Below are positions 1 to 64,000 of a stretch of 64,000 nt of DNA, piece after piece. How positions within the stretch are numbered: position 1 is the first letter of the stretch; each line of letters opens with the position of its first letter. The position numbers and the translations under genes are program-made. This stretch comes from Bacteroidota bacterium (GTDB taxonomy: Bacteria > Bacteroidota > Ignavibacteria > OLB7). Location of the stretch: positions 62,001 to 126,000 of the forward strand of contig JAFDZV010000013.1 of the NCBI GenBank assembly GCA_018266795.1. The letters run 5' to 3'. Under the pieces are notes generated by a model that ran no database searches, was not told the DNA's origin, and worked only from the letters and a program-made list of their open reading frames with translations.

Positions 1-351
1 AAGCACCACGTCCACATCAAGTCATCCGGCGGGAACGTGTTTGGCCGGCAAACCAAGTTGGCACGTGAGAACCGATTTATCCGGCGACATGGACGCGCAC
101 TGAAGACGAATACAGATGGAGTTATCGTGTCCGCAATCCACTCTGCACATCAAATCGAAATGCACATGCATGCGATAAGAGGCCGAAAGGACGATGACGG
201 ATGCATGGGAAATATTTCACTCCGACGCAATATTGACGGGTCGGCGTACAAACATTGAGCGTAGTTATTTGGGCCACATCGGCGTATATTAATCACAATT
301 GGTGCCCGGGTAATTTCCGCGGCGTAGCAATGAAGTAACAAGGAGCAATAC
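1..351. other. Upstream intergenic region, no supported gene
   Basis: I see no convincing gene here. The short open frames on both strands have no recognisable motif, no good ribosome binding site and an amino-acid make-up typical of chance frames. The last 50 bases are less GC-rich and lead into the AT-hook gene, so its promoter probably lies here. I could not pick a confident -35/-10 pair. Confidence 0.4.
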
Positions 352-1431
352 ATGGCAGCCAGCGCATTCGGCGAGTCACGATTGTTGAGTGAATTTGCAT
401 CGCAACTTCTCTCACAGATCGGATCAATCTTCGAGAATGTAAACGCAGGTCCCAATCATCCGATCGCACACTTCGCCTCGCACGGAACAAATTTCGTTTA
501 CGTCCTCTATGCACCGAACGGTGCGCCGCTTCGCGCCGGCGCGGTAGTGGCTTCGATGGACAGACGTGAGCTGGCTGCAATTGCCAAAGATATTCAGGAT
601 CTGGGAGCTCGAGGAATAGTTGCTGGATATCGTGCCATCGATCTCGACTCCGAAGACCTTGCCCGCCACCTTTCCCGCATCATCAACGATCTCTTCGGTG
701 CCTCGCTTCTTCTTGCCGGCCCTGCAGCGGGCGCAGCCCCATCGCAGGCAGCAGGCGGCCGTCGTCGTGGTCGCCCGCGCAAGAATGCAGCGGCGCCGGC
801 GAAGCGCCGCGGTCGCCCACGCAAAAATCCGGTTGCCGATGTATCTGCAACACCGGCAAAGCGCCGTGGGCGCCCGCGCAAGAATGCAGCCGAGGGCGAG
901 AGCGCAACGCCGGCTCCGGCGCGTCGCCGTGGCCGTCCGCGCAAGAATCCGGAAGCACCGGCAGCAGCAGCTCCCGCAAAGCGTCGTGGCCGTCCGCGCA
1001 AGAATCCGGAGGCACCGGCAGCAGCAGCTCCCGCGAAGCGCCGCGGACGCCCTCGTAAAAATCCTGCCGCTGACGTAGCCGCCGCACCGGCAAAACGTCG
1101 TGGTCGCCCGCGTAAAAATCCTGCCGCTGGCATCACCGCCGCACCGGCTAAGCGTCGCGGACGCCCGCGTAAAAATCCTGCCGCTGGCATCACCGCCGCA
1201 CCGGCTAAGCGTCGCGGACGCCCGCGTAAAAATCCCGCCGCAGACGCCGCCGCGCCAGCAAAGCGCCGTGGTCGCCCGCGCAAGAACCCTGCAGTGGAGA
1301 CAACACCGCAAGCACCACGCCGCCGTGGGCGTCCGCGCAAGATCGTTGCCGCAGCACCCGCGCCGGCAAAACGCCGCGGACGTCCGCGCAAGGATGCCGG
1401 CTCCGACAACAGCACGTCGGGCGCCGAGTAG
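352..1431 (+). CDS. AT-hook repeat protein, probable DNA-binding chromatin-like protein
   Basis: A 359-residue protein in two parts. Residues 1-134 form a compact domain I do not recognise. From residue 137 to near the end there are twelve copies of the AT-hook core RGRPRK, mostly within KRRGRPRKNP, separated by Ala/Pro-rich linkers so that the repeat period is about 17-21 residues. AT-hooks insert into the minor groove of AT-rich DNA, so a DNA-binding or nucleoid-organising role follows from the motif; the partner and purpose are unknown. The ATG is preceded by AGGAG at 341-345 with a six-base gap, a strong ribosome binding site. The gene stands alone and is followed by a hairpin. Long antisense frames across the repeats are by-products of its composition. 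Confidence 0.85.
   Translation: MAASAFGESRLLSEFASQLLSQIGSIFENVNAGPNHPIAHFASHGTNFVYVLYAPNGAPLRAGAVVASMDRRELAAIAKDIQDLGARGIVAGYRAIDLDSEDLARHLSRIINDLFGASLLLAGPAAGAAPSQAAGGRRRGRPRKNAAAPAKRRGRPRKNPVADVSATPAKRRGRPRKNAAEGESATPAPARRRGRPRKNPEAPAAAAPAKRRGRPRKNPEAPAAAAPAKRRGRPRKNPAADVAAAPAKRRGRPRKNPAAGITAAPAKRRGRPRKNPAAGITAAPAKRRGRPRKNPAADAAAPAKRRGRPRKNPAVETTPQAPRRRGRPRKIVAAAPAPAKRRGRPRKDAGSDNSTSGAE
760..1392 (+). repeat. Tandem array encoding twelve AT-hooks
   Basis: This stretch encodes the twelve RGRPRK units with linkers of variable length. At DNA level the CGTCGTGGTCGCCCGCGCAAG-like core recurs with synonymous changes. Two adjacent units (linker PAAGITAAPA) are almost identical, as are two others (linker PEAPAAAAPA), suggesting recent duplication inside the array. 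Copy number is likely to vary between strains and to be awkward in short-read assembly. Confidence 0.85.
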
Positions 1432-1546
1432 CATCTCCTTTAAGGCCGGGCAGGCTGCGGGTGCATCGTCGCGCTGTGCATCCGAACCGCGCTGCCAACC
1501 GGGTCTTGCAGGGTTCGTGAACAACGGCGATAATAGCGTAGATGCA

Positions 1547-1578
1547 GGCGGGCGCCTCACAGTTGTGAGGCGCCCGCC
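1547..1578 (+). terminator. Hairpin terminator after the AT-hook gene
   Basis: A perfect 14-bp stem (GGCGGGCGCCTCAC at 1547-1560 with its complement at 1565-1578) closes a four-base loop AGTT. Only a short T run (CGTTTCAC) follows, so it is a strong stem with a weak U tract. The rest of the 348-base interval between the AT-hook gene and holA contains nothing else I can support. Confidence 0.65.
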
Positions 1579-1779
1579 GCCGTTTCACTATGTAGTTCCG
1601 TACGGCAAGACCAGCCATCGGGACAGTGTTCGCTATATTGGTCGGCATCGAACCACGTCTCCAACAAATCGAGGCGTACCGTTCGTCCGCAGGCAAGGGA
1701 TCCGGTTGTTGTGGATCAATCACGACTGGCGCAATGGACCGGCTAGGCCTCAAGGAACCCCAAACATCACGCTGCATCA

Positions 1780-2871
1780 ATGCCGATCATCGCTCCGGAC
1801 AGCCTCGAGACCGCAATCAGGCATGGGAAATTCGATCCGGTCTATTTCCTCTTCGGCGACGAGGAATTCCTGATCGAGGAGGCCGCTCAACGACTGATAG
1901 CCGCGGCCGTTGACGAAAGCACTCGCAGCTTCAACTATGATTTGCTTCATGGCAGCGACGTCACCGTAAACGATATCGTGGAGCGTGCATCGGCATATCC
2001 ATTGATGGCCGAACGGCGGGTAGTGGTGGTGAAGGAAATCGATCGCACGTTCGCGCTGAGAGGTAAGCCGGATGACGCGTCGCCGTTCGCCCGATATCTT
2101 CGATCGCCATCGCCTTCCACGCTTCTGCTGATGACTGCTGCAACGTCGGACATTCTCAGCAAGGGAAAGGGAGGCCAGAGCGCGAAGGCTCCATACAATC
2201 TGATCGTAGAGAATGGCTCCGCCATTCTCTACAAGAAAATCTACGATCGTGAGATCCCCTCCTGGGCAGCCGCTCGCATCAAGTCACGCGGCAAGGAAAT
2301 CACGCCGGACGCGGTAGAGATCTTCATTGGTTACACGGGCGGATCGCTCCGGGTTCTGAACAATGAGATCGAAAAGCTGTTCACCTTTGTGGAGGACCGT
2401 AAGCGTATTACCGCCGAGGATGTGCGCGCCGTGGTGGGTGCTTCGAAGGTGTACAACGTCTTCGAGCTGCAGAAGGCAGTTGGAGCGAAGAATCTGGAAC
2501 TGACCATCGAGATCACCGATCGCATGCTGGGTGCGGGCGAGTCCGAGCAGTTGATCCTCACAATGCTCTCCAGATACTTCAGCATCCTGTGGCGGCTCGT
2601 GGAGCTGCGCACGCGCACGAAGGACACCAACGAGCTCGCTCGCGGACTGTCGATATCCTCCTTCTTCATCAACGAATATCAGGCGGCATTGTCGCGCTAT
2701 CCGATGGCCCATCTCCGCAATGCCTTCGAATCGCTGTTGCAGGCGGACATCGTGCTGAAAACAAGCCGCGTTGATCCGGGCCTGGTTCTGCAATTGATGT
2801 TGACCGCGATCGTCCGTGGCGAACGGATGCACGGCATACCGATGCGCAGCGCAGATCTGGCAGAGATGTAG
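1780..2871 (+). CDS. holA: DNA polymerase III subunit delta
   Basis: A 363-residue HolA, the clamp-loader subunit that opens the beta sliding clamp. The N-terminus has the family opening PVYFLFGDEEFLIEEA near residues 20-35, where the AAA+-like fold begins, followed by the typical region RVVVVKEIDRTF near residue 80. The C-terminal helical collar covers roughly residues 215-345, including LILTMLSRYFSILWRLVEL. Length matches the family (about 330-350). HolA lacks a working Walker A motif and none is seen. The ATG at 1780 places the family motif at its usual distance from the start. mazG follows after 47 bases on the same strand, so the two may be co-transcribed. Confidence 0.93.
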   Translation: MPIIAPDSLETAIRHGKFDPVYFLFGDEEFLIEEAAQRLIAAAVDESTRSFNYDLLHGSDVTVNDIVERASAYPLMAERRVVVVKEIDRTFALRGKPDDASPFARYLRSPSPSTLLLMTAATSDILSKGKGGQSAKAPYNLIVENGSAILYKKIYDREIPSWAAARIKSRGKEITPDAVEIFIGYTGGSLRVLNNEIEKLFTFVEDRKRITAEDVRAVVGASKVYNVFELQKAVGAKNLELTIEITDRMLGAGESEQLILTMLSRYFSILWRLVELRTRTKDTNELARGLSISSFFINEYQAALSRYPMAHLRNAFESLLQADIVLKTSRVDPGLVLQLMLTAIVRGERMHGIPMRSADLAEM

Positions 2872-2918
2872 AAATCGTGTCCGAGCCGAGTACGAACCGT
2901 TGACAATTACTCAAGGGA

Positions 2919-3707
2919 ATGAATCCTCCAACCGAGACATTCGAAGACTTTTTCGCGATCGTCCGGCGCCTCCGCGTCGACTGCCCATGGGACCGCGAGC
3001 AGACGCATGCGTCCATTGCTCCGCTCCTGGTGGAAGAGGCCTATGAGGTAAAGGAATCGATCGAGGATGAAAACGATGACGAACTGAAGAAGGAGCTTGG
3101 CGATATCCTGCTCCATGCCGTGATGCATTCCGTGATCGCGGAAGAACGCGGCGCCTTCAACTTCAACGACGTGGTTCAACAGATATCGCGCAAGCTCGTG
3201 CACCGCCATCCGCACGTGTTCGGCGACGAGAACGTTCGCAGCGCCGAAGAGGTAAGCCAGAACTGGGAGCAGTTGAAGATGAAGGAGGGGCGCACGTCAT
3301 TATTCGACAACATGCCGCGTGCGCTTCCCGCTCTGCAGCGGGCTGACCGTGTTCAGGAGAAGGCGTCGAAGGTTGGGTTCGACTGGGAGGAGCCCGAGGA
3401 TGTCTGGGCCAAGGTGGAGGAGGAGATTGCGGAGCTCCGCGAGGCAGAGCAGGGCGAACGCAAAGAGGACGTCGAGGAGGAGTTCGGCGATCTGCTCTTC
3501 GCGCTCGTGAACTATGCACGATTCATCGGCGTCGCGCCGGAGGAATCGCTGCAGCGAACCACGAACAAGTTCATCCGCCGCTTCCAGCACATCGAGGCCC
3601 GCCTTGCCGGCAGCGGCCGGACGTTCAAGGATGCGGATCTGGAGGAGATGGAGCAGTACTGGAACGAGGCGAAGCAACTGGAGCGAGGCCGGCTCGGCTC
3701 GGAGTAG
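2919..3707 (+). CDS. mazG: Nucleoside triphosphate pyrophosphohydrolase MazG
   Basis: A 262-residue two-domain MazG. It hydrolyses non-canonical and excess NTPs to NMP and pyrophosphate, protecting nucleotide pools. Domain one holds CPWDREQTH (residues 22-30) and the metal-binding acidic helices [11 protein letters not shown] and [12 protein letters not shown]. Domain two repeats this pattern with [12 protein letters not shown] and [18 protein letters not shown]. The end [14 protein letters not shown] is typical of the long enterobacterial-type MazG. Length agrees with E. coli MazG (263). There is no neighbouring toxin-antitoxin pair, so a housekeeping role is more likely than the mazEF-linked one. 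Confidence 0.95.
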
Positions 3708-3885
3708 CCCCGCTCCCCTTCCGGACCAGGGCGTTCCATGTATCCGGCGCCTACGGTTCCCCGAACGGCCCCCGGTTATCCTATCAATTCGTGTCAACCG
3801 GAAAGGGGAGCAATCCGGTTCGCTCTCCTTTCGTACTTTTGCTCGGATAGTGTTTTCCGAACCCCTGAATCCCCTGTTGCGCCGC

Positions 3886-5046
3886 ATGAATCCAACTCGT
3901 CCGAAAGCGAAACTTGCACTCGAAAACGGAATCGTTTTCACCGGGAGGGCGTTTGGTGCGGTCCAGAGCGAGACCTCCGGCGAGGTTGTTTTCAATACCT
4001 CGATCACCGGCTATCAGGAAATACTCACCGACCCCAGCTACTACGGCCAGATCGTCACGATGACGTACCCGCACCAGGGTAATGTCGGCACCAATCACTT
4101 CGACGTGGAGTCCACAAAGGTTCATGCCGCGGGCTTCGTGACGCGCGAGGCTTCGCGCATCCCCTCCAACTGGCGCTGCGAGAAGAGCCTGGACGACTAC
4201 CTCCGCGAGAGCGGCGTTATCGGCATCGAGGGAATCGATACCCGGATGCTGGTTCGCATTCTCCGCGAGGAAGGGGCCATGCGCGGCGTGATCTCGGCGC
4301 AGGAGCTGGACGATGCGACGCTCGTGGAACGTGCGCGTTCGATTCCGCAGATGACCGGCCTGGACCTCACCAGCTACGTTACGTGCAAGGAACCGTACAC
4401 ATGGACCGCACGTGACACGAGCGGTTATCTGCTCCGCCCGGTTTCCTCCTTCGAGGAACGTGGCGTGTTCCACGTGGTGGTGATGGACTTCGGCGTCAAG
4501 CACAACATCCTGGAGCGCCTGGCCAGCTACGGCTGCCGGTTGACGGTGGTTCCCGCCGGCACAGGCGCGCACGCCATCATGGCGATGGAGCCGGACGGGA
4601 TATTCCTCTCGAACGGCCCCGGCGATCCGGATGCCGTCAAGTATGCCATCGAGACGATCCGCGAACTCATCGGCCGCAAGCCGATCTTCGGGATCTGCCT
4701 CGGCCATCAACTGCTGGCGCTGGCGCTTGGCGCAACCACATACAAGCTCAAGTTCGGGCATCGCGGCGCCAACCATCCGGTGCAGAATCTGTCGACCGCG
4801 ACAAATGAGATCACCTCGCAGAATCACGGCTTCGCCGTTGACGCGGAGTCGTTGAAGAGCCTCCCCGTGGATATCACGCACATCAATCTGAACGATGGGA
4901 CGGTGGAAGGATTTCGCCATCGCGAGCTTCCCCTCTTCTGCGTTCAGTATCACCCGGAGGCAGGCCCCGGACCTCACGACGCAGATTACCTGTTCAAGCA
5001 GTTCGTGGAGATGATGGCCCGGGAGAATGTGGCGGTGAAGGCGTAG
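3886..5046 (+). CDS. carA: Carbamoyl-phosphate synthase small (glutaminase) subunit
   Basis: A 386-residue CarA, the glutamine amidotransferase subunit that supplies ammonia to CarB for arginine and pyrimidine synthesis. The N-terminal half carries the small-chain signature [20 protein letters not shown]. The C-terminal class I amidotransferase domain has the nucleophile in FGICLGHQ (Cys271) and the His-Glu pair in [12 protein letters not shown] (His356, Glu358). I chose the ATG at 3886 because the frame upstream reads as non-conserved, Arg-rich sequence overlapping mazG, and [15 protein letters not shown] matches the usual start. carB is not next to it, so the two subunits are unlinked at least on this side. 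Confidence 0.96.
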
Positions 5047-5238
5047 CGGGCGCGCGCTCCCGGCCGTATCCCTCCGCCATTCTCGCTGGTCGCTGCCATT
5101 TCACGCCGTATGCCGGCTCCGATCGGGAGCGCGCCGTCCCAGCCGGTTGCCCGGAGTCGCACGCCGCTCCCTGGACGACACACGGGCTTCCGCGCCGCGC
5201 TGTTCACAACATCTCACTCGCAATACACCGTTATTCAT

Positions 5239-6411
5239 ATGGCTACCGTCATCCTCTCCGCCGCACGTACGCCCGTTGGATCGTTCGGCGGCGCGCTCTC
5301 CTCGCTCGCAGCTCCAAAGCTTGGCTCCGTTGCCATCAAGGCCGCACTCGAGCGCGCCGGTGTGTCTCCGGAACAGGTCTCCGAAGTGATCATGGGAAAT
5401 GTGCTCACCGCAGGCATCGGCCAGGCGCCGGCACGGCAGGCGGCGCTTGGAGCCGGCATTCCCAATTCGGTTCCGTGTACCACCATCGGCAAGGTGTGCG
5501 GATCCGGCATGAAGTCCGTGATGCTCGCCGATCAGGCAATCCGATGCGGCGATGCACAGATTGTCGTGGCGGGCGGCCAGGAGAACATGTCCATGGCACC
5601 ATATCTGCTGGACAAGGCTCGCTACGGTTATCGCCTCGGTAACGGGAGCATCGTCGACTCGATGCAGAACGACGGGCTCACCGATGCCTACGACAACGTG
5701 GCCATGGGGGTGGCGGCCGATGCATGCGCGGTGAGCTGCAATGTTCCGCGCGAGGCTCAGGACGCGTTCGCCATCGAGAGCTACAAGCGCGCGCAGGGCT
5801 CGATTGCCGAGGGACGATTCAAGGAGGAGATTGCGCCGGTCACGATCCAGGATCGCAAGGGTGACATCATTGTGGATACGGATGAGGACCCGGCCAAGAC
5901 GAACTTCGACAAGATCCCGACACTGAAGCCGGTCTTCACGAAGGACGGCACCGTTACCGCCGCCAACGCTTCGAAGATCAACGACGGCGCGGCCGCGCTG
6001 GTACTTGCTGACGAGGCTCACGCCGCCGCCGCCGGGCTGAAGCCGCTTGCACGCATCATCGCACAGGCGCAGCACGCGCAGGCGCCGATGGAATTCACCA
6101 CCGCACCGGTGGACGCGATCACGAAGGTGCTGGCGAAGGCCGGGCTCGCCGTAAACGATATCGATCTCTTCGAAGTGAACGAGGCCTTTGCAGTGGTGGC
6201 GCTCGCCGCGCAGAATGCAATCGGCATCCCGGCGGAGAAGCTGAACGTGAACGGCGGCGCGGTTGCCATCGGCCACCCGATCGGAGCTTCCGGCGCACGA
6301 ATCCTCACAACGCTTCTGCATGCGCTCAAGCAGCGCGGGCTGAAGCGCGGGCTTGCCGCGATCTGCATCGGCGGTGGCGAGGCCACGGCCATCATCGTGG
6401 AGATGATCTGA
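5239..6411 (+). CDS. atoB: Acetyl-CoA C-acetyltransferase (thiolase II type)
   Basis: A 390-residue thiolase that condenses two acetyl-CoA to acetoacetyl-CoA, or cleaves 3-ketoacyl-CoA in reverse. The catalytic residues are all present: Cys87 in KVCGSGMKS, His346 in IGHPIGASG and Cys376 in ICIGGGEA, at almost exactly the spacing of the classical biosynthetic thiolases. The ATG at 5239 gives the canonical start MATVILSAARTPVGSF; the frame continues 43 codons upstream but that part is unconserved. Its natural partner, 3-hydroxybutyryl-CoA dehydrogenase, lies 2.7 kb downstream, with three unrelated genes between. Whether it works in butanoate, polyhydroxybutyrate or degradative metabolism cannot be decided here. 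Confidence 0.95.
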   Translation: MATVILSAARTPVGSFGGALSSLAAPKLGSVAIKAALERAGVSPEQVSEVIMGNVLTAGIGQAPARQAALGAGIPNSVPCTTIGKVCGSGMKSVMLADQAIRCGDAQIVVAGGQENMSMAPYLLDKARYGYRLGNGSIVDSMQNDGLTDAYDNVAMGVAADACAVSCNVPREAQDAFAIESYKRAQGSIAEGRFKEEIAPVTIQDRKGDIIVDTDEDPAKTNFDKIPTLKPVFTKDGTVTAANASKINDGAAALVLADEAHAAAAGLKPLARIIAQAQHAQAPMEFTTAPVDAITKVLAKAGLAVNDIDLFEVNEAFAVVALAAQNAIGIPAEKLNVNGGAVAIGHPIGASGARILTTLLHALKQRGLKRGLAAICIGGGEATAIIVEMI

Positions 6412-6527
6412 GCGGACCGGCGGCACGCCCAGTGATGTATGGGAACCGATCACATGGGCATGAGTAGGATGATAGGACAGCCGGTCGTCGATTGGGAACT
6501 CAATCGCGAGGCAATTCTGGTGTTCCA

Positions 6528-7913
6528 ATGATCAAGAGCCTTTCACTGCGCAACTTCAAGTCCTGGAAGGATACCGGGCAGGTTCGGCTTGCACCGATCA
6601 CAGCACTCTTCGGTAGCAACAGTTCGGGCAAGACCAGTCTCCTGCAGATGCTGTTGATGCTGAAGCAGACGGTGGAGTCGCCCGATCGCAGCCAGGTACT
6701 GAATCTTGGAGACGAGAGGAGCTACGTTGAACTGGGCACCTTTCCCGAACTGCTGTTCGCTCACGATCCCGACGTTTCTCTTGGATTGGACATTACCTGG
6801 TCGCTGCCGGAAGAGTTGAGCGTTGAGGATCCGAGCCGGCCCAAGCATATTCTATTCCTGAGTGATCATCTTGCCTTTGCATCATGGTTGACTTGGAAAA
6901 GCAACGGCAGTGAGGGGCTTGGGCGTGCTGTAGTAGAGCAGATGGCATATCACTTTGCGGGCGGCACGTTCGGGATGCAACCGCTGGCCAAGGGATATAC
7001 TGAGTATGAGCTGTTGGAGACCGGGCCTGGATTCGAATTTAAACGCGGCCGGGGACGTCCGTCAACGCTCCCACCTCCCACCAAGTGCTATGGGTTCCCG
7101 GATCAGGTTCGAGCGCACTTCAAGAATGCGGAATTTCTCTCCGACTTCGAATTGAAGTTCGAAGAACTTTTCTCGCGGGTATTCTATCTGGGACCGTTGA
7201 GAGAATATCCGAAGCGTCAGTATTCATGGGCTGGATCGCAACCGGCTGATATGGGGCGACGCGGTGAGAAAGTAGTGGATGCGCTCCTGGCTTCGAGAGA
7301 GGCCGGAGCCGTGCTCTCCCGTGGCCCTGGCCGTGGGAAAAAGAAAGAGACCCTGGAGGAGCGCGTAGCACGATGGCTCAAGGAACTCCAGTTGATCGAC
7401 AGCTTCGAGGTACGACCAATCACGCATGGAAGCAAACTGTTCCAGGTGTGGGTACGGCGGCACCCCGGCGCTGCCGAGGTGCTGATTACGGATGTCGGCT
7501 TCGGCGTATCGCAGATCCTACCGGTGATCGCGCTATGCTACTATGCCCCGGAAGGCTCCACCCTGCTACTGGAACAGCCGGAGATCCACCTGCATCCGGC
7601 CGTTCAGGCCGGGCTGGCAGATGTCTTCATCGATGCCATCAGGACAAGAGGGATTCAGATCATCCTCGAGAGCCATAGCGAGCACCTTCTGCGCCGACTT
7701 CAACGCCGGGTTGCAGAGGAGAAGCTGACGCAGGAAGAGACAGCGTTTTATTTCTGCTCGATGGAGGATGGCACGTCACGATTGACATCCCTCGATGTTG
7801 ATGCCTTTGGGACCATCCTCAATTGGCCGCAGAATTTCTTCGGCGACGAGTTTGCAGATATCGAAGCGATGCAGCGGGCACGACTCTCGCGCAAGGTTCG
7901 AGGGACACGATGA
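6528..7913 (+). CDS. DUF3696-type AAA/ABC-like ATPase, probable defence module
   Basis: A 461-residue ATPase of the OLD/RecF-like group. Walker A is GSNSSGKT at residues 29-36 after the family start MIKSLSLRNFKSW. The late motifs are DVGFGVSQILPV, LLLEQPEIHLHP (Glu349) and IILESHSEHLLRRL. The C-terminal segment LNWPQNFFGDEFADIEA is the mark of DUF3696 proteins. The Walker B region reads EQ where many relatives have DE, so hydrolysis may be slow or differently catalysed; I recall this form as common in DUF3696 proteins. Its stop overlaps the start of the PIN-like gene (ATGA), implying tight co-translation. An ATPase-nuclease pair of this shape resembles Septu- or PARIS-like anti-phage logic, but neither system is matched exactly. 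Confidence 0.85.
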   Translation: MIKSLSLRNFKSWKDTGQVRLAPITALFGSNSSGKTSLLQMLLMLKQTVESPDRSQVLNLGDERSYVELGTFPELLFAHDPDVSLGLDITWSLPEELSVEDPSRPKHILFLSDHLAFASWLTWKSNGSEGLGRAVVEQMAYHFAGGTFGMQPLAKGYTEYELLETGPGFEFKRGRGRPSTLPPPTKCYGFPDQVRAHFKNAEFLSDFELKFEELFSRVFYLGPLREYPKRQYSWAGSQPADMGRRGEKVVDALLASREAGAVLSRGPGRGKKKETLEERVARWLKELQLIDSFEVRPITHGSKLFQVWVRRHPGAAEVLITDVGFGVSQILPVIALCYYAPEGSTLLLEQPEIHLHPAVQAGLADVFIDAIRTRGIQIILESHSEHLLRRLQRRVAEEKLTQEETAFYFCSMEDGTSRLTSLDVDAFGTILNWPQNFFGDEFADIEAMQRARLSRKVRGTR

Positions 7914-8416
7914 AAGCGGCTGTTGTTATTGACACGAACGTTGCCGTTGCTGCCAATGGACACGCTGGCGACGATTGCGAACTGGCGTGCATCAACGCCC
8001 TTGCGGAATCGCGCACCTCGAACATGATACTGCTGGACGATCAGGGTCTCATCCTTGGTGAATACCGGCAACGACTGTCGCATTCAGGACAACCCGGTCT
8101 TGGCGACGCGTTCTTCAAGTGGCTGTGGGACAACCAGGCAAATCCGAGGTACTGCAAACAGGTAATGATCACACCTACGAATCGCGAGGCAACAACCTTT
8201 CGTGAGTTTCCGGACGACCCTGAGTTGACCGCGTTCGACCCCTCCGATCGCAAGTTCGTTGCCACTGCTGTGGCGAGCAGACTTCGGCCAACGATCATCA
8301 ATGCAACCGACACGGACTGGCTGGATATCCAGGAACCATTGAAACGTTACGGCATTGCGGTTCGCTTCGTGTGCCCGGATCTCATGAAGATCAAAAAGTC
8401 ACGGAGACACCGTTAG
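7910..8416 (+). CDS. PIN-like nuclease partner of the ATPase
   Basis: A 168-residue protein with a PIN-fold pattern. It starts VVIDTN with Asp8 as first acidic residue; a middle Glu51 sits in LILGEY; Asp113 lies in DPSDRKFVATAVA; Asp134 and Asp136 are in NATDTDWLD. These are the expected metal-binding positions of a PIN ribonuclease, although overall similarity is only by pattern. The ATG at 7910 overlaps the ATPase stop by four bases. It ends in a basic tail KKSRRHR. The likely role is RNA or DNA cleavage unleashed or restrained by the ATPase. A type II antitoxin-bound VapC is less likely, since the partner is an ATPase rather than a small DNA-binding protein. Confidence 0.75.
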   Translation: MKAAVVIDTNVAVAANGHAGDDCELACINALAESRTSNMILLDDQGLILGEYRQRLSHSGQPGLGDAFFKWLWDNQANPRYCKQVMITPTNREATTFREFPDDPELTAFDPSDRKFVATAVASRLRPTIINATDTDWLDIQEPLKRYGIAVRFVCPDLMKIKKSRRHR

Positions 8417-8480
8417 AACGTTGGATCTCATGAAGCCACTTCCGGTGTGGCGATTACTCCCCCTCGCTGCGCATTCGTAA

Positions 8481-8945
8481 ATGCTCCCAACAGAATCACC
8501 GTTCGCCATCCTTGCCGATCGTGCTGGCCCATACTCCGGTCGGGGAGTCAATCACGAGGGGGAGACGTTCATCGGATTGATGCACCTGGCAACGCAAGAG
8601 CAGCGCATCGCACTCGAGTTCTCTGCGACCGGCGCCGACGGCACGCTCTACCATCGCGAAGAGTCCAGGATCGAACCCCGCGATGGAACATCCGTGCTGA
8701 TCGTTCGGAGCAGCAATCATCCCGCGGAGATCGAACATGAACTCCGCTACTCGGAACGGACATTCGCCGGTGCACGCACCTATGTGTTCGCCCATGGTGA
8801 CGTCGAGGAGCGTGACATGTTTCGTGAGGAGATCACGCTTACGTTGCACGAGAACGGCGACATCGGCTACAACTATGCCTGGGGATTGCCGGGGGGCGAG
8901 TTCGCCGATCGCTCCGCCGCACGAATGGCGCCTCTGGCAACCTGA
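8481..8945 (+). CDS. Hypothetical protein, 154 residues
   Basis: I do not recognise this protein. It has 154 residues, no signal peptide and no membrane segment. The sequence is rich in acidic and beta-prone stretches ([50 protein letters not shown]), suggesting a small beta-sandwich or barrel. It starts 64 bases after the PIN-like gene on the same strand, so it might be a third member of that cassette, or an ordinary gene before the dehydrogenase. Codon use looks like its neighbours. No catalytic motif is evident. Confidence 0.55.
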
Positions 8946-9075
8946 CCCGCGCGCGCGGCAACGGCCTCCATCGCAAACACATCATTCGCCCGGACATCAG
9001 GCGCCGTGCGGCTTCGGAGCCGGCGGGCATTGCAAACGTCCGCACGGCATCACAATACATTATCACTCGACGCTT

Positions 9076-9939
9076 ATGGAGATCAACAACGTCCTCGTTA
9101 TCGGCGCCGGCACCATGGGGAACGGCATTGCACACATCTTCGCGCAGAGCGGATTCAACGTTACGCTGGTCGACGTGGACGACTCGCGGCTCGAGGCGGG
9201 AGTGAATACGATTGCGGCGAACCTGGATCGCCAGGTAAAGAAGGAGGCGATCACTGCGGCAGACAAGGACGCCACGCTTGCACGCATCAGCCGCTCCACC
9301 GATTTGAAGGCAGCACTCCCCTCCGCCGATCTCGTGATCGAGGCCGCCACCGAGAACGTCACGTTGAAGACAGAGATCTTCCGTACGATGGATTCGCTGG
9401 CGCGACCCGACGTGATTCTGGCAACCAATACCAGCTCCATCTCCATCACGCTCATCGGCGGCGTAACAGGCCGTCCTGACAGGGTGATCGGCATGCACTT
9501 CTTCAACCCGGTGCCGGTGATGAAGCTGGTGGAGATCATTCGCGGCTATGCAACCAGCGATGCCACCTACGCAACGGTGCGCGATCTGAGCGAGAAGCTC
9601 GGGAAGACGCCGGTGGAGGTGAACGACTACCCCGGCTTCGTCTCCAATCGCGTGCTGATGCCGATGATCAATGAGGCAATCTACTGCGTGATGGAGGGTG
9701 TGGCCTCCATCGCCGACATCGACACCGTTATGAAGCTAGGAATGGCACACCCGATGGGTCCGCTTACGCTCGCCGACTTCATCGGCCTGGATGTTTGCCT
9801 GGCGATCATGGAGGTATTGCACAAGGGATTGGGCGACGACAAATATCGTCCCTGCCCGCTTCTTCGGAACATGGTGGCCGCGGGGCATCTGGGCCGTAAG
9901 AGCGGCCGCGGCTTCTACGATTACACGCAGGGGAAGTAA
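9076..9939 (+). CDS. hbd: 3-hydroxybutyryl-CoA dehydrogenase
   Basis: A 287-residue NAD(P)-dependent 3-hydroxyacyl-CoA dehydrogenase that interconverts acetoacetyl-CoA and 3-hydroxybutyryl-CoA. The dinucleotide-binding motif [12 protein letters not shown] covers residues 8-19, and the catalytic His141 is in [15 protein letters not shown]. The C-terminal domain has the family pattern [16 protein letters not shown] and ends [11 protein letters not shown]. Length matches the stand-alone enzyme (about 282), not the FadB fusion. The ATG at 9076 gives a canonical start; upstream in-frame sequence is unconserved. It probably works with the thiolase at 5239-6411, from which it is separated by the ATPase-PIN cassette. 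A shared hairpin follows. Confidence 0.95.
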
Positions 9940-9965
9940 ACTCCCGAACACAGGACGAATGCAAT

Positions 9966-9994
9966 GCGGCTCCGCCGGTTGACGGCGGGGCCGC
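9966..9994. terminator. Bidirectional hairpin between convergent genes
   Basis: A 12-bp stem with one G-T pair (GCGGCTCCGCCG at 9966-9977 against 9983-9994) and loop GTTGA lies between hbd on the plus strand and the small membrane protein on the minus strand. There is no clear T run on either side. The position between convergent stops supports termination in both directions. Confidence 0.6.
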
Positions 9995-10098
9995 TGCTGT
10001 AGCATAGACCCATTATTCAGACATTGTTCAGGATGGGAACCGCGGCCGCTGCAATCGGGCAACGAACGTCCCGCGCGGCAAATAATCGGCAGCACGTA

Positions 10099-10467
10099 CT
10101 ACGAGCCGATCTCGGCAACGAAGCGATCCCAATCGGAGCCGTTGGAGAGCCAGCGGCTTACACGAATCTTCCGCATGTCGCTCCCCTCGCGAACGTAGAC
10201 GCTTCGTCCCCCATCCTCCACCTGCAGGTCCGCATAGCTGGAGAACTCGTAGGTGCGCGTAAGCGGCCCCAGAAGCGCCTTCACCGTAATCCGGTCAGAC
10301 TCCACGATGAAGTAGGTGCGGCTGAGATAGAGCGCTCCAATCAACAGGCTCATGCCTCCGGAGAAGAAGGCAATCGGGGTGCCGTGCGTTATCGCGTTGA
10401 CCACAACATTGAAGCCCCCGAGTGCCAGAAAGATGATTGCGAGTACCTTGTTATAACCTATCGACAT
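10099..10467 (-). CDS. Small two-helix membrane protein with PH-like C-terminal part
   Basis: A 122-residue protein. Residues 1-50 hold two hydrophobic helices (KVLAIIFLALGGFNVVV and IAFFSGGMSLLIGALYL). The remaining part is a short beta-rich soluble domain with the pattern YFIVESDRITVKALLGPL then IRVSRWLSNGSDW, resembling the bacterial PH-like domains that follow a pair of helices. The family assignment is by pattern only. The ATG at 10467 is preceded on its own strand by AGGGA about six bases upstream; the frame continues further but without membrane-protein character. It is convergent with hbd and divergent from the amidohydrolase. Function unknown. Confidence 0.65.
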   Translation of the reverse strand: MSIGYNKVLAIIFLALGGFNVVVNAITHGTPIAFFSGGMSLLIGALYLSRTYFIVESDRITVKALLGPLTRTYEFSSYADLQVEDGGRSVYVREGSDMRKIRVSRWLSNGSDWDRFVAEIGS

Positions 10468-10832
10468 GGCTATCCCTGTAAATGTGTTCGCCACCGGAAT
10501 GGACAACATAACATGAGGTAAGGCGGATTGGCAACATGCTCTGCACAGAGACGCAGCCAATGCTGCGCGGCCGCCTTCGAGCGGCGTTCGCTCCGTTCGG
10601 CGGCACATACGCTGCCGTTTCAGCAGACGACGCAGCAAGCCCCACAATCTAACGCCGTCACATCGTATCTTCGCCCCACGCTCCGGGAACTCCCCATGAC
10701 CACGTCCGCAGCGCAGCATCCCCCTGCGTGCAGGCGAAACGTTCCCACCGAATATCGATCCGCATCTCAGCGGCTGCAAGCCTGGAAGCACCGGATGCGG
10801 GTAACTCCCAGTGGACTACGATCAACGCTGTC
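10468..10832. other. Divergent intergenic region
   Basis: This 365-base region separates the minus-strand membrane protein from the plus-strand amidohydrolase, so both promoters should lie here. I see no supported gene. The open frame that enters from the amidohydrolase side lacks conservation before 10833. Confidence 0.4.
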
Positions 10833-12041
10833 ATGCCAAATCTCACGCCGTCCGATTTTCTCGCCGCCGCAAAGCGCCGGCACGATCGCCTTATCGAAAT
10901 ACGCCGCACGCTTCACATGAATCCGGAACTGGCATTCGAGGAGTACGACACCTCGGCGCTGGTACAATCGGTGCTTGGTGAGCTGGGGATGGAGATGCGA
11001 ACCGGCGTGGCGAAAACCGGTGTGGTGGGCGTGCTGCGAGGCGGAGCGGCCACGGACGGCTCGCGGTGCGTTGCGTTGCGCGGCGACATGGACGCGCTGC
11101 CGATTCAGGAGGAGACAGGTCTGCCGTTTGCCTCGAAGAACGCCGGCAAGATGCACGCTTGCGGTCACGACTCGCACACCACGATGGCGCTGGGCGCGGC
11201 GATGGTTCTCACGGAACTGCGCGAGCATCTCCCCGGCACCGTGAAGTTTCTGCTGCAACCGAGCGAGGAGAAGCTTCCCGGCGGTGCATCCGTGATGGTT
11301 GCAGAAGGTGCTTTGGATGGCCCGAAGGTTGACATGGTGTTCGGCCAGCACGTGGCCCCGCGCGTTGCCGCCGGCACGGTAGGGTTCTATCCCGGTACGA
11401 TACTTGCCTCTGCGGACGAGATCTACATCACGATCCGGGGCGTCGGCGGCCATGCTGCACTGCCGCAGGCTACCGTGGACCCGATCGTAACCGCATGCCA
11501 ACTTGTTGTTGCACTGCAGACCGTGGTGAGCCGCACGCTCGATCCCTTCAAGCCCGGCGTGCTGACCATCGGCAAGATCGCCGGGGGCACGGCCACCAAC
11601 ATCATTCCGGACGAGGTGCGGCTGGAGGGAACGCTGCGTGCGATGGATGAAGAATGGCGGCGCGCCGCCCATACGAGAATCGAGGATACGATCCGCGGCA
11701 TTTGCATCGCCAACGGAGCGGAGTACGAACTGAATATCAACCTCGGCTACCCGGCACTGAACAACGATCCGTGGGCAACGCACTTCGCGCAGGAAGCCGC
11801 GCGCGAGCTGCTCGGGACCGGCGCCGTATACGATGCCGCGCCGATGATGGGGGCGGAGGATTTCGCCTACTATCTCGAAAAGGTCCCCGGCACATTCTGG
11901 TGGATCGGCGCCGGCACGCCAGAGCAGGGGTGCAATGCCGGACTTCACAACCCGAAGTTTACGATCAACGAAGACATCCTCCCCGTGGGAAGCGCGCTGA
12001 TGGCATGGGTCGCCTATCGCTATCTGACCCAGGCGGGATAG
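10833..12041 (+). CDS. M20 family amidohydrolase (N-acyl amino acid / hippurate hydrolase type)
   Basis: A 402-residue M20D metallopeptidase. It probably removes acyl groups from N-acyl amino acids such as hippurate or N-acetyl amino acids in the cytoplasm. Metal-binding motifs are seen in order: ALRGDMDALPI, MHACGHDSHTTM, LQPSEEKLPGGA, FGQHV and MMGAEDFAYYLEKVPG, closing with GLHNPKF. The dimerisation domain lies between roughly residues 185 and 300. Length suits the AmhX/HipO/YtnL group. The ATG at 10833 opens MPNLTPSDFLAAAKRRHD, after which the family similarity RRTLHMNPELAFEEY begins. Substrate cannot be told from sequence. A hairpin follows the stop. Confidence 0.9.
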   Translation: MPNLTPSDFLAAAKRRHDRLIEIRRTLHMNPELAFEEYDTSALVQSVLGELGMEMRTGVAKTGVVGVLRGGAATDGSRCVALRGDMDALPIQEETGLPFASKNAGKMHACGHDSHTTMALGAAMVLTELREHLPGTVKFLLQPSEEKLPGGASVMVAEGALDGPKVDMVFGQHVAPRVAAGTVGFYPGTILASADEIYITIRGVGGHAALPQATVDPIVTACQLVVALQTVVSRTLDPFKPGVLTIGKIAGGTATNIIPDEVRLEGTLRAMDEEWRRAAHTRIEDTIRGICIANGAEYELNINLGYPALNNDPWATHFAQEAARELLGTGAVYDAAPMMGAEDFAYYLEKVPGTFWWIGAGTPEQGCNAGLHNPKFTINEDILPVGSALMAWVAYRYLTQAG

Positions 12042-12051
12042 TAGTTCTCGA

Positions 12052-12073
12052 TGCGTGGGCATCCGCCCACGCA
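12052..12073 (+). terminator. Hairpin terminator after the amidohydrolase
   Basis: A perfect 9-bp stem TGCGTGGGC / GCCCACGCA with loop ATCC starts ten bases after the stop codon and is followed by a pyrimidine-rich stretch (CCTTCTCTCCTCCCC). Confidence 0.6.
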
Positions 12074-12154
12074 CCTTCTCTCCTCCCCTCCGCAGCCGCC
12101 CGGCGTTCGGCCGCACGGAGGCCCCTATCAACCAGCGGATACCACGGATCTGCC

Positions 12155-12685
12155 ATGATGAAATCTTCTCCCGCCCTCGTTGCGGCCGCACTGCTCACCG
12201 GCATGTTCTGCACCACCACCGCGTTTGCACAGGAGTCGAAGCCTGCAGCGCTCTCGAAGGAGCAGGTGCTCACCGCGATCCAGTTGCTCGAAACCAGACC
12301 GACGAGCGATCAGGCTAAGGGGCTTCGCGCCGGATTGATCGCCTGGGTTACCGACGCGCCCGACGTGTCGGTGAACGTATGCGGCGGAATCGTCAATCCC
12401 TTCCTCAAGTCGAAGTACCAGTATCATACCGAGCTGATGATTCAGGTGATGCTTGGTAGTGCCGCGTACATTCTGCAGCATCCCGACAGCGCCAACAATC
12501 AGGTTGCAATCAACCGCGCCGGCATTCTCAGTTCGCTCCGCACGTACGGCGTGCTGCGCGACGCAAATCCCTCACTGGCGATGCCGGAGCTCGATCCCAT
12601 TCTCAAGGCACGCAACGAGGGAACGCTGGATGCATGGGTACGCGATGCACTTGCCGAGTGCGGTACGGTCACGCCACGGCATTGA
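12155..12685 (+). CDS. Secreted hypothetical protein, tandem paralogue 1
   Basis: A 176-residue protein with a clear signal peptide (residues 1-26, ALLTGMFCTTTAFAQ then E). The mature part is helical, with the segments LSKEQVLTAIQLLETRP, ELMIQVMLGSAAYILQHPDSAN and NRAGILSSLRTYGVL. Two cysteines (in VNVCGGIV and LAECG) could form a disulfide. The next gene encodes a paralogue of identical length, ten bases away, so the pair arose by tandem duplication and is likely one operon. Two ATGs lie side by side at the start (12155 and 12158). I do not recognise the family; a periplasmic or lumenal role is inferred from the signal peptide. Confidence 0.75.
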   Translation: MMKSSPALVAAALLTGMFCTTTAFAQESKPAALSKEQVLTAIQLLETRPTSDQAKGLRAGLIAWVTDAPDVSVNVCGGIVNPFLKSKYQYHTELMIQVMLGSAAYILQHPDSANNQVAINRAGILSSLRTYGVLRDANPSLAMPELDPILKARNEGTLDAWVRDALAECGTVTPRH

Positions 12686-12695
12686 GGCGCCGCCG

Positions 12696-13226
12696 ATGAA
12701 TCGCCTCCTTCTGCTGATCCCCCTGTTGGCGCTTCTGGGCCGGAGTCCCGCTCCCGCACAGACCGCCGCGGCGGACTCAGCCCTGCATGCGCCGTTGAAT
12801 CGCGAGCAGATGGTGGTGATTGCGCAGCGGCTGGAGGCCGATCCGTTGGGAGACAGCGCCAGAACGCTGCGGCAGGCGGCAATGCAGTGGCTCGCCCAAT
12901 CGACCGATCTGCTGATGACGCCGTGCGACGAGCTCATGTCGCCGATGGCAACGTGGCGCGCGAAGTACGGCAACGAGCTCATGTCGCAGATCCTTCTTTC
13001 CGGCGCAGCCTTTCTGCTTGCCCATCCGGACAGTGCCGCCGATCCGATTGCGGTACATCGGGCTGGAATGATTGGATGCCTTCGGGCATACGAGGCAATT
13101 CTGTGCCGCGAGCCGCAAGCAGTAATTCCGTCGCTCGATCTCTTCATCGAGTATCGTGACTATGGAAACCTCGACGACTACATCGCCCAGATCACGGCAC
13201 CATGCGCCTGCCGCGGTGAGAACTGA
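12696..13226 (+). CDS. Secreted hypothetical protein, tandem paralogue 2
   Basis: A 176-residue paralogue of the preceding gene. A signal peptide (MNRLLLLIPLLALLGRSPAPAQ) is followed by the same helical layout: LNREQMVVIAQRLEADP, ELMSQILLSGAAFLLAHPDSA and HRAGMIGCLRAYEAIL. The shared core pattern ELM-Q--L-GAA--L-HPDSA--QIA--RAG makes common descent clear despite low overall identity. It keeps cysteines at comparable places (TPCDELM, ITAPCAC) and adds more. The gene follows after ten bases and ends at a hairpin shared with the convergent giant gene. Function unknown. Confidence 0.75.
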   Translation: MNRLLLLIPLLALLGRSPAPAQTAAADSALHAPLNREQMVVIAQRLEADPLGDSARTLRQAAMQWLAQSTDLLMTPCDELMSPMATWRAKYGNELMSQILLSGAAFLLAHPDSAADPIAVHRAGMIGCLRAYEAILCREPQAVIPSLDLFIEYRDYGNLDDYIAQITAPCACRGEN

Positions 13227-13297
13227 GCTTGCGTCCGGATGGGAAGCGCGACGCGCCTGCTGCTGATAGAGCGGTACGCAGCACACCGGCATATCAG

Positions 13298-13336
13298 CAC
13301 ATGAGGCGGCTCGGATTGCCCGGGCCGCCTCATGTG
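13298..13336. terminator. Bidirectional hairpin between convergent genes
   Basis: A perfect 13-bp stem CACATGAGGCGGC (13298-13310) with its complement at 13324-13336 encloses a 13-base loop. It lies between the convergent stops at 13226 (plus) and 13401 (minus), so it likely serves both. Confidence 0.65.
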
Positions 13337-13400
13337 GTTCAAGGTCATAGTGCCTGTCACTCATGATCGAAAACGATCGTTGAACAACGCGGCGTTCGGC

Positions 13401-16400
13401 CTATCGTTTCGCCTTCCGCTGCAGAAGCACCAGTCGCGAATCCTCCTTCACCATTGCCGCCTGAAAGGCTTTCACGTCGGTATACTCATCCGTCTCCACC
13501 CCGCGCTTCCTGCCTACAACCTGACGGCGCGCACTGAGTGTGCCCCCGCTGTAGCTGTAGGTAAGTGTATAATCCGCAATCTTGGATGAGAGATGAATCG
13601 TGCCGGGCAGCTCGATCGGCATGTACCCATCGGGCACCTGAATGGTCAACTCCTCGGTAAGCGTGTCCTGCGCCGGCCAGTAGTCGTACGGGAGCTCGCG
13701 CTTTTCGTAGGAGAAAGCACGGTTGCTCTCGGCTGGATGCGACCACGGCATCTTCAGAATCCTGAACGTACCCGCCTCGGCAAGGTAGTCCGGCACATCG
13801 AAGTCGTAGGCATAGCTGGCGCTGGGAGCAATGTTGTCCAGGTTCTCGAAGCTGAAGTTCCGGAGCTTCACGTTCGTATAGGATGTGCCGAGGCCTGCCA
13901 GCAGCTTCTTCTCCTGCTCCTTCTTCGGCTGATCGCGGAAATAGTCACGCACCGAGGCGGCGATCGTTCCGCTTGCGGTCGTGCTGCAATGGCCGCTCAT
14001 GGAGTTGTCCGCTCCAAGACGGAACGTAGAGCGCGTAAGCACATTGCGCGGCACCGAGCCATGGGGCAGATACACCGGCTGTTTCACACCCGGGCTGATC
14101 ACCAGCGCAAACGCATCCATGTCTCCTTCGGGAATGGAGCCGACCGGATAGTTGTTTGCGGTAAGATCCAGGAACTTCTGTCCTCCGCCGGTCTCCACCT
14201 CAACGATGCAGTGATTGAACACCACAGCGGGCAGAGCGTTCCGGTTCTGCCCCTCATCGCGCGTGTTCACCAGAACGTAGTGCGCCTTCAGCCCAGCCTC
14301 GCGCAGCATCGCGATGCAGAGGGTGGCGACGTCCTTGCAGTCGCCGATCTTGTTCACGAGCACATCGCGCGCCTTCTGCGGAATGTATGCTCCCTGACGG
14401 AACGCAACGCTGCTGTATCGGATGTTCTCCGTGATGAAGTTGTAAATGATGCTCATCTTCTCGTCATCGGACGCATTCTCCTTCCCCTTCAACAGCTCTT
14501 TCACCTGCTCCTTGATCTCGTACGATCCGCGCGACTTCGCGGAGGCGACGTCCGAATACCAGTCCACCAGGTATTCCCAGCTTTCGATGCTCGAAATGAA
14601 CAGCATGCTGGCAACGTCCTCGAGCGGCGGCATCCCATACTCGTAGGAAATCGGCGGGATGGTATCCATTGTCCACTGGTACAGCACGCCGTCCGGCACA
14701 TCGCTCTTGCGCGGCTCCACCTTCATGTTCTGTGCACGATACTCGAACTTGTAGTCCTTCGGAACAATCAGTTCGTAGCGCACATGCTTCTCGGGATAGA
14801 ACCCGTTGAACTGGTAGGAGTCGAAGAAATGGCTGGCAAGTTTTCCCGCGTAGTGGTTCTTCACCCGCCATTTGATGTGCAGTACGTCATTCTCCTGCAA
14901 CGACTTGAAGACGACGTAGTTGTCGTTCACATCGGCATTGGTCTCGGTGCCGTCATCCTTCACAACCACCGCCTTCTCCACGATCAGCTCCTCGTTGTAG
15001 CGATTCACCGGCAGCACGTATTCCTTCCAGTCGTCGATGCCGCGGTTGTTGAGCACCTTCACGACCATCTCCTGCATCGCCTCGGAGGCGCCGTTGTCAC
15101 CGTAGACGACGTGCTGCGCGCGGTCCAGAAGAATCACTGCGCCATCATCCGGATCGGCATGCATATGGTGTGCGTAAGCGATCACGCTATCCACATCGAG
15201 CGGCGCGAACTGCTCGAAGATGGAGCGCTTCCCCTGGAGCTCGCGCAGCATGGCACGCGCATCGTAATCGGTTGGGCTGAACACGAGCGCCTGAGCATAG
15301 TCGTTCTTCGCATCGTTCGTGTTCCCCTGAATGCGATGGATCTCGCCGAGCTTGGACCACGCGGAGGAACTGTTCGGGCAGAGATCGAGCGCGCGGCGAA
15401 TCGCCTTCTCCGCCTCGTCGTATTTCCGCATCGTGAAATAGTTGTTCGCCAGATACTGGTAGTAGCCGGGCGATGCAGGACTCATCTCAATCAGCCGATC
15501 GTACATGCGCCGCCAGTTTCCGATGTCGGACTGGCTGAGGTACAGGCGTGCAAGCGCATGCATCACGTCCACATCGGTAACCTGGTCCAGATAGTGCTGA
15601 TAGAACTTGATCGCCTCCTCCGGCTTCTGCGCAGCCTGTGCAAGCAGGCCCGCGTACGCCTGGGCGATATCCGGATCCAGCGGATACTTTTCGTACGCCT
15701 CCTGCGTCACCGCGATTACCTTGTCTCTAAGATCCCGGCGCGCGTACAGCGCGATCTTCAGGCGATACAGATCCAGCGAACCGGGCAGGATGCGTTCGAA
15801 TCGATCAACCACCCCCTCAGCCTTCTCGTAGTCCTCCGTCTTCACATACTGCGCGAACTTGTGCTCCAGTGCCACCGGAGCATCCTTGTCGACCGAGTAG
15901 ATCTTCTCGAGCGCCTGCTCCGCCTCATCTCCCTTGTCCACACGCTGATAGGCGTCCACCAGACGGTCGTACACGGCCGGTGCGTTCGGTGAGATCTTCA
16001 ACGCATCGCGAAGAATCAGTTCCGCCTCGATCCCTTTGTCGTTCTGCAGATAGACATCGGCAAGCAGGAGATAATTTTCGATGTAGTCCGGATGCCGGGT
16101 AATCTGATCGCGGAAATATTGTTCGGCGAAATTCTCGGACCGCTTCGACGTTGCACCGGGTTTGTTGGGATACAGCTGAGGATCGGTGCTCACCTTCAGA
16201 TTCTCCAGCGGATTGCCCGAGGCGTCGGTCAGCCGGAGCATGAAATTGCAGCTGCGGATCTCGGAGTAGCCGCACTTGATCAGAACTCTGTTCCACCCCT
16301 GCTGCAGTTCCGTCTCCGCGATATAGGTATCCAGCCCGTTGTCATACTCCTCCGCCTCCTCGTTCACCAGCTCATCGTTCAGGAATGCCTTGAACGAGCC

Positions 16401-17174
16401 CGACGTGCCGACACGAAAGCTCACGGTCTGCCGAGTCGGTGAATAGATGAACGTATTGGCGTAGAACACTGCGTTGGAATTGGAGAAGTAGCGGGTGAAG
16501 TCCACCCAGTTGTCCACCCGCATCGCCGCCGGCCTGAACCACCATGCGGGAATGCCGTTCTTCCCGGAGTATTTCGCGTCGGGCCTGAACTCCTGCTCCG
16601 GTGGAAACACCTTGTCCTGGCCCGAGGCGGAGATGTTGTCGAACGGCCCTATCACCATCCAGTCCGTGATACATCCCATCGCCCGCGCTTCCTTCAATGC
16701 GGTGCTCATCCGCCCCATATTCCGAAAGTGATCGATAAGCCGCTCATGTGCCATTGCGCGGAGTACGCCCAGCGAGTCGCCATGCTCCGCAAGATCCTGA
16801 ACGAGCGACAGCACGTTCATCCCCTTGTCCTCCATGTTCATCCGCATTCTCGGCGTGGTCCACGCCGCATAGAGATACGGAGCCGGGTTCGGGAACGTCT
16901 CGTACGCGCTTCGATACGCGTGCCACGCCATCTGATAGTGGCGCTGCATATTGAACAGTATCGAAAGCCCGAGATGAGCGCGGGCGTTGGTGGCCGGATC
17001 GTTGCCGATCGCCTCGTTGAACTTCGCTTCGGCCGTCCCCTCATCTCCCTGCTCCCAGGCCTTCCAGGCTTCGTCGATAAGCTGTGCCGGCGAGTCGGCG
17101 AGAAGCGGATGTACGATACATCCGGCCATGAGAGCGATCAGGGCAGCTTTCAGAAGGATGCGAGTGACGATCAT
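13401..17174 (-). CDS. Large exported TPR protein with DUF3857 and transglutaminase domains
   Basis: A 1257-residue protein. A hydrophobic N-terminus with a possible lipobox (LMAGC, Cys19) is followed by scattered TPR units to about residue 130, a jelly-roll-like insert (about 165-335), then several TPR repeats (about 355-650). A DUF3857 domain covers about 700-880. A transglutaminase-like domain comes next, with Cys946 in IGDCKDVATLC, His988 in FNHCIVEV and an Asp in KFLDLTAN, so the Cys-His-Asp triad looks intact. A beta-rich C-terminus follows. DUF3857-transglutaminase proteins are common in Bacteroidota envelopes, where activity is rarely known; peptide cleavage or cross-linking is possible. 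The ATG at 17174 fits the signal sequence. Confidence 0.85.
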   Translation of the reverse strand: MIVTRILLKAALIALMAGCIVHPLLADSPAQLIDEAWKAWEQGDEGTAEAKFNEAIGNDPATNARAHLGLSILFNMQRHYQMAWHAYRSAYETFPNPAPYLYAAWTTPRMRMNMEDKGMNVLSLVQDLAEHGDSLGVLRAMAHERLIDHFRNMGRMSTALKEARAMGCITDWMVIGPFDNISASGQDKVFPPEQEFRPDAKYSGKNGIPAWWFRPAAMRVDNWVDFTRYFSNSNAVFYANTFIYSPTRQTVSFRVGTSGSFKAFLNDELVNEEAEEYDNGLDTYIAETELQQGWNRVLIKCGYSEIRSCNFMLRLTDASGNPLENLKVSTDPQLYPNKPGATSKRSENFAEQYFRDQITRHPDYIENYLLLADVYLQNDKGIEAELILRDALKISPNAPAVYDRLVDAYQRVDKGDEAEQALEKIYSVDKDAPVALEHKFAQYVKTEDYEKAEGVVDRFERILPGSLDLYRLKIALYARRDLRDKVIAVTQEAYEKYPLDPDIAQAYAGLLAQAAQKPEEAIKFYQHYLDQVTDVDVMHALARLYLSQSDIGNWRRMYDRLIEMSPASPGYYQYLANNYFTMRKYDEAEKAIRRALDLCPNSSSAWSKLGEIHRIQGNTNDAKNDYAQALVFSPTDYDARAMLRELQGKRSIFEQFAPLDVDSVIAYAHHMHADPDDGAVILLDRAQHVVYGDNGASEAMQEMVVKVLNNRGIDDWKEYVLPVNRYNEELIVEKAVVVKDDGTETNADVNDNYVVFKSLQENDVLHIKWRVKNHYAGKLASHFFDSYQFNGFYPEKHVRYELIVPKDYKFEYRAQNMKVEPRKSDVPDGVLYQWTMDTIPPISYEYGMPPLEDVASMLFISSIESWEYLVDWYSDVASAKSRGSYEIKEQVKELLKGKENASDDEKMSIIYNFITENIRYSSVAFRQGAYIPQKARDVLVNKIGDCKDVATLCIAMLREAGLKAHYVLVNTRDEGQNRNALPAVVFNHCIVEVETGGGQKFLDLTANNYPVGSIPEGDMDAFALVISPGVKQPVYLPHGSVPRNVLTRSTFRLGADNSMSGHCSTTASGTIAASVRDYFRDQPKKEQEKKLLAGLGTSYTNVKLRNFSFENLDNIAPSASYAYDFDVPDYLAEAGTFRILKMPWSHPAESNRAFSYEKRELPYDYWPAQDTLTEELTIQVPDGYMPIELPGTIHLSSKIADYTLTYSYSGGTLSARRQVVGRKRGVETDEYTDVKAFQAAMVKEDSRLVLLQRKAKR

Positions 17175-17409
17175 GAGTTCGTGAGATGAAGTTGGGAGCG
17201 GGATGGGAACGCACGGCTCCCGCTGTGCGGGTGTTGGCCCGTCGGTATCGCCGGTACGCGAGAGGCCGATGAAAATATTCGGCGGCGGAAACGTTGAAAA
17301 GGAAAATTCGCGATCACGCCAGCGGAGCGGGTATCGCCACCGAATGCGAATAACGCTCCGGCCCCGCCTCCCTTACAGCAACGAGTGCCTCACAGCCAGC
17401 GGTCGCACT

Positions 17410-18798
17410 CTAGCGCCGCGCCTCGGCGGCCTCCACTTCGCGTTTGATCCGGTCGAACACGTACACTCCATCGCCATCCTCGGCAAGCTCGATCTCCCCC
17501 TGTAGCTTGGGAAGAACCTGCTGGAGCACCTGCGGAATCTCCTCTCGCTTCATCTCCTTCTCGCCGATTGAGACGAGCGCGAAATAGATCTGGTCAGCCG
17601 TTGCACGCCATAGCCGCTGTTGGAATATGACGCGCATCACCTTCTTCTCGCGTACGCGAGCCAGGCGCTCCGCCTCCCTGCGCCTGGCTCCGGGGAGACG
17701 CAGCAGCGATGTGACAAGAAAGAGAACGGAGAAGGCAATCGGGAAGTAGCCGATCAGGAAGCGCGCGGCTCCGGTGTGAAAGAAGCGCGAATACAGGCGC
17801 AGCGTTTCCAGACCACCGGCCAGCATGCCGGCACCAACGGCCAGTGTGAAAAGGATCATCGCAATGATTGCCGCGTTCCGTCCGCTGCTGTTGCCGGAAT
17901 GCTCGTATGGGGGCTCCACTTCGTTCCAATAGGGAACGATCGGTGCATCGATGTTTGCGGCGGTGCCGGAGACGAAGCCTTCGAACTGGCCAACCACAAC
18001 GCCCTCTTCGGTGATATCGGGATCCCCCTTGAAGCGCACGAGATAGTCCGCAAGCCTTTCCTCGGAGTCCGCCACCGCACAGCCGGAGAGCGCCGTAATC
18101 TCGGCAGGAGTGATCACCCCCTTCTCCGCACGAAGAAAGGCTGCGATCTCCCGTTCGTTCTCCAGCGGATCGGCTGCGGGGCGTTCCGGCCCGAGCGCCA
18201 GATCGTAGATGGCGATGATGAAGGACTTCTTCCTCGCGTCAATGCCGCGAGGCGTGTTCACCCGGCGATATCGGTTGCCTCGCGCGTCGATATCGTACAT
18301 CGCTCCGGCGTATGCCCGTGACCAGAACGCGTACTGAATACCCTCCGACATCACGCGGAGCAGCCCGGCCACAGCTCCACCACCGAAATCGCTGCGGCTG
18401 TCGCGATCGTTGCCGCTGGAAGATCGCTGCGCCACCATCAACGCAATCAACAGAATCAGCATGATGGCGAAATAGACGATGACCATCAGGCCGATCCAGA
18501 CCTTGAAAAAGATCTTGAAGCCGCGCCAGAGCGACTGCTTTACCTCGGCCCACTTTTCGGCCGCGGTCTTGGTGCCACGGCGTCGCAACGGGTACTCGAA
18601 CGCGAAGAGGATGTTCCCCTCGGCATCTGCAGTTACTCGCGTTATGTACAGTTCCATCAGACGCGAGAGCGCATCGCGCGCCTCGTCGACGGAGACTCCC
18701 GTGGCTGTCGCGGCATCCTGCGGCGTCAGATTGCCTCGTGCAACGGATACCTTCTTTTCAACCAGCGCCAGCGCCTGCTCGGAAACGGTCTGCTTCAT
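17410..18798 (-). CDS. Multi-pass membrane protein with winged-helix-like ends, unknown function
   Basis: A 462-residue protein. Residues 1-75 look like a winged-helix or PCI-type domain (LTPQDAATATGVSVDEARDA). A membrane helix follows (VWIGLMVIVYFAIMLILLIALM). The middle contains a second helix-turn-helix-like part (GVITPAEITALSGCAVADSEE), then two more membrane helices (IIAMILFTLAVGAGMLAG and FLIGYFPIAFSVLFLV). The C-terminus (residues 390-460) is again helical with charged residues. I chose the ATG at 18798; an in-frame TTG lies 30 bases upstream. The same gene order next to lexA gives no firm clue. A signalling role coupling the membrane to a folded cytoplasmic domain is conceivable, not shown. 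Confidence 0.65.
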   Translation of the reverse strand: MKQTVSEQALALVEKKVSVARGNLTPQDAATATGVSVDEARDALSRLMELYITRVTADAEGNILFAFEYPLRRRGTKTAAEKWAEVKQSLWRGFKIFFKVWIGLMVIVYFAIMLILLIALMVAQRSSSGNDRDSRSDFGGGAVAGLLRVMSEGIQYAFWSRAYAGAMYDIDARGNRYRRVNTPRGIDARKKSFIIAIYDLALGPERPAADPLENEREIAAFLRAEKGVITPAEITALSGCAVADSEERLADYLVRFKGDPDITEEGVVVGQFEGFVSGTAANIDAPIVPYWNEVEPPYEHSGNSSGRNAAIIAMILFTLAVGAGMLAGGLETLRLYSRFFHTGAARFLIGYFPIAFSVLFLVTSLLRLPGARRREAERLARVREKKVMRVIFQQRLWRATADQIYFALVSIGEKEMKREEIPQVLQQVLPKLQGEIELAEDGDGVYVFDRIKREVEAAEARR

Positions 18799-19151
18799 GG
18801 ATACGATCGTGTTGAGAACAATCCTCAATGATACTTAATCTGAGGAAACGATCGTGATGGAGATATAGTTTCGATCCGGTTGCAGCGGTGCGAACGGACG
18901 CGGAACGGGTGTCGCTCCCACACATGTCGGAGACGCAGCAACCGGAGTTCACGGCGGAGTGTTTGCCTCTGAATTCGGCGGCGAATACCCGGCAGGTTCG
19001 GCTCGAACCCGTTGCTCAGGCTTCGCCGCAAATACGGATCGACAGCCGCACGCGCACGTTTCGGCACGGTGTCCGCAGGCAACACCGTGCCGACAAACCC
19101 GGTAACCACCAAGCCTGCCGCCCAACGTAAACAACGCTGTCGGAGCTTCTT
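18799..19151. other. Intergenic region between the membrane protein and lexA
   Basis: This 353-base stretch separates two minus-strand genes: the lexA stop lies on its right, and the start of the downstream membrane-protein gene on its left. Apart from the hairpin at 19062-19092 I see nothing I can support. The promoter of the membrane-protein gene should be in the left part. Confidence 0.4.
19062..19092 (-). terminator. Hairpin downstream of lexA
   Basis: A perfect 11-bp stem CGGCACGGTGT (19062-19072) with its complement at 19082-19092 and a nine-base loop lies 60 bases past the lexA stop codon on the minus strand. There is no real U run, so termination efficiency is uncertain. Confidence 0.5.
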
Positions 19152-19781
19152 CTAACGGGGCGTCACTGAGAGGGACGCGATAACCACACCCTGGATGCGG
19201 ACATGATCCAGCGGGTATACCTGTTCCTGATACTGTGCGTTGGCAGGAATCAACGTGATGCGGTCGGCATCGGAGCGAACGTACTTCAACGTGGAACCCT
19301 CTCCTTCCACCCAGACGCAGCAGATGCTGTTCTCTGTAACCGGTTCGCCGGGCCGCACAACTACCAGCTCCCCCTGATTGATCCCGGCATCAACCATCGA
19401 ATCGCCGCTGACCGCGAGGAAGAAATCGCCATACTGTAGTTGTGGAACGATATCGGTGAGTTTGCTGATCCGATGTTCCTGCATCTGATCCACCTCCGTC
19501 AACGGTCCGGCGGAGATCGATCCCAGCATGGGCCAGGAGGGAAGAACGGCGGATACTCCACGATCGGTCAACTGGATCGACGTGGGACGACCATAGCCGT
19601 AGCGCTTGATTCGCAGATACCCTTTTGCCTCCAATGCATCCAGGTGCTGATATGCGGGTGAGGGATCGCGGAAGCCGAAATGCTTTGCAATCTCAGGACC
19701 TGTCGGGAAACGTCCGTCGCGGTCCTGAAACGCAACGATGAAATCGAGTACTTCGCGCTGACGGTTGGTTAGCTGCTTCAT
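19152..19781 (-). CDS. lexA: LexA repressor of the SOS response
   Basis: A 209-residue LexA-type repressor. Residues 1-75 form a winged helix (LTNRQREVLDFIVAFQ at the start, then PTGPEIAKHFGF and GYLRIKRYGYGRP). The self-cleavage site is Ala91-Gly92 in SISAGPL. The serine-lysine dyad is Ser128 in SGDSMVDAGI and Lys166 in STLKYV. All parts needed for RecA-stimulated self-cleavage are therefore present. The ATG at 19781 gives the canonical start MKQLTNRQ; the frame upstream is not conserved. A short inverted repeat, CCTTC-CGT-GAAGG at 19805-19817, lies just upstream and could be an operator, but I cannot say that it is one. No recA or umuDC genes are visible nearby. Confidence 0.92.
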   Translation of the reverse strand: MKQLTNRQREVLDFIVAFQDRDGRFPTGPEIAKHFGFRDPSPAYQHLDALEAKGYLRIKRYGYGRPTSIQLTDRGVSAVLPSWPMLGSISAGPLTEVDQMQEHRISKLTDIVPQLQYGDFFLAVSGDSMVDAGINQGELVVVRPGEPVTENSICCVWVEGEGSTLKYVRSDADRITLIPANAQYQEQVYPLDHVRIQGVVIASLSVTPR

Positions 19782-20152
19782 GGCAATAGAATTCGGTATG
19801 AGGGCCTTCCGTGAAGGAACGATATGTAGGAAGGAACCGACCGGGGTTACCAGGAGTTGACCGGGCACAGCTTGGGCAGGGTCAGCGCCATGAACGCCAC
19901 TCGGTTCTAAGGGACTGATCGCGTTTCGGGCTATTCACCGGAGAGATGGGATGAGCCGCGAGAGGAGATTCTCGCGGATGCACACGAAGGCCATGTGCGG
20001 CTCCGGAAGACGTGGTCGGCAGGGCGTCACGGGCGAGGCCAGTGTGACGCTACGGTTTCACCAGGGTATTGGCAAAATCGATCGCGCCTTTCGCGCTGCT
20101 CGATACGGGATTTGAGGATGTGACAGTGATGAAAATACAAAAACGCACAAAT

Positions 20153-20166
20153 AATACTAGGGTATT
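20153..20166. promoter_or_regulatory. Small palindrome AATAC-TAGG-GTATT, possible operator
   Basis: AATAC at 20153-20157 and GTATT at 20162-20166 form a perfect 5-bp inverted repeat around TAGG, within an AT-rich island in otherwise GC-rich DNA. The symmetry and setting resemble an operator next to a promoter. It lies 370 bases upstream of the lexA start, on the side facing the rightward genes. The binding protein is unknown. Confidence 0.25.
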
Positions 20167-20390
20167 GAGCATGTTGCATGATATTCATTCCGCAGCATCG
20201 CATCCTGCATGCTGCAATGTTGTGGACGCAAGCACGGCGTGATCGATACCGCAGACGGTTCGGTTATCTTGCCGCAGGCCGGTCCGCAGGCCGGCTCACA
20301 GGCCGCGCAACCTCGCCGGCCTGGCCCTTAGCGTCTTCGGCATCCTGCTCCTCCTGCCCTCGTTGCTCCGGCACCTTCTTCAAGAGCCTG

Positions 20391-20786
20391 ATGAGGTTTG
20401 TGATGATTGTTCTGCTTCTTCAGCAAACGCATGAGCTTGCAGCAATCACGTTCGGCCTGCGCATTCCGGAGCGACCGTTGCCCAATCATCCGGGGCCTGC
20501 CGCACCGCTGCCAATCGAATCCGGACTTTCAATCCTGTTCGACCGAGGCCTCCACTTCGACGACATGGGAACCTGCTACGTCTGGCACATCGACGGCAAC
20601 TGCTATGCGCTTCCGCTTCACATCTGGAGTCATCCCGCCTCACCCGTCCGAAGCCGTATCATGCTCCACTGGCCGTACGGAGAACAGCTCAGCTTCTGGC
20701 ACGAACTCATGGAGCACTCCTCTCCTTCCTCGGACAAGCTTCAGAGACCGGCAATCGCAGACCCCGGACTCATCGGAAGGAGTTGA
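20391..20786 (+). CDS. Doubtful hypothetical protein
   Basis: A 131-residue frame from an ATG at 20391 that opens with a short hydrophobic stretch (MRFVMIVLLLQQ). Its middle looks more protein-like than chance (GLSILFDRGLHFDD, CYVWHIDGNCYALPLHIW, FWHELMEH), with clustered Trp, His and Cys. There is no clear ribosome binding site and no family resemblance I know. The frame is open for 71 codons further upstream without protein character. It may be a short unknown gene, a decayed one or chance. Confidence 0.25.
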   Translation: MRFVMIVLLLQQTHELAAITFGLRIPERPLPNHPGPAAPLPIESGLSILFDRGLHFDDMGTCYVWHIDGNCYALPLHIWSHPASPVRSRIMLHWPYGEQLSFWHELMEHSSPSSDKLQRPAIADPGLIGRS

Positions 20787-21640
20787 ACGCGGTACGGGCC
20801 AGTTCGGAGGAAAGTCGGCGGACCTGTCATGATCAGCACGACCTCCGGGAAGGCGAACCGTACGAAGCATGCCGGACAGTGGTCCGATGGTACACTTTTG
20901 GGGTACGCCGCGCATGTCCCCCTCTGCATGGTGCGCCTGGGCGGAACCTTCAAGACCATTGCTTCGTTGCTGCGACCTCACGTATCTTGCAACGTCGCCT
21001 GCATTCCAGCCGGCGATTTCCCGGATACGTTCCATCATCGGCGTTCTTCAGTTTCATTTCACCCCTCGATCAATGACGAGGATGGCCGACGCCGGTATCT
21101 TATTGTAGATTCGCCCCCCGTTGCATATCCGCCGGGATACTCCTGCAGTCAGGCCGGAAATCGGTCTGCGCCAGGTACCCGTGGAGCGGTAATGCAAGTC
21201 CCGGTGCTCTGTATTCATGATGCCGGGTGGTTGGATCCGACCCCGAACAATGTCGCCGATGAGGCCGCGATTGGCAGCGGCACCGCGGCGATACCCCCAG
21301 AATCGTTCAAGCGTTCCGACGTGGCGGCACGGTCACTGTAGCCCACACTACCGACTGTGCCACGATGCCGCGCCGGGCGACAGCGTTTGGACGTACACAA
21401 CCATCGCGCCCGCACAAGCGGACGATCAAAAGCGCAATACATATCAGTTCCATTCCCGGATCGGGATGAGCGGAGCCGTGCGGCACGTTCTATCGTGATC
21501 GCTATCACATGTCGGGAATGGCCTCATGGCAATAGGCTGCCGTCTCTGCACGCATACAGGGCCGACTGTCCTTGTGCGGCATCATCTACACGATCGATCA
21601 TACACACTGATTGTCTTCCGATCACGATAACGAAGCAACA

Positions 21641-22666
21641 ATGAGATTACCAAAAAAATCCACGGAACGGCAGGAACCGTCTGTAATCCGACAGTTCCAT
21701 TGGCCTTCTGCCGCGAACAGCTCGCAACGCGAGACGGCGCAGAAGGGTGAGCGCAAGGGTACGCAGCGGCGCGGATGGACGAAGGAGGAAGATGCCATTA
21801 TTCGCCGCTCGTATACAAAACACGGATCACGTTACACGGCCGAGTTGCTTGGACGGACCATTACCTCCGTTCAGCATCGGGCATTGAAACTCGGCGTGCC
21901 AGGGCATGGCATTCGACCATGGACGACGAAGGAGGAGCACTACCTCCGCAAGAAGTACGGGAAGCTTACGGCCACGGAGATCGCACGAATACTGAGACGC
22001 TCGGAGCAGAGTGTTCGCGGACATATCCATCAATTAGGTCTGGGCAGATATCGCCCGGCAACGTGGACCGCTGATGAAATCGAATATCTTCGAAAACATT
22101 ATGGCTCTGTGAAGGTGGCGGCTCTGGCGGCCGAGCTTGGCAGAACAACCGACGCCGTGGAGTTGAAGGCAGGCAAGCTTCAGCTTCGCAAGAAGCTGGT
22201 TCGCCTCTCCGCGAAACAGACTGCATGGGTGGTCGAGAATCTTGGGAAGATATCATACGACAATCTTGCACGAGAGCTCGGCGTAAGCAGCACCACGATC
22301 ATGAAGATCGCCGGACGCAACGGATATCGTCCACGGCCGAATATCAGAGCCTGGACAGATGCCGAGGATGAGTATCTGAAGAAACACTATGGCCGAAAGA
22401 CCCGCCGTGAGATCGCCGAGGCAATCGGGCGCACGGTGCCGCTGGTTGGCTGGCGCGCGGCAAAGCTGGGATTGACGAGGGAGGTACGGAATCTGGAGAA
22501 GGTGCGAAGCTGGACATCGGACGAGGACAGTCTGCTGCGCAAGCTTGCGGCAGACAACACATACGAGCAGATAGCACAGCGTTTGAACAGAACCCGGGCG
22601 GCCGTTGTTGGACGAGCCGTGAGGCTTGGCCTCACCGGAGGCGAACGCTCGGCCGCAAAACGCTGA
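21641..22666 (+). CDS. Protein of six Myb/SANT-like helix-turn-helix repeats
   Basis: A 341-residue protein made almost wholly of six Myb/SANT-like units at about residues 46-86, 94-134, 142-182, 189-229, 238-278 and 291-331, with a spacing of 47-53. Each has the pattern W(T/S)--E---L---Y, then a helix (EIARILRRSEQSV or EIAEAIGRTVPLV), then a basic (R/K)A-KLGL end. Repeat 4 has lost the opening Trp (LSAKQTAWVVEN). Similar single units occur in bacterial GcrA-like and phage proteins. A basic, Ser/Gln-rich tail of about 45 residues precedes repeat 1. The expected role is DNA binding with a long footprint. An alternative TTG start lies at 21611. The gene is monocistronic and ends at a hairpin. 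Confidence 0.8.
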   Translation: MRLPKKSTERQEPSVIRQFHWPSAANSSQRETAQKGERKGTQRRGWTKEEDAIIRRSYTKHGSRYTAELLGRTITSVQHRALKLGVPGHGIRPWTTKEEHYLRKKYGKLTATEIARILRRSEQSVRGHIHQLGLGRYRPATWTADEIEYLRKHYGSVKVAALAAELGRTTDAVELKAGKLQLRKKLVRLSAKQTAWVVENLGKISYDNLARELGVSSTTIMKIAGRNGYRPRPNIRAWTDAEDEYLKKHYGRKTRREIAEAIGRTVPLVGWRAAKLGLTREVRNLEKVRSWTSDEDSLLRKLAADNTYEQIAQRLNRTRAAVVGRAVRLGLTGGERSAAKR

Positions 22667-22689
22667 GCGTACGGTATCTTCGGATGATC

Positions 22690-22719
22690 GGAACGGCCCC
22701 GCAGGTGTGGGGCCGTTTC
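22690..22719 (+). terminator. Hairpin terminator after the Myb-repeat gene
   Basis: AACGGCCCC at 22692-22700 pairs with GGGGCCGTT at 22709-22717; an outer G-T and G-C pair extend it to 22690-22719. The loop is GCAGGTGT and the sequence TTTCCTGTTC follows. It lies 24 bases past the stop. Confidence 0.7.
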
Positions 22720-22837
22720 CTGTTCAGCACACCGATTCCGGCATGCGGAGAGGAGCCGCACAGAAGAATCGGCGAGCAGAGTGCCCGTGACGAATTGAGA
22801 CTGCACGCGATGCGCGGAGTCTGTTTATCTTCACGGT

Positions 22838-23881
22838 ATGCAGCAGGTCGGTGTCATACTCCACAATCTCGGTGGGCCTACATCGCTCGATGCCATTCGC
22901 CCGTTCCTCACCAATCTCTTCCTCGATCCGGAGATTATCAGGATCCCGCTTCCGGGAGCCCTTGGCCGCCTTTTCCCGCGCCGGCTCTTCGCAGAGTTCG
23001 TGGCACGCCGCCGCACGCCGAAGGTTCGGCCGAACTACGAAATGATCGGCGGCAAGTCGCCGCTGCTGGAACGCTCGCGCGAACAGGCGGCCGCTCTCGA
23101 GAAGGAACTCAACGAACGCTTCGCCGGCCGGGCCCGGTTTCACGTACGCCTCGGCATGCGTTACTGGCACCCGTTCACGCGGGAGGCCGTTGAGGAATTC
23201 CGTTCGCTCGGCATCGAGAATGTCTTCCTGCTCCCGCTCTATCCCCAGTACTCACGCACGACAACCGGTTCCAGTTTCAAGGAGTGGCGCGACCTGCACC
23301 GCGATCGGTACGCGCGCCGTTTCCGTGTGAAGTCCGCCCGCGACTACTTCCTTCATCCGCGATATATCGATGCGATCAATGACCGCATCAACGCAACACT
23401 CACCGAGCGCTTTACCGACGAACAGCGGCAAGGATTGCACCTCCTCTTCTCGGCACATGGCACTCCGATCGCCGATGTGGAGGCGGGCGATCCCTACTCG
23501 CGACAGATCCGCGCAACGGTGGAGCAGGTGATGCGCATCCGCGGCAACGACTATCCGCACTCCCTCTCGTTCCAAAGCCGCGTGGGTCCGGTGAAGTGGC
23601 TGGAGCCGTACACGCAGGATGCCATTGCGCATCTGGCTTCCGAGCAGGTAACGGCACTCCTCATGATCCCCATTGCCTTCGTCACGGACCATATCGAGAC
23701 GCTCCACGAGCTCGATATCGAGTTGCGGGAAACGGCACATCTTCACGGAATTCACAAATACGAGGTGATGTACGCGCTGAACGATTCCCCACTCTTCATT
23801 TCTGCTCTCGCAGATATCGTGACCGCACGCTATGCTCCGGCGCTGGAGATCACGCCAACCGGACGGAGGGACGGCGCATGA
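22838..23881 (+). CDS. hemH: Ferrochelatase
   Basis: A 347-residue ferrochelatase that inserts ferrous iron into protoporphyrin IX, the last step of haem b synthesis by the protoporphyrin route. Key residues are His207 in LFSAHGTP and Glu287 in FVTDHIETLHELD. The N-terminus VGVILHNLGGPTSLDAIRPF and the motif LPLYPQYSRTTTGSS are typical. The stop overlaps the hemG start (ATGA at 23878-23881), so the two are translationally coupled. No C-terminal membrane anchor is seen, so it is probably a soluble or peripheral enzyme. Confidence 0.96.
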   Translation: MQQVGVILHNLGGPTSLDAIRPFLTNLFLDPEIIRIPLPGALGRLFPRRLFAEFVARRRTPKVRPNYEMIGGKSPLLERSREQAAALEKELNERFAGRARFHVRLGMRYWHPFTREAVEEFRSLGIENVFLLPLYPQYSRTTTGSSFKEWRDLHRDRYARRFRVKSARDYFLHPRYIDAINDRINATLTERFTDEQRQGLHLLFSAHGTPIADVEAGDPYSRQIRATVEQVMRIRGNDYPHSLSFQSRVGPVKWLEPYTQDAIAHLASEQVTALLMIPIAFVTDHIETLHELDIELRETAHLHGIHKYEVMYALNDSPLFISALADIVTARYAPALEITPTGRRDGA

Positions 23882-25335
23882 GCCGGCATGACGTGATCAT
23901 CATCGGTGGAGGTCTCACCGGAGCCTCGGCGCTTCACCGCCTTGCCCGCGAAGGCGCCAATGTGATACTGCTGGAACGGCAGATGTGCCTGGGAGGCGTC
24001 GCGCGCTCGCGCAGGAACGCGCACGGAGCGCTGGTGGAGAGCGGCCCGAACAGCGCGCAGTCCGGGACGCCCGAGCTGGCCGCACTGATTGCGGATCTGC
24101 AGCTGGCTGACAAGGTGGTTCGCCCCGGGGAGGCCGCAGCCAACCGGTACATCATGCGCGATGGTGCATTGCTCGTTGCACCGACAACGCCGCGCGAGTT
24201 CCTGCGAACGGCCTTGTTCAACCGCCGCACGCGCCTCCGGGCGCTGCGCGAACGCTTCGTGGCCCCTGCACCCGCCGATCGCGAGGAGAGCGTTGCGCAG
24301 TTTGTGGAACGTCGCCTTGGCCGCGATGTACTGGATTATGCCGTGGATCCGTTCATCTCCGGCATCTACGCCGGCAGGCCGGAACATCTCTCGTTCCGCC
24401 ATGCATTCCCCAGACTACATTCGCTGGAACAGACGCATGGCAGTCTGATCCGCGGAGCGATGCGGATGCAGCGCCAGCGGCGCAAGGCGCGCAAGCACGC
24501 CTCGAAGGAGGGAAGTTCCGCTGCCGCACCGGAGCGCGGGATCTTCTCCTTCACCGAGGGGATGGGCATGCTCCCGCAGACCATTCAGGAATACTGGCAC
24601 GACCTGCTCCGTCTGGACTGCATGGTGGAGCGATTGGAGCGGAACGGGGCGCTCTGGAGTGTGCATGCCGGAGGTGAAACATACACTGCTCCGGATCTGA
24701 TAATCGCCACCGAAGCCGATGCCGCCGCCACCCTGCTGGCACCGATACAGCCTGAACTTGGCGAGGTGCTTCGGAGGATCGAACATCCGCCGCTCGCAGT
24801 GGCAACGATGTTGTACGGCCAACCTGCCGTAACCCACCCGCTGGACGGCTTCGGACTGTTGATACCGTCATCCGAACATCGACGCATTCTCGGAGTCATC
24901 TTCTCCTCCACGCTCTTCCCGGGCCGCGCTCCGGAAGGAACCGTTCTGTTGACCGCGTTCGCCGGCGGCGCACGCGATCCGCACCGCACCGCCGTGAGCG
25001 ACGAGGAGCTTCTCTATGAAATCCACGGCGAGTTGCGGCGCATCCTCGGCATCGCCAGCAAGCCGCTCTCGTGCGATCTGCAACGATGGCCACGATCGAT
25101 ACCGCAATACAACCTTGGCTATCAACATGTACTGGACGCGATCGCCGCAACTGAGGAGCGCATGCCTGGATTGCATCTTCTCGGCAGCTATCGCGGCGGC
25201 GTTTCCGTGGGAGACCGTGTGAAGGCCGGTTGGCAGCTTGCCGAGCGCCTGCTTGCTGCGGCAATCACCCCTCCTGCGGTCGCCGATCTGAACAACCCGG
25301 AAAGCGGCTCGGAAAACATGGAGGAGATGGAATGA
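23878..25335 (+). CDS. hemG: Oxygen-dependent protoporphyrinogen oxidase
   Basis: A 485-residue FAD enzyme of the HemY type that oxidises protoporphyrinogen IX to protoporphyrin IX using oxygen. The FAD-binding start is [18 protein letters not shown] (residues 5-22), then [14 protein letters not shown]. The C-terminal FAD motif is [20 protein letters not shown], matching the amine-oxidase superfamily. The choice of this enzyme over coproporphyrinogen oxidase is inferred from the HemH and HemB context without hemQ. It overlaps hemH upstream and hemB downstream (ATGA both times). An acidic tail ([13 protein letters not shown]) closes the protein. The symbol hemY is also used for this family. 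Confidence 0.9.
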
Positions 25336-26339
25336 TGCCACAGGATTTCGAACGATCGACGGCGATGGAGATGATCGTCCGCCCACGCCGTCTTCGCCGC
25401 ACCGCCGCGATGCGGGATATGGTTCGCGAGACGCACCTGCATCCATCAACGCTTGTCTATCCGTTGTTCATCGTACCGGGAACAGGTATCCGGACCGAGG
25501 TAGTGTCGATGCCGGAGGTATTTCAACTCTCCGTGGACGAGGCGGTGCGCGAGTGCGCGACGCTGGCGAGGCTCGGCGTGCGTGCCGTGATACTGTTCGG
25601 CATTCCGGAAACGAAGGATTCGGTTGGAAGCGGCGCATACGCAGACAACGGCATCGTGCAGCGTGCAGTGCGCGCCATCAAGGCGGAGGTGCCCGGGATG
25701 CTGATCGTTACCGATGTCTGCCTGTGCGAGTATACCGATCACGGACACTGCGGTCTGCTGGAGGGTGATCGGATTCTCAACGACCCCACGCTGGACCTGT
25801 TGGCGCAAACAGCCGTTTCGCACGCCGAGGCCGGGGCCGATATCATTGCGCCGTCGGACATGATGGATGGGCGTGTCGGCGCCATCCGCCATGCACTCGA
25901 CAAGAATGGCTTTCAGGAACTGGCCCTGATGTCGTACGCCGTGAAATACGCCAGCGGATTCTACGGCCCGTTCCGCGATGCGGCACACTCCGCGCCGAGT
26001 TTCGGAGATCGCCGTTCGCACCAGATGGATCCGGCAAACATTCGCGAGGCGTTGAAGGAGGCACGGCTCGATCTCGACGAGGGCGCCGACATCCTCATGG
26101 TGAAACCGGCACTCCCCTATCTCGACGTGATCAACGCACTGTATCGCGGCACCGACGTGCCGATTGCCGCCTACCAGGTCTCCGGCGAATACGCCATGCT
26201 GCACGCTGCAGCACGCAACGGCTGGCTGGATCTGGACCTCGTGATGGAGGAATCGCTTCTTGCAATTCGGCGCGCCGGCGCATCCATCATCATCTCCTAC
26301 TTCGCCAAGCGCTTCGCTCAAGGCCGTTCCCTCGAGTAG
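25332..26339 (+). CDS. hemB: Delta-aminolevulinic acid dehydratase (porphobilinogen synthase)
   Basis: A 335-residue HemB that joins two 5-aminolevulinate molecules into porphobilinogen. The two active-site lysines are Lys205 in MSYAVKYAS and Lys258 in [11 protein letters not shown]. The metal site reads [14 protein letters not shown], with three cysteines as in zinc-dependent enzymes of animals and yeast, rather than the Asp-rich magnesium type. I chose the ATG at 25332 because it overlaps the hemG stop; a second ATG follows at 25335 and a later in-frame Met at codon 12 is possible. It is followed by hemL after 33 bases. Confidence 0.96.
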
Positions 26340-26372
26340 CGGAACGGCCGCCTCTGGACAGAGTACTTCCCG

Positions 26373-27668
26373 ATGCACACTTCAAGCACTGAACTGTTCG
26401 ATCGCGCATGCAGGGTGATCCCCGGCGGCGTCAACTCCCCCGTTCGCGCATTCGGCGGCGTGGGAGGCGTTCCCATCTTCTTCGAGGAGGCGCATGGCGT
26501 AATGCTGGTTGACGCCGACGGCAACCGCTATGTGGACTATGTGGGGTCGTGGGGACCGTTCATTCTTGGCCATGCGAACGAGAACGTCGTCGCGGCACTG
26601 CGGAACCAGCTGGAGCGCGCAACCAGTTTCGGCGCCCCGACACGCCTCGAAGTGGAAATGGCGGAACTGCTGACCGGGCTGCTTCCCGGGCTGGAGATGG
26701 TGCGGCTTGTTTCGAGCGGCACGGAGGCGACCATGTCGGCAGTGCGTGTTGCCCGGGGTTACACCGGTCGCGAGAAGATCATCAAGTTCGAAGGATGCTA
26801 CCACGGGCATGGCGACTCGTTCCTGATCAAGGCGGGAAGCGGAATGCTGACGCATGGAGCTCCGAACTCCCCCGGCGTTACAGCGGGAACTGCGGCCTCC
26901 ACACTGGTAGCGGAGTACAACAACATCGAATCCGTACGCGAGCTGTTCACTTCGAATGCCGGCGAGATTGCGGCGGCCATCATCGAACCGATCGCCGGCA
27001 ACATGGGCGTGGTGCCGGCAACTCCGGCATTCCTCGCAGAGCTCCGATCGCTCTGCACCGCCCATGGAGCCGTGTTGATCTTCGACGAGGTGATGACCGG
27101 CTTCCGCGTGGCACTGGGCGGCGCTGCGGCGCTGTACGACATACAGCCGGACCTCGTCACACTCGGCAAGATCATCGGCGGCGGCCTTCCGGCCGCAGCG
27201 TATGGCGGACGCAGGGAGATCATGAACCTGGTGTCGCCGGTTGGATCCGTGTATCAGGCAGGAACGCTTTCGGGCAATCCGCTCGCCGTTGCCGCCGGCC
27301 TTGCAACGCTTCGAACTCTGCAGCAGGAAAATCCGTATCCGGCGCTCGAACGGGCGGCGGGCCTACTTGCCACGGGGTTGAAGGAAGCGGCTGCGGAGTG
27401 CTCCGTCCCGCTTACGGTGAACCAGACTGGCTCCATGCTTACACCATTCTTTACAAGTGGCCCTGTACGCACCTTCCGCGATGCGATGTCCAGCGACACA
27501 TCGGCTTTTGCGCGATTTTTCCACGCAATGCTGGATCGCGGCTTCTATTTGCCGCCGTCGCAGTACGAGGCATGGTTTGTTGCCGTTCCGCACACGGACA
27601 ACGTGATCGATGCGACGCTGGCGGCTGCGAAGGCCGCATTTGCAAGCCATGCGGCCGAAAACGGCTGA
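26373..27668 (+). CDS. hemL: Glutamate-1-semialdehyde 2,1-aminomutase
   Basis: A 431-residue PLP enzyme that converts glutamate-1-semialdehyde to 5-aminolevulinate, so this organism makes haem by the C5 (glutamyl-tRNA) route. The PLP lysine is Lys266 in VTLGKIIGGGLP, and the cofactor-phosphate and ring contacts are in SSGTEATMSA and IFDEVMTGFRVA. The start MHTSSTELFDRACRVIPGGVNSPVR is canonical. It closes the hem cluster. hemA and hemC-hemE are not in the window, so the operon is partial and ordered unlike the biochemical pathway. A long gene-free interval follows. Confidence 0.96.
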   Translation: MHTSSTELFDRACRVIPGGVNSPVRAFGGVGGVPIFFEEAHGVMLVDADGNRYVDYVGSWGPFILGHANENVVAALRNQLERATSFGAPTRLEVEMAELLTGLLPGLEMVRLVSSGTEATMSAVRVARGYTGREKIIKFEGCYHGHGDSFLIKAGSGMLTHGAPNSPGVTAGTAASTLVAEYNNIESVRELFTSNAGEIAAAIIEPIAGNMGVVPATPAFLAELRSLCTAHGAVLIFDEVMTGFRVALGGAAALYDIQPDLVTLGKIIGGGLPAAAYGGRREIMNLVSPVGSVYQAGTLSGNPLAVAAGLATLRTLQQENPYPALERAAGLLATGLKEAAAECSVPLTVNQTGSMLTPFFTSGPVRTFRDAMSSDTSAFARFFHAMLDRGFYLPPSQYEAWFVAVPHTDNVIDATLAAAKAAFASHAAENG

Positions 27669-28432
27669 CTCCCAATGGACCGGCGCCCCCGACTGGGGCC
27701 GACTGGGCATTTGCATCACTGAAGGTAATTCACCATCTTGGTTCCCCTTCATCCGATTGCGGATGGGGCGCGTTTCAATTCACCATGTGCTTCGAGCGTC
27801 TCTCTGGGCGCGAAAGGCACGTGCTGCCGTCTGAGACGTGATCGTGGCGATGAACACGGCATGATGTGCAGTTTATTTGGGGACTGCACCCGTGAGCCAG
27901 TGATCATTGCTAATTTGCCTCCGACTTGCGTCCAAGATGACCTGATTGGACTGTAGTTCACAGCGATACCATTCTGCGGGAATGGTGTGAGCTATGGGAT
28001 GACGATACCGGACCGTAATGGATATTCAACCTTCGATTGGCCGGTGGCCGGGTTGTGCCGTTAGGGTTTGACGTGATTGTCATTTTCGCAGTGATGTCGC
28101 ATACACCTTCTGCATTCGTTCCGGCAACCGTGCCCGATGAGGGCCTGGAATCTGGTGGTGAACGGAAGCATACGGTGGATCGATCTCTCATAGCCCTGCA
28201 CGCTGGCGTGAGTATCACGTTCGGCGTACAGCCATGGATGCTCCCTTGGCATCCCGGGCGGATGAGCTGCGGTGTGATTCGGTTCGTCACGAACGACATG
28301 TCCCGCCGGATGCTTCCATTCTCTGAGATACGGCAACGTTATCGTGGAGCGGAGTGGAAGCTCGCGTGTCGATCGACTGCAAGCCGGGAATTGAATCGTC
28401 GACGGGTTTGTCGGCCTTGGAGAACTTGTTCA
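27669..28432. other. 764-base interval between hemL and the RiPP precursor
   Basis: No gene can be supported here. Short frames exist in both directions but lack ribosome binding sites and conserved features. GC content appears lower than in the neighbouring operon, which fits an accessory region boundary. The precursor gene's promoter is probably in the right half; I cannot name a convincing hexamer pair. Confidence 0.4.
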
Positions 28433-28609
28433 ATGACGGACACAAAGGACACGCACGTGAGGTCTGACGATCCGGCTGAGTTGGCTGATCGGCCGAAGAA
28501 GGTTTACCAGACTCCACGCCTGATCGTTCATGGTACGCTTCAGGAAATTACCCGGAACGTTGGCAACGGTTTCGTCGATTTTCCGAACGGATCATCGATA
28601 GCCGGTTGA
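28433..28609 (+). CDS. Lasso-type RiPP precursor peptide
   Basis: A 58-residue peptide with the leader signature of lasso-type RiPPs: Y25-x-x-P28-x-L30-x-x-x-G34-x-L36-x-x-x-T40 (KVYQTPRLIVHGTLQEIT). This motif is bound by PqqD-like recognition proteins, and Thr40 is normally the penultimate leader residue. Cleavage after Arg41 would leave a 17-residue core starting at Asn42 with an Asp at core position 8 (NVGNGFVD, then FPNGSSIAG), a plausible eight-residue ring. Asn at position 1 is unusual; Gly is normal. The ATG at 28433 has GGAG ten bases upstream (28419-28422). A longer frame upstream is unconserved. Matching B1 and B2 proteins lie 8 kb downstream; no cyclase is seen. Confidence 0.75.
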   Translation: MTDTKDTHVRSDDPAELADRPKKVYQTPRLIVHGTLQEITRNVGNGFVDFPNGSSIAG

Positions 28610-29174
28610 GCACGCTGCTGCGACGCATCCACATTCTGCCGGTGGTTGCAGTCATGGCCGATTGGCCGGCAGCGATTGGATCATGATGATGGCGCTGCAT
28701 CCCGGGCACCGTGCCAGGTGCTCGAGGATGTAGCTTCCGGTTGTCATCCTGCAGTATGGCTTCCCGCTCTTCCCCGCCGCGTGTTTCCGCACGCAACGGG
28801 GATCCCCGCGCAACTACCCCGCTTTCAGTTCTTTCGGGCCGTATCGCTCCGTTGTTTAGTTGCCGGCAACTCGATGATTGCCGATTGCGCCAGTGTGCAG
28901 CCCGGCATTTCGATCCGTACGGACTCATTCCGATTAGCGCCATCCACCCCCAATGGGCTGCTTGTATGCGGTGCCAGTCCGCAATCGTGCATTGATATGC
29001 CTGCCGAGCCGGCAAGAGCCCGCAAACCGCTCCGTTACCCGCCGAGCGATGCGGGCCTCATCCTAGGCTCATAGAGATTTTGTTAATTGAGTACCCGGTC
29101 CACGGCGTGCGCAGACGGTCCCCCTCTCTGGCCACGCCACTTTTCACTATATCGAACCCATGGAGGGTTTATCA
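28610..29174. other. 565-base interval after the precursor
   Basis: Nothing convincing is encoded here. A weak imperfect hairpin (CTGCCGG at 28636-28642 with CCGGCAG at 28666-28672) lies about 30 bases past the precursor stop and might end or attenuate its transcript. Short frames on both strands lack conserved features. Confidence 0.35.
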
Positions 29175-31070
29175 ATGTTTGGTGCTACGTGCCGGTCCAG
29201 AGGCAAAGCACGGTACGCTGTTGCGTTCACCGCATCCTTTTGCACGTTTTGGACCATGCTCGCACTGCCGCTCGCGGCACAGACCCGTTATGTGTACTTC
29301 CCGTCACCCCGTACCGATGACGGACGCTTTCTCACGATGGCAGGCGCTGGATTGAACACGCTTGGCCAGGAGGTTGTTCTCAAGCTGGGAGCGGCCCGAA
29401 CGTCCACAACGCTCGAAGTAGGCATCTTCGATGGTGAAACAGGAGGGCGATGGGACGTTGGGACGTTGCAGATGCAGTATCTCCTGTACGCCGATCCGAA
29501 CGGAGACGGAAGCGGCAACACGCTGCTCGCACAGTGGGATGGGAGCCAGATGCCGGATAATGCCTGGTTCACGGCAACGATTACCAATCCGGCGGCCGCT
29601 CGCAGCCCGATCGGCGACTACTTCTACCGATTGGTAGTTCACAATCCGGATCTCACCGTACCGAATGTCTGGAACAACTTCAAGATCAGAACCAGCGGTA
29701 CGGTGGTGGCATTGCTCGACAGGCCCGTGGCATATACGGCGCCGATGTTCAGCCTCGCGGACGCACAGACCATCTGCCCCCAGTATCCAACGTTGGATCC
29801 AACCACCTACGACGGGTCGTGGAACTTCTACTTCTATCTCCGGCAGCCCGCGACGTCGTTTACGATCTGGGATGGTGACATGGACTTCGGTTCGTACGAT
29901 TGTTCCGTAAACGATGACGACGATCCCGATACGCCGAACGATGCCGTTCCAACGTGGGCGCAGGGAACGATGGCGGTTCCCGAGGGAGTTGCAACCTCCA
30001 CGCAGCCCTGCGTGAACTCGTCAGGGGTTCAGACTGGCGGCAACACAACCAGCAATCCGCCGGACGACTCACGGAACAGTGCCACCCGGCGTTCGCCCAA
30101 CGTGGGCTATGAAGTGATATCTCCGGACGGCGTTCATTATGCGAATACTAACCCCTCGGGCAATCTGGAGTGGGAGCAGTTCAATCTGAGCACGGCCCCG
30201 TTCGACAGGAACGTGATGGACTATCACGCGGATTCGCTTCCGGCCGGCGTCTATCAGGTGAAAGTGGTGGGCGTGGACCTGAACAACCTCAACGCCTTCC
30301 GATTCCCGCTGGACGCCCTCGGCGTGGACTCCACCGGTGCACCGGTGCTGCCGATCAGCCCGGACTTCAGTGATGGCGTGGTGAGCGGGACTATCTACTA
30401 CGAAAGCGGCAACAATACCACGCAGGATGTAGGTGAGGCGGGCATCCCCAGCATCACGATCAATCTCGCCGTGGATTACAACAACGACGGCGTTGTGGAT
30501 GCAACGTTGACCACTGAGACCGACGCCGACGGGTACTTCATCTTCGGCGGCCTGTCCGCAGGTACCTACACCCTGACCGTGGACCTGGGCACGCTTGCGG
30601 ACGACGTCACGCCGCTCACCGATCCGGACGGTACGGCTACGCCGAGCAGTTCCACATTCACCCTGACAATGGGTTCGCGAACCGTGGTCGAGACATTCGG
30701 CTACCACCGGATCAACGACGTCGGCACGCGTACCCGCGGATACTGGGTGAACCATCCAACCGCATGGCCGGCAACGGAACTTCGTCTCGGGAATACCTAT
30801 TACTCGAAGTGCCAGTTGATCGATATCCTGCAGCGCGCGACACGAGGCGACAAGACCTACGCCCTCGCCGCACAATTGATCGCTGCGAAGCTGAACATTC
30901 TTGATGGTTGCGATCCCTCATGTATCGAGCAAACGATCACGGACTCCGACTCGTGGCTTGTACAACATCGCCTGGGAAGCAATGTCAAGAGCTGGTGCGG
31001 CGGCGATGTGCTGCAGAACACGCTGGATGATTACAACAACGGCCGCCTGTGCGTTGGGCATATGAACTGA
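29175..31070 (+). CDS. Secreted SdrD-B-like protein with GYWVNHP domain, paralogue 1
   Basis: A 631-residue secreted protein. A signal peptide ends near ALPLAAQT, followed by RYVYFPSP. The N-terminal half carries motifs shared by all three paralogues: IFDGETGG, LYADPNGD, WDGDMDFGSYDC, DDPDTPN, NPSGNLEWEQF and MDYHADSLPAGVYQ. An SdrD-B-like beta domain (residues about 400-500) includes IPSITINLAVDYNNDGVVDAT and GLSAGTYTLTVD. The C-terminus, from GTRTRGYWVNHP to LDDYNNGRLCVGHMN, resembles a GYWKNHP-type domain I recall from other secreted proteins, function unknown. The start is set by GGAGGG at 29162-29167, seven bases before the ATG at 29175. Role unknown; an adhesive or surface-structural one is inferred. 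Confidence 0.8.
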   Translation: MFGATCRSRGKARYAVAFTASFCTFWTMLALPLAAQTRYVYFPSPRTDDGRFLTMAGAGLNTLGQEVVLKLGAARTSTTLEVGIFDGETGGRWDVGTLQMQYLLYADPNGDGSGNTLLAQWDGSQMPDNAWFTATITNPAAARSPIGDYFYRLVVHNPDLTVPNVWNNFKIRTSGTVVALLDRPVAYTAPMFSLADAQTICPQYPTLDPTTYDGSWNFYFYLRQPATSFTIWDGDMDFGSYDCSVNDDDDPDTPNDAVPTWAQGTMAVPEGVATSTQPCVNSSGVQTGGNTTSNPPDDSRNSATRRSPNVGYEVISPDGVHYANTNPSGNLEWEQFNLSTAPFDRNVMDYHADSLPAGVYQVKVVGVDLNNLNAFRFPLDALGVDSTGAPVLPISPDFSDGVVSGTIYYESGNNTTQDVGEAGIPSITINLAVDYNNDGVVDATLTTETDADGYFIFGGLSAGTYTLTVDLGTLADDVTPLTDPDGTATPSSSTFTLTMGSRTVVETFGYHRINDVGTRTRGYWVNHPTAWPATELRLGNTYYSKCQLIDILQRATRGDKTYALAAQLIAAKLNILDGCDPSCIEQTITDSDSWLVQHRLGSNVKSWCGGDVLQNTLDDYNNGRLCVGHMN

Positions 31071-31093
31071 CGCCGCGCCCTGCTGCATATGAA

Positions 31094-31141
31094 CTGCCGC
31101 AGTTCCCTCAATCGTGTGGGAACTGCGGCAGCCTCGTTTTT
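31094..31141 (+). terminator. Strong rho-independent terminator after paralogue 1
   Basis: A perfect 14-bp stem CTGCCGCAGTTCCC (31094-31107) with its complement at 31118-31131 encloses a ten-base loop. CCTCG and then five T residues follow, to 31141. It is the clearest intrinsic terminator in the window and separates paralogue 1 from paralogue 2. Confidence 0.9.
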
Positions 31142-31916
31142 ACAACATAGGATACGTCAGGTCCGAATGTTCGGAATGAATGCCGTCGAGGTCCCGATCC
31201 GCGCGACTGTGCCCAAAAGAGACCGAAATTCAAGGGCGACGGTGGTCTCTGCACCGTGACCGGAGTAGTGCGAGAGTTCGTAACAAACATCGCTCAGTAT
31301 TACGAAGGTATTGCGTCGCGTGTGCCCACGGCGTTATGTTTGCCCGTCTTGTAAACCTAAGGTCAGCAACCTGCGACCAGTGTTCCGTCGATGTCCAGTT
31401 GGCGGGCATATCAAGAGGCTTGTACAATGATTCTTTATTTGGGGAAGAATCGTTGGCGCCGGAGTCAGGGTTGTACTGCATACGTGGGATTCTGCTCTCT
31501 TGGACGCAGCATGGCTGGAAGTGGTGTTCCAGTACGATGAGATCCCATGTTGCGCCTGTTCGGTTATTACACGACGGTCCACCTTCCAATCCCAATACCC
31601 GTTCGAAAACAACCAGATAACCTGTCGCCGTGCGTTTGCGCATGGCTCAGGATATAGAGCGCTGCTGCCGCCACGTGCCACCCCGCACGGACCGGCAGAC
31701 TTGATTGAGGCGTAACCCCGCGATTGAGCACCAACTCACCCTTCGTTCGCGGAACGCGCCAGGATGTGACAGAGCATGCACACTGGGTAGGCATGAACAG
31801 CATGCGATAGCTTCGCGCATCTGCCGCGCGAGCTTCGTTCGACGATGTATATGTATCACGCATTCCATTCCGGCGTTCCCTCGAACCCTGGATCCGGTAT
31901 GGAGTCGACATTAACG
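31142..31916. other. 775-base interval between paralogues 1 and 2
   Basis: No supported gene. Frames such as 31180-31620 on the plus strand lack a ribosome binding site and any conserved feature. The region appears less GC-rich than its flanks. Paralogue 2 must have its own promoter here because a strong terminator precedes it. Confidence 0.4.
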
Positions 31917-33797
31917 ATGAACAATCTCATGAGGCCTAACAGTCTACTCAAGGCATGTGCCACGCCTGCCCTCCTCGTTGCATCGCTTCTGCTGTTTGTT
32001 TCGGGCCTTACCGCCCAGACGCGCTTTGCCTACATCCCGAGCACTTCCACGAACGATCCACGTTTCCTGTCGATCACGGGAAGCGGTGTTCAGACCCTGG
32101 GTGATCAGGTTCTGACGTTCAAGATCAGCGCGCCGGCCGGCTCGCCGAACTTCCAGCTCGGCATCTTCGATGGCGAGACGGGCGGCATGTGGGACATCGG
32201 GACACAGCCACTCCAGTACACTCTCTTTGCCGATCCGAACTCCGACGCCACCGGCACGTACCAGGTTGCGCAGTGGATGGGCAATACGATGCCGGACAAT
32301 GACTGGTTCAACGCGACAGTGAACAACGTTTCGCAGGCGCGCGCAGCCACCGGTGATTTCTTCTACGTGCTCCGTGTTCGTTCCCTGGACTACGGTGCGT
32401 ACTTCTGGAGCAACTTCAAGATTCGCGTCAGCGGCTCGGTGACGGCCCTTCGTCTTACGAACATCGCCTACTCCGCTCCGCTCTGTACGCTCGGCGACGC
32501 CCGCATCGTCTATCCGCAGTATCCAACACTCTCCCCCACCACGTACGACGGTGTGTGGAACTTCTATGTGAGCGTTCCCTCGGCACAGACGTCGCTGGTG
32601 GTGTGGGATGGTGACATGGATCACGGCTCGTACGACTGCTCGGATAACGATACGGACGATCCCGACACCCCGAACACGATTCCTCCGTTTGCCACGGGAG
32701 CGGCTGTGCGCCCTGAGGGCATCGGCAACTTCGGCGGAGTTCCGTGCGTCAATGCCGCCGGCAATGTCGTCGCGGGTGTTACCACGAGCAACCCTCCTGA
32801 CGATTCGCAGAACCCGGTCTACCGTCGTACGCCCGCAATCAGCTACGAAGTGATCTCCCCGAACGGCGTTCACTATGTGAACAACAACCCCTCCGGCAAC
32901 CTAGAGTGGGAGCAGTTCATGATCAGCACGGCGCCGTTCAACCGTGCAACGATGGACTACCATGCGGACTCGCTGCCAGCAGGTGTCTACCAGATTCGCG
33001 TATCCGGTGTCGACCTCACGAACCTGAACGCCATTCGCTCGCCGTTCGAGATTCTCGCGGTGGATTCGGTGGGTACGCCGATCCCGATGCCGACGCCGTA
33101 TCAGATCAGCGGCACCATTTTCGAGGACCGCGACGGCAATGGCATCCAGGCCCCGGGAGAGCTTGGCATCCCGGGTGCGATCGTGACGCTGAACGGCGTC
33201 AGCGACACCACGGGCACCGATGGCCGCTACAGCTTCATCGCTCTGCAGCCTGGCGCCAATACGGTGCGCGTGAAGATGCCGGCAATCAACTGCGACAACA
33301 ACAACGACGGTGGTGATGACGACGGCGATCACCACAATGGCGGCTGCAACGGCGGCGATCGTCACGGCGACGATCATCACGGTGATGACAACAACCGTAA
33401 CGGCGGCGATCGTCACGGCGACGACAACAACCGTAACGGCTGCAACGGTGGCGATCATCACGGCGACGACAACAACCGTAACGGCTGCAACGGTGGCGAT
33501 CGTCACGGCGACGACAACAACCGTAACGGCTGCAACGGTGGCGATCATCACGGTGATGACGACAACAACAACAATGATTGCGGCACATGGCAGCCGACGT
33601 ACGACCTGGACGGCATTGCAACTCCGAACGTTGCGACGGTAACGCTCTCACTTCAGAACTCGAACCCGGTTCTCAAGTTTGGTTATCGCAAGGTCGGCGG
33701 CAACAACGGTGACGATGAGGACGACAACGACGGTGATGGCAACCACCATCACAACGGCGGCGACGATGACAATGATCACAATCATTGCTTCCACTAG
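31917..33797 (+). CDS. Secreted protein with Asp/Asn/His/Gly repeat domain, paralogue 2
   Basis: A 626-residue paralogue of the gene before it. A signal peptide (LLVASLLLFVSGLTAQT) is followed by the common N-terminal half (IFDGETGGMWDIGT, WDGDMDHGSYDCSDND, NPSGNLEWEQF, MDYHADSLPAGVYQ) and an SdrD-B-like module (SGTIFEDRDGNGIQAPGELG). It then departs: instead of the GYWVNHP domain it carries a long Asp/Asn/Gly/His/Arg repeat (GGDHHGDDNNRNGCN units) and a second acidic His-rich tail ending DHNHCFH. The composition suggests binding of calcium or transition metals. The start is uncertain among ATGs at 31899, 31917 and 31929; 31917 has GGAG twelve bases upstream. Confidence 0.8.
   Translation: MNNLMRPNSLLKACATPALLVASLLLFVSGLTAQTRFAYIPSTSTNDPRFLSITGSGVQTLGDQVLTFKISAPAGSPNFQLGIFDGETGGMWDIGTQPLQYTLFADPNSDATGTYQVAQWMGNTMPDNDWFNATVNNVSQARAATGDFFYVLRVRSLDYGAYFWSNFKIRVSGSVTALRLTNIAYSAPLCTLGDARIVYPQYPTLSPTTYDGVWNFYVSVPSAQTSLVVWDGDMDHGSYDCSDNDTDDPDTPNTIPPFATGAAVRPEGIGNFGGVPCVNAAGNVVAGVTTSNPPDDSQNPVYRRTPAISYEVISPNGVHYVNNNPSGNLEWEQFMISTAPFNRATMDYHADSLPAGVYQIRVSGVDLTNLNAIRSPFEILAVDSVGTPIPMPTPYQISGTIFEDRDGNGIQAPGELGIPGAIVTLNGVSDTTGTDGRYSFIALQPGANTVRVKMPAINCDNNNDGGDDDGDHHNGGCNGGDRHGDDHHGDDNNRNGGDRHGDDNNRNGCNGGDHHGDDNNRNGCNGGDRHGDDNNRNGCNGGDHHGDDDNNNNDCGTWQPTYDLDGIATPNVATVTLSLQNSNPVLKFGYRKVGGNNGDDEDDNDGDGNHHHNGGDDDNDHNHCFH
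33405..33584 (+). repeat. 45-bp tandem repeat within paralogue 2
   Basis: Copies begin at 33405, 33450, 33495 and 33540; the last is degenerate. Each encodes 15 residues, GGD(R/H)HGDDNNRNGCN. The unit alternates between GATCGTCAC and GATCATCAC in its first part, as if a two-unit block had been duplicated. A shorter, looser version precedes it from about 33350. Slippage or recombination could change copy number. Confidence 0.85.
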
Positions 33798-33859
33798 TCG
33801 CGGATCCGTCCTCCAGGACTGCGCCACTGCGCGCAGCACACTGAAATTCCTGTTGGTCA

Positions 33860-33898
33860 GCGAAGGGTCTGGGAGCAATCCTGGGCCCTTCGCACTTT
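33860..33898 (+). terminator. Hairpin terminator after paralogue 2
   Basis: GCGAAGGG at 33860-33867 pairs with CCCTTCGC at 33886-33893, and ACTTTTG follows directly. The intervening 18 bases may fold further. It lies 62 bases past the stop. Confidence 0.7.
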
Positions 33899-34467
33899 TG
33901 TCACGCTCGTATCGGCGCGATTATTCTCGAGCGGGAAAGTGGTCTATCAACAAGAGTTGTTTGGGAACTCCATGTTGAACGTCGTATTATCGCATCGTTC
34001 AAATTCGGATCAACCCCTGATCCGGTAGAGGTTCGTCACAGCCCACTGACGTCCTCACTGCAATTGACTCATCTCCTGTCCGCGCAGCAGTTCCGGCCGA
34101 TCCCCCGGTCGCCACGCCCCTGCTTCGCTTTCCAGAGCAATATCATGGCCCGCCCCCATTCAGGCGTGCACGTGCATATGCAGTGTGCGCGTGCAGTATG
34201 CGGATGATTTGCACATGCCCCAATTCCCCAATGACGCTCGCATGCCCGTGATGCCGGTCCTGTGGCTCTGCTGCATGAATGCACACCCCGATGCAGCGGA
34301 GGTGTTGAAGAGGCGCGGTGGCTGACTCCCCCTATCTCCTGCAATCGCTGCTTCGGCAGTTGCAGGCGCATTCTCCCGGGAGCACCGCAACTACCCGATA
34401 TCAACGACACGGTACGGCGTGCAAGCGCGTTCCGACGTCACTTTCTATATCCACAATCCACGTGCTT
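33899..34467. other. Interval between paralogues 2 and 3
   Basis: No supported gene. The frame of paralogue 3 stays open back to 34318 but upstream of 34468 it has no signal-peptide or conserved character. The interval is relatively AT-rich between 33900 and 34030 and probably holds the promoter of paralogue 3. Confidence 0.4.
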
Positions 34468-36339
34468 ATGCGACATTTTCAGTGGAGCAGATGTTCAGTT
34501 CTTTTTACAGCGTTGACAATCTGCACCGTGGCAGCCGCCACGGCACAAACACATTACAGCTACCTCCCCTCTGCTGCCGTCAATGACGGCCGCATGTTCT
34601 CGATTGCGGGAGGCAATCTGAACACACTCGCGGACAACACTCTGGTTTTCGAGATCGGAGTGCCCGCAGCTGCGACATCGTTCGAAATCGGAATCTTCGA
34701 CGGTGAGACGGGAGGCAACTGGGATCAAGGAACGGTACCGTTGGAGTATACTCTGTACGCCGATCCGAACGGCGACGCTACCGGCGCCACGCAGGTCGGC
34801 ATCTGGCACGGCGACAGCATGGTCAACAACGGCTGGTACAACATCACGCTCAATACGGCGGAGGCGGCCCATTGCAACGGCGCCAACTTCTTCTACACGC
34901 TCAAGGTGCGGAGCACCGATCCGGCCACGTTCCAATGGAGCAGCTTCAAGCTCCGCACGTCCGGCACGATCGTCATCCGCCGCAACACCAGTATCGCCTA
35001 CACGGCGCCGCTCGGCAACGGCCTCGACGCACTGAACATCTATCCGAACTATCCCACGCTCACGCCGACCACATACGACGGCTCGTGGCATTTCTTCTTC
35101 CAGGTTCCGGATGTCGTCAAGCTCTCCATGGTCGATATCTGGGACGGTGATCTCGATCGAGGCTCGTACGACTGCAGCGACAACGACACGGACGATCCGG
35201 ACACGCCGAACTCGATCCCCACGTGGGCCACTGGCCCCGTGGTGGCGGAGGGAACTGCCGTCAGCTCGCTTCCGTGCCAGGATGCCTCGGGCAACCCGAC
35301 CGGCGGCAATACCACCAGTAACCCCGCGGACGACTCCCGCAACCCGGTATTCCGTCGCGGCCCCGGCGTATCGTACGAACTGATCTCCCCGGGCGGCACG
35401 CACTATCTGAATGACAACCCCTCCGGCAATCTGGAGTGGGAGCACTTCGTGCTCAGCACCGATGCTTTCGATCGCAACCAGATGGATTACCACGTGCCCT
35501 CGATCGAGCGCGGCATCTGGGAACTCCGTGTGAGCGGTGTGGACCTGAGCAATCTCAACGCATTCCGCTTTCCGTACGATGCAACCGGCGTGGACTCCAA
35601 CGGCGTGGCGATTGCCCCGCTCAGCGCCGACTTCACGAACGGAACGGTAACCGGCCTCGTGTACTACGAGAACAACGGCAACAACACGCAGGACGCAAAC
35701 GAGCCGGGAATCCCGAGCGTTTCGATAACGCTGAGCTGCGATTTCAACAACGACGGCATCGTCGATACCACGCTGACCACGGAGACCAACTCCAGCGGCC
35801 AGTTCACATTCACCGGTCTCTCCAAGGGAACCTATACCATCACGGTCGAGACCAGCACGCTCGTTCCGGGCACCACACCGGTTTGGGATAGCGACAGCAC
35901 CGCAACGGTGAACATCGTGGGGTGCACGCTTACGTCGTGCTCGCACACGGCTTCGGCAACGTTTGCCTACCAGACGCCTGCACCACCGGTGGGAACGCGT
36001 ACGCGCGGCTACTGGGTGAATCATCCGGACGACTGGCCCGTCTCCTCGCTGACGCTTGGCGGGCGCTCGTATACAAAGGCGGAACTGCTGGATATTCTGA
36101 AGCGCCCAACCCGCGGCGACCAGACGTATTCGCTTTCTGCTCAGCTGATCGCAACCAAGCTCAACATCCAGGCGGGTTCCATCTCCACCTGTATCACCCA
36201 GACGGTCAGCGATGCGGACTCGTTCCTCACGCTGCATCCGGTGGGAAGCCAGGTGAAGAGCGATCAGACCGCGAGCAGCCTGACGGACACATTGGATGAC
36301 TACAACAATGGCCGTCTCTGCGCACAGCACATGAACTAA
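34468..36339 (+). CDS. Secreted SdrD-B-like protein with GYWVNHP domain, paralogue 3
   Basis: A 623-residue protein with the same domain order as paralogue 1. A signal peptide (CSVLFTALTICTVAAATAQT) is followed by YSYLPS, IFDGETGGNWDQGT, WDGDLDRGSYDCSDND, NPSGNLEWEHF and MDYHVPSIERGIWELRVSG. An SdrD-B-like module includes IPSVSITLSCDFNNDGIVD. The C-terminal domain runs from GTRTRGYWVNHPDDWPVSS to LDDYNNGRLCAQHMN and matches paralogue 1 closely. I chose the ATG at 34468 because it gives a clean signal peptide, although no good ribosome binding site precedes it. A hairpin separates it from the B1/B2 maturation genes downstream. Confidence 0.8.
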   Translation: MRHFQWSRCSVLFTALTICTVAAATAQTHYSYLPSAAVNDGRMFSIAGGNLNTLADNTLVFEIGVPAAATSFEIGIFDGETGGNWDQGTVPLEYTLYADPNGDATGATQVGIWHGDSMVNNGWYNITLNTAEAAHCNGANFFYTLKVRSTDPATFQWSSFKLRTSGTIVIRRNTSIAYTAPLGNGLDALNIYPNYPTLTPTTYDGSWHFFFQVPDVVKLSMVDIWDGDLDRGSYDCSDNDTDDPDTPNSIPTWATGPVVAEGTAVSSLPCQDASGNPTGGNTTSNPADDSRNPVFRRGPGVSYELISPGGTHYLNDNPSGNLEWEHFVLSTDAFDRNQMDYHVPSIERGIWELRVSGVDLSNLNAFRFPYDATGVDSNGVAIAPLSADFTNGTVTGLVYYENNGNNTQDANEPGIPSVSITLSCDFNNDGIVDTTLTTETNSSGQFTFTGLSKGTYTITVETSTLVPGTTPVWDSDSTATVNIVGCTLTSCSHTASATFAYQTPAPPVGTRTRGYWVNHPDDWPVSSLTLGGRSYTKAELLDILKRPTRGDQTYSLSAQLIATKLNIQAGSISTCITQTVSDADSFLTLHPVGSQVKSDQTASSLTDTLDDYNNGRLCAQHMN

Positions 36340-36458
36340 CGGCTCCAGCACAGGCGCCGGACGCGGCACAACCGCAAGGCATGGGCGTGGACACCGCCCG
36401 CACCGTGCACCGTCCCGATTCCGGATGACCTGCAAAACGCGAAGAGCATGGATGGAAT

Positions 36459-36490
36459 ACCGGGGACGATCGGCAACGATCGTCCCCGGT
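36459..36490 (+). terminator. Hairpin terminator between paralogue 3 and the B1/B2 genes
   Basis: A perfect 14-bp stem ACCGGGGACGATCG (36459-36472) with its complement at 36477-36490 closes on the tetraloop GCAA, a stable GNRA type. TTCGTTCG follows. The B1 gene starts 67 bases downstream, so it probably has its own promoter. Confidence 0.75.
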
Positions 36491-36557
36491 TTCGTTCGTG
36501 TCCGATTGGAACGGTTATACAGCGGAACTTTTCGATCAACGCTCGTAGATTGGCCCC

Positions 36558-36860
36558 ATGCAACAGACGCTTGGTCCGCGATCACGCATTCTGCGCTCCT
36601 CGCAGCAGGTCTCCTGCGATCTCGCCGGCGAGGCGGCGATTCTTCATCTGGCGGACGGTGTCTACTACGGTCTGGACCGTGTTGGTGCAACGATCTGGAA
36701 TCTTCTGGATCGGTCCCGAACGCTCGAGGAACTGCGTGACGAAGTGATGGCGGAGTACGACGTGGAGGCCGCAGAATGTGAGCGCGACATCGTAGCCTTG
36801 ATCAACGATCTCTGGGCGCGAGGCCTGGTTCTGGTGGAGAGCGATGGCAATGCTCCGTAA
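36558..36860 (+). CDS. PqqD-like RiPP recognition protein (lasso B1 type)
   Basis: A 100-residue PqqD-family protein, the RiPP recognition element that binds leader peptides. The pattern matches the family: AAILHLADGVYYGLDRVGATIWNLLD near residues 26-51, then RTLEELRDEVMAEYDV and the acidic helix ECERDIVALINDLWARGLVLV. In lasso systems this small protein presents the YxxPxL leader to the B2 peptidase. Its 3' end overlaps the B2 gene by 17 bases, the usual order and coupling of split B proteins. The likely client is the precursor at 28433-28609. The remaining doubt is whether this pair serves that precursor or one outside the window. Confidence 0.85.
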   Translation: MQQTLGPRSRILRSSQQVSCDLAGEAAILHLADGVYYGLDRVGATIWNLLDRSRTLEELRDEVMAEYDVEAAECERDIVALINDLWARGLVLVESDGNAP

Positions 36861-37263
36861 ATATTTCCGGCTCCCGGCCCGGGAGCGCGTGCTCCTGCTC
36901 CGCGCACTGTGGCGCCTCGGTGCGGCTCGCACAGGCCTGACCCTGTTCCGCTTCCCGTTGCTGGACAGATGGTTTGCCGCAGCCGGTGCCGGCTCCCGGT
37001 CGGGCGAAAGGGTCAGCGTGGAACGGATCGCCTGGAGCATACAGGTCGCGGCACGATACATTCCGCGCTCCACATGTCTTGTTCAGGCACTTGCGGCACG
37101 CTCCCTGATGGCACGGTACGGCTACCGATCCGAGTTGCGCATCGGTGTGAATCGCGACAGCAGGGGAGCGTTCGAGGCGCATGCCTGGCTGGAGTACAAC
37201 GGCAAGGCCGTGATTGGAGAACTGGAGAGCGCCTCGTTCACGCCCCTTCCTCCGCTTGCCTGA
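36844..37263 (+). CDS. Lasso-peptide-type leader peptidase (B2, transglutaminase-like)
   Basis: A 139-residue cysteine protease of the lasso B2 (Transglut_core3) family. Residues 1-60 are the helical part (RKYFRLPARERVLLLRALWRL). The catalytic Cys78 lies in RSTCLVQALAARSLMARYGY, and His113 in FEAHAWLEYNG. Length is typical for split B2 proteins (about 140-150). It should cut the leader after the conserved Thr-x position. The start overlaps B1 by 17 bases; a second in-frame ATG at 36850 is equally possible. No asparagine-synthetase-like lasso cyclase or ABC exporter follows: the next gene is an unrelated barrel. Confidence 0.85.
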   Translation: MAMLRKYFRLPARERVLLLRALWRLGAARTGLTLFRFPLLDRWFAAAGAGSRSGERVSVERIAWSIQVAARYIPRSTCLVQALAARSLMARYGYRSELRIGVNRDSRGAFEAHAWLEYNGKAVIGELESASFTPLPPLA

Positions 37264-37362
37264 TGCACCAGGGGGATGCAGGAAGCCGCTGTCAACCTCG
37301 GCGCATCCAATGTGTCCATCGTACATGTTCCTAATGTCTCATTTCTATCCGGAGAATCATTC

Positions 37363-38130
37363 ATGACGCGGGCATTGCTCATCTTCTCCTCACTCCTGTT
37401 CATTCTCCTCGCATTGCCTTGCGCGGCCCAGTATGGCGACGGCCACATTCGCAGAGGCATCGATACACTGAAGCAGGGCCGCCAACAGGGGGCCGACACC
37501 ACGAACGCGTCGGACACGCTGAATCCCGATACGAAGTTCTTTCAGGAGATCGACAGTGCGCAGGCGGACGTGGAACCGCCGGAGCCCACGACATTCTTCC
37601 GCAAGCGAGGCGGCTTCTACGGCGGAGCCACGATCGATTTCACGTCGCTCAACCCGCGCGATCTGGACCCCACGTTGGACGGAACGCCCGTGTATCTGGG
37701 CATCCAGGGCTACGTGCTGCTGAACAGCTGGCTGCTTGGCGGCGCCGGCACCAGCGCCACCCTGTACGGGATCAGTTCCAACTACGATCGCTTCTCGCTC
37801 AGCTACGGAGGCATTCTGCTTGGATACGATACCCGGATATCACGGAGCACATTTTCTCTGCAGGGAAGTCTGCTGGCCGGCGCGGGCGGGATCGAGATGC
37901 TGAAGAAGCGGCCTGACCTGGGCGGTTCAGCGGGCCGCGAGATTCTGGAGCGCACCCGCAGCGAGAATTTCTTCGTGCTCCGACCCGGCATCAGCATCGG
38001 CTACGCACCCACGGGATTCCTTCAATTCAGTATCGGAACGGGATACCTTTACACAGTTGGCAGCGACAGTGTTGTGGACCTGCGGAAGATGGTATACGGT
38101 CTTCATATCACCCTCGGCATCGTGGATTGA
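37363..38130 (+). CDS. Exported probable outer-membrane beta-barrel protein
   Basis: A 255-residue protein with a signal peptide (LLIFSSLLFILLALPCAAQ). A polar linker with Thr/Asp/Asn follows to about residue 85. The rest alternates short amphipathic strands and glycines (GGFYGGATIDFTSL, YLGIQGYVLLNSWLLGGAG, FLQFSIGTGYLYTVG) and ends in a hydrophobic strand, GLHITLGIVD, as in outer-membrane barrels of about eight or more strands. The ATG at 37363 has GGAG at 37351-37354 with an eight-base gap. The gene is on the same strand as B1/B2, 99 bases later, but a functional link is doubtful. Confidence 0.7.
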   Translation: MTRALLIFSSLLFILLALPCAAQYGDGHIRRGIDTLKQGRQQGADTTNASDTLNPDTKFFQEIDSAQADVEPPEPTTFFRKRGGFYGGATIDFTSLNPRDLDPTLDGTPVYLGIQGYVLLNSWLLGGAGTSATLYGISSNYDRFSLSYGGILLGYDTRISRSTFSLQGSLLAGAGGIEMLKKRPDLGGSAGREILERTRSENFFVLRPGISIGYAPTGFLQFSIGTGYLYTVGSDSVVDLRKMVYGLHITLGIVD

Positions 38131-38135
38131 TCCGA

Positions 38136-38152
38136 GCTGCGCGGCGCGCAGC
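38136..38152 (+). terminator. Short hairpin after the barrel gene
   Basis: GCTGCGC at 38136-38142 pairs with GCGCAGC at 38146-38152 around a GGC loop, five bases after the stop. ACTCTTCG follows. Small but well placed. Confidence 0.35.
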
Positions 38153-38305
38153 ACTCTTCGCTGCATCGGGTAGGAATCTGCAGAATTCTGCTGTGATTAA
38201 ACCGATGGCACTGCACACCTGTATCTCCCGACACGGCTGCAAGGCAGGCGCTTGCCGGAGATCCGGCGATGCGTGCGCTTCGTAAACCATACTTCAGCGC
38301 AGACT

Positions 38306-38989
38306 ATGAAATCTCTTTCCCCCCTCGCATGCCTGGCGGCCTTGCTGCTGGCAGCATGCGGACATACGAACAATCTTGCCAAGTACAACATCTCCGGCAA
38401 GAGTGCAATCTATCGTACCACGATGGCGGCCGACGCAGCATCGGCGCTTACGATCATCGAACCACCGAACGACAACACGGCCATCGGCATCGCCACCACG
38501 ATCGGCTCGGTAATCGTTGGAAGCGAAGCGCAGAAGAAGCTGGAACGCGCGCTTAATCCCGATTCGCTTGCCCAATCGGTTGGCCTCGGCATGCGACAGG
38601 CGACGTCGGATTATCTCAACATCCGCGCCGTGAACGACTGGACGGAGAATCCGGATCTCATCATCGAGACAACGCTTACCGACTGCAAGCTGCTTTCCAG
38701 TTCGATCGGACTGGCGATCAAGGTTCGTGGCGACTCCCGCGTGATCGAGCGCGGCACCGGACGCCTGATCTGGGAGAACAGTGAGTCGCACGTGGTACCG
38801 CTCTCTGAGACCTACCTCGCGGGCCTTGCTCCGCGGCCGGTTGCGTCCGGAGCCAGCATCTTCAACGCCATTCAATTGCTCAACCTGAGTTCCGAGGAAA
38901 TCCGCAAGGTGGTAAACAGTGCTGCAACGGAGGCAGGCCGTGAAATTGGAGAGACGCTGCGCCAGGACGTTGCCGATTTACACAAGTAG
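38306..38989 (+). CDS. Lipoprotein of unknown function
   Basis: A 227-residue lipoprotein. The signal sequence ends in the lipobox LLAAC (Cys18). The mature protein contains a small hydrophobic glycine-rich segment (IGIATTIGSVIVG) and a mixed domain with the segments LAQSVGLGMRQATSDYLNI, DLIIETTLTDCKLLSS and VIERGTGRLIWENSES. This resembles the general layout of bacterial DUF-type lipoproteins of the LptE/DUF4136-like sort, where a pair of strands precedes an amphipathic helix, but I do not assign a family. Start ATG 38306 gives the signal peptide. Hairpins lie on both sides, so it is probably monocistronic. Confidence 0.7.
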   Translation: MKSLSPLACLAALLLAACGHTNNLAKYNISGKSAIYRTTMAADAASALTIIEPPNDNTAIGIATTIGSVIVGSEAQKKLERALNPDSLAQSVGLGMRQATSDYLNIRAVNDWTENPDLIIETTLTDCKLLSSSIGLAIKVRGDSRVIERGTGRLIWENSESHVVPLSETYLAGLAPRPVASGASIFNAIQLLNLSSEEIRKVVNSAATEAGREIGETLRQDVADLHK

Positions 38990-39006
38990 CCGCATATTGA
39001 GCCGCT

Positions 39007-39036
39007 GCCGGGCACGCCTTGCGAGGCATGCCCGGC
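39007..39036 (+). terminator. Hairpin after the lipoprotein gene
   Basis: GCCGGGCA (39007-39014) pairs with TGCCCGGC (39029-39036); after a C/A mismatch three more pairs (GCC/GGC) continue to a six-base loop TTGCGA. No T run follows. Confidence 0.5.
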
Positions 39037-39116
39037 CTCCGCGGACGATCGCCCGATGCAAACCACGCACGCCTGCGTGATCGCAATCCAACTTCTTCAC
39101 TGTTCACATCGCCGCT

Positions 39117-39659
39117 ATGCGCAGACTCGGACCGGTTACTCTCATCCTGCTTTTCGCACTGGCCTACACGCCGAGACTCCTGGCACAACCTGCCAGCGCA
39201 CTTCCACCCGCTGTGGCGGACACGCTGGAGGACAGGCCGGTACGCAATCAGATCTACTTCGGCGCAGGGCTGAATGCCAGCCTCTTCTCCGGTGCGGGCC
39301 TTTCGGGGCGCCTGATGCTGCCTGAAGGGATGGCAGCGCAGCTCACGTTCTTCGTGATCACGGCCGGGCAGTGGACGCACTTCAATGTGGGAGCGGAGGG
39401 CCAGTATGCGTTCATCCGCCGGCCTTCATCCAGGTTCTACGGCCTGCTTGGCTTCGGCTTCTATACATCAACCACCAGCGATACGGCGTATCCGGGCAAC
39501 CGCATCGCGAACCCGTTCCGTATCGGCCTGGGAGCCGGCTATGAATGGAATGTCGCGGACCAGTTGGTGCTGGATATAGGGGGCGCCATAACCTACTTCC
39601 CCAACACTACCGAGTTCATTCCAACTCCTCGCATGGCGATCTTCTTCTACTTCAAGTAG
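39117..39659 (+). CDS. Outer-membrane beta-barrel-like protein
   Basis: A 180-residue protein with a signal peptide (LILLFALAYTPRLLAQ). The mature part has repeated glycine/aromatic strands (QIYFGAGLNASLFSGAG, AAQLTFFVITAGQWTHFNVG, FYGLLGFGFYTSTT, GLGAGYEWNVADQLVLDIGG) and ends with the terminal Phe-rich strand RMAIFFYFK, a mark of outer-membrane porins of the OmpW/OprF-like eight-strand class. The specific family is not recognised. A long hairpin shared with the convergent mtgA gene follows. Confidence 0.7.
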   Translation: MRRLGPVTLILLFALAYTPRLLAQPASALPPAVADTLEDRPVRNQIYFGAGLNASLFSGAGLSGRLMLPEGMAAQLTFFVITAGQWTHFNVGAEGQYAFIRRPSSRFYGLLGFGFYTSTTSDTAYPGNRIANPFRIGLGAGYEWNVADQLVLDIGGAITYFPNTTEFIPTPRMAIFFYFK

Positions 39660-39704
39660 AAGAGGCGTCGCCGGGGAGACGCGGGCACCCCTTGAAGAAC
39701 GCTG

Positions 39705-39753
39705 CGAGGGATCGGACAATGCCGCACGGCTGTGTGCGGTGTCCGATCCCTCG
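39705..39753. terminator. Long bidirectional hairpin between convergent genes
   Basis: CGAGGGATCGGACA (39705-39718) pairs perfectly with 39740-39753, and an inner stem CCGCAC/GTGCGG (39722-39727 with 39734-39739) continues it. TTTCATTTCC follows on the plus strand. It separates the barrel gene (plus) from mtgA (minus). Confidence 0.8.
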
Positions 39754-39791
39754 TTTCATTTCCGTTCCATGATCCGCCCGCGAACGCGAAG

Positions 39792-40511
39792 CTATTGCTG
39801 CCTGCCGGATGAACTTTTCCCCGGACGTATCGGCCCAAGCCCGACGCCGCCCGCCCGCTTCTGAATCATGGACGCACGACGATTTACGTACGGTGTGGGC
39901 TGCCCCGGATTCCACACCCGTGGATTGGGGAGCACCGCGGCAAGGAGCGCCGCCTGATGCGGGTTCAGTTGTGAGGCCGGTATGCCGAAGTACTTCTGCG
40001 ACGCGGCCTCCACACCGTAGACGCCATCCCCCCACTCGATCACATTGAGATAGACCTCCAGGATGCGCTTCTTCCCCCAGAGGAACTCGATGAGATAGGT
40101 GAAGTACACCTCCAGAGCCTTCCGGATATAGTTGCGGCCCTGCCAGAGAAACACATTGCGCGCACACTGCATGGTGATGGTACTGGCGCCGAACAGTTTC
40201 TTGCCGTGCGAGCGTTCGTTCCTCTGCTGCGCGCGCTCCACGGCTTTCCAGTCCACACCATTATGGCTGAAGAAGCGGCCGTCCTCCGCCGCGATCACCG
40301 AACGCATCATCGCCGGATTGATATCGTCGATCGATACCCACCGCTTGCTGACGCCAACCAGATCGCCTCCGGTAACCCCCTCCATCGGACGAATCAGCAT
40401 CAACGGTGTCACTGGCGGATCAACCACACGATAGATCAGCACCAGCGCAATCGATGCCAGGAAGAAGAATGCAATCAGACGAATCGTCCACTTGAACAGC
40501 CGTCGAATCAT
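39792..40511 (-). CDS. mtgA: Monofunctional peptidoglycan glycosyltransferase
   Basis: A 239-residue GT51 enzyme that polymerises lipid II into glycan strands without a transpeptidase domain. A membrane anchor (IRLIAFFFLASIALVLIYRVV) covers residues 10-30. Catalytic and donor-site motifs are in order: IAAEDGRFFSHNGVD (Glu76), KLFGASTITMQCARN, IRKALEVYFTYLIE, LEVYLNVIEWGDGVYG and AASQKYFGIPASQL. The ATG at 40511 gives the membrane helix directly; the frame upstream is not conserved. It ends in a basic Ser-rich tail. It stands between a barrel gene (convergent) and the lycopene cyclase pair. Confidence 0.95.
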   Translation of the reverse strand: MIRRLFKWTIRLIAFFFLASIALVLIYRVVDPPVTPLMLIRPMEGVTGGDLVGVSKRWVSIDDINPAMMRSVIAAEDGRFFSHNGVDWKAVERAQQRNERSHGKKLFGASTITMQCARNVFLWQGRNYIRKALEVYFTYLIEFLWGKKRILEVYLNVIEWGDGVYGVEAASQKYFGIPASQLNPHQAALLAAVLPNPRVWNPGQPTPYVNRRASMIQKRAGGVGLGPIRPGKSSSGRQQ

Positions 40512-40766
40512 GGTAGCGAGAATGGTATCATCTGGCTGGTGCGCTCTCCCATCGGAACGGATGTGCGTGAGTCCCTGCCCCGGCAAAACTAGTCACAACC
40601 ATACGCGGACCAAAACCACGAGTTGCGGAAAGCGTTCGGGGAATACCTGCCTAACGGCTCCGCCCTGCACCGTACGCTCGCGAACAAGCCACATGGCCAT
40701 GAGGTAATGGCACAGCGATCAAGGCGCGGAGAGCGGCACGCATTGGAACAGTGCCGGCACAGCGTG

Positions 40767-41081
40767 CTATTCACGCCGGCGCGACCGCGGAAGGAACATC
40801 ACGAAGGTCTGCGAGACAAGGAGGGCCGTGAGGTAGAAGAAGAGTACCTCCTCCAGAGGCAATACGCCCAGCCGCAGCCCGAGCGTCTGTTGCGGATCGA
40901 AGAACCAGATGCCGTTCATCACCGCAGCGGTATCCGCCAACACGAGCCACGTGCCGACAACAATCGGCGGAAGAACGATCGCGCGCAGGTTTCTGCGGAA
41001 GACACGCCACGAAAGCCCCCACTGCAGCACAACCACCGGCAACATCCAGATCAGCACGTGATAGAGATACGTGGTATGCAT
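40767..41081 (-). CDS. Lycopene cyclase subunit, CarR-type domain (second half)
   Basis: A 104-residue membrane protein with three helices, one half of the split lycopene cyclase of CrtYc/CrtYd type. The characteristic motif is FFDPQQTLGLRLGVLPLEE followed by VLFF, in which the PLEE acidic pair is needed for cyclisation. The N-terminus is MHTTYLYHVLIWMLPVVVLQ. GGAGG at 41089-41093 lies seven bases before the ATG at 41081 on this strand, deciding the start against a longer frame to 41162. Together with the upstream half it should convert lycopene to gamma- or beta-carotene in the membrane. I do not assign the c or d letter firmly. Confidence 0.85.
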   Translation of the reverse strand: MHTTYLYHVLIWMLPVVVLQWGLSWRVFRRNLRAIVLPPIVVGTWLVLADTAAVMNGIWFFDPQQTLGLRLGVLPLEEVLFFYLTALLVSQTFVMFLPRSRRRE

Positions 41082-41177
41082 GATGAAGCCTCCGATACGG
41101 TTCGCAACCGGCCGCACGCACGTGCCGCAGGCTGGCGCCGCGCCGCGCATGATAGCTGGCATCGAAGGGGGGAGCCG

Positions 41178-41507
41178 TCAGTTGTCGCGATTGCCGTTCC
41201 CGCCCTCTCCGGCATCGCGTGGGAGCAACAGGATCGTCATCAGGCAGACTGCCAGAGTCTCCACAACGAAGAATGCGATCTCCTCCACCGGCAGCACGCC
41301 CACGTGCAAGACGACGCGATCGCCCGCGAAGCCCCAGACCCCGCGGCGCACGGCCCATGAGTCCCATGGATACGAAAACGCAAGCACGATGAGCTCCGTC
41401 ACGCCGATCCATTTCCAATGCACACTCCGCAACCGCCGGCGTGCAAGCCAGAAGAGGAGCACGAGCAAAGGAAGGTTGAAGAGCAGATGGAACTGCAGAT
41501 AGGTCAT
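41178..41507 (-). CDS. Lycopene cyclase subunit, CarR-type domain (first half)
   Basis: A 109-residue, three-helix membrane protein, the partner half of the cyclase. It starts MTYLQFHLLFNLPLLVLLFW and carries the second copy of the signature, GVWGFAGDRVVLHVGVLPVEE followed by IAFF. The two halves are paralogous, matching the repeat-fused CrtY/CarRP domains of archaea and fungi. It is transcribed first, and the second half starts 97 bases after its stop. No phytoene synthase or desaturase gene is nearby, so carotenoid synthesis is scattered or partly elsewhere in the genome. Confidence 0.85.
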   Translation of the reverse strand: MTYLQFHLLFNLPLLVLLFWLARRRLRSVHWKWIGVTELIVLAFSYPWDSWAVRRGVWGFAGDRVVLHVGVLPVEEIAFFVVETLAVCLMTILLLPRDAGEGGNGNRDN

Positions 41508-41597
41508 GGGCCGCACATCGGACAATGGATGGTACACCGTGAACGCCCGTATGCTGATTGTGTGATACCGGCACGGACATTCCAGCGGCGATCCGGC

Positions 41598-44594
41598 TCA
41601 ACGCTCCACTACCACACGGCGCGCCACCGGCATGCCGTTGATCGTAATCACGCACACGTATGAACCGCCGGGAATTCCGCGCAGATCCAGTTCGACGTGC
41701 GAGCGTCCGCCAACCGCATCGTGCTCCGGCACCGTGCGAGCAACGCGGCCAAGCATGTCGCACAGGCGTGCGCCAACGCGGGCGCCGTTGGGCGGCGTCA
41801 CGATCTCCACCACGACGGCATCGGACGCAGGAGTTGGAATCGCTTCGCCGACCGATGCGGAGCCATCCCGATGCAGCGGCACGCCGGTTGTTCCGTGCGA
41901 GCCGAAGAACGATTCGACGCCGAACCATGGCGTCCCCTCGGCACGAAGATCCAGCGTGGCCCGGAAGGAGCCGTTCGAGTTCAGCACCGTCGGAATCGCA
42001 CGCCCGGTTGTGCGCCCGAGCGAGTCCAGCGGATAGAGCACCACTGAATCCGCCGCAGTGTAGAAGTTGATCCCCAGCTTTGCGGACTCCATGAGAATGG
42101 GCGCAGCGCCCCAGTTCTTTCCGAGGCTCGAATCACCATACTGCCACACGGCGCCGGCGTTCAACGCACGCGTGGTGATGGTGAGCAACGACCGCCGGGC
42201 GCTGTCCAGCCGGTTGCCGTCCAGCGGAGTCCAGAGGTATGCGACATTCCGGCCGCCGTCGATCCAACTCACACCAAGATTGTCCGTGCGAATCGCGGAC
42301 GTGGCGTTGATCGCGCCGGCTCCTCCCTGAACATGCGGCGTATTGAGCTGCAGGATCCCCTTGGTGATGTCGAGCGTGATCTCGCGCGTGTCGCTCTGAA
42401 CGTTGTCGTCGCTCGGAATCGTCACATAGTAGTCATCCGCAGTGTAATGCCGCGACGCGTTGAACGAATCCGCACGCACGGCGCTCACCAGGTTGGCGAC
42501 GTTCTGGAACGTTCCCTCGATGTTGTACGATCCGCCGCGCGAGGAATACGTGACCGGGAGATAGCGCGTATCGGCCGCGTCGAACTGAATCTTCACGGTC
42601 CGCTGCGCCGGAGCGATCCATCCGTTCCGCAGCGCCGCCGACACCTGCGGCAGCAGCGCGCAGATGGAGGGGTCGCCGATGAAGCTGGTGAAATCGTCCT
42701 TGATGAAACGCCGCCGATCACCCATCTCCGCGGAGCGATCGCTGTAGCAATAGAAGTAGGCGCCATCCCAGTCGTGCAGTGAGGCATAGGAGGGAAAGAA
42801 AAGCATCATCTCCGGACGATGGGCATTCGGATAAACGTGAAGGTAGGATTCGGCGATGAACGGCTTGCCGACCATCGCATTGCGCGAGAACTCCGGGATC
42901 TTCTGATCGCGATAGTTGAGCACGGAGTAATTACGTATCACCCACGTGGAATCCGAATAGCTCGATCCCGGGCGGGCCCCGTTGAAGTCCCACTGCGCCG
43001 TCTCGCTGGTGAAGTCGTACTCGCTTTCGATCCAGCTGTCCGCCGATGCACCGGAGTTGTTGGTGCCGGCAATCATCGCCTTCACGCCGAGCGAGCGAAG
43101 GTGATCACGCATCGTTCTGTAGTAGGCGCGGCCCAGCGAATCGTAGAAGTCCACCTGGTCGTACATGCGCGCAAGCACAAGCTTCGCCGCATCGCGAAAC
43201 TTGGCCCGGCTCACCGTTGCGTTCTCCAGCGCCTCGCCCGCAAGCAACCCGTCGCGTCCAGTCTCCTCCAGCACGAAGCCATCCAGGAACACGTCACCCA
43301 TCTGCTTGCCGAGGTAAAGCCGGAGTATCGCTCCGATGCTGTCCGTGCCCAGCGAACGGAACGTGAAGTCGAACGTCTGCCATGCGTTCGTGAGCATCGG
43401 CAGCTCGTTGAGACCGAAGTTGTCGTTGGGCGCGCTCCCGCGCATCAGCACGATGTGGATCTGCCGTCCGCTCGCGGAATCCGTCTTCGCGCGGAACTGG
43501 AGATGGTACACGCCGTTCCTGTGCACCGCCACCCCCTGCTGATCCAGATAGAGACGCGACTCCGTGCCGTTCACCTTGCGCACTACGACGCGGAGCGAAC
43601 TTGTCCCCTGCCCCGGCGCCACTTCGGGCCCCTGAATGATCACGGGACTCGCCTGCGCCCCCTCGCCGACATTGAGGTTCCAGTTGTCGGTGAACGATTC
43701 GAAGCCGGGGTTTTTCACGGTGTTCGGACCGAGCGTGTGGCTCCCCTCCCAGTATGCTGCCTTCAGGTTCGCCGTGGTGCCGTGACGGCGCACCAGGAAG
43801 CCGGTGAAGAGCGTGTCCAGCAGGCGCGAGTGGTAGAAACTGAGATAGCCGGCTCGCTGGTTCAGACGATCGTTGATCCATGCATCGTAGATCGAATTCT
43901 GATCGGTGATCGTCACCAGCGCGATCTCCGGATCGTCCGCATAGCGCTTCGCGGTGTACGGATTGAGATGCGTGAACAGCTTGGCCATGTAGCGCCGCTG
44001 CATCGCCTGCATCGGCTCGGAGAAGTAGGTGATGTACTGCCCGTAGTTGTACGTGGAGTCCCAACCGGGCACGCCATCGTCGCGGCGCGGACCATTGCGG
44101 GCCTTCAGTACGAAATGCACGTGAATGCCGTTCCGCCTGAGCTGATAGAGGAACCAATCCAGCCGCTTCATCTGCGACGGCGACAACGAATCGGAACGAT
44201 TGCCCGGCGCCAGCGTCGTGGCTCCGTCGGAATTGTGATAGTCGAAGTAGACGAAGCGAACCATGTTGATGCCGAGCTTCCGCATGTGGCCGGCCGCAAG
44301 GATCGCGGTAGCGCTGTCAGGGAAGCAGGCGCTGGCAATCAGGTTGGCGCCGACAAAGCGGGCACGCGAGCCGTCGGCCCACGCGAGATGGCCGTCCGGC
44401 GACGTGTGAAGGAAGCCGAGAGAGTCCACATCCTGCACCGGCATCGCCGGAAGCCAGTCCGAATAGGTGGAGTCGTAACTCGGGATGGTAAACGGGAAGG
44501 AATCGACGAGCGGCTGCGCGTTCGCAACGGTGATGGCCGCGGTGCAGCCGGCAAGCATGACGAACAGTACGAAGTGACAGACGATACGCTTCAT
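41598..44594 (-). CDS. Large secreted glycosidase-like protein with C-terminal sorting domain
   Basis: A 998-residue exported protein. A signal peptide (FVLFVMLAGCTAAITVANAQ) leads to a probable TIM-barrel (residues about 60-300 and 460-640) of glycoside hydrolase clan A style, with the segments NMVRFVYFDYHNSD, RRNGIHVHFVLKARN, PEIALVTITDQNSI and FIAESYLHVYP. Between them lies a carbohydrate-binding module type jelly roll (about 310-440, VKNPGFESFTDNWNLNVGEG). The last 75 residues form a type IX secretion-like domain (EIVTPPNGARVGARLCDMLGR, then GGSYVCVITINGMPVARRVVV). The acid catalysts are not certain: the usual NE motif reads TDQNS here. Substrate is unknown. Confidence 0.8.
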   Translation of the reverse strand: MKRIVCHFVLFVMLAGCTAAITVANAQPLVDSFPFTIPSYDSTYSDWLPAMPVQDVDSLGFLHTSPDGHLAWADGSRARFVGANLIASACFPDSATAILAAGHMRKLGINMVRFVYFDYHNSDGATTLAPGNRSDSLSPSQMKRLDWFLYQLRRNGIHVHFVLKARNGPRRDDGVPGWDSTYNYGQYITYFSEPMQAMQRRYMAKLFTHLNPYTAKRYADDPEIALVTITDQNSIYDAWINDRLNQRAGYLSFYHSRLLDTLFTGFLVRRHGTTANLKAAYWEGSHTLGPNTVKNPGFESFTDNWNLNVGEGAQASPVIIQGPEVAPGQGTSSLRVVVRKVNGTESRLYLDQQGVAVHRNGVYHLQFRAKTDSASGRQIHIVLMRGSAPNDNFGLNELPMLTNAWQTFDFTFRSLGTDSIGAILRLYLGKQMGDVFLDGFVLEETGRDGLLAGEALENATVSRAKFRDAAKLVLARMYDQVDFYDSLGRAYYRTMRDHLRSLGVKAMIAGTNNSGASADSWIESEYDFTSETAQWDFNGARPGSSYSDSTWVIRNYSVLNYRDQKIPEFSRNAMVGKPFIAESYLHVYPNAHRPEMMLFFPSYASLHDWDGAYFYCYSDRSAEMGDRRRFIKDDFTSFIGDPSICALLPQVSAALRNGWIAPAQRTVKIQFDAADTRYLPVTYSSRGGSYNIEGTFQNVANLVSAVRADSFNASRHYTADDYYVTIPSDDNVQSDTREITLDITKGILQLNTPHVQGGAGAINATSAIRTDNLGVSWIDGGRNVAYLWTPLDGNRLDSARRSLLTITTRALNAGAVWQYGDSSLGKNWGAAPILMESAKLGINFYTAADSVVLYPLDSLGRTTGRAIPTVLNSNGSFRATLDLRAEGTPWFGVESFFGSHGTTGVPLHRDGSASVGEAIPTPASDAVVVEIVTPPNGARVGARLCDMLGRVARTVPEHDAVGGRSHVELDLRGIPGGSYVCVITINGMPVARRVVVER

Positions 44595-44774
44595 TGCCGT
44601 CCAGAGTTCGGTTGTCTGCGGGGGGTACATTCCGGACCGTACAACGCTGCGCTGGCGGGAGCAGAATGCCGACAGGATGGCACGGATACGTGAGCTTCCC
44701 GTATATCGACCCGCATATCGGCAGCGCCACTGCCGACGTGTTCGGTGAAGGGAGCCACCGGAGGCAATGAAAAT

Positions 44775-44809
44775 AGGCCGCGCACCGGCAAATTGCCAAT
44801 GCGCGGCCT
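44775..44809 (-). terminator. Hairpin terminator after the lipoprotein pair
   Basis: AGGCCGCGCA (44775-44784) pairs perfectly with TGCGCGGCCT (44800-44809); an inner GGCAA/TTGCC stem continues it. Read on the minus strand it is followed by ATTTTCATT, so it fits the end of the minus-strand transcript that carries the two lipoproteins. Confidence 0.75.
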
Positions 44810-44839
44810 GCTCGAATAGTAATCGTCCGATCCCCGGCT

Positions 44840-45259
44840 CTATTGCCGCCTCAGCACGATCGCGAGCGGATCGCCGCCGCGGTCGGGATGGCGTGTACGC
44901 AACTCATCTCCGGCACGCAGCCACGGCGCACTATCGATCTCGTACTCCACGTTGGTGTGGAAGAACACCGTATCCATCGCAGTGCGATACGTTCCAGTGA
45001 TGCTCTGATCAACGGTTGGAACTATTCCGTCATACGGAATCACCATGCGACCCGTAACGGTGCCGTCGGGGCGAAGAGTCAGCTCCATGTAACCGCCGCG
45101 CCTGCTCACACTGTCCGGCCCGTCGGCAGGCGCAATGGTAACGAAGACGGTGGACCGATATGCCCCCGCCACTCCACCGGACGGCGACACCGGGTGGCCG
45201 CATGCCGCGATCGTGCACGCCATCAGAACGGCACCGGCAACAACACGGAATCCCGGCAT
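44840..45259 (-). CDS. Small lipoprotein, tandem paralogue
   Basis: A 139-residue lipoprotein with signal sequence MPGFRVVAGAVLMACTIAAC (lipobox IAAC, Cys20). The mature part is a small beta domain: YRSTVFVTIAPADG, MELTLRPDGTVTGRMVIPY and GTYRTAMDTVFFHTNVEYEI. It shares this layout with the next lipoprotein gene upstream (LHADGTVTGHVVAP, GTWTATGNMIHFRTNQIYWL), so the two are paralogues. AGGAG precedes the ATG at 45259 by eight bases. The beta-strand pattern suggests a lipocalin-like or META/HslJ-like fold, not established. Confidence 0.7.
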   Translation of the reverse strand: MPGFRVVAGAVLMACTIAACGHPVSPSGGVAGAYRSTVFVTIAPADGPDSVSRRGGYMELTLRPDGTVTGRMVIPYDGIVPTVDQSITGTYRTAMDTVFFHTNVEYEIDSAPWLRAGDELRTRHPDRGGDPLAIVLRRQ

Positions 45260-45340
45260 CAGGATATCTCCTGGTCGTTTCAGAACATCTACCCTGCTAT
45301 CAACTATCACGCAACGCCGTTGCAGCGCACCACCGGTGCG

Positions 45341-45748
45341 TTACCGGCTCATGACGATCTCCGGGTTGCCCGGCCGCATCGTCTGCAATTCACCGTTCCC
45401 GCTGAGCCAGACCTGGTTGTCCAGCCAGTAGATCTGATTGGTCCTGAAGTGAATCATGTTCCCCGTGGCGGTCCATGTTCCACGAATGGTTGTTTCCGAA
45501 TAGTTGGACTCGGGCGCCACAACATGCCCGGTAACGGTGCCGTCCGCGTGCAGCGACATCGCAAGGGACACACCCTGTGCGCTCAAGGTATCCAGGCCCG
45601 GTTCTTCGGGATTGATGACGATCTGCGTGGAGTGGTAGTCACCAACGGGCATTTGTGCCGGGTCGACCGATCGCAGGCACCCTCCTGCAACCAGCGCCAA
45701 CAGAGCGACCGCGAGTGCGCGAGCCGACAAGACTGAACGTGTGGTCAT
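45341..45748 (-). CDS. Small lipoprotein, tandem paralogue
   Basis: A 135-residue lipoprotein. The signal sequence ends LVAGGC (Cys24). The mature part mirrors the neighbouring lipoprotein, with DYHSTQIVINPEEP, LAMSLHADGTVTGHVVAP, GTWTATGNMIHF and NQIYWLDNQVWLSGNGELQTMR. The two genes are 81 bases apart in the same direction and probably share a transcript. It ends NPEIVMSR. Function is unknown; the conserved DGTVTG loop is the best handle for a search. Confidence 0.7.
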   Translation of the reverse strand: MTTRSVLSARALAVALLALVAGGCLRSVDPAQMPVGDYHSTQIVINPEEPGLDTLSAQGVSLAMSLHADGTVTGHVVAPESNYSETTIRGTWTATGNMIHFRTNQIYWLDNQVWLSGNGELQTMRPGNPEIVMSR

Positions 45749-45855
45749 GACCGATAACCTGAATAGGTGGGATGATCATGGATTATGTAGAATGGTGACA
45801 CACGAGCGCATGCGTGTAACATCAACGAGGACGATTGCACATGCCGGACGCACGG

Positions 45856-46518
45856 CTATCGGCGCACCAGCAGCCAGCTCGTCTCGGTCATGCGCGTTAC
45901 GCCACGCTGCTGAAATCTCGGCTCATCCTGCAGCACATCCTGAACGCCAAGGCGCTCCACGGAGAAGCCGGGCTCGTAGAGCCGGTGCACCTCTTCATCG
46001 CTCACCGAAAAAGGGGGCCCCTCCATTTCGTCCGGCGGATATTCGATGGCGATCAACAGCATTCGGGTTCCGCTCTGAAGCAGGTGTTCGAGGTGTTTCA
46101 CATAGCGTGCCCGGATCTGTTCCGGCAGCGCGATCAACGCAGCCCGATCGTACACGGCCCCAACGCCGGCAAGGTGCTCCCGGCGCAGCCGGAAGAAATC
46201 ACCCTGACGAATCTCGATCCCATCGCCGCGATAGAGTTGAAATGCTCCGTCGGCCTGGCTGGTCACCGGAAGATCGTTCTCCTCGAAGAAGGCGGCAGCT
46301 GCAACTGCGCTCAATTCCACTCCAACAACATGGTGCCCATGTTCGCACAGCCAGATCATGTCCAGCGTCTTACCGCAGAGCGGAACGAATACCGTTGTCC
46401 CGCCGGTTGCGGGAAGGAACTCCGCGCCGTACCGGTCCAGCACAGCATTGAACGACTTCTTGTGGAAGCCACCGATATCTCCCTTCTCCCATCTGCGATG
46501 CCAGAAGTCCGGGTTCAT
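45856..46518 (-). CDS. tpm: Thiopurine S-methyltransferase
   Basis: A 220-residue SAM-dependent methyltransferase of the TPMT family. The opening MNPDFWHRRWEKGDIGGFH is the diagnostic start of bacterial TPMT. Motif I is VFVPLCGKTLDMIWLCEHGHHVVGVELS, and later motifs are GDFFRLRREHLAGVGAVYDRAALIALP and LLIAIEYPPDEMEGPPFSV. Length matches the bacterial enzymes (about 218). These enzymes methylate thiols and, in some bacteria, selenium or tellurium compounds; which is the substrate here is unknown. It lies downstream of the OmpA-type gene, separated by an imperfect hairpin. Confidence 0.93.
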   Translation of the reverse strand: MNPDFWHRRWEKGDIGGFHKKSFNAVLDRYGAEFLPATGGTTVFVPLCGKTLDMIWLCEHGHHVVGVELSAVAAAAFFEENDLPVTSQADGAFQLYRGDGIEIRQGDFFRLRREHLAGVGAVYDRAALIALPEQIRARYVKHLEHLLQSGTRMLLIAIEYPPDEMEGPPFSVSDEEVHRLYEPGFSVERLGVQDVLQDEPRFQQRGVTRMTETSWLLVRR

Positions 46519-46538
46519 GGTAAGAGGTTTTATGGGAA

Positions 46539-46566
46539 GAAGGTCCGTTCATTGGAACGAACCTTC
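46539..46566 (-). terminator. Imperfect hairpin between the OmpA-type gene and tpm
   Basis: AAGGTCCGTTC at 46540-46550 pairs with GAACGAACCTT at 46555-46565, with one C/A mismatch and loop ATTG; a further pair may extend it. It is on the 3' side of the minus-strand OmpA-type gene. The U run is weak. Confidence 0.5.
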
Positions 46567-46600
46567 GTTGCTGCGCCCGGATCCGTACGGTCCGTGCGCG

Positions 46601-49441
46601 TTATCGAACAAGCTTGAACTCCACGCGTCTGTTGCGCGCGCGGCCGTCCTCCGTATCGTTGGAGGCGATCGGCATGGACTCGCCGTAGCCCCTGGAGCGC
46701 AGGCGGCCGGAGTCGATTCCCTTTCCGATCAGGTAGTTCACAACGGAGCGCGCGCGATTCTCCGAGAGCATCTGATTGTCGCGATCGCTTCCCACCGCAT
46801 CGGTATGCGCGCCGATCTCCACGTTGATTGTGGGATACTCGTTCAGGAGCGCGACCAGGCGATTCAACTCCAGGTAGCTCTGCGGCTTCAGGTCGGACTT
46901 CGCGAAGTCGAAGAAGATGTTCTTGATCTTGAACGTAGCACCGTTCTCGATCGCCACCTCGATCGACGTCACACCGAGATCCTGCGAGAGATGTTCGCCA
47001 CGCTGGGTGGTTCTGGCGTCAACGTCGGCGGGCGTTGGAATGTAGTTGGGATTGATCGCCGTCACGCGATAACTGCGCCCCTCGGGAAGCTCCGTCTCGT
47101 AGCGCCCGTCGTCGCCGCTGCGAATCGTCGCCACATGCTCGCCGGTCTCGGCGTCCTCCACACGAACCTCGGCATTGACGGGGCCCCCCTTCTCATCGGT
47201 CACACGCCCGGCAAGCACAGTGGGAGGGAGCTTCAACGTGAAGTCATGGACAACCGTGTCCCCCTTGCGCACTCCAATGAGATCGATGGAATCCTTCAAC
47301 GGAATATATCGTCCGCCGCTGAGGCTGGCATCGTATCGGCGCCCTTCGGTGATCTCGGTCTGATACTCACCTGTGGTTGCGTTCGGCGTTACAGTCATCT
47401 GCGATCCGTCCGCCGCGGCGTGCAGCTGAATCGGAATCGCCGCCGCACGCCCAAGTTCGTCGCGCACGCGCCCGCGCAGCACCGTTACCTCCTCCTGCTT
47501 CATTCTGGACTCGTACTTGATTTCGTACGCCGTCGTCACGTCCGTGCCGATATCATCCAGAATCGAATTGAAGGGGGAGGTAATGTTGTACTCGCGCCCA
47601 AGCGAGAGGCGCGTCATCACGGCGCCGTTGTTGGCGCATGGATTGCCGATCGTGTACAGCCGTGCTCCGGTATTCCAGAGCATGTCCACCATGTCCGGCT
47701 CCGTGAGCTGTGCATTGTCCTGAATCTGCCAGTCGTCCGTGATCAGCACGAACAGCCGCTGCGCGCCGGGACGGAAATTCATCTCCGTGGCGGCCTTGAT
47801 CGCGAGCGTCGTGATCTCGTCCGTGCCGATGGCATCGGCCTTCGCCGCGAACTTCTTGAAGGTCGCCACATCGCTGGTGGGATGCAGCGTATCGTAGATC
47901 ATCGCACCGTACAACACGCCGCCGATGCGGTAATCCGCGCCGCGCGCATCGAGCGTGTTCGCGAAGCTCTCCACGTTGGCACGCACTGCGCGTATCTCGT
48001 CGTGCATGCTGCCGGAACAGTCCACGATCATCACGATATCGACCGGCACGTTGAAGCTGGAATCGAGCGGCCGCACCGATTTGATGGAGAGCTTGCTGTC
48101 GCGGAAGGCGAAGTCGTCGATCCCGAGGCCGTGTACATTGCCGCCGTTCGCATCGGTTACCTGCACGATCACCGACACCTCGGGGAATTTGGACTGGTCC
48201 ACACTCTGCACGCCGATGGAATATCCCTGGCGGGTGACAAGCTGAAGCGAATCGCCCCGCATCAGCTCGCGGCTTCTCACGTTCTGCGTGTAGTATCTGC
48301 TGCGGATCGCCTTGTAGAGATCCTTTGAATCGGGAGCCATCGCGGCCAAGCGCTCCGTGAGCGGAGCGTAGGTCTTCCACGCATGCGTGAGCGTGGTAAC
48401 CAGTCCCTGCGGCGTGTCCAACGCTGCGCTCGGATGATCGCACGGACGAACGATGGCATCCTGCGAGGCGGACGCATCGTTGGTAGTGTACTTGTAGAAG
48501 AGGCCCGCCGGCGTATACGCCCGGTCCGGCGCCCATCCGCGCGGGTTGCGGAAGGCGATGGCGGGGTCCCCACCATCATCGGCCGTGACCGGCGGCGTAA
48601 CGCGGCTGCTGTAGCGAATGATCGTGGCGCCGCCGCGCGTGCCCGCGCCGTTGCCGGTTTCCACGAACGTGCCCGCACCGAGAATCGGGGAGTCGGAGCC
48701 GGTGGCAATGCCGGCCTCGAGCCCGAGGCGCCAGACCTTGTGCCCGAAATCGTACTGCCCGCTCAGGCTCACCTGATTGTCCGCCAGACCGAGACTGATC
48801 CCCAGTGCGGGACGAAATGCGGATGTGCCATCCACGGTATCCAGCGGATCGTAGTTCATGCTGCCGATCGCCGTAAGCCAGTCCGTAACGCCGTAGGCTC
48901 CAAGCAGGCGCATTCGCGTGCCGGTGCCGTTGTTGCTGGTGATGTTCTCGATCACCGCCGACGCAAGCGAAGCCGTGCTCGGACGCATGGTTGCGGAGAT
49001 GTTGTATTCACCGCTGTTGAAGAAGCCTCCGCCATCGCGCCACTTCACGCTGGCTCCAAGCCAGAAATGATCCTCGCTCCAGGGGAAACCGAAGCCTGCG
49101 TAGTAGTAGATGGGAACGGCGTTGACCGCGGTGAGCGCGCTATCTACCAGCCATGGGAAGGTGATGCCGAGCCCGATGGGCCCGAGCTTCGCGAAGCCGG
49201 CAGTCGGGTTGTTCTGATAGACGAAGCTGCCGGTGAACGGAAGCCCCAGCAGGAAATCGTAGGCTCCGGGCCGAACGCCGAGGAGCGACGGGTTCCATCC
49301 GGTGGAGGATGCGTCGTTCGCAAGCGCAATGTGCCGGTTCGTGAGGCTGTACGGCGAAAAGAGCGGCTGGGCGTTGAGCGCGGCGGTGCCAAATAGTACG
49401 AGCATGACTCCGAGCAACGGAATCGAACGAAGCGGCAGCAT
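46601..49441 (-). CDS. OmpA-family protein with barrel, VWA and carboxypeptidase-regulatory domains
   Basis: A 946-residue envelope protein. A signal peptide (LLGVMLVLFGTAALNAQ) precedes a PorV-like or similar barrel segment (residues about 25-270, starting PLFSPYSLTNRHIALANDAS). A von Willebrand A domain at about 455-640 contains the metal site IVDCSGSMHDE and later TDEITTLAIKAA. Two carboxypeptidase-regulatory-like domains follow (VLRGRVRDELGRAAAIPIQL and VLAGRVTDEKGGPVNAEVRV). The last about 110 residues are an OmpA peptidoglycan-binding domain (IFFDFAKSDLKPQSYLELNR, GAHTDAVGSDRDNQMLSENRA). This order is common in Bacteroidota OmpA-like proteins. The ATG at 49441 is chosen for the signal peptide. 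Confidence 0.88.
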   Translation of the reverse strand: MLPLRSIPLLGVMLVLFGTAALNAQPLFSPYSLTNRHIALANDASSTGWNPSLLGVRPGAYDFLLGLPFTGSFVYQNNPTAGFAKLGPIGLGITFPWLVDSALTAVNAVPIYYYAGFGFPWSEDHFWLGASVKWRDGGGFFNSGEYNISATMRPSTASLASAVIENITSNNGTGTRMRLLGAYGVTDWLTAIGSMNYDPLDTVDGTSAFRPALGISLGLADNQVSLSGQYDFGHKVWRLGLEAGIATGSDSPILGAGTFVETGNGAGTRGGATIIRYSSRVTPPVTADDGGDPAIAFRNPRGWAPDRAYTPAGLFYKYTTNDASASQDAIVRPCDHPSAALDTPQGLVTTLTHAWKTYAPLTERLAAMAPDSKDLYKAIRSRYYTQNVRSRELMRGDSLQLVTRQGYSIGVQSVDQSKFPEVSVIVQVTDANGGNVHGLGIDDFAFRDSKLSIKSVRPLDSSFNVPVDIVMIVDCSGSMHDEIRAVRANVESFANTLDARGADYRIGGVLYGAMIYDTLHPTSDVATFKKFAAKADAIGTDEITTLAIKAATEMNFRPGAQRLFVLITDDWQIQDNAQLTEPDMVDMLWNTGARLYTIGNPCANNGAVMTRLSLGREYNITSPFNSILDDIGTDVTTAYEIKYESRMKQEEVTVLRGRVRDELGRAAAIPIQLHAAADGSQMTVTPNATTGEYQTEITEGRRYDASLSGGRYIPLKDSIDLIGVRKGDTVVHDFTLKLPPTVLAGRVTDEKGGPVNAEVRVEDAETGEHVATIRSGDDGRYETELPEGRSYRVTAINPNYIPTPADVDARTTQRGEHLSQDLGVTSIEVAIENGATFKIKNIFFDFAKSDLKPQSYLELNRLVALLNEYPTINVEIGAHTDAVGSDRDNQMLSENRARSVVNYLIGKGIDSGRLRSRGYGESMPIASNDTEDGRARNRRVEFKLVR

Positions 49442-49641
49442 AGGCTTATCTGCTTGAAGTTCCCTGGAGCTTCCAACCGTGAGCAACGCCCGCGGGCACA
49501 ACCGAGCGCCTCCGGAATCCGAAATGGATTGTTGATGCCATCAGCGCCCGGGTGGCATGCTCACAACCACCGGCACACTCCGCAGCCGCGACGCCGGGCA
49601 TCACGCCGGTTGGGGAGACACCGGATGAACCGGACCGCGCG

Positions 49642-50142
49642 CTACTGGCGGGCCACTTTCACCGAAAACGTTCCCCCCGTCACGGAGACCTTCTTCGTTG
49701 TGTCGCTCCGCTCCGTGAGCAGCGCATGGAATGTGCCGTCAACGATGGAGCCGTTGCTGTTGGTCACCGTCACAGAGCAGTCGGAGCCGATCGCGCAGTC
49801 GTACGTGAGGGGCGTGGAGCCGGACGACTCGATGTAGACGATCGAGATGTCGCCGCCTGTCAGCGTATGTGGAAACGGTCCCTGATCGATATCGTAATCG
49901 AGACGCATCGTCAGCGTGGCCTTGCCACTGGTGCCGGCGAAGCGTGTCTCTTTCGACGCAATCATATAGGTGTTGTAACCGGCGACATCCGTCAGGTCGA
50001 ACGATATCACGGTGCCGTTCAGTGTTGCCTCCAGGACGGTACCGGAACCGATGCTGGTTCCCAGAGTGGAGTCTGCACAGGAACCCAGCAGTGTCACCAG
50101 AGCAAGAGCGGGGAGAAGCAGCACGCTGCGAAGTTTGCGCAT
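49642..50142 (-). CDS. Lipoprotein of unknown function
   Basis: A 166-residue lipoprotein, signal sequence MRKLRSVLLLPALALVTLL, lipobox GSC (Cys22). The mature part is beta-rich and Thr/Ser-heavy: GTVLEATLNGTVISFDLTDVAGYNTY, ATLTMRLDYDIDQGPFPHTL and GTFSVKVARQ. This is the shape of DUF-type lipoproteins with an immunoglobulin- or calycin-like fold. Two cysteines (YDCAIGSDCSV) may pair. The longer frame upstream does not look like protein. Function unknown. Confidence 0.7.
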   Translation of the reverse strand: MRKLRSVLLLPALALVTLLGSCADSTLGTSIGSGTVLEATLNGTVISFDLTDVAGYNTYMIASKETRFAGTSGKATLTMRLDYDIDQGPFPHTLTGGDISIVYIESSGSTPLTYDCAIGSDCSVTVTNSNGSIVDGTFHALLTERSDTTKKVSVTGGTFSVKVARQ

Positions 50143-50391
50143 GAGCAAGGAGACATGTTTCGCGAACTCGAACCACCTGCACGCGCGTTGCGCGAGGCCG
50201 GATCGGATGTTGACTGGAACTGTTGTCCCACAAACATACAAACAGGAATCGGGACGCCCGGCGGAATCCTGCTGTTGTCCCTTGACAACGGCAGGCCGGA
50301 TACGCGCGCGCGCGGCCAGGGTCCGGGCCATGGCCGGGTTCAGCGGAAGGATTGGAATGGCAGTGCTGAACGGGTACGTATGGAGGGCATG

Positions 50392-51138
50392 CTAGCGGAC
50401 CTCCTCCCACTGATGCGACATGGAGCGCCGCAGAAAGATAACGGCAAGAGCATTGATGGTCCACGAGAACAGGACCCGGATATAGCCGTAGCGGCGAAAG
50501 CGTCGCGGGGATTCGTACACGTAGAAGGCCTCGCTGTGCCCGATGCGACCGCGCCGGGCAAGACGCGAGTAGAGTTCGAAATCCTCACCGGCAACCATTG
50601 CGTTGTTGTAGCCGCCAACGGCAACGAAGGCATCGCGCCAGATCACCTGGCATTCACCACGCCCCATGCCGACTCTGAGCAGATTCAGGAACCGAACATA
50701 GTTGTTGAAGAAGCCGTGGAAGATGCGATCGCTCGATCTCCGCTCCTGCGGCATCACCTCCACCGGGCAGGCATAGGCCACGGTGCGCATGTCCATTGCG
50801 TCCTGCGTTGCAATCTCCAGCAACGCACGCGCAAACGCCTTCACGTCGCGCGGCACGGTGTCCGCATTGATGAAGACCAGCAGGTCGCCGGTGGCATATT
50901 CGGCGCCGCGATTGCGCCCTTCGGCAATGGTCTGCCGTCGCTGCTCGGTGTGCACGACGACCACATCGGCAAAACGCTCCGCTATCTCCACTGTGCGATC
51001 GTGGCTGCCGCCATCGCTCACGATAACCTCCGCGTTGCAGCGCGCCAGTATCTCCGGCGGAAACGCACGCAGCGTGGACTCGATCAGCTTCTCTTCGTTC
51101 AACGCTGGAACAATGATGCTGATGGTGGGATGAAGCAC
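50392..51138 (-). CDS. Family 2 glycosyltransferase
   Basis: A 248-residue inverting glycosyltransferase of the GT-A fold. The nucleotide-sugar site starts TISIIVPALNEEKLIESTL, followed by AEVIVSDGGSHDRTVEIAE and LLVFINADTVPRD, where the NAD holds the DxD-like acidic centre. The acceptor side has GGYNNAMVAGEDFELYSRLARRGRI. A C-terminal helix (YIRVLFSWTINALAVIFL) may anchor it to the membrane. I take the GTG at 51138 as start, because the family begins about there and AGAGG precedes it; a GTG at 51285 would overlap the upstream gene. Substrate is unknown. It ends an operon with GH57 and a DUF2279-like gene. Confidence 0.85.
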   Translation of the reverse strand: MLHPTISIIVPALNEEKLIESTLRAFPPEILARCNAEVIVSDGGSHDRTVEIAERFADVVVVHTEQRRQTIAEGRNRGAEYATGDLLVFINADTVPRDVKAFARALLEIATQDAMDMRTVAYACPVEVMPQERRSSDRIFHGFFNNYVRFLNLLRVGMGRGECQVIWRDAFVAVGGYNNAMVAGEDFELYSRLARRGRIGHSEAFYVYESPRRFRRYGYIRVLFSWTINALAVIFLRRSMSHQWEEVR

Positions 51139-51239
51139 TCGCCTCTGACGCGTAAACACCCGGCCATGCGCATCCGCAGCGACAAGGCCTTCCGTGCCGG
51201 AGTGTTTCGGTATGACGACGGTTGATGCTGAGGGTTGGC

Positions 51240-52412
51240 TCACAGATGGAACGGATAGAGAAGTTCGAACTTCACCTTGGGCCACAACTGTAGCGCCGGT
51301 GCCGGCCAGTGGAACGCATTCAGCCCCTGCTTCAGCCAGTTGCCGAATGAGCCGAGATCCGGGAGAAGCTCGACAAGATTGTAGTCAAGCGAGAGATGCA
51401 ACACGCGATAGGGTGTATAGCCGCGAAGCTCCACGTCGCGCGCGCCCGCGCCGATCGCCAGCTGCAGCCACTTCGGCCAGAATGGCTGAAGGTTCTCCGG
51501 AAGAAGGTTATGCAGCTTCACCGAGAGCCACATGTCCTGACGGTCGTAATCATCAACGATCAGACGGCTGCGAATCTGGGCAGCCTCCCGCGCCGAGTCG
51601 CGCCCGGTTGGCCCAACGGACCACTTCGGATCGAAGTTCTGCAGAAAGGGAATTTTTCGTTGGGCGTAAAAATATCCCGCTCCGGCCATATTCCCGAGTT
51701 CATCGGTCCAGTCGAATCCGTAATTGCTGTGGAAGCCGTCCTGCACTTCAATGAAGGTCTGGAAGAACAATCCGCCGATCGGCCCCCAGAGCGCAGCGTC
51801 GTCGCGCGAAAGGCCGCAGGAGATGAACGCCTCGTGACTGCAATAGGACGCCATCCATCCTCCGAACGCATGCCCGATCTTGTCGAACTCCTTGGCATAG
51901 GTCCAATCCACCTGGAAGTGAAACGGCCCCTTGGTGCTGTCCGGATACCACGCCTGCTGATACCAGGTAATCGTTGTGGCCAGCGCCAGGAGTGCGCCGC
52001 CGAAGGCGAGGGCCGGCGCCGTGAGGATATGCGTCTCGCGATACGGAGGCTTGCCCGACAACGTGTAGCGCAGATGCCCGGCGTCGGTGTACTCCTCCGG
52101 CGCAAGCCGGGGCGGCTCATCGAGCCTGCTGGAATCCGCGAGAGGAGTGGCGAGGGCCGGCGCCGGTGTCTTCGCGGTGGTATCGATTCGCCGCGCTTCG
52201 CCGGTTACAACCATTCCGGAGAGATGCGCGGATGTATCCACGGCACGAGCAACGGAGGAGTCACGCGGGGTGCCCTCCTCTGCGCCGTTCATCACAACCT
52301 GCGCCGTTGCCGGCACTGCAACAACTGCACCAATAAGAACAACGATGAGACATGCAAGGCGTTGCAAGGTCATGGGCAGAGGAAGGAAGAATGCATGCGT
52401 CGATCTGGTCAT
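51240..52412 (-). CDS. DUF2279-like (YfiM-type) exported protein
   Basis: A 390-residue exported protein. A signal peptide (LACLIVVLIGAVVAVPATAQ) leads to a low-complexity Ala/Thr/Pro/Asp-rich stretch to about residue 130. The folded part includes ALATTITWYQQAWYPDSTK, FDKIGHAFGGWMASYCSHEAF, WGPIGGLFFQTFIEVQDGF and GFDWTDELGNMAGAGYFYAQ, the His/Asp-rich pattern of DUF2279. It starts inside the stop codon of the GH57 gene (ATGA), which fixes the start at 52412. A paralogue lies truncated at the end of the window (63540). Role unknown; an envelope hydrolase has been suggested only by fold for related families. Confidence 0.8.
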   Translation of the reverse strand: MTRSTHAFFLPLPMTLQRLACLIVVLIGAVVAVPATAQVVMNGAEEGTPRDSSVARAVDTSAHLSGMVVTGEARRIDTTAKTPAPALATPLADSSRLDEPPRLAPEEYTDAGHLRYTLSGKPPYRETHILTAPALAFGGALLALATTITWYQQAWYPDSTKGPFHFQVDWTYAKEFDKIGHAFGGWMASYCSHEAFISCGLSRDDAALWGPIGGLFFQTFIEVQDGFHSNYGFDWTDELGNMAGAGYFYAQRKIPFLQNFDPKWSVGPTGRDSAREAAQIRSRLIVDDYDRQDMWLSVKLHNLLPENLQPFWPKWLQLAIGAGARDVELRGYTPYRVLHLSLDYNLVELLPDLGSFGNWLKQGLNAFHWPAPALQLWPKVKFELLYPFHL

Positions 52413-54547
52413 GTGCTCATTACCCGCTGTTTCATTGCCATCCGCCACGCGCCTGCCTCCCCAATATCCCACACAGCGAGCAGAACAGAGCCCTGATAAT
52501 TCCGTTCGAAGCCCTCTTCCGAGAGCGATACCGTTTCGATCGGCGCACGCACAATCGTGGCGGAACTGCCAAGCTCAACGCTAATCTTGGCCTTGAGCCA
52601 TTCGTCGACAAGGGCAAAAGCATCCCCTTCAACGATTCCGGAACTGTTCAGCAGGGCGGCCGCCCCCTCAGGGCGCTCTCCCGAAAACTCATAATAGCGA
52701 TCCGGCTCGGTTCCGGCAGACATGGCATACGCCATCTCGATACCGAAGCGGGCACGGATGGGAAGGCCATCCAGCGCCTGCACGCTGTATTCCACCTCCA
52801 TGTCGGCGGAGCCGTCGTCGAACACGATCCGCTTCTGCACAGCCACCGGCCGGTTGCGAACGGTTCCCTCGCGCCTCAACGTGATGTGCGTGCGCGGCCC
52901 CTCGCGATCTACCGATGCGGCATAGTCGGAGTTGAAGAAGTCGCCGATCTCGGCCAGCGTGCCATTGCGAAGATCTTTCGAGAGAGGTTCGTTCGCGAGG
53001 AAGTGGTCCACGAGAAGTGCATGCGGGTAGCGATCGTACCGCAGCGCGCGTTCAAGACCGGATTCCTTGACACGAACGATATCGTGAATGCTCCGCGCCT
53101 CCTCATGTCCGGCCGTGGCGGCAGCGGTGGCCGCATGCGCCCCCTTGGAGAGCCGCACGTGGTATCCCTCGCGTCTGCGGTTCAGAAGATCGATGAAGTT
53201 ATGGCAGAGGGGTTTGTAATCAAATTCGAAAATGGAGCCTCCCCGGGCCGGAGCCAGGTAGACCGAGACCTCTCTGTTCTCGTAGATGATCTCCTCGTGG
53301 CCGTCCACATTGTAATCCTCCACAGCCACCGTCGCCCCCTCCCTCCCTTCAACCGCGTCCAGCGCGCGCTCCGCGGCAATCATGGAGCGGTACATCGCCA
53401 TACGAATGTTTGCCAGATAAATGCCGCCGAACACGCCGTGCCAGTACGGGCAGTTGCACTGCGACGAAAGAAGATCGGTATATGCGCGCTCGATCTCCGT
53501 CTCGCGCTCCGGGTGCGCCGCGCGCAGGCGGGCAAGGCGATCCGAAACGCGCAGCATCTTCTTCTGCATCGCGTTGATCTCCGGGTACTTCACTCCGAAG
53601 TTCCGCCAGAAGCCTCCGCCGGCGAAGCGGCCGTATCGTTCCTGCAGATGGTACTTCTTCAGCGTCTCCTCGAACGCCTCGTATTCCAGAAACCCATCCG
53701 CCGTCGGGAGCGCCCAGTGAAGCATCTCTGCATAGGAGGCGGTGGGAAGATAGATGCGCCCGGCCGGCCTGGTTGTGGCCACCACCTCACCCGGTGGAAC
53801 GGTTCGCACCCACGATGCGTTCTCTACAAGCAGCTCGCAGAAGCGCTTCAACCATCCATGCTCGTATACGGTGCGATAGGTGTCCGGCCAGACGCCGAAC
53901 TTCTCGCCATCGTCCGCAAACACCACCAGGCGATCCTCGCCCGGGCGGTGAAGCGATTGAAGGTACTCGAACGTTGCCTCCGGCGCCTCGAAGGGGATCG
54001 TGTAGCGAAGGCGCTTGTCAATCGGGAGCACGGCCAGCGGCCGCCCCTGATCCTCCGTCAGGAAGTACCCGGTAAGGTCGCTCTCACGGAGGCCGGCCAG
54101 CTTGAAGTGTGTGTCATCGAGAATCGTATAGCGCATGCCGGCAGCGTGCAGCGTCGAGGGGAGCGACGGCTCCCATACCCGCTCGGCCAGCCACATGCCC
54201 GATGGTGCAACGCCGAAACGCTGCTCGATCCGGCGGCTGAGGCGTGTGATCTGTGCGATGCGATCGCGCTCCGGCAGCATCGAGAGAATCGGCTCGTAGT
54301 ATCCGCCGCCAAGCAGCTCTATGCGGCCGCTGGCCACGTCGGGCACGATCGCCTGGATCAGTTCCGGGTGATGTTCCGAGAACCAGTCCAGTAGAATGCC
54401 GGTATAGTGCTGCGCGAATCGGATCGACGGATAGGAGGAGAGGACCCGTAGCAGCGGGAGGTATGCGCGTTGGTATGCGTCCTCGATCACCCAGCCGAAG
54501 TTCCCCACCGGCTGATGGTTGTGGAAGGCGAGCGCCAGCGTAATCAT
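52409..54547 (-). CDS. GH57 4-alpha-glucanotransferase
   Basis: A 712-residue family 57 enzyme with the DUF1925 and DUF1926 C-terminal beta domains. It opens ITLALAFHNHQPVGNFGWV. The nucleophile is Glu122 in MWLAERVWEP, and the acid/base is in VVFADDGEKFGVWPD (Asp212 or Asp213); both positions match Thermococcus litoralis 4-alpha-glucanotransferase closely. The enzyme transfers maltooligosaccharide units between glucans, or acts as an amylase, so it belongs to glycogen or maltodextrin metabolism. No signal peptide is seen. Its stop overlaps the start of the DUF2279-like gene by four bases. Confidence 0.9.
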   Translation of the reverse strand: MITLALAFHNHQPVGNFGWVIEDAYQRAYLPLLRVLSSYPSIRFAQHYTGILLDWFSEHHPELIQAIVPDVASGRIELLGGGYYEPILSMLPERDRIAQITRLSRRIEQRFGVAPSGMWLAERVWEPSLPSTLHAAGMRYTILDDTHFKLAGLRESDLTGYFLTEDQGRPLAVLPIDKRLRYTIPFEAPEATFEYLQSLHRPGEDRLVVFADDGEKFGVWPDTYRTVYEHGWLKRFCELLVENASWVRTVPPGEVVATTRPAGRIYLPTASYAEMLHWALPTADGFLEYEAFEETLKKYHLQERYGRFAGGGFWRNFGVKYPEINAMQKKMLRVSDRLARLRAAHPERETEIERAYTDLLSSQCNCPYWHGVFGGIYLANIRMAMYRSMIAAERALDAVEGREGATVAVEDYNVDGHEEIIYENREVSVYLAPARGGSIFEFDYKPLCHNFIDLLNRRREGYHVRLSKGAHAATAAATAGHEEARSIHDIVRVKESGLERALRYDRYPHALLVDHFLANEPLSKDLRNGTLAEIGDFFNSDYAASVDREGPRTHITLRREGTVRNRPVAVQKRIVFDDGSADMEVEYSVQALDGLPIRARFGIEMAYAMSAGTEPDRYYEFSGERPEGAAALLNSSGIVEGDAFALVDEWLKAKISVELGSSATIVRAPIETVSLSEEGFERNYQGSVLLAVWDIGEAGAWRMAMKQRVMST

Positions 54548-55245
54548 GAGGTGCCTGTTGGACTGCTTCGATGCCGCGGATCGTTCGATTGCACCGGCCG
54601 CGGAGCACTCTCCGCACGGTGCAGCCCGCGGACGTGTTGGCCAACGCGGCGGATGACGTTGCTCAACAGTTCGAGAGGAGTGGCAAGATAGGGGAGCCGG
54701 AACGATCGTCGCTCCGGCCGCATGTGACGAGTTGCGAAGCCGCGGTGCGCCTCGGTTCCTGCCATTCGATGCTGCAAGGCCTGCGGACTCTGAAGCGCAA
54801 TCCGGTGTTGACAGGAACTGTTACGTACAGATGGAATCGATCTTCGATACTCCCTCCCGTGTTATCGCGGAGTTTACTCCCGCGATCTCCATCTGGAGAA
54901 AGGGGCCTGAGTAAAACTCAGGCCCAACGTGTTGTTGAGCGCATGCCGGATTACTTCCTCGCAAGTACTTAACACTCTATTGCCGATTGCCCTCCGGCAT
55001 TTGCCGTACTTGCCGGACCGGCGCCGGCATCTTACAGACCGACACCTCTCGCCGGACAATGCCGCGCCCAACGGCGCGTCACCAACCTCTCAGCTGCCGG
55101 ACTCCTTCCAAGCCGCACCCGCGGCTCCCTGAGATCCAACGGCTTCCCATGATTCCCGGACAGCGGACGACGCTTCCTGCGCCTGAGGCATCGCAACGCC
55201 GAACGTCCGGAACGTTTACTGAACGTCAAATCGAAATCCTGCTCC
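54548..55245. other. 698-base interval with a cluster of hairpins
   Basis: No supported gene. The interval carries two symmetric hairpins close together: ATCGCGG...CCGCGAT at 54864-54886, and a tight 10-bp stem with AAA loop, GGGCCTGAGT/ACTCAGGCCC, at 54903-54925. It separates the divergent GH57 operon (minus) and ahpD-like gene (plus). Short frames on both strands look like chance. The right part should hold the ahpD-like promoter. Confidence 0.45.
54903..54925. terminator. Tight 10-bp hairpin in the gene-free interval
   Basis: GGGCCTGAGT at 54903-54912 pairs with ACTCAGGCCC at 54916-54925 around a three-base AAA loop. No gene ends nearby on the plus strand, so it may end a small RNA transcribed from about 54700-54850 or be a relic. 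Only the hairpin itself is certain. Confidence 0.4.
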
Positions 55246-55857
55246 ATGCCCGCAAGCTCTCTTCTGAATGCAACACGCGACGAGGCTCGTGTCAACGAAC
55301 TGCTGGCCCGCGTGGCCGAGAAGCTTGGCCACGTCCCTCCAGCCTATCACACACTTGCAACCAGCCAGAGTTATCTGAATGATACGCTCTACAACCTGAA
55401 GAAGATGATTGCCGAGGGAGAGCTCGATCTCCACACGAAGCATCTGATCGCCGTTGCAGCAGCCTCCATTGCCGGAAGCGCAAGCCTTGTCGAGACGCGG
55501 ATTCTGGAGGCGCAGAATGACGGCGTTGGCGACGACGCGATCGGCGAGGCAATCACGGTTGCAGCATCCACAACGCAGTACAACACGTTCTACAAATTCC
55601 AGTCGCTTGCCGGAAGCGGCTTCGAGGAGTTCAAGCCAGGCTACAAGCTGAGTGTGTACCTGCGGCCGAACGTGCTGATGCTCAGGCAAGTGGAGTTGAT
55701 CGCCGCCATGATCTCCGTCATCAACAACTGCAGCTCGTGCGTCAAGGGGCACATTGCGAAGTGCCGCGAACTCGGCACAACGCCGCAGCAGATCGAGGAA
55801 GGATTGCGGGTAGCGGCATTGATCGCGGGTGTGGGTGCGTTCACACGCATCGACTAA
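55246..55857 (+). CDS. AhpD/carboxymuconolactone decarboxylase-like peroxidase
   Basis: A 203-residue all-helical protein of the AhpD family. The active site reads NNCSSCVKGH, giving Cys162, Cys165 and His169, with Glu150 twelve residues before as in AhpD (Glu-Cys-x-x-Cys-x-x-x-His). A degenerate AhpD repeat occupies the N-terminal half (ELDLHTKHLIAVAAASIAGSASL), where the cysteines are replaced. Such proteins reduce AhpC or act as independent peroxidases. An AhpC-type peroxiredoxin follows 387 bases downstream on the same strand, which supports a shared peroxide-defence role. It is followed by a small hairpin. Confidence 0.88.
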   Translation: MPASSLLNATRDEARVNELLARVAEKLGHVPPAYHTLATSQSYLNDTLYNLKKMIAEGELDLHTKHLIAVAAASIAGSASLVETRILEAQNDGVGDDAIGEAITVAASTTQYNTFYKFQSLAGSGFEEFKPGYKLSVYLRPNVLMLRQVELIAAMISVINNCSSCVKGHIAKCRELGTTPQQIEEGLRVAALIAGVGAFTRID

Positions 55858-56244
55858 GGCTTCCTGACAGAACGGTCCCGAACGTCATCGACGGCTGTTG
55901 GCTACCATGAGCCTGGTTCCTTGTACGCTCGCCTGCGGCTCGCTCTGGTTCCTGGTCAGCGGCTGGAATACATCGAGCGGAAGAACACGACGGGGTGGCA
56001 ATGGTCTGCCCTCAGGCCCTGCAGCGCCTGAGGGTTGCGGCCGTACGGTGTGCATCGCAACGCACACAACAAAAAGTAACAGGGCGGCCGATTGTCTCGG
56101 CGATCCTCTTCGCCTAGCTTCGCGCCGCCCGGAGTAACCCGGGCTCGCAGGTTGGCCTGCGGCAGAGCAATCCGGCTACATGCTCATCCGCTCCCTACAC
56201 ATCGCTTCATAGTTCCCAATGCAATACAGCAAGGAGATACGCAC
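55858..56244. other. 387-base interval between the AhpD-like gene and ahpC
   Basis: Apart from the hairpin at 56009-56034 and the ribosome binding site of ahpC (AAGGAG at 56231-56236) I see nothing certain here. The open frame entering ahpC from 56092 is not conserved. A peroxide-responsive operator could lie here; I cannot identify one. Confidence 0.4.
56009..56034 (+). terminator. Hairpin downstream of the AhpD-like gene
   Basis: CCCTCAGGC (56009-56017) pairs perfectly with GCCTGAGGG (56026-56034) around an eight-base loop. A poor T run follows. It lies 150 bases past the stop codon, so it may act as a terminator or as part of a leader for ahpC. Confidence 0.45.
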
Positions 56245-56817
56245 ATGGCAGTAATGGTTGGCACCCCGGCGCCGGAGTTCAAGGGCCCGGCAGTGATCGG
56301 CGGCCCATCGGCGGCACTGAATCCGGACAACGCGTTCAAGGAGATCTCCCTCTCCGATTTCCGCGGCAAGTGGGTGGTGTTCTTCTTCTACCCGTTGGAC
56401 TTCACCTTTGTCTGCCCGACGGAGATCGCCGAATTTGGAAATGCCTACGAGGACTTCCGCGATCTGGACGCCGAGGTGATCGGCGTATCGACGGACTCCA
56501 AGCATTCGCATCTCGCATGGCGCCATCATGAGGCGAAGCTGCAGAACCTTCCGTTCATGCTCCTCGCGGACAACACGAAGCAAATTGCACGCGACTACAG
56601 TGTGCTGAAGGAGGAGACCGGCTACGCTCTGCGCGGCACGTTCATCATCGATCCGGATGGCGTCCTTCAGTACATGGTGGTACACAACGAGGATGTGGGC
56701 CGTTCGATCCCCGAAACCAGGCGCGTGCTGGAGGCATTGCAGACCGGTGAGCTTTGCCCGTGCAACTGGAACAAGGGGCAGGCCACGCTTTCGAACGCCG
56801 ATCTGGTTGAAGCCTGA
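56245..56817 (+). CDS. ahpC: Peroxiredoxin (AhpC/Prx1 type)
   Basis: A 190-residue 2-Cys peroxiredoxin that reduces hydrogen peroxide and organic peroxides. The peroxidatic Cys57 is in FTFVCPTEIAEFG; the resolving Cys171 (possibly Cys173) is in GELCPCNWNKGQ. The usual supporting residues appear in DFRGKWVVFFFYPLDF and the ADNTKQIARDY stretch. The ATG at 56245 has AAGGAG eight bases before it. It sits downstream of the AhpD-like gene, a likely redox partner. Alkyl hydroperoxide reductase subunit AhpF is not present nearby, so AhpD or a thioredoxin probably recycles it. Confidence 0.93.
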   Translation: MAVMVGTPAPEFKGPAVIGGPSAALNPDNAFKEISLSDFRGKWVVFFFYPLDFTFVCPTEIAEFGNAYEDFRDLDAEVIGVSTDSKHSHLAWRHHEAKLQNLPFMLLADNTKQIARDYSVLKEETGYALRGTFIIDPDGVLQYMVVHNEDVGRSIPETRRVLEALQTGELCPCNWNKGQATLSNADLVEA

Positions 56818-57239
56818 GATCACCGGGTCCCTTCCTCATCCAGCCGCCGTTCGGTTGCGCGAGCATCCCGTGCCGCATGGCACTCTGTGGTGCCCCGCAG
56901 CAGAGAGTACATGGAACGCCCGGGAATTGCACCCGGAAGGCGCGGCATCAACAAAGCATAACAGGGCGAAGGCTGCATCGCGCGGCCTTCGCCCCGTTCG
57001 TTCCAAACGCACGCAACCGCAACGATTTTCCCGCGCAGAATTCCGGCAGGCAATCGAGGGGTACGGTGAACGTCTACGCGCCCGATCCGCGAACACGTGG
57101 CCGCATGATTATAGTCATGGCGCGTCAGCGCTTTCCTAGTATTTTTGCTTGCTCTTTTTTCAGCTGAACGTCGGAGTCCCTGTGCCCACTCGCTTACCCC
57201 GCGTTCGCCGATATCCACGTCCGGCACTTTCTGGAGTCA
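56818..57239. other. 422-base interval between ahpC and speA
   Basis: Holds a terminator hairpin (56964-56994) and presumably the speA promoter in its right half, where TAGTATTTTTGCTTGCTC at about 57137-57155 is the only AT-rich patch. Short frames lack support. Confidence 0.4.
56964..56994 (+). terminator. Hairpin terminator after ahpC
   Basis: A perfect 10-bp stem GGGCGAAGGC (56964-56973) with its complement at 56985-56994 and an 11-base loop, 147 bases past the ahpC stop. CGTTCGTTCC follows. Confidence 0.6.
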
Positions 57240-59393
57240 ATGAACAGCAAAACGAGCACCGTTCCCGCAGAACCCGCAGAGACAACTCCCCACCCCGATG
57301 CCGAGGTGAACAACTGGTCCGTCGATGACGCGAAGACGTTGTACAACCTCGACAAATGGGGCGAACCCTACTTCGGAATCAATGCAAACGGCAACGTGAC
57401 CGTGCGGCCCACGATCGAGGCCGATACGGAGATTGCCATCTACGACGTGATCGAAGAGGTGCGGCGGCGCGGCATACAGCTTCCGGTCCTGATTCGTTTT
57501 CAGGATCTGCTGCGGCGGCGTGTGATCGAACTGAACGAGAGCTTCCGCCGTGCGATCGAGGAGTTCGAGTACAACGGCGAATATCAGGGCGTGTACCCGA
57601 TCAAGGTGAACCAGCTTCACGAGGTGGTGCTGGAAATCATGGAGGCCGGCGAGCCGTACAACTTCGGGCTGGAGTGCGGTTCCAAGGCGGAACTGTTCGC
57701 AACGCTGCCGCATCTGGAGCGCGACAGCATGCTCCTGATCTGCAACGGCTACAAGGATGCAACGATGCTCCGCGCCATGCTGATGGGACGGCAGCTCGGC
57801 AAGAACATCCTCCCGATCCTGGAGAAGTACAAGGAGTTCGAGGATCTGCTTGCAGAGGCGGATGCGGTTGGCGTGGAGCCCGCATTCGGCGTACGTGTGC
57901 GGCTGGCGACTGCCGGCACCGGGCGCTGGGCCGAATCGGGCGGCGACGTCTCCAAGTTCGGCATCTCAATCCCGGACACGCTGAAGTTGATCGAGGTGCT
58001 GCGCCAGCGTGGCAGCATGGACTCCTTCCGGCTTGTTCACTTCCACATCGGCTCGCAGATCACCGACATCATGGCGCTGAAGTCGGCTGTGCGCGAGGCG
58101 ACGCGCATCTACGCGAAGCTTGTGAAGATGGGGCTCGGCATCCGTTACATCGACGTGGGAGGTGGCCTGGGCATCAATTACGATTCGCCGGAGGCCGGGC
58201 TTCAGCAGAGCATCAACTATACGCTGCAGGAGTACGTGAACAGCGTTGTCTACACGATCAAGGAGATCTGCGACAACGAAGGCGTGCCGCATCCGATCCT
58301 CGTGTCCGAGAGCGGACGCGCACTCACCGCACATCACTCGGTTCTGGTTGTGGGCGTGCTGAGCGCCACGAAGAAGGGGCTTTCCGAAGAGGTGCCGGTG
58401 GTGACCGAAAAGGACCAACCCACCGTTCGTGAGCTGTACGACATGCTTACCACGCTGGAAGCGCATGTGGCCGGCGCGCGAGGTATCGGACAGCGGAAGG
58501 CTCGCTATCTGGAGACCTATCACGATGCCGTGGAGAAGCGCCGCGAGTCCGACCAGTTGTTCTCGCTCGGATATTTCTCGCTTGAAGACAAGGGGAAGGC
58601 CGAGCAGCTCTACTGGAGCCTGATGCAGGCTCTCTACAAGTCGATGTCGCAGCTCGATCCGGACTCGCTCCCCTCCGATCTCTATCACGTGGAGGAGCAG
58701 CTGGTTGACCAGTACCTCTGCGACTTCTCGGTGTTCCAGAGCATGCTCGATCACTGGGCAATCGATCAGCTGTTCCCCGTAATGCCGATTCATCGCCTGC
58801 ACGAACGTCCCACACGCCGCGGAACGTTGGTGGATATCACCTGCGATTCGGACGGCAAGGTGGACCAGTTCATCGGCGACGACGGCGAGCGTTCGTTCCT
58901 GGAACTTCATCCGGTGGACAGCGGCAACTACTATCTCGGGTTCTTCCTGATGGGCGCCTATCAGGATATCCTTGGGGACATGCACAATCTCTTCGGCCGT
59001 GTGAACGAAGTGCATGTCTACGCGGACGAGGAGGAGCCGGGGAATTTCTACATCGAGAAGGCGATCCGCGGCACCACTGTCACCGAGGCGCTCTCGCAGG
59101 TGCAGTATTTCCCGAGCGATCTGATGAAGCGGATGGATGCGTTGATCCGCGAGAAGGTGAAGTCCAAGAAGCTGCGCCCGACGCAGGGCGTTGCGTTCAC
59201 GGAACGGTATGCGCGCGGCCTGGAGGAGTATACGTACTACAACTTCTGGGACGAGAGCTCGAAGAGTCAGGCGCAGACCGCCGCAGCGGCAAGCCCGGCA
59301 GGCACGCCCGCCGAGCAGCCGCACGTAAACGGTTCCTATCAGAATGGAAGCGCGAACGGCAACGGCAACGGCAACGCGAACGATGCGAAATGA
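57240..59393 (+). CDS. speA: Biosynthetic arginine decarboxylase
   Basis: A 717-residue PLP enzyme of the SpeA family that makes agmatine from arginine, the first step of putrescine synthesis. The PLP lysine is Lys122 in VYPIKVNQLHEVV, and the active-site loop HIGSQITDI comes later (near residue 270). The N-terminal extension and WSVDDAKTLYNLDKWG start are typical. The protein is about 60 residues longer than E. coli SpeA (658) because of a low-complexity tail rich in Ala, Asn and Gly after residue 675. Its stop overlaps the acetyltransferase start (ATGA). A deoxyhypusine synthase-like gene lies 3 kb away. Confidence 0.95.
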   Translation: MNSKTSTVPAEPAETTPHPDAEVNNWSVDDAKTLYNLDKWGEPYFGINANGNVTVRPTIEADTEIAIYDVIEEVRRRGIQLPVLIRFQDLLRRRVIELNESFRRAIEEFEYNGEYQGVYPIKVNQLHEVVLEIMEAGEPYNFGLECGSKAELFATLPHLERDSMLLICNGYKDATMLRAMLMGRQLGKNILPILEKYKEFEDLLAEADAVGVEPAFGVRVRLATAGTGRWAESGGDVSKFGISIPDTLKLIEVLRQRGSMDSFRLVHFHIGSQITDIMALKSAVREATRIYAKLVKMGLGIRYIDVGGGLGINYDSPEAGLQQSINYTLQEYVNSVVYTIKEICDNEGVPHPILVSESGRALTAHHSVLVVGVLSATKKGLSEEVPVVTEKDQPTVRELYDMLTTLEAHVAGARGIGQRKARYLETYHDAVEKRRESDQLFSLGYFSLEDKGKAEQLYWSLMQALYKSMSQLDPDSLPSDLYHVEEQLVDQYLCDFSVFQSMLDHWAIDQLFPVMPIHRLHERPTRRGTLVDITCDSDGKVDQFIGDDGERSFLELHPVDSGNYYLGFFLMGAYQDILGDMHNLFGRVNEVHVYADEEEPGNFYIEKAIRGTTVTEALSQVQYFPSDLMKRMDALIREKVKSKKLRPTQGVAFTERYARGLEEYTYYNFWDESSKSQAQTAAAASPAGTPAEQPHVNGSYQNGSANGNGNGNANDAK

Positions 59394-60019
59394 GCCGCAC
59401 AACCGGTGATGGTCCCGACCAGAGCTTGCTGGTGGTCCGTGAGATCACCCCGGAACTCGCGGAGGACTATCTGCACTTCTTCGATCACGTTGCATTCTCC
59501 GACAATCCCGGCTGGGGTTCCTGCTACTGCTATTGTTATTTGGGCGCGTTCAGCGGCCGGGAGTGGAATGCGCGAACCGCAGAGCAGAACCGTTCCGATG
59601 TCGGCGCCGTGATCTGCCGCGGCGAGATGAAGGGCCTTCTGGCCTATCTGGGAAACGAGGTGGTGGCGTGGTGCCATGCGGCCCCACGCCTGTCACTGCC
59701 GGCGCTTGCGAACGATCCCGATCTCCCTTCCGACAACCTGGAGGTAACCGGCTCCATTGTCTGCTTCCTTGTTGCACCGCAGTATCGCCGGCGCGGGATT
59801 GCACGCGCACTGCTCGATGGCGCATGCGACTACCTGGCGCGCATGGGAATGCAGTATGCGGAGGCATACCCATTGACCGGTGAGACACGGAGCGCCGCCA
59901 ACTATCATGGCCCCGAGGAGATGTATCGTGCCGCGCGCTTTACCGTGGTTGGAGAATTCCCCGGCGGCGCCGTTGTGCGCAAGCGTCTGGAACCGGAGTT
60001 GCAGTCTGCAACGGACTGA
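59390..60019 (+). CDS. GNAT-family N-acetyltransferase
   Basis: A 209-residue acetyltransferase. The acetyl-CoA loop is VAPQYRRRGIARALLDGACDYLARMG, and strands SIVCFLVAP and MQYAEAYPLT frame it. Two cysteine pairs lie in GSCYCYCYLGAF, an unusual stretch near residue 45. It overlaps the speA stop by four bases, so the two are translated together, and a role in polyamine or agmatine acetylation is an inference from that. The natural substrate cannot be told. It ends 43 bases before a convergent CLC gene. Confidence 0.82.
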   Translation: MSRTTGDGPDQSLLVVREITPELAEDYLHFFDHVAFSDNPGWGSCYCYCYLGAFSGREWNARTAEQNRSDVGAVICRGEMKGLLAYLGNEVVAWCHAAPRLSLPALANDPDLPSDNLEVTGSIVCFLVAPQYRRRGIARALLDGACDYLARMGMQYAEAYPLTGETRSAANYHGPEEMYRAARFTVVGEFPGGAVVRKRLEPELQSATD

Positions 60020-60062
60020 ACCGCTCCGGGAGTTGTTCATTCGCAGCGGATGCGCACCACCA

Positions 60063-61955
60063 TCAATCCCTTCGCAACAGCTTTCGGCCGCGAACGATGA
60101 TCGCCAGCACGCGCGCGCGCTTCAGCGAGATGGACCGATGCAGTACGCGCCGCTGATTGCGCTGTATGCTGTAGGCCTTGAACACATCGCGAGGCACAAG
60201 CACGCCAACGATCTCGCGGGAGGAATCGTTGGTGACCACTGGAAGCAGGTCCGTGTCGAACTTCTGCATCAGATCAACCGCCGCATCGAGCGTGGTCTCG
60301 GCATAGAGGAATGGCGGATTGCGCCGCACCACTTCCGATATCGGTCCATCCTCCGACGAGTGCCGGCTGAAAATGTCCGCACGGTTCACGAGGCCGATCA
60401 ACTGATTCTCCTCTGTGACCACCGCAAACGCAAGCTCCGTTGCCTCCGTTGCGTTGTGCTTTATCCACTCGCGAACTTCGCGCACCGTGTTCTCCGCGCT
60501 TAGCACATGGGTCTCCGACTGCATCACCTGCCCCACCGTTACGGAGCGAAGGATATCGGGCTCGTATGCCTGCGGCGTGCGAACGCCGCGCCGCTCGATC
60601 TTCTCGGTCATGATGCTGCCTCGCATGACAAGGTAGGAGACGAAGTACGCCGCGATGCAGCCTCCAAGCAGCGGCAGCAGAGCATGCGGCTGCATCGTTG
60701 TCTCCAGCGCGAATATGATGGAGGCAAGAAGTGCACGCGACGCTCCGGTGAACATCGCCGCCATTCCGACAAGCGCAGCAGTGGGAATGTCGATGCCGGC
60801 GCCCGGGATCAGATGTTGAAGAAGCATGCCGGCAAGCGCGCCGAACGCACCGCCGATTGTCAGGAGCGGCGCAAGCGTTCCACCGGATGTGCCGCTTGAG
60901 AGCGAGACCGCCCACGAGCAATACTTCAACACGCAGAGCACGAGGATGGCCCGCAGAGGAAGCGTGCCGGAGAGAAGGCTGGTGATGTTGTCGTAGCCGA
61001 CTCCCATCGTCTCCGGCGCGAAGATCCCGATTGCGCCCACGGCTATGCCGCCGATTGCCGGCCACCACATCCAGTGGATGGGAAGCTTCTCGAATGCATC
61101 CTCGAGTTTGTAGACGCTTCGGCTTACGAGGCCGGCCGCCACGCCTGCGGCGAGGCCAAGCGCCACGTACGCCGCGAGGGCCGCCGCCGTGGGCTGCGGA
61201 ACAACGGGCATCGCGAACGCCGGAGCCGTTCCGAACAGCAGAAGGTGAAACGCTGCGCCGGTCACCGATGCAAGCGCCACCGGGATGATGGAACGCGGAG
61301 AGAACTCGAACAGAAGAAGCTCGATCGCCAGCATCACGGCAGCTACCGGACTTCCGAAGATCGCCGCCATCCCCGCGGCGGCACCGCACGTAAGGAGAAC
61401 CTTGCGCTCATGCGCCGTGATCCGCAGAAGCTGGCCGAGCAGTGAGCCCACGGCACCGCCGGTTGCGATGATCGGGCCTTCGGCGCCAAACGGACCTCCC
61501 GTCCCTATCGAGATCGCCGAGGATATCGGCTTGAGAATCGTGATGGATGGATTGATCCGGCTTTCGTTCAGCAGCACCTGCTCCATTGCTTCGGGAATGC
61601 CGTGCCCGCGAATCGCCTTGGAGCCGTAGCGCGCCATCAGGCCCACGATCAGGCCTCCGATCACCGGAACGAACAGAACGCCGATCCCCAGATGATGTTC
61701 CTTCGGCGAAGCCTCGAGAACCGACAGGCGGCCGAGGAAGGCCAGATTGGTAATGAGGTTGATCAGCGCAACCAGCCCCTTTGCAAGCAGACCTACCAGC
61801 GCTCCGAGCATGATGGCAAGCGCGCTCATGTAAGCGACGCGCGTTCCTACAATCGGTTCGCGGTGAAGATGGGGATCAACGTCTACTGATGAAGTAAGCG
61901 ATGGCGCGGGTATCGCCTGGTTCGTACCCGATGGGGCGAGCACTCTCTTGTTCAT
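60063..61955 (-). CDS. CLC-type chloride channel/transporter with CBS domains
   Basis: A 630-residue CLC protein with about ten to twelve membrane helices and a C-terminal CBS pair (about residues 470-600). The filter regions are RGHGIPEAM (residues 117-124), GTGGPFGAEGP (gating Glu159) and the later GTSGGTLAP. The glutamate at the external gate position suggests a chloride/proton exchanger rather than a leak channel, although the internal proton glutamate cannot be located by eye. CBS domains often sense nucleotides. It is convergent with the speA-acetyltransferase operon and divergent from the deoxyhypusine synthase-like gene. Confidence 0.92.
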   Translation of the reverse strand: MNKRVLAPSGTNQAIPAPSLTSSVDVDPHLHREPIVGTRVAYMSALAIMLGALVGLLAKGLVALINLITNLAFLGRLSVLEASPKEHHLGIGVLFVPVIGGLIVGLMARYGSKAIRGHGIPEAMEQVLLNESRINPSITILKPISSAISIGTGGPFGAEGPIIATGGAVGSLLGQLLRITAHERKVLLTCGAAAGMAAIFGSPVAAVMLAIELLLFEFSPRSIIPVALASVTGAAFHLLLFGTAPAFAMPVVPQPTAAALAAYVALGLAAGVAAGLVSRSVYKLEDAFEKLPIHWMWWPAIGGIAVGAIGIFAPETMGVGYDNITSLLSGTLPLRAILVLCVLKYCSWAVSLSSGTSGGTLAPLLTIGGAFGALAGMLLQHLIPGAGIDIPTAALVGMAAMFTGASRALLASIIFALETTMQPHALLPLLGGCIAAYFVSYLVMRGSIMTEKIERRGVRTPQAYEPDILRSVTVGQVMQSETHVLSAENTVREVREWIKHNATEATELAFAVVTEENQLIGLVNRADIFSRHSSEDGPISEVVRRNPPFLYAETTLDAAVDLMQKFDTDLLPVVTNDSSREIVGVLVPRDVFKAYSIQRNQRRVLHRSISLKRARVLAIIVRGRKLLRRD

Positions 61956-62278
61956 TACAGGTATGTCCGGTGTTTTCGGCAGAGGTATCGGGAAAGGGAA
62001 TGCGGCAGGAGGACCGGTCGCAGCGGGATAGCCAAGGTAGCACTTGCGATGATGCGCGTGTTTTTCAATGTGTTGTTAGAGGCTCGTGAACCTTTCGTCG
62101 ATTTGGCGGAACGCCTGCATGCGGCTTGGAACTGTGCTCGCTGCCGACCGAAATTCACACCCGTCTGCGTTGCCGAAGTCTCAAGAACTCACCTGCAGTT
62201 CCTCACCAACCCGGGCCGCGCGTCGGCGCCAACAGGCCCGGCAGCGCCGATTATCAGCAACTCCTAAACTCTGCGGAC
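61956..62278. other. Divergent interval between CLC and the deoxyhypusine synthase-like gene
   Basis: This 323-base region must hold two promoters. A frame from 62126 runs into the downstream gene, but its first 51 residues (Arg/Pro-rich, no pattern) look untranslated or mis-called. No hairpin or motif stands out. Confidence 0.4.
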
Positions 62279-63301
62279 TTGAAACACACGAAGGAAGAAT
62301 ACCTGCAAAAGAAGATCGCGCCGATCTCACCGCGCGACATTTCCAGCATCGACGATCTGCTGCGCCGCATGGGCGGCTGTTCGTTTCAGGGACGTGCGCT
62401 CTCGCGCTGCCTGGACGTACTGGAGAACATGGTGCGCGACACGGAGTGCATGATCGTGATGACGCTTGCGGGCGCCATGGTGCCGGGCGGCATGGAGGAA
62501 CTGGTAACGCAGTTGATCGAACACGACATCATACAGGCACTGGTTTCCACGGGCGCGAACATCAGCCACTCCATGGTAAACCATGCCGACGATGAGAACC
62601 AGGGGCATTACGTCGGCGCGGTAAGCGTGAACGATGCCGAACTGTACGAACATCACATCAACCGGATCTACGATACGTTTCTCCCCGAGGAGGGATATCA
62701 CGCCGGCGAGATGCTGCTGGAGGCGATATTGAAGCGGCACTTCGCGGAGCAGGGGATCGATCCCACGCAGCCGTGGCACGTGCGTCCGCAGGAGTTGTTC
62801 GCACTGGTGGGCTCCGCGCTCGATGCGCTGGGCAAGCGCGGCATCCTGGCCGCCGCCGCACGCAAGGGAATGCCGATCTTCTGCGGCGCCACAACGGACA
62901 GCGAGTTTGCGCTCAACCTGGTGAAGTACAACATGCGCAACAACTGGCGCATCGTTCTCGATGAGCTTGCCGACGTAAGCATCTTCGCCCACAGCCTTCT
63001 TCGAAGCGAGCGCAATGGAACGTTGATCATCGGGGGCGGCGTGCCGCGCAACTGGGCACAGCAGGCGTGGCCGCTGTTGGAGATGACCGGCGCAACGGAC
63101 AGGCATGGCTACGACCGAACGGTGCGCATCTACACAGACTCGCCGGCGTGGGGAGGTTTGAGCGGCTGCACGATCTCCGAATCCGTCTCCTGGGGAAAGT
63201 ATACCGAGAACGCAATCGCGGCGGAAGTGCAGTGCGATGCAACCATTGCGTTGCCGCTCCTGATTACAGGGCTCTTCGAACGCCTGGGCATCGGGACCTG
63301 A
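62279..63301 (+). CDS. Deoxyhypusine synthase-like protein (possible homospermidine synthase)
   Basis: A 340-residue homologue of deoxyhypusine synthase, an enzyme of eukaryotes and archaea that transfers an aminobutyl group from spermidine. The NAD-binding motifs LVSTGANISHSMVNHAD and GTLIIGGGVPRNW are present, and the catalytic lysine is Lys307 in SVSWGKYTENA. Bacteria lack the eIF5A client, and bacterial members have been proposed to make homospermidine or related polyamines. speA lies 3 kb upstream. The start is uncertain: I use the TTG at 62279 (MKHTKEEYLQKK), because the ATG at 62126 adds 51 residues of non-protein character. A hairpin follows. Confidence 0.88.
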   Translation: MKHTKEEYLQKKIAPISPRDISSIDDLLRRMGGCSFQGRALSRCLDVLENMVRDTECMIVMTLAGAMVPGGMEELVTQLIEHDIIQALVSTGANISHSMVNHADDENQGHYVGAVSVNDAELYEHHINRIYDTFLPEEGYHAGEMLLEAILKRHFAEQGIDPTQPWHVRPQELFALVGSALDALGKRGILAAAARKGMPIFCGATTDSEFALNLVKYNMRNNWRIVLDELADVSIFAHSLLRSERNGTLIIGGGVPRNWAQQAWPLLEMTGATDRHGYDRTVRIYTDSPAWGGLSGCTISESVSWGKYTENAIAAEVQCDATIALPLLITGLFERLGIGT

Positions 63302-63343
63302 CAGCCCGGGCCTGATGCTCTCTGCGCAGGAACACCTGCATAC

Positions 63344-63373
63344 GGGCTGGCACCGAGTGCCCGGTGCCAGCCC
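63344..63373 (+). terminator. Hairpin terminator after the deoxyhypusine synthase-like gene
   Basis: A perfect 12-bp stem GGGCTGGCACCG (63344-63355) with its complement at 63362-63373 closes on AGTGCC. ATTCGTGTTATAT follows, giving a modest T-rich tail. Confidence 0.7.
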
Positions 63374-63539
63374 ATTCGTGTTATATACCGGCGGCCCGTG
63401 CATCATGAGATGTGCGCGCGATGCCGGACTGTTCGTGATGCGGCGAAACGGGAACGTTTAATACGCCTTTAATCCGAACTTAACCGCATGGCCGTAGTTT
63501 CGCGAAAACAACTCCCTTCACAAACGATTCAACACGGTG

Positions 63540-64000
63540 GTGCATCCGAAACGCCCGCGCAGTGTGGCTTCCCATGCAACGTGGCGAGCGGTCCTTGCAC
63601 TGCTTGGCACCGTCCTCCTCTCTCCCGCTGCAGCAACCGCCCGGTCCGGGCCCCTTACATGGCAGCCGAACGTTGACACCACCGTTCGGGTGCCCGGCAC
63701 GCTCGCGGCCGATTCCGCGACTCGGACAGCGGGCACAATCGGCGATCCGGAGGCGGCACGCGCGCGTACCCGTGGGGACACGGCCGGAGCTGCTGCCGCC
63801 CCCGATACGGCACGGCTTGTCCAGGCGGAGTACATGTACGGCGAAACGCCGCGACATACGCTTACCGGGTCACTTCCCTACCGCACCACACAGCTCAGCA
63901 GCAGTACCATCACGATCTTCGGCGGCGCGCTGGTTGCATTGGCTACCGGCATCACCATCTACCAGCAGAAGTGGTACCCGGACAGCACGCTTCAACACTT
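63540..64000 (+). CDS. DUF2279-like exported protein, partial at window end
   Basis: An incomplete gene cut off by the window edge. Its frame opens after a stop codon at 63495-63497; the best start is the GTG at 63540, with another at 63537. A signal peptide follows (WRAVLALLGTVLLSPAAATA), then a low-complexity Ala/Arg/Asp/Thr stretch and the segment GGALVALATGITIYQQKWYPDST. That segment is nearly the same as GGALLALATTITWYQQAWYPDST in the protein at 51240-52412, so these are paralogues. The ATG frame at 63488-63676 is a different, non-protein frame. Confidence 0.7.
   Translation, partial: MHPKRPRSVASHATWRAVLALLGTVLLSPAAATARSGPLTWQPNVDTTVRVPGTLAADSATRTAGTIGDPEAARARTRGDTAGAAAAPDTARLVQAEYMYGETPRHTLTGSLPYRTTQLSSSTITIFGGALVALATGITIYQQKWYPDSTLQH

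Follow-up and report, generated by a model that had tools for sequence, protein, structure and literature searches.

Precursor, B1 and B2 genes of a predicted lasso-peptide pathway lie apart from the cyclase gene in two species of one Ignavibacteria genus

The window, the 64,000-nucleotide stretch of DNA analysed here (G000:C4:62001-126000), belongs to a genome of 5.97 Mb and carries on its forward strand a 58-residue lasso precursor peptide (28433-28609), identified by its match to the NF033521 profile and by two homologous peptides that share its core pattern in G001, another species of the genus, represented by the metagenome-assembled genome (MAG) 'Chlorobiota bacterium RYN_334'. In a profile search, this ORF scored 22.8 bits against NF033521 lasso_leader_L3 (curated cut-off 19), the only place in the genome matched by the profile, and none of 14 control genomes contained a match above the cut-off. 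A loose DNA leader pattern was of no use, giving 957 matches, and the NF033521 family search was taken instead; a strict leader motif was found once in the window versus 0 times in 60 simulated windows. The precursor ATG is preceded by GGAGAA. With the cut predicted to fall behind Arg(-1), the leader contains Y(-17), P(-14), L(-12) and T(-2), residues common to all three precursors (one in the window and two in G001), and this spacing agrees with the lasso precursor leaders described in PMC10368454. The predicted core, NVGNGFVDFPNGSSIAG, comprises 17 residues with an Asp at position 8.

Approximately 8 kb downstream of the precursor, two overlapping genes on the same strand encode B1 and B2. 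B1 (36558-36860, 100 aa), a PqqD-like leader-binding protein (RRE), matched PF05402 PqqD with 67.5 bits and scored 64.1 bits against the lasso-specific NF033536 lasso_PqqD_Bac, below its cut-off of 80. B2 (36844-37263, 139 aa), a transglutaminase-like leader peptidase, matched PF13471 with 81.3 bits and NF033537 lasso_biosyn_B2 with 93.8 bits (cut-off 33), and its Cys78 and His113 were invariant across 60 aligned sequences. These are the sole PqqD and the sole B2 of the genome. An earlier sequence-only reading of this DNA had proposed both the precursor with its lasso leader and the overlapping B1/B2 pair, and the profile matches confirmed the three assignments.

Three large secreted paralogues, also described in that reading, occupy the interval between the precursor and B1 on the forward strand; they are related by alignment, and each carries an SdrD_B-like domain by Pfam. 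Paralogue 1 lies at 29160-31070, paralogue 2 at 31869-33797 (start at 31845 or 31869) and paralogue 3, whose C-terminal region is like that of paralogue 1, at 34372-36339 (the frame opens with GTG at 34318 and the start is uncertain), with paralogues 2 and 3 being 49 and 53% identical to paralogue 1, respectively. The H/G/D/N-rich repeat tail of paralogue 2 is encoded by a 45-bp tandem repeat of 4.9 copies (33341-33566), and a strong terminator-like hairpin is located 3' of this gene (33860-33893); promoter and terminator scans returned nothing relevant to the lasso question, whether above chance or close to it. The genome contains six clear copies of this family, three in the window, two on C44 and one on C41, the latter three without B1/B2, compared to a single B1/B2 locus, and both G001 copies lie beyond B2, outside the cluster. 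A role for the paralogues in the lasso pathway was therefore rejected, and the suggestion that the peptide is linked to these surface proteins is not supported; they are probably unrelated neighbours duplicated into the locus.

The genome contains seven places matching PF00733 (Asn synthase), all on contigs other than that of the window, in line with the earlier remark that no cyclase is visible there. Only one gene in the genome passed NF033535, the family of lasso peptide isopeptide bond-forming cyclases (601.9 bits, cut-off 525). It encodes a protein of 621 residues on the forward strand of another contig (G000:C32:77580-79445; L010:15581-17446), begins with MSGI versus MCGI in the three other long Asn synthetases of the genome, and retains the SGGLDSS loop. 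It has no N-terminal Cys, the nucleophile for amidotransfer, in agreement with what is expected of lasso cyclases. An asparagine-synthetase-like cyclase is thus encoded in the genome, which holds one copy each of the precursor, B1, B2 and an NF033535-grade cyclase. B1/B2 sit mid-contig on C4, at least 90 kb from the cyclase, and the C32 contig stops 101 bp past the cyclase gene, so that a further precursor could lie beyond it in this genome. Placement of the cyclase in the same gene cluster is usual for lasso pathways and is not chemically required. No ABC exporter was found among the ORFs listed at the precursor-B1-B2 and cyclase loci, the two loci covered; such exporters are common in lasso pathways and not universal.

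A parallel separation was observed in G001: its single B2 is found at C2:280 kb, whereas its single NF033535-grade cyclase, scoring 756.5 bits, is found at C1:209 kb, which puts a minimum of 238 kb between them. Of the two possibilities left by the sequence-only reading, a cyclase elsewhere or none at all, the former is the one supported by both genomes. The B1/B2 locus of G001 consists of haem genes, two precursors, an HprK-like kinase, B1, B2, a barrel-like protein and a lipoprotein; the last two also follow B2 in the window, and haem genes adjoin both loci. The precursor is conserved in this relative, which keeps B1/B2 as well. Window and G001 proteins are 57% (B1), 44% (B2) and 46% (cyclase) identical, and in the trees the two cyclases are sisters (95/93), as are the two B1-B2 pairs, with weak support (81/38). 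The cyclase genes share neighbours in the same order, namely a TonB receptor, a HupE-like protein, a 164-aa protein, a TPR protein, a DUF4331 protein and a lipoprotein; the TonB receptor, HupE, TPR, DUF4331 and lipoprotein neighbours show 33-72% identity. A leader-pattern scan of approximately 17 kb beyond the G001 cyclase revealed no convincing precursor.

The two loci differ in the kinase, which is placed between precursors and B1 in G001, whereas at the window locus the paralogues hold this position and no kinase remnant is detectable. A kinase-like gene with 35% identity, a distant homologue, is found on C29 of the window genome. Both genomes have a solitary HprK-like kinase gene within a few kb of prfB (L211:7320-8468 on G000:C29; L212:639-1835 on G001:C3), and no lasso genes were seen next to it in either. 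At core position 4, the two G001 precursors (L024:17173-18351), which adjoin the kinase, have Ser and the window precursor, whose locus lacks it, has Asn, a comparison of three sequences only.

The two G001 cores, NIGSGSVDFPMGSHLAG and NVGSGPVDFPMGSHLAG, share with the window core the residues N1, G3, G5, V7, D8, F9, P10, G12, S13, A16 and G17. All three cores thus have in Asp8 the Asp or Glu that a macrolactam requires at one of core positions 7-9, and because it lies within a conserved 17-residue core, an ordinary N1-D8 lasso is predicted. At 9 of the 11 invariant residues the codons differ among the three precursor genes, and as the core was kept while synonymous sites changed, it looks to be under selection, including Asp8, for which only a cyclase would have a use. 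Such selection would point towards the cyclase meeting the precursor, short of proof. The first core residue, Asn1, is atypical for a lasso peptide, which counts against this explanation.

Separation of B2 from the cyclase is rare among relatives. B2 was located within about 10 kb of the cyclase in 77 of the 80 nearest cyclase relatives (species genomes), which are mostly Mesorhizobium and therefore not independent; the three exceptions were G001, L153, where the contig is cut off beside the cyclase, and L179, an 11-kb contig. The usual gene order in the closest loci of the Bacteroidota phylum is B1-B2-cyclase-kinase. A reverse split was found in G684, of the same phylum, whose only B2 lies with a B1 and an adjoining ABC transporter-like gene on C3 (L089:9737-10515) with no cyclase there, while C5 and C6 carry one cyclase-like gene each, accompanied by a kinase and by a precursor-like ORF whose leader contains YxxPxL (L214:7175-10625; L215:6006-10403), in modules without B1/B2. 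These cyclase-like genes scored 325 and 347 bits against NF033535, below the cut-off of 525, which makes this second case less secure; one B1/B2 in G684 may serve two lasso precursors. In three genomes of family f43, a B2-B1 pair had no cyclase within the fetched flanks of up to 10 kb (L080:8783-10273, L086:8559-10430, L100:8631-10510) and no lasso leader was seen nearby; the pairs follow a conserved small secreted protein and, in two of the three, an NAD(P)-binding-type gene as well, and they may represent a genuine cyclase-free role for B1/B2. The cyclase search in genomes with B2-B1 only was run at E <= 1e-60, a threshold too strict to exclude divergent cyclases, and the B1/B2 contig of G253 stops approximately 700 bp after B2, leaving this genome uninformative.

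From these comparisons, we consider it highly probable that the window carries the first half of a lasso-peptide pathway and that the cyclase belonging to it is encoded far away on the chromosome; the two genomes show this split arrangement to be conserved across two species of this genus. We infer that precursor, B1, B2 and cyclase work together, and likewise where the leader is cut and that the product is threaded: B1 would bind the YxxPxL leader, B2 would cleave on the C-terminal side of Arg(-1), and the remote cyclase would activate Asp8 with ATP and close an 8-residue ring onto Asn1, yielding a 17-residue lasso peptide. The predicted chemistry is ordinary lasso chemistry, and both it and the protein families are already known; what is unusual is the conserved split.

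A cyclase-free system, in which B1/B2 merely trim the leader to release a free linear 17-residue peptide, perhaps tied to the paralogues, and the remote cyclase serves something else or acts on another precursor, would account for the distance between cyclase and B1/B2 in both genomes and has a counterpart in the B2-B1 pairs that lack a cyclase within 10 kb elsewhere in the phylum. Since a lasso cyclase is present, exactly one B2 and one NF033535-grade cyclase occur in each of two genomes, Asp8 is kept in all three precursors, and no other lasso-leader precursor was found in the window genome or near the G001 cyclase, we regard this option, one of those left by the earlier reading, as very unlikely. 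Equally little probability attaches to the view that the locus is a decaying lasso cluster into which the three paralogues were inserted, with loss of the kinase, leaving the remaining genes as remnants. The kinase of the G001 locus, missing without detectable remnant from the window, is what such decay would leave, but the reading frames of precursor, B1, B2 and cyclase are all intact, catalytic residues have been retained, the core is conserved against synonymous change, and a distant kinase homologue persists on C29. The least probable explanation is an artefact of assembly or binning, whereby the cyclase really adjoins B1/B2 or comes from another organism, to which the contig end so close to the C32 cyclase lends some weight. 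B1/B2, however, lie mid-contig with the same flanking genes in both genomes, and in G001 the nearest contig end is approximately 38 kb away from the cyclase, behind which come tRNA genes, secE and genes for ribosomal proteins; the recurrence of the split and of the cyclase neighbourhood in two assemblies is a strong argument against assembly error.

The preferred reading, a lasso pathway with a remote cyclase, places the locus near known systems. Lasso clusters of cyanobacteria, Mesorhizobium and Rhodothermales (L120-L131, L151) contain the same families (a discrete B1 RRE, B2, an NF033535-type cyclase and an HprK-like kinase) and a similar leader, and in Petrachloros mirabilis (L120) the core, QGGVSQTDVPLGTPVG..., shares Asp8 and is similar to the window core beyond this residue. 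In those clusters B1, B2 and cyclase stand together, whereas the window locus has neither a linked cyclase nor a kinase. The Bsf phosphorylated lasso system of Bradymonas sediminis (PMC10368454) shares discrete B1/B2, YxxPxL at -17 to -12, an Asp8 ring and a kinase in the pathway, the last of these here only at the G001 locus; the window locus differs in lacking the kinase and in Thr(-2) and Asn1 compared to Ile(-2) and Gly1. RiPP pathways with unclustered enzymes are known from lanthipeptides, whose proteases are encoded elsewhere in the genome (PMC8960859). Those systems share with the present one a maturation enzyme encoded away from its precursor; the remote enzyme there is a protease, whereas here it is the class-defining lasso cyclase, in a conserved place. 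No description of a lasso pathway whose cyclase is unlinked came up in a literature search, most subscription journals being outside its scope.

When genomes are mined for lasso peptides by gene cluster, precursor, B1/B2 and cyclase are required to be adjacent, so that split pathways of the window type, or of the reverse type in G684, would be missed or dropped as false positives. RRE-Finder (PMC7470986) listed almost 8,000 lasso-type B1 proteins, only about 4,000 of them beside a peptidase and a cyclase, and some of the remainder may belong to split pathways. The analysis also predicts a directly testable product, an N1-D8 lasso of 17 residues, from a lineage where B2 is rare, being carried by only 4 of the 391 genomes sampled from the class.
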